A stretch of 21,870 nt of DNA from a virus: positions 1 to 21,870 of the IMG/VR virus record IMGVR_UViG_3300028840_005074; one strand, given 5' to 3'. Both the position numbers and the translations under genes were made by a program. How positions within the stretch are numbered: the first letter of the stretch is position 1; every line of letters starts with the position of its first letter. The notes under the pieces were generated by a model. The model did not search any database. It was not told the DNA's origin and saw only the letters and a program-made list of their open reading frames with translations. Below are positions 1 to 21,870 of the stretch, one piece after another.

Positions 1-27
1 GTTTTGTTTGCGCTTCAGCAAGGGTTG

Positions 28-56
28 CACAGGTTCACAGATTTTTTTCACAGGTT
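28..56. repeat. Direct repeat of CACAGGTT upstream of the terminase genes
   Basis: CACAGGTT occurs at 28-35 and again at 49-56, exactly 21 bp apart (two helical turns), with a run of seven T between the copies. The repeat lies 44-72 bp before the first gene. In lambda-type phages the small terminase binds repeats close to its own gene (the cosB R sites), so this pair could be such a site or an operator. That role is inferred from position only, and no cos nick site is recognised. Confidence 0.45.
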
Positions 57-76
57 AACAAATTATTCCGTTAATA
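47..76 (+). promoter_or_regulatory. Weak promoter candidate for the terminase operon
   Basis: TTCACA at 47-52 and TTAATA at 71-76 are separated by 18 bp and resemble a sigma-70 promoter, with predicted transcription start near 83. The -35 box overlaps the second CACAGGTT repeat, so binding there could regulate it. Both boxes are imperfect, and the operon may instead start upstream of the window. Confidence 0.25.
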
Positions 77-99
77 AAAATGAACTTTAGGTTTTTTTG

Positions 100-801
100 A
101 TGCCAAAGAAAATTTTAATAACAAAATCTGAACTGTCAAAAATTTCAGGATGTTCCCGGGCTGCTGTTACGAAAGCTACAAAAAAAGGGGGCGCCCTTTT
201 TCCAGCCATGGAAGGCGCAAAAGTTAACAAAAATCATCCTTTAGTTCGGCAATTTCTTCAAAAACATGGAATTTCCCGGGGTAAGCCCAAAACCCGGAAA
301 AAGGCTGCGAAAAAGAAATCTAAGCAGCCCCCGGGGAAGCCTAAAGCCGATATTCAGGATGAAACTGATAATTTCCCTTCCCCGGATATTCCCTATGATG
401 ATCTATCAAAATCTGAAATTTTGGATCTTGAAAATATGACGGTTAAACAGGTTGCTTTGCAATACGGGGGAATGGCAAATTTCAAGATATTCATTGAAGC
501 CCTTAAAGGAATAGCTGATTATAAATTAAAAACCGTAAAGGAACAGCAGAAACGGTTTGAATTGATTGATAGAAAAGCTGCTGAAGCTGTTACTTTTGCG
601 CTTATTGATCTTGCGTTTAAAAGGCTTGTAGCTGAACTTCCGGGGGCTTTAGCGCAGGAAATAGTAACCTATGTTAAATCAAAACGGAAATCAAAGAATC
701 TGATTTTAGATGTAGCTGAAATTATCCGGGGGGCTATAAGCCGGATTCTGAAGGATTGCAAGAATGAAATTCAGAAACGATTAAAAAGGCTTCAATTATG
801 A
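100..801 (+). CDS. Probable terminase small subunit (DNA-recognition subunit)
   Basis: This 233-residue protein would recognise phage DNA for packaging as partner of the large terminase at 3748. Residues 6-30 (SELSKISGCSRAAVTKATKKG and flanks) look like the winged helix-turn-helix of Nu1-type small terminases. A Lys/Pro-rich linker follows (about 60-85), then a mostly helical C-terminal half ending in a very basic segment (KSKRKSKN, KRLKRLQL). It is longer than lambda Nu1 (181 aa). ATG at 100 is preferred over TTG at 97: an AGG at 89-91 gives usable spacing, and a stop codon at 88-90 closes the frame upstream. Its stop overlaps the next start (ATGA). The assignment rests on the helix-turn-helix and on being first in a block that leads to the large terminase; a regulatory DNA-binding protein is the main alternative. 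Confidence 0.55.
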   Translation: MPKKILITKSELSKISGCSRAAVTKATKKGGALFPAMEGAKVNKNHPLVRQFLQKHGISRGKPKTRKKAAKKKSKQPPGKPKADIQDETDNFPSPDIPYDDLSKSEILDLENMTVKQVALQYGGMANFKIFIEALKGIADYKLKTVKEQQKRFELIDRKAAEAVTFALIDLAFKRLVAELPGALAQEIVTYVKSKRKSKNLILDVAEIIRGAISRILKDCKNEIQKRLKRLQL

Positions 802-1315
802 ATGATATTATTTTAGATTTGTGCGGGGGATCAGGATCATGGGCAAAGCCTTATAAGGATGCTGGCTATGATGTTAGATTAATAACCCTTCCTGATAATG
901 ATATAATGAATTATAATCCGCCTTCAGAAGTTTATGGAATTTTAGCAGCTCCCCCATGTACTGAATTTTCCCCCGCTAATGAAACGCTGAAAAAAGGATA
1001 CAGAGAAAAAGGAATCAAAAAGAATAGAAATCTTGATGAAGGATTTATTCTTGTTAAAAGATGCCTTGAAATTATAGAAAACTGCCATTGCGTTTTTTGG
1101 GCGCTTGAAAATCCTACAGGATATTTAAGGCAATATTTAGGAAAACCGGAATTAACTTTTCAGCTAAATTGATTCCGCAGTTAAATTGTTTTAATCCTAA
1201 AACTGATGCTGATTTTAGGGCGATAACGCCCCCGGGCTTTGCAAATTTATTTTTTGAAGCAAATAATATAGAATCTAAAATAAAAGAAACAAAACAATTA
1301 AGATTATTCAAATGA
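798..1315 (+). pseudogene. DNA cytosine-C5 methyltransferase-like gene, frameshifted
   Basis: The first frame (798-1172, 124 aa) starts like a cytosine-C5 methyltransferase: a SAM-binding motif LDLCGGSGSW (residues 6-15), the catalytic PPC loop AAPPCTEFS with Cys54, and an ENPTGYLR motif near residue 104. It stops just after LGKPELTFQ. The -1 frame is open from 1109 and continues with LNCFNPKTDADFRAITPPGF and FFEAN, as seen at the end of related phage methyltransferases, up to a TGA at 1313-1315. The stretch usually found between these parts (YTK..LWG-like) is missing, which suggests a small out-of-frame deletion. The start overlaps the previous stop (ATGA) and the second-frame stop overlaps the next start (1312), so the gene was once translated through. 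No clear slippery heptamer is seen, so I call it broken. The 124-aa piece lacks any target-recognition domain. Confidence 0.6.
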
Positions 1316-1467
1316 AATCCTTCAGAATATCATGGATCTTTGGAAAGAAGCCTTTTTTATCCCGGGGGACATTTGTTTTAAAAGCTGAATCCGTAAGGGA
1401 CGCCCGGGAAAGGTTCAAGGCTTTATATCCCTTGTGTACCATAACAGCAATAGATTCAAAATGGTGA
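1312..1467 (+). CDS. Small basic protein, 51 aa, unknown
   Basis: An open frame of 51 codons (MKSFRISWIF..., ending AIDSKW) begins inside the ATGA that ends the second frame of the methyltransferase gene and stops just before the ribosome binding site of the next gene. It is rich in Arg and Lys, with a single Cys. Its start overlap, its exact fit between neighbours and the local codon use (GAA, CGG, GCC) support it as a real gene. No domain is recognised. If translation relies on coupling to the upstream gene, the frameshift there may have silenced it. Confidence 0.5.
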   Translation: MKSFRISWIFGKKPFLSRGTFVLKAESVRDARERFKALYPLCTITAIDSKW

Positions 1468-1479
1468 AAGGAAAAGAAT

Positions 1480-1734
1480 ATGAAGATAGAAAAATTTATT
1501 GAATTATCGGATCATGTTGAAATTGAATTATCAAATGAAGATATTAGGCTATTTTTTTTGAATGATGAAGATTATGAAGATAAGGCTGCTATCTTGCTTA
1601 ACAATCTTAATAGCATTGCTAAATTTTTAAAAGCTGTTCCGGGGAAGATCATAAAAGAATTAACTGAACAGCAAAAAGAAGTTATATCTGATTTTTTCAA
1701 AGAACAGGCTGAAAGGTTTAAAAATGGATCATAA
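1480..1734 (+). CDS. Small acidic phage protein, unknown
   Basis: This 84-residue protein is predicted to be mainly helical and acidic at the N-terminus (EKFIELSDHVEIELSNEDIRLFF), with a Lys-rich second half. No domain is recognised. The start is fixed by a strong ribosome binding site, GAAAGGAAAAG, seven bases upstream. Its end overlaps the next gene by 11 bases, indicating one transcript and probable translational coupling. It belongs to the run of small accessory genes between the two terminase subunits. Confidence 0.7.
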   Translation: MKIEKFIELSDHVEIELSNEDIRLFFLNDEDYEDKAAILLNNLNSIAKFLKAVPGKIIKELTEQQKEVISDFFKEQAERFKNGS

Positions 1735-2008
1735 AAAAGAACTTGAAGAAAAGCTTTCTAAAATCGGATGGGCTATGCGTTCTATTATGCGGGGAACAGC
1801 CCATGTTCTTATTGATCATAATAAAGAAATAACTGATATAATCGTTCATAATGATAGAATTGAAATAGGGAAATCCCATAGCTTTAGATTTGCTTTTTAT
1901 TTTAGGGCTTGTGATATTTTAGATGATTTAGAAAGAACTGTTTCAATTTGTCCTAAATCAGATAATCAAACAGTTTTTATAAATTTATACGGAAACGAAA
2001 GGGAATAG
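1724..2008 (+). CDS. Small phage protein, unknown
   Basis: A 94-residue protein with no recognised domain. The central part (residues 28-60) has a beta-strand-like hydrophobic pattern (HVLIDHN, ITDIIVHNDRIEIG) and a later FRFAFYFRACDILDD segment. It starts within the previous gene and is followed after two bases by the next, so it is probably translated by coupling. Two Cys residues are not paired as a zinc motif. Confidence 0.65.
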   Translation: MDHKKELEEKLSKIGWAMRSIMRGTAHVLIDHNKEITDIIVHNDRIEIGKSHSFRFAFYFRACDILDDLERTVSICPKSDNQTVFINLYGNERE

Positions 2009-2010
2009 AT

Positions 2011-2349
2011 ATGGATTATTATATGTCAAGACTTATTGATGAAACTAAAGAACAAAATAAAAGACTTCAAAAAGAATCATTTGAGTTTGAACAAAGGGCG
2101 CAAGAAGTTTTTCATGCCGTTAAAAGATTTATTCCCGCCCAAGTTTTAGTTGATTATTTAAAAGAAAAACATCCTGATTATTTGAAGCTTAGATTAATGT
2201 ATGAATCATATGAAGGAAATCCAGATTTATATAAATTTAAATGTGAAAAATGTAAAGATGAAGTTTTTAGTTCATCTAAAGGTGTAGCTTTAATTTGTCA
2301 TAAATGCGGAAAATCAGGCTATTCTTTTTTTATGCATTTAATAGATTGA
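2011..2349 (+). CDS. Small zinc-ribbon protein
   Basis: This 112-residue protein has a helical, Lys/Glu-rich N-terminal half (about residues 1-65) and a C-terminal zinc ribbon made of Cys78-x2-Cys81 and Cys96-x2-Cys99 (CEKC...CHKC). Such ribbons bind one zinc ion and often contact DNA, RNA or protein; which applies here cannot be read from the sequence. The start is set by GAAAGGGAATAGAT just before the ATG. It sits two bases after the previous gene in the same accessory run. Confidence 0.7.
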   Translation: MDYYMSRLIDETKEQNKRLQKESFEFEQRAQEVFHAVKRFIPAQVLVDYLKEKHPDYLKLRLMYESYEGNPDLYKFKCEKCKDEVFSSSKGVALICHKCGKSGYSFFMHLID

Positions 2350-2365
2350 TTGAAAGGAAAAGAAT

Positions 2366-2686
2366 ATGGATTATTCAAAAGAAATTAGTGAAAAATTTGA
2401 ATCATGGATGATTTTAGAAATCATGGGTCATAGAAAACTAGCTGGTTATGTTACAGAAGAAGAACACGCAGGAATAATTATGTTAAGGATTGATATTCCT
2501 AATAATAAAACTGAATATACAACACAATATTATCATCCGAATTCTATCTTTTGTATTACACCTATAAATGAATCAGATGCAAGGAAGCTATCAAAAGCAT
2601 GGCGCCCGCAGCCATTTGATTATTTTGATTTACATAAAGAATCAAAAATTAAACCTGATTATGATCCTGATGAAATGCCATTTTGA
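2366..2686 (+). CDS. Conserved phage accessory protein of unknown function
   Basis: This 106-residue protein carries the pattern W-(x)-ILEIMGHRKLAGYVTEE (residues 14-33), then LRIDIP, a TQYYHPNSIF segment and TPINESDARKL. I recognise this arrangement from small uncharacterised proteins common in phages and prophages; the role is unknown. The C-terminus is acidic and Pro-rich (PDYDPDEMPF). A GAAAGGAAAAG ribosome binding site precedes the start. Confidence 0.7.
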   Translation: MDYSKEISEKFESWMILEIMGHRKLAGYVTEEEHAGIIMLRIDIPNNKTEYTTQYYHPNSIFCITPINESDARKLSKAWRPQPFDYFDLHKESKIKPDYDPDEMPF

Positions 2687-2698
2687 AAGGAAATAGAT

Positions 2699-3088
2699 AT
2701 GAATGAATGTTCTTGTATTTGGGTTGATGCTGATCCTTGTTTTGATGCTTTTTGGATCAAGGAAAGGAAAGCCCGGAAGGTTCATAAATGTATTGAATGT
2801 AACAAGGATATTTTGCCCGGGGAAAAGTATGAATATTTTAAAGGCATATATTATGAAGGCGGATTTGAAGAAAACAAAACCTGTTTAGATTGCAAATCTA
2901 TTATTAATGCCTTCTTTTGTGATGGGTATCATTTTTCAATGATTATGGATGATCTAAAAGAACATATTGATAATATGGGCGCTGAAATTTCAGAAGATTG
3001 CATTAAGGGCTTAAATGAAGGCGCCCGGGCTATTGTTTGTGAATTAATTGAAAAAGAATGGAAGATATGGGATGAAGATGATGAATGA
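2699..3088 (+). CDS. Small Cys-rich zinc-binding phage protein
   Basis: This 129-residue protein has two CxxC pairs that probably bind zinc: Cys31-x2-Cys34 in KVHKCIECNKDILPGEKYEY and Cys62-x2-Cys65 in KTCLDC. The pattern (K-x-H-x-C-x-x-C, GExYE, TCxxC) is familiar from short phage proteins without a known function. The C-terminal third is acidic (EKEWKIWDEDDE). A good ribosome binding site, GAAAGGAAATAGAT, precedes the ATG. Its 3' end overlaps the next gene. Confidence 0.7.
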   Translation: MNECSCIWVDADPCFDAFWIKERKARKVHKCIECNKDILPGEKYEYFKGIYYEGGFEENKTCLDCKSIINAFFCDGYHFSMIMDDLKEHIDNMGAEISEDCIKGLNEGARAIVCELIEKEWKIWDEDDE

Positions 3089-3431
3089 AAATAAATATAT
3101 TAGCATGAAGGATATAATTCAGGAATGGTTTGAAAAAAATGATTATGATGGAATAACCCATCCTGAATATGATTGTAGTTGTTTCAAAGAAGATTTATTT
3201 TCTTGTTATGATCCTAATGGGCGCCTTGATCCGGGTGTTAGGTGTTTAGCGGGATTTAAAGAAAAATGTAAAAATGGTAGCTATACAATTATTCCCGGAA
3301 AAAAAGAAGGATCAATATTAACTATTTATTGTAAAGATTGTAATAAGCTTTTTTATGCTGTTTCTATTGAATATATGAATGAAAATGATAGGAATAAATA
3401 TAAAAATATATGTATGATGAAGGGCATATAA
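3072..3431 (+). CDS. Small Cys-containing protein, unknown
   Basis: A protein of about 119 residues with a CKDC pair near the C-terminus and several further Cys (CSCF, SCYD, VRCL, EKCK). Zinc binding is possible but the spacing matches no family I know. The frame is open further upstream through a TTG, but ATG at 3072, 3078 or 3081 is more likely; all lie inside the end of the previous gene, pointing to coupled translation. I list 3072; 3081 (MNENKYISMKDI) is an equally good choice. The stop overlaps an ATG at 3431 (TAATG). Confidence 0.6.
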   Translation: MKMMNENKYISMKDIIQEWFEKNDYDGITHPEYDCSCFKEDLFSCYDPNGRLDPGVRCLAGFKEKCKNGSYTIIPGKKEGSILTIYCKDCNKLFYAVSIEYMNENDRNKYKNICMMKGI

Positions 3432-3484
3432 TGAAAACAGAAAAATCAGCTACTATTGAAGGCTGCAAATGCCGAAAGGAATAA
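3431..3484 (+). CDS. Possible 17-codon leader or minigene
   Basis: An ATG overlapping the previous stop (TAATG) opens 17 codons, MKTEKSATIEGCKCRKE, ending at the TAA that lies between the ribosome binding site and start of the next gene. The reading frame covers the AAAGGA site for 3488, so its translation could affect initiation there. It may equally be chance: it is short and has no ribosome binding site of its own. Confidence 0.25.
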   Translation: MKTEKSATIEGCKCRKE

Positions 3485-3487
3485 ATC

Positions 3488-3748
3488 ATGAAATGCAACA
3501 GAGAAAACTGCGAAAAAGACGCAGTTAAAAAGGTTAGACTTCTTTTTTATGCGCCTTCAGATAAATTAAAAGAAAAGCCTGTTGAAGCTATTTTTAATTT
3601 ATTTGTTTGTTCGGATCATGCTATTCCTGATCCCGCTTTATATGTTACGGATGAAGGATGGAAAACAATAGAAAAAACATTTAAAGAACAAGGCTTAATT
3701 ATTCCTGATAGGAATACTATTGAAGTTACATTTTTAGATTTAAATTAA
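3488..3748 (+). CDS. Small zinc-binding protein just before the terminase
   Basis: An 86-residue protein with Cys3-x4-Cys8 at the N-terminus and Cys41-x2-His44 (CSDH) after a beta-like KKVRLLFY segment. This CxxxxC...CxxH layout is common in small phage and bacterial proteins and suggests one structural zinc. Function is unknown. The AAAGGA site lies about eight bases before the ATG. Its stop overlaps the terminase start (TAATG at 3746-3750), so terminase translation is probably coupled to it. Confidence 0.65.
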   Translation: MKCNRENCEKDAVKKVRLLFYAPSDKLKEKPVEAIFNLFVCSDHAIPDPALYVTDEGWKTIEKTFKEQGLIIPDRNTIEVTFLDLN

Positions 3749-5721
3749 TGGATTCAGAATCAATAGAAATAAATCAATTCGATTATGATTTTATAGTTGA
3801 TCAGATTCAATCTTTAACTGATGAAAAGATTCAGCTTCAAGTTTCTGAATGGGCTGAACAGAACAGATACCTTCCTTCAGAATTAACTTCAAAGCCCGGA
3901 TTCTGGGATAATTCTTATACGCCTTACATGATAGAAATCATGAACTGTTTAAGCGTTAATTCAACAGTTCGGAAGGTTGCTGTTATGAAGGCTATTCAGA
4001 TAGCAGCAACAACAGCTATAATTGAAAATGATATAGGTTATACTATTGATCATGATCCTTGTGGAATCATGTATATTTCAGCGGATAAAGAACTTACAAA
4101 GCTTTCAGTAGATGTTAAAGTTGATAGGATGCTTCAAAGCTGCGGGCTTCTGGAAAAGATCCGTTCAGCAGATGAAAAAAGCCGTAAAACCGGAAACACT
4201 TTAGCAAAGAAAGAATTTCCCGGGGGCTTCCTTTTGGGGATGGGCGCCCGGAATCCCGGAAAGCTGCGTTCAATGTCTGTTCGTAAAATGCGCATGGATG
4301 AACTTGACGCCTTCCCCGATAAGCTTGGAAATGAAGGTGATCCGTTAAAGCTTGCGGAAAACAGAACAAAAGCTTTTGAAAATTCAAGATCCATTCTTTA
4401 TATATCTACTCCCCTTGTAATGCAAACTTCAAAAATTTATAAAGAATATTTAAAAGGGGATCAGCGGAAGTTTTTGGTTCCTTGTAAATACTGCGGGAAG
4501 AAACAGGAACTTGAATTCAATGCGGAAGATAAAAATGAAGAAGCTTATGGAATTCATTTTAAAGTTGATAAATATCAAACCTTAATTGAAGATTCTGTTT
4601 GTTATGTTTGTAAATTCTGCAAAAAGAAATGGCATGAATATGATAAAATTCATTTTCTTCCTTTAGGTGAATGGAAGCCTACAGCAAGGCCAAAGGAAGC
4701 AGATTATAGAAGTTACCATATAAACGCCCTTTACAGCCCCCCGGGTATGCAATCATGGAAAACTATATGTTATGATTATCTTGAAGCATGGGATATAAAG
4801 GCTGAAAGGGTAAAGGATATTGATGCCTTCAGAACTTTCTGGAATTGCGCCCTTGGGCTTCCATGGGAAGAAAGGGGGGAAGCTCCCCGGTTTGAAAAGA
4901 TCATTCAGCATAGAAGGCAATATGAAAGAAATTTAATTCCGAATAAGCAAGCCAAAAAAGAAGCGGGAAGCATTATTCATCTTTTAACGGGATCAGTTGA
5001 CGTTCATAAAAGGAATCTTACACTTGAAGTTATTGGATATGCTGTAAATGGAATTTCATATTCTATTGATTATAGAATTATAGAAGGTGATACACTTCTT
5101 TTATATGGTGAATCTTCCCCATGGGAAAAATTAAGAACAGCTTTATTAGATGAAATATTTTTTGCTGATGATGATAAGAAATATATGATTCAAACAACTT
5201 TTATAGATGCAAGATATAGAACTGATGAAGTTTATCAATTTTGCGGTGAATTTTCAAGCGGGGTTTATCCTATCATGGGAAGGGATGCGCCCATTAAAAC
5301 GGCAAAGCTGCGGGAATTTAGTGAATATAAAAGCAAAGCCGGAACTGTTGCGTTCAATATAAATTCAACTTTATACAAAGATAGATTCTTTAATTGGTTA
5401 AGAAGGGAATGGAACACAGGGGAAAAACAGCCTTTAGGTTATCCGAATTATCCCCGGGATTATGGGGATGATTTTTTTCATATGTATAATGCTGAATACA
5501 AACAGGAAGTGAAAAGCCGGAAAACAGGAAAAACAATAGGCTATTTTTGGGTTCAGATTCCTAATAAACCTAACCATAATATTGATACAAGGGTTTATTC
5601 AATGGCTGCGCTTGATTTGATTGTTTATTCAGTTTGCGCTGAAGTTTATGATTATGAAGGAATTAACTATTCTTTGTTCTGGCAATATTGCAAAGAAGAA
5701 AAGCCCTATTATTCAGAATAA
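3748..5721 (+). CDS. Terminase large subunit, lambda GpA type
   Basis: The packaging motor: an ATPase that drives DNA into the prohead through the portal, and a nuclease that cuts the concatemer. It has 657 residues (lambda GpA 641). Visible parts in order: KFWDNSY-type N-terminal region, an ATP-binding loop KAIQIAATTA (81-90), GGFLLGMGARNPGKLRS (159-175), Walker B MRMDELDAFP (181-190, Asp184-Glu185), motif ILYISTP (216-222), a zinc ribbon (Cys236/239 and Cys278/281), then the RNase H-like nuclease with acidic residues Asp408 (GSVDV), Asp477 (FIDAR) and probably Asp603 (NHNIDTRVY). The ATP-binding loop is odd: the expected Gly at position 86 is Ala (compare K-x-x-Q-[VI]-G-A-T-T in the family and KSARVGYSK in lambda). 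No ribosome binding site of its own is clear; translation is probably coupled to the gene before (TAATG). Confidence 0.93.
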   Translation: MDSESIEINQFDYDFIVDQIQSLTDEKIQLQVSEWAEQNRYLPSELTSKPGFWDNSYTPYMIEIMNCLSVNSTVRKVAVMKAIQIAATTAIIENDIGYTIDHDPCGIMYISADKELTKLSVDVKVDRMLQSCGLLEKIRSADEKSRKTGNTLAKKEFPGGFLLGMGARNPGKLRSMSVRKMRMDELDAFPDKLGNEGDPLKLAENRTKAFENSRSILYISTPLVMQTSKIYKEYLKGDQRKFLVPCKYCGKKQELEFNAEDKNEEAYGIHFKVDKYQTLIEDSVCYVCKFCKKKWHEYDKIHFLPLGEWKPTARPKEADYRSYHINALYSPPGMQSWKTICYDYLEAWDIKAERVKDIDAFRTFWNCALGLPWEERGEAPRFEKIIQHRRQYERNLIPNKQAKKEAGSIIHLLTGSVDVHKRNLTLEVIGYAVNGISYSIDYRIIEGDTLLLYGESSPWEKLRTALLDEIFFADDDKKYMIQTTFIDARYRTDEVYQFCGEFSSGVYPIMGRDAPIKTAKLREFSEYKSKAGTVAFNINSTLYKDRFFNWLRREWNTGEKQPLGYPNYPRDYGDDFFHMYNAEYKQEVKSRKTGKTIGYFWVQIPNKPNHNIDTRVYSMAALDLIVYSVCAEVYDYEGINYSLFWQYCKEEKPYYSE

Positions 5722-6605
5722 TGATTATAGCTTTAAAAGATCAGGATAAAACAGATTATCCGAATTTAGCCTTGATGAAAATTTCAGCCTTTCATAGGGC
5801 TTCAGGGGATAAAGTTGTTTTTTATGATGATATTTTTTCAAATCAATATGATTTAGTTTATACTTCAAAAGTTTTTACATTTACAAAAGAAGAAAAGCTT
5901 CATGGAAATGTTGAAAAAGGCGGATCAGGCTTTGATATTAATTCAAGGCTTCCTGATGAAATAGATTCTTTTTGCCCGGATTATTCTTTATATAATTTGA
6001 ATTATTCAATAGGTTTTTTAACCCGGGGATGCTTTAGGAATTGTAAGCATTGTATAGTTCCTGAAAAAGAAGGTTCATTAATTCCATATGCTGATATTCA
6101 AGATTTTTTAAAGCATGATAAAGCTGTTTTAATGGATAATAATGTTTTAGGATCTGATTATGGAATAAGCCAAATTGAAAAGATAATAAGTTTGAAATTA
6201 AAAGTTGATTTTAATCAGGGTTTAGATGCAAGATTAATTGATGATTCAATAGCAAAATTATTATCTAAAGTTCATTGGTATGATCCTATAAAAGATCATG
6301 AACATCCTTTAAGGCTTGCTTGTGATTCATCTGATTCGATAAAGCATATTGAAAAGGCTGTAAGGCTTTTAAGATGGCGGAATGTAAAGCCTACAAGATA
6401 TTTCGTTTATTGTTTGATTGAAGATTTTGATGAAGCTTTAGAAAGAATAAAATATTTAAAAGGTTTGTATCTTGACATTTTTGCGCAGCCATTTATTGAT
6501 AAAGATGGAAATATGCCTGATAAAAAACTTCAAAAATTAGCACGATGGGTTAATTTTAGATCAGCTTTTAAGGGTGTATGGTGGGAAGATTATAAATATA
6601 AATAA
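5721..6605 (+). CDS. Phage radical SAM enzyme
   Basis: A 294-residue radical S-adenosylmethionine protein. The iron-sulfur cluster motif is Cys104-x3-Cys108-x2-Cys111 (TRGCFRNCKHCIVPEKEG), preceded by an N-terminal domain (about 1-85) with TDYPNLALMKISAFH and DLVYTSKVFTFT, and followed by LMDNNVLGSD, VDFNQGLDARL and LRLACDSSDS, which fit strands of the partial TIM barrel. I know this protein type from phage genomes, where its substrate is unknown. ATG at 5721 overlaps the terminase stop (TAATG) and is a better start than codons 33 bases upstream. The overlap implies it is made together with the terminase, so a role in late infection or in modifying a virion or packaging component is possible (inference). 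A bidirectional terminator follows. Confidence 0.85.
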   Translation: MIIALKDQDKTDYPNLALMKISAFHRASGDKVVFYDDIFSNQYDLVYTSKVFTFTKEEKLHGNVEKGGSGFDINSRLPDEIDSFCPDYSLYNLNYSIGFLTRGCFRNCKHCIVPEKEGSLIPYADIQDFLKHDKAVLMDNNVLGSDYGISQIEKIISLKLKVDFNQGLDARLIDDSIAKLLSKVHWYDPIKDHEHPLRLACDSSDSIKHIEKAVRLLRWRNVKPTRYFVYCLIEDFDEALERIKYLKGLYLDIFAQPFIDKDGNMPDKKLQKLARWVNFRSAFKGVWWEDYKYK

Positions 6606-6608
6606 AAA

Positions 6609-6639
6609 AAAGCCCCATGCTTTAGAAGCATAGGGCTTT
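6609..6639. terminator. Bidirectional intrinsic terminator
   Basis: A hairpin pairs AGCCC (6611-6615) with GGGCT (6633-6637) and ATGCTT (6617-6622) with AAGCAT (6626-6631), with a C/A mismatch and a 3-base loop; flanking AA/TT extends it. Read on the - strand it is followed by eight T, an ideal terminator for the leftward cassette. Read on the + strand the T-run is shorter (TTTCTGTTT), still adequate for ending the terminase/radical SAM transcript. Confidence 0.8.
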
Positions 6640-6659
6640 CTGTTTAATCCGGGCTTAAT

Positions 6660-6863
6660 TTATTTCATTCCCATGTTTAAATATTTGTAGGCAATTCCTT
6701 TTCCTCTGCGGAACTTTGAAGCTTGTCTTGATGTATGCTTTAATCCCCTGTAAGAAGTTCCTACCATTTCTTTAGCATGATCAGGAATTTTATCTTCAGG
6801 AACAAGTGAACAAGCCCTTACAAACATTTCATCAGTTTTTGAAAATTCAAGATTTGTTTTCAT
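6660..6863 (-). CDS. Small basic protein, last gene of the leftward cassette
   Basis: A 67-residue protein with an acidic-to-neutral first half (EDKIPDHAKEMVGTSYRG) and a strongly basic second half (KHTSRQASKFRRGKG). No domain is recognised; the charge would allow nucleic acid binding. A strong ribosome binding site, AAAGGGGG, lies about four bases before the ATG. It overlaps the gene before it by 17 bases and ends just upstream of the terminator at 6609-6639. Confidence 0.65.
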   Translation of the reverse strand: MKTNLEFSKTDEMFVRACSLVPEDKIPDHAKEMVGTSYRGLKHTSRQASKFRRGKGIAYKYLNMGMK

Positions 6864-7050
6864 GTTTCCCCCTTTCTTTAATTTCCCATTTCCCGTATTC
6901 AGAATTTAAATTATCGTAAGTTTCAAAATGTTCATCTATTAAAAAGTTAATTACTTTATCCCGCTGCTTTTGAAGATCAGAACACTTTTCATTGATAATT
7001 TTAATTGTACTAAACAAACCTTCAATGGTTACTTTATCAAGCTTTTTCAT
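6847..7050 (-). CDS. Small coiled-coil-like protein, unknown
   Basis: A 67-residue protein, mostly helical with heptad-like spacing (VTIEGLFSTIKIINEKCSDLQKQRDKVINFLIDEHF), so it may oligomerise. The C-terminus is charged (KWEIKERGKHENKS). No family is recognised. Its ATG lies inside the ACATGA that ends the gene before it, and GAAAGGAAAAA precedes it. Co-transcribed with the other - strand genes. Confidence 0.65.
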   Translation of the reverse strand: MKKLDKVTIEGLFSTIKIINEKCSDLQKQRDKVINFLIDEHFETYDNLNSEYGKWEIKERGKHENKS

Positions 7051-7196
7051 GTTTTTTTTCCTTTCACGGTTTTAGAAATGAATCTTCTTAATTTTTCTGC
7101 TGCTGAAATGCCTTCCCTTTTTGATATTATCTGAAATTCAATCCATTCTTTCCTGATCAATCCTTTCAGGTAATAATCCATCTTTTTTTTCTTCAT
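7047..7196 (-). CDS. 49-aa ribbon-helix-helix candidate, probable repressor-type DNA binder
   Basis: A short open frame on the - strand: MKKKKMDYYLKGLIRKEW..., then IEFQIISKREGISAAEKLRRF and ISKTVKGKKT. The pattern of a short strand, a helix (EWIEFQIISKREG), a turn with IS, and a second helix (AAEKLRRFI) resembles the Arc/MetJ-like ribbon-helix-helix fold, whose dimers bind short inverted repeats. The ribosome binding site AAGGAAAAG sits five bases upstream, and the stop overlaps the next start (ATGA), so the gene fits the operon exactly. It is small even for this family, and the fold is judged from pattern only. Confidence 0.5.
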   Translation of the reverse strand: MKKKKMDYYLKGLIRKEWIEFQIISKREGISAAEKLRRFISKTVKGKKT

Positions 7197-7210
7197 AGGC
7201 TTTTCCTTCC

Positions 7211-7232
7211 GGGGAAGCCCGAAGGCTTCCCC
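7211..7232 (-). promoter_or_regulatory. Intercistronic hairpin with UUCG tetraloop
   Basis: GGGGAAGCC (7211-7219) and GGCTTCCCC (7224-7232) form a perfect 9-bp stem. In the - strand transcript the loop is UUCG closed by C-G, the very stable cUUCGg tetraloop. It lies between the stop at 7245 and the ribosome binding site of the 49-aa gene. No T-run follows, so it looks like an RNA-stability or processing element rather than a terminator. Confidence 0.6.
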
Positions 7233-7244
7233 ATGGTTAAAGGT

Positions 7245-7988
7245 TTATTGATGATCAGGATCTTCATCAGGAACAGGAACAAGGGTAATTCCCCGGGAAA
7301 CATCTTTCTGAAGTCTATGGTATGCTTCAGGCGCAGATTCAGCTAATTCCTTTTTCTTCTTTTTGTCTTTAACATTACAAATATCAGCAGCCCATTCAGC
7401 CCATGTATCATATTCCGATTGTTTTACTATCCTTTCTATCCGGGTAGGCCGGAAGGCGCAAAAGATCCCGGGAATTTCTTCTGTTTTGAAAAGCCCGGGT
7501 TCAGCTTCTTTTGAATCAAGATCCTGAACAGTTTTTGTAATTGCTTTTTTATGAGCAAAGAAGATCCATGTTTCCCCGATTTTGAATCCCCGGGGAACAG
7601 CTTTTATCCTTCTTGAAACGCCCATTTCAGCAGCTTCAGCCTGAAAAGCTTGCGGGGAATAAAACTTATCCCCTATCCATATCAAGCCCGCTGTTTCACC
7701 TTCCGGGAAATGTTCGGAAGGATAGCATACAGGGCAGCCCTTTGAACAGGAACAGGAATTCAAGCCCAAAAGGTTTTTGATTTTGCTTTCCGGCTTATGA
7801 TTCCCCTGAAACAAAGTTTCCGGCTGAATCCATGTAAAACCCCTTGAAAATTTAATTCCTTCCCCGCAGCAAGGGCAAACTTCTAAAGGAAGGGGAAGCC
7901 TATCACAAGGGGCGGAAAGTTTCCCCCCTACAAGATACAAGCCCCCGATTTTGCGGAATCCGCAGCCACGTTTTGATTCTACTGCCAT
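7245..7988 (-). CDS. Conserved Cys-rich phage protein of unknown function
   Basis: A 247-residue protein beginning MAVESKRGCGFRKIGGLYLVGG, with PCDRLPLPLEVCPCCGEG (Cys28, 38, 40, 41), GFTWIQPETLFQGNHK, a second Cys cluster CSCSKGCPVC (Cys79, 81, 85, 88), then MGVSRRIKAVPRGFKIGETW and PGIFCAFRPTRIERIV. I recognise this layout from uncharacterised proteins of phages and prophages. Two zinc sites are likely; function is unknown, and reading it as an RNA- or DNA-contacting protein would be a guess. It has several CCCGGG sites and normal local composition, unlike the AT-rich gene upstream of it. The ribosome binding site before the ATG is poor; coupling to the preceding gene (11-base gap) is likely. 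Confidence 0.75.
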   Translation of the reverse strand: MAVESKRGCGFRKIGGLYLVGGKLSAPCDRLPLPLEVCPCCGEGIKFSRGFTWIQPETLFQGNHKPESKIKNLLGLNSCSCSKGCPVCYPSEHFPEGETAGLIWIGDKFYSPQAFQAEAAEMGVSRRIKAVPRGFKIGETWIFFAHKKAITKTVQDLDSKEAEPGLFKTEEIPGIFCAFRPTRIERIVKQSEYDTWAEWAADICNVKDKKKKKELAESAPEAYHRLQKDVSRGITLVPVPDEDPDHQ

Positions 7989-7999
7989 AGTTCATAGTT

Positions 8000-8413
8000 T
8001 CATATTCCTTTCTTTGTTTTGTATGGTTTATATGGAGTTCCATCAACTTTTAATATTATAAAATTAAGATTTTTATATGTTTCCTTAAAAATTTCATATT
8101 TGTTTTTATTTTTATTATATGCCTGTCTTGATCCTGCAACTTCAATAAAAGTATCTGTTTTTATATCGTAAAAATCAGGTGTATATCTTTTTCCATCTTT
8201 AAGCCTGAAGGTAGCGGGAAGATAAATCCATTCATTATGATTAAAATAATTTTTGATAAATTCTATTTCATTTTTGTGAAATATTTCTTTGTCGTTTAAT
8301 TTATTTATTTTTCTTTTTTTATTATAAAGCTTCCAATAACAAAGCTTACAAAGATTTCTTTTTTTTATATAAATTTCGTTTTTTTTACATGAAACACATT
8401 TTTTTTTATTCAT
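8000..8413 (-). CDS. Putative PD-(D/E)xK-like nuclease with N-terminal zinc finger
   Basis: A 137-residue, very Lys/Asn-rich protein. The N-terminus has two CxxC pairs (Cys6/Cys9 and Cys22/Cys25) that would bind zinc. The second half has YTPDFYD (Asp80) followed eleven residues later by FIEVAG (Glu91) and a basic helix, then NFIILKVDG. This matches the core of small restriction-like or homing-like nucleases (PDF...E.xG), with Glu49 or Glu51 as a possible extra acidic residue; the usual Lys of ExK is Ala here. It is the first gene of the leftward cassette, with an AAGGGGG site before the start. It is far more AT-rich than its neighbours and lacks CCCGGG, suggesting recent acquisition. Catalytic activity is uncertain. 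Confidence 0.55.
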   Translation of the reverse strand: MNKKKCVSCKKNEIYIKKRNLCKLCYWKLYNKKRKINKLNDKEIFHKNEIEFIKNYFNHNEWIYLPATFRLKDGKRYTPDFYDIKTDTFIEVAGSRQAYNKNKNKYEIFKETYKNLNFIILKVDGTPYKPYKTKKGI

Positions 8414-8431
8414 AATTTCCCCCTTGAAATT

Positions 8432-8460
8432 AATATATTGTTTTGTTTATTATTTTGCAA
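8432..8460 (-). promoter_or_regulatory. Promoter for the leftward cassette
   Basis: On the - strand, TTGCAA (8455-8460) and TATATT (8432-8437) are spaced by exactly 17 bp, a good sigma-70 match. Transcription would begin near 8425, just before the ribosome binding site at about 8418-8424, so the leader is very short. Upstream lie phased A-tracts that could stimulate it. Confidence 0.55.
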
Positions 8461-8469
8461 GCTATTTTT

Positions 8470-8499
8470 ACAAAAAAATACAAAAAAATACAAAAAAAC
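8470..8499. repeat. Phased A-tracts: three copies of a 10-bp unit
   Basis: ACAAAAAAAT is repeated three times head to tail (last copy ends in C instead of T). Each copy carries seven A, and the 10-bp period matches one helical turn, which gives intrinsically bent DNA. The bend lies between the leftward promoter and the rightward control elements. Confidence 0.75.
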
Positions 8500-8536
8500 T
8501 ATATATGGTGGTTTAATAAATTAATAATTGAATATG

Positions 8537-8565
8537 TTGACATTTAAGATCAAAAATGATTAGCT
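8537..8565 (+). promoter_or_regulatory. Candidate rightward promoter of a short leader RNA
   Basis: A perfect TTGACA (8537-8542) is followed 17 bp later by a poor -10 (TTAGCT, 8560-8565). A transcript starting near 8571 would run into the terminator at 8618-8654 after about 85 nt. The weak -10 means it may need an activator, or may not be a promoter. Confidence 0.35.
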
Positions 8566-8572
8566 TTTTTCA

Positions 8573-8654
8573 GGGGATTTATCGGATTCCCAAATTCATA
8601 TTCTTTTCCTGTATTTAGGGGGCTTTACAGAAATGTTTAGCCCCCTTCTTTTTT
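8573..8654 (+). ncRNA. Possible short leader or small RNA ending at a terminator
   Basis: Two hairpins are visible: GGGGAT (8573-8578) with ATTCCC (8586-8591), then the terminator stem at 8618-8645. No convincing open frame lies between them. With the TTGACA at 8537 this could be a stand-alone small RNA or an attenuated leader of the head operon. Purely predicted from structure and spacing. Confidence 0.3.
8618..8654 (+). terminator. Intrinsic terminator upstream of the head-tail operon
   Basis: GGGGGCT (8618-8624) pairs with AGCCCCC (8639-8645); an inner ACA/TGT stem closes a GAAA tetraloop. The stem is followed by TTCTTTTTT. This is a strong + strand terminator standing just before the head gene block, so transcripts from upstream should not enter that block unless terminator read-through is regulated. 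Confidence 0.8.
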
Positions 8655-8663
8655 GAAAATATC

Positions 8664-8720
8664 TTTTCAGAATGAAAAATTCCTTGACTTTGCAATATAA
8701 TTTCGTTTTCATTGTGAAAA
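8664..8720. promoter_or_regulatory. Two identical dyad operators flanking a TATAAT promoter
   Basis: TTTTCA-GAA-TGAAAA at 8664-8678 and TTTTCA-TTG-TGAAAA at 8706-8720 are perfect inverted repeats with the same arms and the same 3-base spacer, 42 bp apart centre to centre (four helical turns). Between them is a consensus TATAAT at 8696-8701. The first dyad covers the -35 position (8673-8678), the second covers the expected transcription start near 8708. This is the layout of a promoter repressed, or controlled by looping, through a symmetric DNA-binding protein. Confidence 0.65.
8673..8701 (+). promoter_or_regulatory. Promoter of the head-tail operon
   Basis: TATAAT at 8696-8701 with a poor -35 (TGAAAA at 8673-8678, 17-bp spacing). 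Predicted start is near 8708, giving a leader of about 50 nt before the first gene at 8758. It lies downstream of the terminator at 8618-8654 and is flanked by dyad operators. Confidence 0.5.
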
Positions 8721-8727
8721 GAAGTTA

Positions 8728-8759
8728 ATTTCAACCTGAAAAGCTTTTCAAATTGAAAT
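8728..8759. promoter_or_regulatory. Third dyad, overlapping the first start codon
   Basis: TGAAAAGCTTTTCA (8737-8750) is a perfect 14-bp palindrome; ATTTCAA (8728-8734) and TTGAAAT (8753-8759) extend it around the same centre, with two unpaired positions on each side. The half-sites TGAAAA and TTTTCA are those of the two upstream dyads, in inverted order. In RNA it would fold over the start codon at 8758, where no ribosome binding site is seen. Confidence 0.55.
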
Positions 8760-9012
8760 GGATACTGAATTTCTTCAATCCCGGATAACCAGAACAAAGG
8801 AATTAATAGTTTTATATGAAGATGCTATTGAATTTCTGATAACAAATCCTACAAAATCCTATAATTTAAATACGGGTCAAGATTCTCAATCAATGACAAG
8901 ACAAGATTTGTCGCAGCTTCAGGATTCATTAGATGCCTTAATGAATAGATTATGTGTTCTTGAAGCCCGTTTAACAGGTAATAATTCAGTTGTAGGGGTT
9001 CCCGGATGGTAA
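8758..9012 (+). CDS. Small head protein at the gpW position
   Basis: An 84-residue helical protein between the control region and the portal gene. It has an N-terminal helix (FLQSRITRTKELIVLYEDAIEFL), a polar middle (KSYNLNTGQDSQS), and a C-terminal helix MTRQDLSQLQDSLDALMNRL with leucine spacing. Size, position directly before the portal and the 'T-R-x-D-L-x-x-L' helix fit gpW-like head-completion proteins and similar small portal-linked proteins; lambda gpW is 68 aa. It has no visible ribosome binding site, and a palindrome covers its ATG, so initiation may be regulated. The gpW assignment is tentative. Confidence 0.5.
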   Translation: MDTEFLQSRITRTKELIVLYEDAIEFLITNPTKSYNLNTGQDSQSMTRQDLSQLQDSLDALMNRLCVLEARLTGNNSVVGVPGW

Positions 9013-10835
9013 TGAATCCTTTTAAAAGAAAGCCCGGAAATAAGGATTTAATGGCTGCTGTTGCCTATGCTTATGATCAAGTATCGGCTTCAGCCCATCA
9101 TGAAACTATTAAATCTGATCAGGCGCCCGCTGCGGATCTTCAGCCTGAAATAACTCATGCTTCCCCTTCCGCATATTCCGGGGCTTCATTAGGTTCAAAT
9201 TATACTTTCGGAATAGTCAATTCCCTTTTTACAGGTGATAAATTCCCGGGGGGGTTCGGGGCTACAAAAAATTATTTCGTTGATTATTGGACGCTGCGGA
9301 TAAGATCCGTTCAGCTATTCAATGAAAATTTATACGCCCGGGGGCTGATTCAGCGCCTTATTACAAATGAAATCAATACAGGATTGACGCTTGAAGCTAC
9401 GCCTGAAGGTTCAATTCTGAATATGACAGATGATGAAGTTAATGAATGGGCTGAAAATACAGAAAAGATTTTTCAGATATGGGGGGATAATAAAAATGTT
9501 TGTTCATGGAACAAGCAAGAAACTTTAGGACAGCTTCAGCAATCAGCCCGCAGAACAGCCCTTCTTTCCGGGGATGCTGTAATAATTTTAAGACAAGCCC
9601 CCGCAACAAAACTTTTTCAGATTGAAATTATTGATGGTGTTCATGTTTGTAATCCATTAGATTCAAAATTAACAAAAGCTGCAACAGCCCGGGGAAATAA
9701 AATTGTTCACGGTGTTGAAATTGATAAAAATGGGCGCCATGTTGCATATTATATAAAACAGGACGCTTCAAAATTTCTTAATCAATCAAATGTAACAACT
9801 TCAGCAAAAGATTTAAAAAATAGGAATCAAATTATAAGGGTTCCTGTTCGGGGTTCAAAATCCGGGCGTAAGATAGCTTGGATGATTTATGGAAGCCCTA
9901 AAAGGGTTGATGAAGTTCGGGGGATGCCTATACTTGCTGCGGTACTTCAAAGCCTGAAGGAAATTGACAGATTCCGGGATTCAGAACAGCGGGCTGCTGT
10001 TATAAATTCGCTTCTTCCTTTATTCATTTCAAAGACACAAACAAAGCCCGGATCAAGACCAGTTACAGGGGGCGCTGTTAAAAAAACGGATGTTGATTTA
10101 ACTGATTCTGATGGAAGTACCAGAACAAAAACTTTTGCCCATCATATTCCGGGGCTGATTTTTGATGAACTTCAGGCAGGGGAAAAGCCGGAAAGCTTTG
10201 ATACAAAAAGGCCGAATTTAAGCTTTCAGGGATTTCAAGATGTAATTATAAATACTGTTGCATGGGCTAATGAAATTCCGCCTGAAATTATGCAGCTTGC
10301 TTTTTCAAATAATTATTCTGCTTCCCGGGCTGCTATCAATGAATTCAAAGTTTATCTTGATAGAATCAGAACAGATTTTTCAAATGATTTTAATAAGCCT
10401 ATTTATCATGAATGGCTAATCAATATGGTTTTAACAAGGCGCCTTGAAGCCCCCGGGCTTTTGGAAGCATGGCGGAATCCTTCAGAATTTATTATTTATG
10501 GCGCATGGATTTCTTCAGAATGGGCGGGCGCAATCAAGCCAAGTGTTGACAGAGAAAAAGAAGTTAAAGCTTATGAAAGAATGATAAGGCATGGCTTTAT
10601 AACTCATGATAGGGCTTCAAAAGAATTAACCGGAACAAAATATTCAACAAATATAAAACGGCTTGAAAAAGAAAATGAACAAAAGGTTAAAGCAGCGCAG
10701 CCGTTAATTGATGCGGGCTTAATAAAAAAAGAAGCTTTTGCAAATTTAAATGAAGTTCAAATAGAAGGCTTAATTGATTATATAAAAAATATAACTGAAG
10801 AAACTATTGAAGAAAATGATTACATGATTCAATAG
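9006..10835 (+). CDS. Portal protein, lambda GpB type
   Basis: Forms the dodecameric ring at one vertex through which terminase pumps DNA and to which the tail connects. It has 609 residues (lambda GpB 533). Family features: DYWTLRIRSVQLFNENLYARGLIQRLITNEINTGL (about 95-130), a middle region with GQLQQSARRTALLSGDAVIIL, HVCNP, the KRVDEVRGMPILAAVLQSLKEIDRFRDSEQRAAVI helix-rich stem, and IPPEIMQLAFSNNYSASRAAINEFK (about 425-450), a strong lambda-portal signature. ATG at 9006 is preferred because GGGG at 8994-8997 is well spaced; ATG at 9012 overlaps the previous stop (TAATG) and is the alternative. The next gene follows after 8 bases. Confidence 0.92.
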   Translation: MVMNPFKRKPGNKDLMAAVAYAYDQVSASAHHETIKSDQAPAADLQPEITHASPSAYSGASLGSNYTFGIVNSLFTGDKFPGGFGATKNYFVDYWTLRIRSVQLFNENLYARGLIQRLITNEINTGLTLEATPEGSILNMTDDEVNEWAENTEKIFQIWGDNKNVCSWNKQETLGQLQQSARRTALLSGDAVIILRQAPATKLFQIEIIDGVHVCNPLDSKLTKAATARGNKIVHGVEIDKNGRHVAYYIKQDASKFLNQSNVTTSAKDLKNRNQIIRVPVRGSKSGRKIAWMIYGSPKRVDEVRGMPILAAVLQSLKEIDRFRDSEQRAAVINSLLPLFISKTQTKPGSRPVTGGAVKKTDVDLTDSDGSTRTKTFAHHIPGLIFDELQAGEKPESFDTKRPNLSFQGFQDVIINTVAWANEIPPEIMQLAFSNNYSASRAAINEFKVYLDRIRTDFSNDFNKPIYHEWLINMVLTRRLEAPGLLEAWRNPSEFIIYGAWISSEWAGAIKPSVDREKEVKAYERMIRHGFITHDRASKELTGTKYSTNIKRLEKENEQKVKAAQPLIDAGLIKKEAFANLNEVQIEGLIDYIKNITEETIEENDYMIQ

Positions 10836-10843
10836 GGGGGATT

Positions 10844-11947
10844 ATGCCTAAAATTATAATAAACGGAATTATATGGTCAGGAATGATTGATGATATTCGG
10901 GAACAGCTTGAAGGGCTTGAAGGAAAAGATATAACTGTTGAAATATCAAGCCCGGGGGGTTTTGTTTTTCCGGGATTTGCAATTTATAATATTCTTAAAA
11001 ATCATTCAGGGAATGTTACTACTCATTTAATGGGGCTTGCTGCTTCCATGGCTTCATATATCGCTTTAGCGGGCGATACGGTGAAGGCTGAAAGTAATTC
11101 TGTTTTTATGATTCATAATGTTCAAAGCTTTGTTTCCGGGGATCATAATGAAATGAATAAAGAAGCCCAAATTGTTGAAGGGCTTTCTAATCTTATTGCA
11201 AAAGTTTATGCAGCCAAAACAGGAAAAGAACTTTCTGAAATCCGGCGCCTGATGGATGATGAAACTTTTTTATTCGGGGATGAAGCGAAAAAAGCGGGCT
11301 TTGTTGATGAAATAATTAAAAGCCCGAATAAAAAGAAACCTAAAAATGAAGCCATATCAGAAGCCCGGGCGCAGATTCAGGAATGTATTAATCAAGTAAA
11401 ATCTAAAAATGAAAAGCTTGACATTGAAAAAGCTGCTGCTTATTTAGAATTTGATAAATTAAATTTTGAAGGGGATTCAATAAAGCTTGCTGAAAATAAA
11501 TCGAAAGCTTTTAAACATAAATCTAAAAATGATTTAAAACCAAAAAAGTCAAAGGGGGAAAAAATGGATCTTACAACTTTGAAAAGTGATCATCCTGAAG
11601 TTTACAATGCTGTTTTTGAAGAAGGCAAAAAGGCCGGGATTGAAACCGGGATTGAAAAGGAAAGGGATAGGGTAACTGCACATTTGAAGCTTGGAAAAGC
11701 TTTTAACGCAATGGATTACGCTGCTGAATGTATTGAATCCGGTGTTTCAACTTTTCAGGAATCTGTTTCCGCTGAATATCATTCCCGGGGGATGAATAAT
11801 CAAGATCTTGATGATAGGGAAAAAGATAATCAGGATTCTATTGATACGGATGAAGGAACTGATCCTGAAAAGGCACAGGCTGATCTTTTGGCTAATGTTA
11901 TGGCGCATAGCAAAAGGGATGGGGCGCCCATTCAGGGTGATGCTTAA
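10844..11947 (+). CDS. Prohead protease (ClpP fold) with C-terminal scaffold domain
   Basis: A 367-residue fusion of an assembly protease and a scaffold. The first 160 residues have the ClpP/S14-like fold: ISSPGGFVFPGFAIYNIL (34-51), the nucleophile loop GLAASMAS with Ser68, the His in FMIHNVQ (His91), and the acidic residue in RRLMDDETFL (Asp138/139). Residues 165-240 form a Lys-rich linker; 241-367 are helical and acidic, with EEGKKAGIETGIEKERDRV, typical of phage scaffolds. It would cleave head proteins inside the prohead, and the scaffold part shapes the shell. A second strong start at 11564 makes the scaffold alone. GGGGGG lies just before its ATG. Confidence 0.88.
   Translation: MPKIIINGIIWSGMIDDIREQLEGLEGKDITVEISSPGGFVFPGFAIYNILKNHSGNVTTHLMGLAASMASYIALAGDTVKAESNSVFMIHNVQSFVSGDHNEMNKEAQIVEGLSNLIAKVYAAKTGKELSEIRRLMDDETFLFGDEAKKAGFVDEIIKSPNKKKPKNEAISEARAQIQECINQVKSKNEKLDIEKAAAYLEFDKLNFEGDSIKLAENKSKAFKHKSKNDLKPKKSKGEKMDLTTLKSDHPEVYNAVFEEGKKAGIETGIEKERDRVTAHLKLGKAFNAMDYAAECIESGVSTFQESVSAEYHSRGMNNQDLDDREKDNQDSIDTDEGTDPEKAQADLLANVMAHSKRDGAPIQGDA
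11564..11947 (+). CDS. Scaffold protein nested in the protease gene (Nu3-like arrangement)
   Basis: Inside the protease gene and in the same frame there is an ATG at 11564 preceded by AAAGGGGG (11551-11558) at 5-base spacing, as strong as the sites before the structural genes. It would give a 127-residue protein starting MDLTTLKSDHPEVYNAVFEE, covering only the helical scaffold domain. This parallels lambda C/Nu3, where the scaffold is made from an internal start in the protease gene. The free scaffold would be needed in large amounts and the fusion brings the protease in. The site is seen directly; its use is inferred. Confidence 0.72.
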   Translation: MDLTTLKSDHPEVYNAVFEEGKKAGIETGIEKERDRVTAHLKLGKAFNAMDYAAECIESGVSTFQESVSAEYHSRGMNNQDLDDREKDNQDSIDTDEGTDPEKAQADLLANVMAHSKRDGAPIQGDA

Positions 11948-11994
11948 TTTTAACCGATAAAAATAATAACTAAAATAATTAAGGGGGTTCAATC

Positions 11995-12399
11995 ATGGGT
12001 GATAATTTTCAGATTATAAACAATGATTCAGGAAGGATTCCGGTTTTTAATCCGCTTTATGAAACAGTTACGGTTAATGCCGGGGGCGCTGTTGATTATG
12101 ATGCGGGAACTGTTCTTGCTTTTGATGCCGGAAAATATAAGCTTACACAAAGCGGAACTGCTGCTGTTGCAAAAGCACAGGCTATTCTTGCGCAGGATCT
12201 TTCTTTTTCAGGCGCAGGGGATCTAACAGCAAGAGTTCTTATAGGCGGGCAAGTTGTAGCTTCCAAGCTTATCTTTGATGGTTCGGATGATCTTGATACT
12301 ATTCCGGCTACTGAAGTTGATTCTTTCCGGCTGATGCTGCGGGATTACGGAATTATAGCTGTTCCTGATACCGTTATTGATGAACTTGACAATCAGTAA
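11995..12399 (+). CDS. Head decoration protein, copy 1
   Basis: A 134-residue protein of the phage head-decoration type, beta-rich, between scaffold and capsid genes exactly where lambda gpD-like genes sit. Features: FNPLYETVTVNAGGAVDYDAGTVLAFD (19-45), KAQAILAQDLSFSGAGDLTARVLIGGQVV, and the C-terminal block DDLDTIPATEVDSFRLMLRDYGIIAVP. Decoration trimers clamp the expanded capsid against DNA pressure. It has a strong AAGGGGG site. The next gene is a divergent copy with the same C-terminal block. Confidence 0.75.
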   Translation: MGDNFQIINNDSGRIPVFNPLYETVTVNAGGAVDYDAGTVLAFDAGKYKLTQSGTAAVAKAQAILAQDLSFSGAGDLTARVLIGGQVVASKLIFDGSDDLDTIPATEVDSFRLMLRDYGIIAVPDTVIDELDNQ

Positions 12400-12414
12400 A
12401 ATTTAAAAATCATT

Positions 12415-12825
12415 ATGTCGAATATTGAAAAAATAATTTCTGATTCAATTAGGCTTATTGTTAAAAATCCTGTTTTTGAAGAAGTTGACATTACAAATAT
12501 TTTCGGAACACCTATAACAGTTTTAGAAGGATCTGTTTTATCATTTGATGCAACAACGGGAAAATATAATGCTACTTATTCAGCAATTCCGGCTTTAGCA
12601 AATGCAAAAGCTGTTTCAATGGGAACTGTAAGTTTTGATACAGCAGAAACAAAACGGGTAACAATTTTAACAAAAGGTCAAGTTAATGAAGAAATCTTAT
12701 TATTTCAGCCCGGGGATGATCTTGATACTATTCCGCCCGGGGGTTCTGATTCATTTAGAACACAATTACGGGATTACGGAATTATAACTGTTCCTGAAAG
12801 TTTTCAGGATGAAATTGATAATTAA
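12415..12825 (+). CDS. Head decoration protein, copy 2 (paralogue)
   Basis: A 136-residue paralogue of the preceding protein. Shared parts: NPVFEEV/NPLYETV near residue 18, GxVLSFDATTGKYN against GTVLAFDAGKYK, and the C-terminal block DDLDTIP...DSFR.QLRDYGIITVP. The N-terminal half is much more divergent than the C-terminal block, where the DNA also matches closely (GATGATCTTGATACTATTCC at both sites). It has no clear ribosome binding site and starts 15 bases after copy 1, so it is probably translated at a lower level or by coupling. It may form mixed decoration trimers, or sit at different capsid sites (inference). Confidence 0.7.
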   Translation: MSNIEKIISDSIRLIVKNPVFEEVDITNIFGTPITVLEGSVLSFDATTGKYNATYSAIPALANAKAVSMGTVSFDTAETKRVTILTKGQVNEEILLFQPGDDLDTIPPGGSDSFRTQLRDYGIITVPESFQDEIDN

Positions 12826-12845
12826 TTAACCATAAGGGGGATAAA

Positions 12846-13925
12846 ATGTCTGAACTTGTAAAAAATACCATGTTGGAAGCCTTCAAACAGAAAGCTTCCC
12901 CTACTATGTTTCTTTCCGGCTTCTTCAGAACTCCGCCCGCAAATATAACAAGGTCAAAGCTTGTTACTATTGATGTAAAGCGGAATGATGAACTGATTGC
13001 TATTGATGTTTTCCGGGGAACAGGCGGAAACTTGAACCTGAATAAAAGGTTCACTACAAAGAAGTATGAACCGCCTGTTTATGATGAATATTCATCCATT
13101 ACGGAAGATGAACTTCTTGATAGGCTTCCCGGGATGCACGAATATGAAAGCCCGGAATTTATGGCTGTTGTTTTGGCAAAGGTTACGGATGATCAGGCTG
13201 AAAATCATGCTAAAATTCTGCGTTCAATAGAAAAACAGGCTTCTGATGTTCTGTTTACCGGAACTGTTGTTTTGATCAATAATGATACCATTGATTTCAA
13301 ACAGAAAGCTACTCATGCTTTTAATGCTGCTGTTGCATGGAGTGCAGTTGACACAGCAAAGCCCCTTGATGATATTGCTACTGCTGCTGAACTTAACCGG
13401 AAAGATGGAAAGGTTACTTCTGATGTTGTTGTTATGGGTGAAGGCGCTTTTCAGGAATTCCTTGCTACTGCGCAGGTAAAAGATCAGGGTGCTTTCCGGG
13501 TTATTGAAAGGATTTCCATTCAGGCGCCTGTTATGAATACTGAAGGGGCTACATTTCAGGGAATGATTTCTGCGGGTTCCTATAAGTTTCAGTTATGGAC
13601 TTATCCGCAGTTTTATAGGGTTCCTGATGGTTCGGGGCTTCCGAATGAAGGGGATCTTGTGCCTTATGTTCCTACAGATAAAGTTCTTGTAACAAGTTCC
13701 ATGATCAGAATGGATCTTGTTTATGCGGGTATTCCTGAAGTTGTCAACAGGGTTTCCCCTGAACTTGCTGCCATGGGTATTACAGGAATTCCGGTTAATA
13801 TTCCGGCTGATTTCCATCCCTACGGGTTTACGGATGATGAAAGAACAAATATCAAAGCGGGTGTAAGGTCTGCGCCTTTGTGTATTCCTACGCAGATTGA
13901 TGGTTATTCTGTTATAACTACTTAA
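12846..13925 (+). CDS. Major capsid protein, GpE family
   Basis: The shell protein, 359 residues (lambda gpE 341). Recognised by the family pattern: SPTMFLSGFF near residue 18-27, TIDVKRNDELIAIDVFRGTGGN (39-60), KKYEPPVYDEYSSITEDELLDRLPG (70-95), and the C-terminal PEVVNRVSPELAAMGI and DPxG-type region HPYGFTDDERTNI. It folds as an HK97-type capsid protein; no long scaffold domain is attached, matching the separate scaffold. AAGGGGG before the ATG indicates strong translation. A GC-rich hairpin follows at 13931-13948. Confidence 0.9.
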   Translation: MSELVKNTMLEAFKQKASPTMFLSGFFRTPPANITRSKLVTIDVKRNDELIAIDVFRGTGGNLNLNKRFTTKKYEPPVYDEYSSITEDELLDRLPGMHEYESPEFMAVVLAKVTDDQAENHAKILRSIEKQASDVLFTGTVVLINNDTIDFKQKATHAFNAAVAWSAVDTAKPLDDIATAAELNRKDGKVTSDVVVMGEGAFQEFLATAQVKDQGAFRVIERISIQAPVMNTEGATFQGMISAGSYKFQLWTYPQFYRVPDGSGLPNEGDLVPYVPTDKVLVTSSMIRMDLVYAGIPEVVNRVSPELAAMGITGIPVNIPADFHPYGFTDDERTNIKAGVRSAPLCIPTQIDGYSVITT

Positions 13926-13930
13926 AACCG

Positions 13931-13948
13931 GGGCGCTGAAAGGCGCCC
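13931..13948 (+). promoter_or_regulatory. Hairpin after the major capsid gene
   Basis: GGGCGC (13931-13936) pairs with GCGCCC (13943-13948) around a 6-base loop, followed by only three T. It starts five bases after the capsid stop. Too short a T-run for a full terminator; likely a partial terminator or a 3' stabiliser that raises capsid mRNA over the genes behind it. Confidence 0.5.
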
Positions 13949-13965
13949 TTTAAAGGGGGTTGATC

Positions 13966-14196
13966 ATGGGTAAAAAATATATTGTTGCGCCTAAAAAAAG
14001 TGTTCTTACAAAAAGGGGAATGGCTCATGCAGGGGCGGAAATTACGCCTGATATGCTGAAGGGTGAAGATAATAAAGAAGTTTTTGAAGATTTGAAAAAA
14101 TCTGAAAAAATTATTGAAGCCCCAAAAGAAGAAGAAGATGCGCCTAAAAAGGCTGCGCCCAAAAAAGGCGCAGAAAAAAAAGATCCTGAAAAATAA
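13966..14196 (+). CDS. Small Lys/Ala/Pro-rich protein after the capsid gene
   Basis: A 76-residue protein with a short ordered N-terminus (KKYIVAPKKSVLTKRGMAHAGAEITPDML) and a low-complexity tail of Glu, Lys, Pro and Ala (EEEDAPKKAAPKKGAEKKDP). Start is ATG 13966, placed six bases after AAAGGGGG; an in-frame TTG at 13960 is discarded. The position matches small head-completion genes that follow the capsid gene in lambda-type heads, but no family is recognised. Its stop overlaps the next start (TAATG). Confidence 0.6.
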   Translation: MGKKYIVAPKKSVLTKRGMAHAGAEITPDMLKGEDNKEVFEDLKKSEKIIEAPKEEEDAPKKAAPKKGAEKKDPEK

Positions 14197-14582
14197 TGAA
14201 TCTGCGGGAATTAGCTGAACATGATTTAAGCCTTACGCTTGAAGATTCTGTTCATGGTTTTGGGTGGAATATTGAAGTAACTGATCCTGATGGAAACACA
14301 AAATCAATGATAGGTCAATCAGGTGATATAGGCTTTGAAATTGATCCGAATACAGGGCAAATTGTTTCGGGGCGCTTCGCTCATGTATCATTAAGAATCA
14401 GTTCATTTGATGGGCTTTCAGGGCTTCCCCGGGGGGTAGCGGATAATTCGGGGAATCCTTGGAAGTTCAAATTTAATGATGTAAACGAAAATGAATATGT
14501 TTATATCTGTCAAGAATCTATGCCTGATAGAACTTTAGGGATTGTTACTTGCGCCCTTGAAGCATATAAGGAAGCTTCTTAA
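14196..14582 (+). CDS. Head-tail connector candidate
   Basis: A 128-residue, beta-rich protein: LRELAEHDLSLTLEDSVHGFGW at the N-terminus, then EVTDPDGNTKSMIGQSGDIGFEIDPNTGQIVSGRFAHVSLRIS and a C-terminal VTCALEAYKE. Its place between capsid and tail terminator, in tight overlap with its neighbours, suggests a head-closure or connector protein. I do not recognise the family with certainty. The next gene starts right after its stop. Confidence 0.5.
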   Translation: MNLRELAEHDLSLTLEDSVHGFGWNIEVTDPDGNTKSMIGQSGDIGFEIDPNTGQIVSGRFAHVSLRISSFDGLSGLPRGVADNSGNPWKFKFNDVNENEYVYICQESMPDRTLGIVTCALEAYKEAS

Positions 14583-15275
14583 ATGGTTGATGTTTTACAA
14601 AGCTTGATTGATAAATTTGATAACTTTGAAGTAATCGGTTATCAGATAGCTACTATTCTTGCTTTAGAAACAGTTAATCAGCAGAATTTAGCTGATGCAG
14701 CCGGAAAAAATCCTGAACTATGGAAATTCAATGTTTATCGGGAAAGGTCAAGGCCATGGGAAGCTTTAATTTCTTCCGCTGATGATGATGGGGAAATTAG
14801 GGATGAAACCCCTATTATTAATGTATGGTTTGATTCAGAAACATTTCCCAAAAATAAAGGGGATGTTGTTAATAGGCAGAATGTTGAAGCTTCTTATAAT
14901 ATTGATTGCTATGCCGGGGCTATAAGTAAGGAACTTTCCGGGGGGGGCTATGAATCCGGGGATGAACAGGCTGCTTTAAACTGTCATAGAATTATCAGGC
15001 TTGTAAGAAATATTCTTATGTCTGATATAAATACTTATTTGCAGCTTCGCAAAGTTGTATGGCAAAGATGGATAGGTTCGATAACTGAATTTCAGCCACA
15101 GCAAAATGATAGGCACATTGAAAACATTATAGCAATCAGGTTTGTTTTGAATGTTTCTTTCAATGAATTCAGTCCGGAAAAATCCGGTGAAATTCTTGAA
15201 TCTATTTTTGTTGATTTAAAGCGGGGGGAAGATAATTTTCTGTTCGCTGAACTTGAATATAATACTATACCATAA
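14583..15275 (+). CDS. Tail terminator or neck protein candidate
   Basis: A 230-residue protein directly before the sheath gene, where Mu-type phages encode the protein that caps the tail tube and joins it to the head. Features: a helical start (LQSLIDKFDNFEVIGYQIATILALETVNQ), PIINVWFDSETFPKNKGD, VEASYNIDCYAG, and a helix-rich DEQAALNCHRIIRLVRNILMSD, then ENIIAIRFVLNVSFNE. The strand-helix mix and the xxVxFNE ending fit tail-terminator folds, but the call leans on position. AAGGAAG lies before the ATG. Confidence 0.5.
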   Translation: MVDVLQSLIDKFDNFEVIGYQIATILALETVNQQNLADAAGKNPELWKFNVYRERSRPWEALISSADDDGEIRDETPIINVWFDSETFPKNKGDVVNRQNVEASYNIDCYAGAISKELSGGGYESGDEQAALNCHRIIRLVRNILMSDINTYLQLRKVVWQRWIGSITEFQPQQNDRHIENIIAIRFVLNVSFNEFSPEKSGEILESIFVDLKRGEDNFLFAELEYNTIP

Positions 15276-15286
15276 GGGGGTTTATC

Positions 15287-16759
15287 ATGGGTCTTGATCC
15301 TAATACTATTGCAAGGGTAATCGGAATAGAAACTACATTCCGTGATTTAAGGGGCGGAAATGTTCTGTTTCTTCCGCAGCGGGTAGCTATTATAGCGCAG
15401 GGAAACACTTTATCATCTTACAGCCTTGATAAAAGGCAGATTCTTTCAAGAAAAGAAGCGGGGGATACATACGGATATGGAAGCCCCATTGAAAGGATTG
15501 CAAATCAGCTTTTTCCGGTTAATGGTGATGGGGTAGGGGTTACGCCTGTTACTGTTTATCCCTTGGAAGATAATGCTTCAGGGGTTGCTGCTGCGGGTTC
15601 GATTGATGCAGCCGGGACTACTCAAACGGAAACAAAAACCTATACCATAAAAATTAATGAAATTGCTACGCTTCAATTCACTATTCCGGCTACAACGGTT
15701 CCTGATGCAGCTTTAGACATTATGAAAACTGCTATTGATGCAATCATTGAAATGCCTGTTGTTACAGGGGTTGTAGCAGCGGGAAGCCTTCCTTTGACTG
15801 CAAAATGGGAAGGGGAAACAGGGAATGATATTTTCATTGAAATTGAAGGGGAAGCTTCAGGGCTTACCTTTACAGTTAATCAGCCTACTTCCGGGGCTGC
15901 TAATCCTGATGTTCAGGATGCCCTTGATCTTATCGGGAATGTATGGGAAACCATGATCATTAACGGAATGAATTATGATGATGATGCAAGTCTTGATAAA
16001 TATGAAACTTTCGGGGAAGGCAGATGGGGCGCCCTTGTTAAAAAACCCCTTGTAGCTGTTACAGGAACTACTGAAGCTACTCTTGCTACTTTAACAGCGA
16101 TTACAGACGCCCGGAAAACTGATAGAACAAATATCTTTCTTCCGGCGCCCGGATCAAATGAACTTCCTTTTGTTGTAGCTGCAAGGGCTGTTGCCCGGGC
16201 TGCTGTTCTTGCTTCTGAAAATCCCCCGCAGGATTACGCAGGGCAAAAATTAACAGGGCTTGAACCGGGGGCGGATTCTGATCAATGGAATTATATTGAA
16301 AGAAATGATGCTGTAACAAAAGGGCTTTCAGCTATTGAATTAATTGATTCAGTTGTTGAAATGTCTGATACAGTTACCTGTTATCATCCTGATGGTGAAC
16401 CTATTCCGGCTTATCGGTATCTTGTGGATATTGTAAGGCTTCAGAATATCATCTTCAATATCAATCTGATTTTTAACGCTGATGAATGGAAAGGGGCGCC
16501 CTTACTGAATGATGATGATCCTACAATTAATAGAACAGCAAAAAAGCCTAAAGATGCTTTAGCTGCTGTTGCTACTCTTGCTGATCAATTAGGGCTTAAT
16601 GCTATAATTGCTGATCCTGATTTTACAAAAGATAATTCAACAGCGGATATTAATTCAGGGAATCCAAAACGGCTTGATGTTGTTATCAAAGTTAAGCTTT
16701 CAGGAAATACAAATGTTATCAGTATTGATCTTGAATTTGGGTTTAACTTCGGATCATAA
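15287..16759 (+). CDS. Contractile tail sheath protein, Mu gpL type
   Basis: A 490-residue sheath subunit (Mu gpL is 495). Visible features: IARVIGIETTFRDLRGGNVLFLPQRVAIIAQGNT (8-41), AGDTYGYGSPIERIANQLFPVNGDGVGVTPVTVYPL (58-93), a beta-rich insertion with an ADP-ribosyl-like spaced VTGVVAAGSLPLTAKWEGETGNDI (about 159-182), and the C-terminal core with PFVVAARAVARAAVLASENPPQDYAGQKLTGL and VVIKVKLSGNTNVISIDLEF. It polymerises around the tube and contracts on infection; its presence defines a myovirus tail. AAGGGGG site. Confidence 0.9.
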   Translation: MGLDPNTIARVIGIETTFRDLRGGNVLFLPQRVAIIAQGNTLSSYSLDKRQILSRKEAGDTYGYGSPIERIANQLFPVNGDGVGVTPVTVYPLEDNASGVAAAGSIDAAGTTQTETKTYTIKINEIATLQFTIPATTVPDAALDIMKTAIDAIIEMPVVTGVVAAGSLPLTAKWEGETGNDIFIEIEGEASGLTFTVNQPTSGAANPDVQDALDLIGNVWETMIINGMNYDDDASLDKYETFGEGRWGALVKKPLVAVTGTTEATLATLTAITDARKTDRTNIFLPAPGSNELPFVVAARAVARAAVLASENPPQDYAGQKLTGLEPGADSDQWNYIERNDAVTKGLSAIELIDSVVEMSDTVTCYHPDGEPIPAYRYLVDIVRLQNIIFNINLIFNADEWKGAPLLNDDDPTINRTAKKPKDALAAVATLADQLGLNAIIADPDFTKDNSTADINSGNPKRLDVVIKVKLSGNTNVISIDLEFGFNFGS

Positions 16760-16785
16760 ACAAAAAAATATAAAGGGGGTTCAAT

Positions 16786-17166
16786 ATGGGTACAGGTGGA
16801 AGCATTGAAAGCGTTACGCTTGACGGAAGAACTTTTTCTGTTGCTGCTGATGCTGATGCAAGCATAAAATTAGGGGGCTTTGAAAATGAAATGCAGCCTA
16901 ATGGTGATGGAACAGCAAGATTAATTAAAACCCGGGTTCCTTTTGGAACTGATGGGCTTGCTATTGCTGTTGATGATGATAACGGGGATCATGAATTTAT
17001 TCAGGCTTTGGCTGATAGAAAGGCTTTATTTCCTTTGACTTTAACCCTTGCTTCCGGCGCCATATGGCAGGGAACAGGGCAAATAGTAGGGGAAGTTCCC
17101 CGTTCATCCCAGAATACAACTATCCCGATAAATCTTGCGGGAACAGGCAAACTTTCAAGGCAGTAA
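16786..17166 (+). CDS. Tail tube protein, Mu gpM type
   Basis: A 126-residue tube subunit (Mu gpM is 118). It follows the sheath gene as in all Mu-like tails. Features: GGSIESVTLDGRTFSVAADADASIKLGGFENEMQPNGDGTARLIKTRVPFGTDGL (3-57) and the C-terminal TLTLASGAIWQGTGQIVGEVPRSSQNTTIPINLAGTGKL, a beta-barrel pattern characteristic of tail tubes. Stacked hexamers form the channel for DNA. AAAGGGGG lies before the start. Confidence 0.88.
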   Translation: MGTGGSIESVTLDGRTFSVAADADASIKLGGFENEMQPNGDGTARLIKTRVPFGTDGLAIAVDDDNGDHEFIQALADRKALFPLTLTLASGAIWQGTGQIVGEVPRSSQNTTIPINLAGTGKLSRQ

Positions 17167-17192
17167 AAAAAAGTTAACGAAAGGAAAAGATT

Positions 17193-17642
17193 ATGAATGA
17201 AAATGCGGAAGTGATTAATATGGGAACAGGTGAAAAAATCAATATTGAAATGGCTGAAAAAGAATTTGAAAGATGGGCTGAAGCATGGGATATTTATATT
17301 AATGAAGGAAGCCTAAATTCTGAAGCCATGGAAGAACTTCAACAGCATAAAGATAGATTCATAAACGCAATCCAAAAGGGGCGGGCTGTTGTTTCTGATG
17401 ATGGGTCTTTGATTACATACAATCTTATTGAACCTGTTGCGCAAATAGATAAGGTTGAAATGCGGATTCCTAAAGGATCTGCATGGATTGTAATGGATAA
17501 ATATAAAGATAAGCAGCTTATTCATAAAATGAATGCTTTTATGGGTGAAGCTTCAAAAACAAATCCTAAAATTTTTGCTTCCATGGATGGAAGGGATATT
17601 AAATTTTTTCAATCCATAACGGCAATTTTTTTAGGTTCATAG
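17193..17642 (+). CDS. Tail assembly chaperone, short form (G-like)
   Basis: A 149-residue protein between tube and tape measure, the position of the G/GT chaperones of long-tailed phages (Mu gp41-like). It is helical and acidic, with EKEFERWAEAWDIYINEGSLNSEAMEELQQHKDRF and FQSITAIFLGS at the end. The chaperone coats the tape measure before tube assembly. Ribosome binding site GAAAGGAAAAG. Seven codons before its stop the mRNA has a slippery sequence that makes a longer form. Confidence 0.78.
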   Translation: MNENAEVINMGTGEKINIEMAEKEFERWAEAWDIYINEGSLNSEAMEELQQHKDRFINAIQKGRAVVSDDGSLITYNLIEPVAQIDKVEMRIPKGSAWIVMDKYKDKQLIHKMNAFMGEASKTNPKIFASMDGRDIKFFQSITAIFLGS

Positions 17643-17830
17643 CTGCTTCATTAGTTCGGAAGGGTGAAACAGTTAAAATAAATGGAATTCCGGCAATTCA
17701 AGAAATGCTTTATCAAATTTCCCGGGATTACAAAAACCTTCCTGAAATCCGTTCTTTAGAACTTTATGAAATAAAGTTTTTTTATCGGGGATTGATCCCT
17801 GAACTGATTAAAGACACAAAACCTAAATAA
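17193..17830 (+). CDS. Tail assembly chaperone, frameshifted long form (GT-like)
   Basis: A -1 shift at T TTT TTA (17627-17633) joins the first 147 codons to a frame that has no start codon of its own and runs to TAA at 17828-17830, for a 212-residue product. The added 65 residues read RFIAASLVRKGETVKING, then IPAIQEMLYQISRDYKN and LELYEIKFFYRGLIPELI, a helical T domain that binds the tape measure in this family. The frame has normal codon use for this genome (GAA, CGG, TCC CGG) and stops one base before the tape measure ATG. The heptamer is in the correct phase. Any stimulating structure downstream is not obvious. Confidence 0.8.
17627..17633 (+). promoter_or_regulatory. Programmed -1 ribosomal frameshift site
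   Basis: The zero-frame codons are ATT TTT TTA GGT TCA TAG. The heptamer T TTT TTA has the X XXY YYZ form in the right phase: slipping back one base re-pairs TTT with TTT and TTA with TTT. The zero frame stops two codons after TTA, while the -1 frame continues for 65 codons. Confidence 0.8.
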
Positions 17831-17831
17831 A

Positions 17832-19529
17832 ATGCCAAGCAGATTTAGCATAGAAACAGTTTTTAAAGCTGTTGATAGAATGACTAAACCCGTTAAAAAT
17901 ATGGGTAAGGGATTAAAACGCTTTTCTAATTCTGCAAAAAGAACTTTCAAACAATTAGGAAGGGCTGTTAAATCGGCTGATGCAAAAATTACATCTTTAG
18001 CAAAAAAAATAGGAACTGTTCTTATTGCGGGGATAGCAGCAGTAGGGGGGGCTGCTGCTGTTGGCATAAAGCAAATGGCTGAATTCGGGGATGAAGCAGC
18101 CAAAACTGCCAGAAGGTTAGGGGTTACTACTGAAGCCCTTCAAGAATTGCGATTTGCAGCGGAAAGGCAGGGTGTTTCTTCCGGGATTCTTAATTCATCT
18201 TTTACAGCCCTTCAAAAGCGGGTAGGCGAATTAAAATCTGAAACAGGATCATTATACGGCTTTTTAAATAAAACAGGGCAAACAGCTTTAATAAGACAGT
18301 TAAAAGGCGCAAAAAATACAGAAGAAGCCTTTAATATTTTAACTGTTGCCATGAATAAGCTTGAAGATCCTATGGATAAGGCTGCTTTAGCTTCAGCAGC
18401 TTTTTCCCGGGCGGGCGTTGATATGCTGAAGCTTTTTGAAGCAGGGATTCCGGGGATTAAAGCTTTAAGGGAAGAAGCCCGGGCTTTAGGCGGAGTAATG
18501 AGTAATGAAACGGCTGCTGCTGCTGAAGCCTTTCAGGATTCTGTTTCAAATTTACAGCTTGCTATTAAAGGTTTAGGCTTTACACTTTTAGGCGGATTCC
18601 TTCCTATAATCACAAAACTTCAAGAAAGATTTGCAAGATTAATTGCTTCAAATCGGGATTTTATAAATCAGAAACTTCAGGATTTTATTAAAAAGATAAT
18701 TGATGTTTTTAAACAATTAAGACCGGCTTTTGATAATCTGATTGAAGCCGGGAAAAATTTAACTTCTGTTTTTCAAAGTTTTACGAAAACTGAAAAGCTT
18801 GCTGAAAAATCTACAAGCGGATTTATTGTTATTGTAGGAACATTAACTGAAATAATAAAAGACGTAACAGGGTTTATTAAATTCCTTGATATGCTTTTAG
18901 GAAATAATCTTATAAAAACCATTTTAGGAATAATCATAGCTATTAAAGCTTTAAGCGTTATTATGTCTATTTTCAATGTAATAATGGGAATGAATCCGAT
19001 TGTATTAATTATAATGGCTGCTGCTGTTGCTTTAGTTCTTTTGCTTCAAAATTGGGAAAAAGTTTCTAATGCAATTATAACAGCCCTTGAATGGTGGATG
19101 AATTTATTTAAAAAACTTGGAAATATTATTGCTGAAGTTTTTAATGAAAAAATTGTTGAACCTTTCATGAAGGCCATTGATCTTTTTGCTGAAAAAATAA
19201 AAGAACTGATAAAGGTTGCAAACAGGGCAAAGCAAATTTTATTTGAAAAATCTGATCAGCCTATCAGAAGGGAAATGAATAAGCTTGGAATGGAAAGGCT
19301 GCAAGAAATAAAAAGACAAGGGCAAATTTTACAACAACAGGAACAGGATGCTGAAAGGCTTCCTGAAGTGATAAGCCCGGAAGAAAGAACAGCCCGCAGC
19401 ATTGAAGAAAAAACTGAAGTTAATAAGGCTGAATTAACTATTAAAAATGAAAGCGGAAGGGCTGCTACTCTTGAAGGGCAAACAGGAAAAAATATCAGGC
19501 TTGATCTTCAGGAATCGGGGGCTTTCTAA
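17832..19529 (+). CDS. Tail tape measure protein
   Basis: A 565-residue protein that sets tail length and enters the cell envelope on ejection. The N-terminal 50 residues are basic (KPVKNMGKGLKRFSNSAKRTFKQLGRAVKSA), then a hydrophobic Gly/Ala-rich segment (60-79, VLIAGIAAVGGAAAVG), helical stretches typical of tape measures (EFGDEAAKTARRLGVTTEALQELRFAAERQG), a strongly hydrophobic region (360-406) with GMNPIVLIIMAAAVALVLLLQNW, and a charged coiled-coil C-terminus. At about 0.15 nm per residue it would measure a tail of roughly 80-85 nm. It has no ribosome binding site and starts one base after the GT stop, so it is probably coupled to it. Confidence 0.9.
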   Translation: MPSRFSIETVFKAVDRMTKPVKNMGKGLKRFSNSAKRTFKQLGRAVKSADAKITSLAKKIGTVLIAGIAAVGGAAAVGIKQMAEFGDEAAKTARRLGVTTEALQELRFAAERQGVSSGILNSSFTALQKRVGELKSETGSLYGFLNKTGQTALIRQLKGAKNTEEAFNILTVAMNKLEDPMDKAALASAAFSRAGVDMLKLFEAGIPGIKALREEARALGGVMSNETAAAAEAFQDSVSNLQLAIKGLGFTLLGGFLPIITKLQERFARLIASNRDFINQKLQDFIKKIIDVFKQLRPAFDNLIEAGKNLTSVFQSFTKTEKLAEKSTSGFIVIVGTLTEIIKDVTGFIKFLDMLLGNNLIKTILGIIIAIKALSVIMSIFNVIMGMNPIVLIIMAAAVALVLLLQNWEKVSNAIITALEWWMNLFKKLGNIIAEVFNEKIVEPFMKAIDLFAEKIKELIKVANRAKQILFEKSDQPIRREMNKLGMERLQEIKRQGQILQQQEQDAERLPEVISPEERTARSIEEKTEVNKAELTIKNESGRAATLEGQTGKNIRLDLQESGAF

Positions 19530-20770
19530 TGTCATGGGATGAAAGAATAAAGGAAGCTGCTTATACTTCCCCCGCAGGAAACAGATTTGTTTTTCAATAT
19601 GGGAATGTAAGCCGGGAAACAGATAAGAAAACTACTGTTTTTACATTCCCGGATAAAGAAGGCGCATTTATTCAGGATTTAGGCCGGGGGGGGCGCAGAT
19701 ACCCTTTTGTTATTTTCTTTTCAGGGGAAGATTATGATCTTCAGGCAAATGATTTTTATACAGCCCTTGAAGAAACCGGGATAGGGCGCCTTGAACATCC
19801 CGTTTATGGTGAAAAAGATGTAGTTCCTACGGGAACTATAAGGCAGCGGGATGATCTTGTTACAGGGGCTAATCAGGCTGCTTTTGAAGTTGAATTCTGG
19901 GAAACATTAATAGAAGTTCGGCTTCCTACTGCTGATACTGATTTAACTTCAAGAATTGATCAATCTTTAACTGAATATCAAGATGATGCTTCTAAACAAT
20001 TTGATGAATCAGAAGTTTTAATTTCAACTTCAACAGAAAATATAGATTTCAAAGCAAAGTTTGAAACTATTCTTACAACAGCAAAAGATAAATTAAAATT
20101 AATTGCTGAAGCGCAATCTGATATTAGAAGTAAATTTAATTCTATATTTTTAAACATTTTAAATAATATTGATTTTTTTGCGGGAAATTTAACTTCCCTT
20201 GCATATGAAACCATAGACTTTTTAAGGCTTCCTTCAAGATCATTTGTTGATATTACATCTAAAATAAATGCTTATGAAGATATGATTCTTGCTATAGCTG
20301 TTTCTATTGATGAAACATATGATAGAAGGGATGCAAATGAATATTATATAAGAAAATTATTTGTTCAATCTGGAATTGTCGCTTTATATGAAGCTACTTT
20401 ATATACCAATTTTACAACTAAGCCGGAAGTAATTGATACTATTGATAGGGTAGAATCATTATATTTTTCAAGTCTTTTTTATGTTGACGCTTTAAGGGAT
20501 ACTTTCGGGCTAATTGATACGGGGGAAGGATTTCAAAAACAAGTTGATGTTGCTTCATTGTCTGCTTTAAGGCTTGTTCAGCTTTCATTCACTTTAGTTC
20601 AAGAAAGAATAATAATAACTGATAAGCCCTATACAATAATTGATTTAGCAGCGCAGCTTTTCGGGGATGATCCAAATGATCAGATTGATAATTTGATTAA
20701 TGCAAATAATTTTAATGGTGATCAGATTTTAGAAATTCCTAAAGGAACTGAAGTAACATATTTTATATGA
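19529..20770 (+). CDS. Mu gpN-like DNA circularisation / tail hub-associated protein
   Basis: A 413-residue protein. The N-terminal 130 residues carry the DNA-circularisation N-terminal signature: MSWDERIKEAAYTSPAGNRFVFQYGNVSRETDKKTTVF, FPDKEGAFIQDLGRGGRRYPF, GIGRLEHPVYGEKDVVPTGTIRQRDDLVTGANQAAFEVEFWET. The rest is helical. Despite its historical name, in Mu-type tails gpN is a baseplate/tail-end component, consistent with its place after the tape measure. The start overlaps the tape measure stop (TAATG) and GGGGG lies eight bases before; the stop overlaps the next ATG (ATGA). Length is somewhat under Mu gpN (491 aa). Confidence 0.85.
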   Translation: MSWDERIKEAAYTSPAGNRFVFQYGNVSRETDKKTTVFTFPDKEGAFIQDLGRGGRRYPFVIFFSGEDYDLQANDFYTALEETGIGRLEHPVYGEKDVVPTGTIRQRDDLVTGANQAAFEVEFWETLIEVRLPTADTDLTSRIDQSLTEYQDDASKQFDESEVLISTSTENIDFKAKFETILTTAKDKLKLIAEAQSDIRSKFNSIFLNILNNIDFFAGNLTSLAYETIDFLRLPSRSFVDITSKINAYEDMILAIAVSIDETYDRRDANEYYIRKLFVQSGIVALYEATLYTNFTTKPEVIDTIDRVESLYFSSLFYVDALRDTFGLIDTGEGFQKQVDVASLSALRLVQLSFTLVQERIIITDKPYTIIDLAAQLFGDDPNDQIDNLINANNFNGDQILEIPKGTEVTYFI

Positions 20771-20934
20771 AAAATAATTTCCAAAAATTTCTTGAAGATC
20801 CTGAAAATAAGGATTTAATAAAATCAATTCCTGAAGATGCGCTTAATATTTTAGTTAAGGCAAAAGAAGGAATACAAAAAACAATAGAAATAAAACAGGC
20901 TTTAGATAAGAAAAAAAATGACATTCATAGTTAA
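20767..20934 (+). CDS. Small helical protein, 55 aa, between gpN-like and gpP-like genes
   Basis: Opens at the ATGA that ends the gpN-like gene and encodes MKNNFQKFLEDPENKDLIKS, IPEDALNILVKAKEGIQKTI and EIKQALDKKKNDIHS. It is charged and helical, with no cysteine and no membrane segment. It overlaps the next gene by 17 bases. Both overlaps and the local codon use support a translated gene. No function is recognised. A small baseplate-assembly helper is one possibility by position. Confidence 0.6.
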   Translation: MKNNFQKFLEDPENKDLIKSIPEDALNILVKAKEGIQKTIEIKQALDKKKNDIHS

Positions 20935-21870
20935 TAATATTGAATCTGATGATCCTAATGAAATAGCTATTCTGATTGATGGGAATAGATTCAGATTTTG
21001 GACTAATTCAGAAATTAATCTTTCCATGGATTCAATAGATTCTTTTTCTTTATCTGCGCCCTTTGAAGCTGATGTTTCAAAATTCCGGGAAACATTTAAG
21101 CCTTTATCATATAAGCCTGTTACAGTTTATATAGGGGGGGAACTTGTTTTAAATGGTACAATGATGAATGTAAGCCCTTCTGTTGATTCTAATAGCCGGG
21201 TTTTATCAATAGGGGGCTATTCTTTGCCCGGGGTTTTAAATGATTGTCCCTTTCCTTTTTCTGAATATCCGATTGAATTTAATAATCAGAATCTTCAGCA
21301 GATAGCAAAAACAGCAGCCGGATTTTTTGATGTAGGTTTATCATTTGAAGAAAGCCCGGGCGCCTTATTTGAAAAGGTAGCTGCTGAACCGGGGCAAACG
21401 GTTTTAAATTTCCTGATAGGATTAGCGCAGCAGCGGGGATTATTTACAAGCAATACCCTTGAAGGTGAACTTCTTTTTCAAAAATCTAATAATGAAAGGG
21501 CAGGGGATTTTTTAAAAGAAGGTGAATTTCCATATTTAGGGGCTTCCCCTACATATAATGCGCAGCCTTATTATTCAGAAATAACGGGCTTATCAGCAAC
21601 AAAATCTTTTCTTGATGCTGAAAAATATACCATAAATAATAGCCTAACAGATTCCTTCCGCCCTTTTGTATTTAAAGAAAAAGATGTTTCCGGGGCTGAT
21701 CTTCAGGAATCAGTAAAAGCGAAAATAGGCCGGATGTTCGGGGAAGCTGTAAACATTACTGTTTCTGTTCAAGGTTGGCGGAATAATGCAGGGGAAATAT
21801 GGACGCCTAATAAAAAGATAAAATTACAAAGCCCGGGCGCCATGGTATATAATGAAACTGATTTCTTGAT
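20918..21870 (+). CDS. Baseplate hub protein, Mu gpP (gp44) type, cut by the window end
   Basis: The visible 317 codons encode most of a protein like Mu gpP (379 aa): ILIDGNRFRFWTNSEINLSMDSIDSFSLSAPFE (18-50), KPVTVYIGGELVLNGTMM (66-83), SRVLSIGGYSLPGVLNDCPFP, a domain with TVLNFLIGLAQQRGLFTSNTLEGELLF, and GMFGEAVNITVSVQGWRN-like near the end. Such proteins form the trimeric hub that closes the tube and carries the spike. It starts in the end of the 55-aa gene, with a weak ribosome binding site, so coupling is likely. The 3' end lies beyond the window. Confidence 0.85.
   Translation, partial: MTFIVNNIESDDPNEIAILIDGNRFRFWTNSEINLSMDSIDSFSLSAPFEADVSKFRETFKPLSYKPVTVYIGGELVLNGTMMNVSPSVDSNSRVLSIGGYSLPGVLNDCPFPFSEYPIEFNNQNLQQIAKTAAGFFDVGLSFEESPGALFEKVAAEPGQTVLNFLIGLAQQRGLFTSNTLEGELLFQKSNNERAGDFLKEGEFPYLGASPTYNAQPYYSEITGLSATKSFLDAEKYTINNSLTDSFRPFVFKEKDVSGADLQESVKAKIGRMFGEAVNITVSVQGWRNNAGEIWTPNKKIKLQSPGAMVYNETDFL

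Follow-up and report, generated by a model that had tools for sequence, protein, structure and literature searches.

Four copies of a short dyad at the late promoter of an uncultured phage: a candidate lineage-specific operator array for an HTH_3-type regulator

Introduction

In temperate phages, Cro/CI arrays of the lambda OR/OL kind carry several copies of a short dyad around a promoter and lie between divergent regulator genes, while the HigBA-type toxin-antitoxin operons are autoregulated. The contractile-tailed phage Mu has dedicated control of its middle and late genes by Mor and C, with one dyad upstream of a promoter with a poor -35 element; the dyad bound by Mor is centred at -43.5 and overlaps the -35 (PMC4287176).

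The late switch is not known for most uncultured phages. Here we describe a stretch of 21,870 nt (positions 1 to 21,870 of IMG/VR record IMGVR_UViG_3300028840_005074, hereafter the window) where the sequence alone points to a late promoter with its operator and to one candidate regulator, so that a direct test becomes possible. Its array shares the repeated short dyad with the Cro/CI systems and the position of a dyad at the -35 region with Mu.

Results

The dyad array and its geometry

A pattern search of the window returned four exact copies of TTTCA-N3-TGAAA (sites 1 to 4) around a putative promoter and in front of a head-tail adaptor gene. The elements of the region are as follows, positions relative to the transcription start being approximate.

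8617..8655, plus strand: hairpin resembling a terminator, its tail U-rich, located upstream of the promoter; -19.6 kcal/mol, z -3.9
8665..8677, no strand: site 1, TTTCAGAATGAAA; centre near -38, over the -35 position
8672-8677, plus strand: best -35 element, ATGAAA, inside site 1; 18-nt spacer to TATAAT
8696..8701, plus strand: -10 element TATAAT, flanked by the four sites; kept in the relative L028
8707..8719, no strand: site 2, TTTCATTGTGAAA; centre near +4, over the likely transcription start
8728..8759, no strand: sites 3 and 4, which together make up a 32-bp palindrome (repeat I11), arms 88% complementary
8729..8741, no strand: site 3, TTTCAACCTGAAA; centre near +26, in the leader
8746..8758, no strand: site 4, TTTCAAATTGAAA; centre near +43, its last base being base 1 of the start codon
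8758..9012, plus strand: head-tail adaptor gene, first of the late operon; PHROG 118, E 5e-8
9006..10835, plus strand: portal gene, second of the late operon; Pfam PF05136, E 7e-55

Sites 1 and 2 are also perfect as the longer 15-mer TTTTCA-N3-TGAAAA (TTTTCAGAATGAAAA at 8664-8678 and TTTTCATTGTGAAAA at 8706-8720), thus confirming an earlier note on this DNA, which had described two perfect dyads 42 bp apart covering the -35 and the transcription start, here the likely start. When extended in the same way, sites 3 (ATTTCAACCTGAAAA, 8728-8742) and 4 (TTTTCAAATTGAAAT, 8745-8759) are each one outer base off the 15-mer and exact as 13-mers. The centres of the four sites, at 8671, 8713, 8735 and 8752, are separated by 42, 22 and 17 bp, corresponding to 4.0, 2.1 and 1.6 helical turns. 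The same note had placed a third dyad with inverted half-sites about three turns further on; this element exists (TGAAAAGCTTTTCA at 8737-8750) and its centre was measured 30.5 bp (2.9 turns) past site 2, but it is the join of sites 3 and 4. The array is therefore real and consists of four sites rather than two plus one.

Chance and uniqueness

The region 8414-8770 (357 bp) was subjected to dinucleotide shuffling, counting any 5+5 palindrome with a gap of 0-10 and at least one G or C in the half-site. Four copies were found in none of 20,000 shuffles and three copies in one, which bears out the earlier statement that chance is very unlikely; earlier shuffles that allowed half-sites made of A and T only had given higher chance counts. 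Nowhere else in the window is any 5+5 palindrome found at least three times inside 110 bp. Across the window there are six copies of the 13-mer and none of the reversed control pattern; the two further copies, at 9615 and 12802, were rejected as operators, both being intragenic. The adjoining contig L115 (19,470 bp) contains no TTTCA-N3-TGAAA, and the search of the rest of the phage that the note had proposed showed the array to be unique in the roughly 41 kb made up by the window and L115. Phage records returned no convincing DNA relatives of the array, and the literature searched, with partial coverage, held no direct precedent either for the dyad as written or for XRE-class control of late promoters.

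The late operon and the region upstream

The adaptor and portal genes open a same-strand block in which capsid and tail genes are followed by baseplate-like, fibre-like and amidase genes. The sizes and order of the further genes fit a protease, a capsid and a contractile tail, the unscanned ones being named by resemblance. The last 144 nt of the window are identical (100%) to the end of IMG/VR contig 3300028840_007222 (L115), and the join of the two contigs, which come from separate assemblies, rests on this overlap. L115 continues on the same strand with the baseplate-like and fibre-like genes and an amidase (PF01520), followed by a convergent early region, giving a late operon of about 20 kb and a total of about 41.2 kb, to be compared with the 41.7-46.8 kb of the long relative records. 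Within the block, the adjacent genes 11995-12399 and 12415-12825 precede the probable major capsid gene and are 73% identical in DNA along a stretch of about 110 bp (12285-12393 and 12714-12822), apparently because the gene of a probable head protein was duplicated in tandem.

Taken on its own, the score of the late promoter is suggestive only (p ~0.07), and no clear Shine-Dalgarno was seen before 8758. The hairpin at 8617-8655 went unreported in a simple terminator scan with a loop limit of 8. It is preceded by a TTGACA at 8537-8542 and about 100 nt without an ORF; the stretch 8537-8655 folds better than its shuffles (z -2.85) and may represent a small RNA gene or an insulator before the late promoter. 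No known RNA families or tRNAs were found. The intergenic region is AT-rich, with 17% G+C around 8400-8550, and three perfect tandem copies of TACAAAAAAA lie at 8469-8498, between the late promoter and a minus-strand cassette (6660-8413). This cassette, with a promoter-like site at 8460-8432, comprises five small genes between terminase/radical SAM and the head operon, none of which gave a Pfam match at 0.001. A cassette-type insert is not present in L028, and minus-strand ORFs occur at this place in L006; the region is likely an insertion hot spot.

The same dyad in other viral contigs

Pattern scans of viral contigs returned arrays of the dyad in 13 contigs. Four of them carry the array at HTH_3 genes: L007 and L012, which are alike, and L016 have three copies of TTTCA-N3-TGAAA between divergent HTH_3 genes, and L019 has the TTTTCA-N3-TGAAAA 15-mer twice, directly before higB of a higBA pair. 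Since these represent three independent cases of arrays at HTH_3 gene promoters, the dyad seems to be repeatedly used by HTH_3 proteins and, by analogy, a protein of this class may well read the window array.

The arrays of the remaining contigs are found within or next to probable replication genes, or are coding repeats; the matches in L010, L008 and L013 were discarded as unrelated coding repeats. Regularly spaced arrays of GTTTCA-N3-TGAAAC were observed in L009 (1500-1554, within a gene with a weak HTH_36 match), in L018 (8545-8676, beside a RepA_N-like gene) and, in intergenic position, in L011 (7683-7761) and L015 (591-681). These arrays might represent iterons from phage or plasmid origins.

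Conservation in relatives

Relatives were collected from portal searches and phage records, for a total of about 85 portal-bearing loci. The earlier note had named missing conservation of the dyads in relatives as one half of what would refute it, and this half went against the note: the array is present in none of these loci, a few of which end before the site; a single copy of the dyad was found in one relative, L076. Among about 60 relatives with the adaptor gene correctly located, a count that excludes 13 loci with a misplaced adaptor frame (e.g. L029, L036 and L046), no repeated palindrome of any kind precedes this gene. As the array is absent from relatives, it is specific to a narrow lineage at most. 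Promoters at this position are frequent in the family, with p <= 0.05 in 16 of 74 sequences, some misplaced frames included, against about four expected. When L028, the closest relative at 58% portal identity, is compared with the window, the TATAAT, the leader and the start codon align, whereas the dyads do not.

Candidate regulators

The phage encodes, on the adjoining contig, one protein with a recognised Cro/CI-type domain.

L115:4289-4486, minus strand: HTH_3 protein of 65 aa; HTH_3 E 1.2e-7

It is the only such protein recognised in the window and L115, and its gene is the first of the leftward early operon of L115, ahead of the phage O replication gene; the divergent early control region has two TTGACA promoters. 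Cro/CI genes usually have sites at their own promoter, whereas L115, including 4487-4685 at the promoter of this gene, contains no TTTCA-N3-TGAAA, the mark of autoregulation that was sought. Among 20 records, HTH_3 scored above cut-off in L115 and in one record of 46.8 kb (three copies) only, while HTH_3 is missing from four relative records of 41.7-44.7 kb, as is the array from the loci examined in them. The co-occurrence of array and HTH_3 gene, based on one phage, is suggestive.

The earlier note had instead pointed to the 49-aa protein encoded at 7047-7196. This proposal found no backing, as the protein matched no family or solved structure and its single-sequence model (pLDDT 81) has two helices but lacks the beta strand that a ribbon-helix-helix fold would have. 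Of two minus-strand proteins that were modelled, neither had a recognisable DNA-binding fold, and the second model was of low confidence. The HTH_3 protein of L115 is a better candidate, and another regulator may be encoded in the remaining few kb of the phage.

Discussion

These data are best read as a lineage-specific array of operators for a regulator of the HTH_3 type, which more likely represses than activates one late operon of about 20 kb. From the arrangement described we infer protein binding, an HTH_3 class for the binder and repression. We give roughly even chances to the four sites being the operator of a dimeric Cro/CI (XRE, HTH_3) regulator that gates the single late-operon promoter. 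That the regulator is this very 65-aa HTH_3 protein is a more tentative step; it is the prime suspect, though its chance is perhaps well below even. A dedicated operator for the virion operon had already been proposed, and the proposal gains support from the uniqueness of the array in about 41 kb and its place at the promoter of the same-strand late block. Dimers on sites 1 and 2, four helical turns apart, would occupy the -35 position and the start of transcription, and two further dimers on sites 3 and 4 would back them in blocking RNA polymerase, so that the virion genes (head, tail, baseplate, lysis) would be silent for as long as the regulator is not lost, diluted or inactivated. We favour repression because site 1 covers the -35 position and the other three sites fall on or beyond the likely start. 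The position of site 4, which is 7.7 turns from site 1 and out of helical phase, counts against this explanation, as do the absence of the array from relatives and the lack of a site at the HTH_3 gene's own promoter.

An activator or dual regulator would use the same sites differently, a dimer on site 1 replacing the missing -35 contact, in the way of Mor and C at the Mu middle and late promoters, and the downstream sites shutting the promoter at high concentration. Such a role fits a promoter whose TATAAT is consensus but whose -35 is poor and covered by a dyad, and it fits the Mor dyad of Mu, which at -43.5 also overlaps the -35 (PMC4287176). However, site 1, with its centre near -38, covers the -35 position completely, a protein bound at the other three sites, at or past the transcription start, blocks polymerase, and the small ORFs scanned in the window and L115 include no Mor/C-like protein; activation is the less likely reading in our judgement. 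Less probable again is that the array is read by a repressor or antitoxin of the host or of a resident prophage rather than by the phage HTH_3 protein, in which case late expression would answer to the host or another phage. The identical pair of 15-mers at the higBA promoter of L019 and the missing site at the HTH_3 gene's own promoter favour this idea, but no positive link was found between the phage and any host regulator.

Two further explanations rank lowest. The sites might be iterons of a replication origin, given the AT-rich intergenic region with its TACAAAAAAA repeat and the GTTTCA-N3-TGAAAC arrays that L009 and L018 carry within or next to probable replication genes. The window array, however, coincides with a promoter and reaches into a start codon, and this reading is very improbable because the O gene on L115 has its own repeats in the usual place of a lambda-type origin: three copies of GTAATCTTTTTTGATGACCTTT at L115 3549-3693, a possible in-gene origin. 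Slightly more improbable still is an RNA hairpin formed by the start-codon palindrome (8728-8759) and controlling translation of the adaptor gene, the possible translational control of the earlier note. The palindrome takes in part of the start codon and no clear Shine-Dalgarno precedes it, but its folding energy is ordinary for its composition (z -0.76 and -1.05 against shuffles), the aligned leader of L028 has lost the dyads, and sites 1 and 2 would be left unexplained.

If the operator reading is confirmed, late-gene control can be rewired fast, as promoter and leader are common to the window and a relative of 58% portal identity and the operator is not. A stronger version, which we consider rather doubtful, holds that the late operon is the sole target of the only HTH_3 regulator recognised in the phage, reached through a four-site array that the regulator's own promoter lacks; this would be a dedicated virion-operon timer, recently gained in one lineage whose relatives use a promoter without the array.

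With the HigBA-type operon of L019 the window array shares the 15-mer, in two copies there before higB, whereas its own surroundings contain no recognised toxin-antitoxin pair. Likeness to the Mu middle and late promoters extends to the dyad at the -35 region, the poor -35, dedicated gene control and a Mu-like contractile-tailed phage; Mu, however, has one dyad upstream of the promoter, near -43, and activation, whereas here four dyads are present, three of them at or after the start, with site 1 near -38, a value obtained by sequence only from a predicted start. The Cro/CI arrays of the lambda OR/OL kind, also found in L007, L012 and L016, carry like the window several copies of a short dyad around a promoter but lie between divergent regulator genes, while the window array lies at the late operon instead. 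The regulation would be of an ordinary kind in a notable location.
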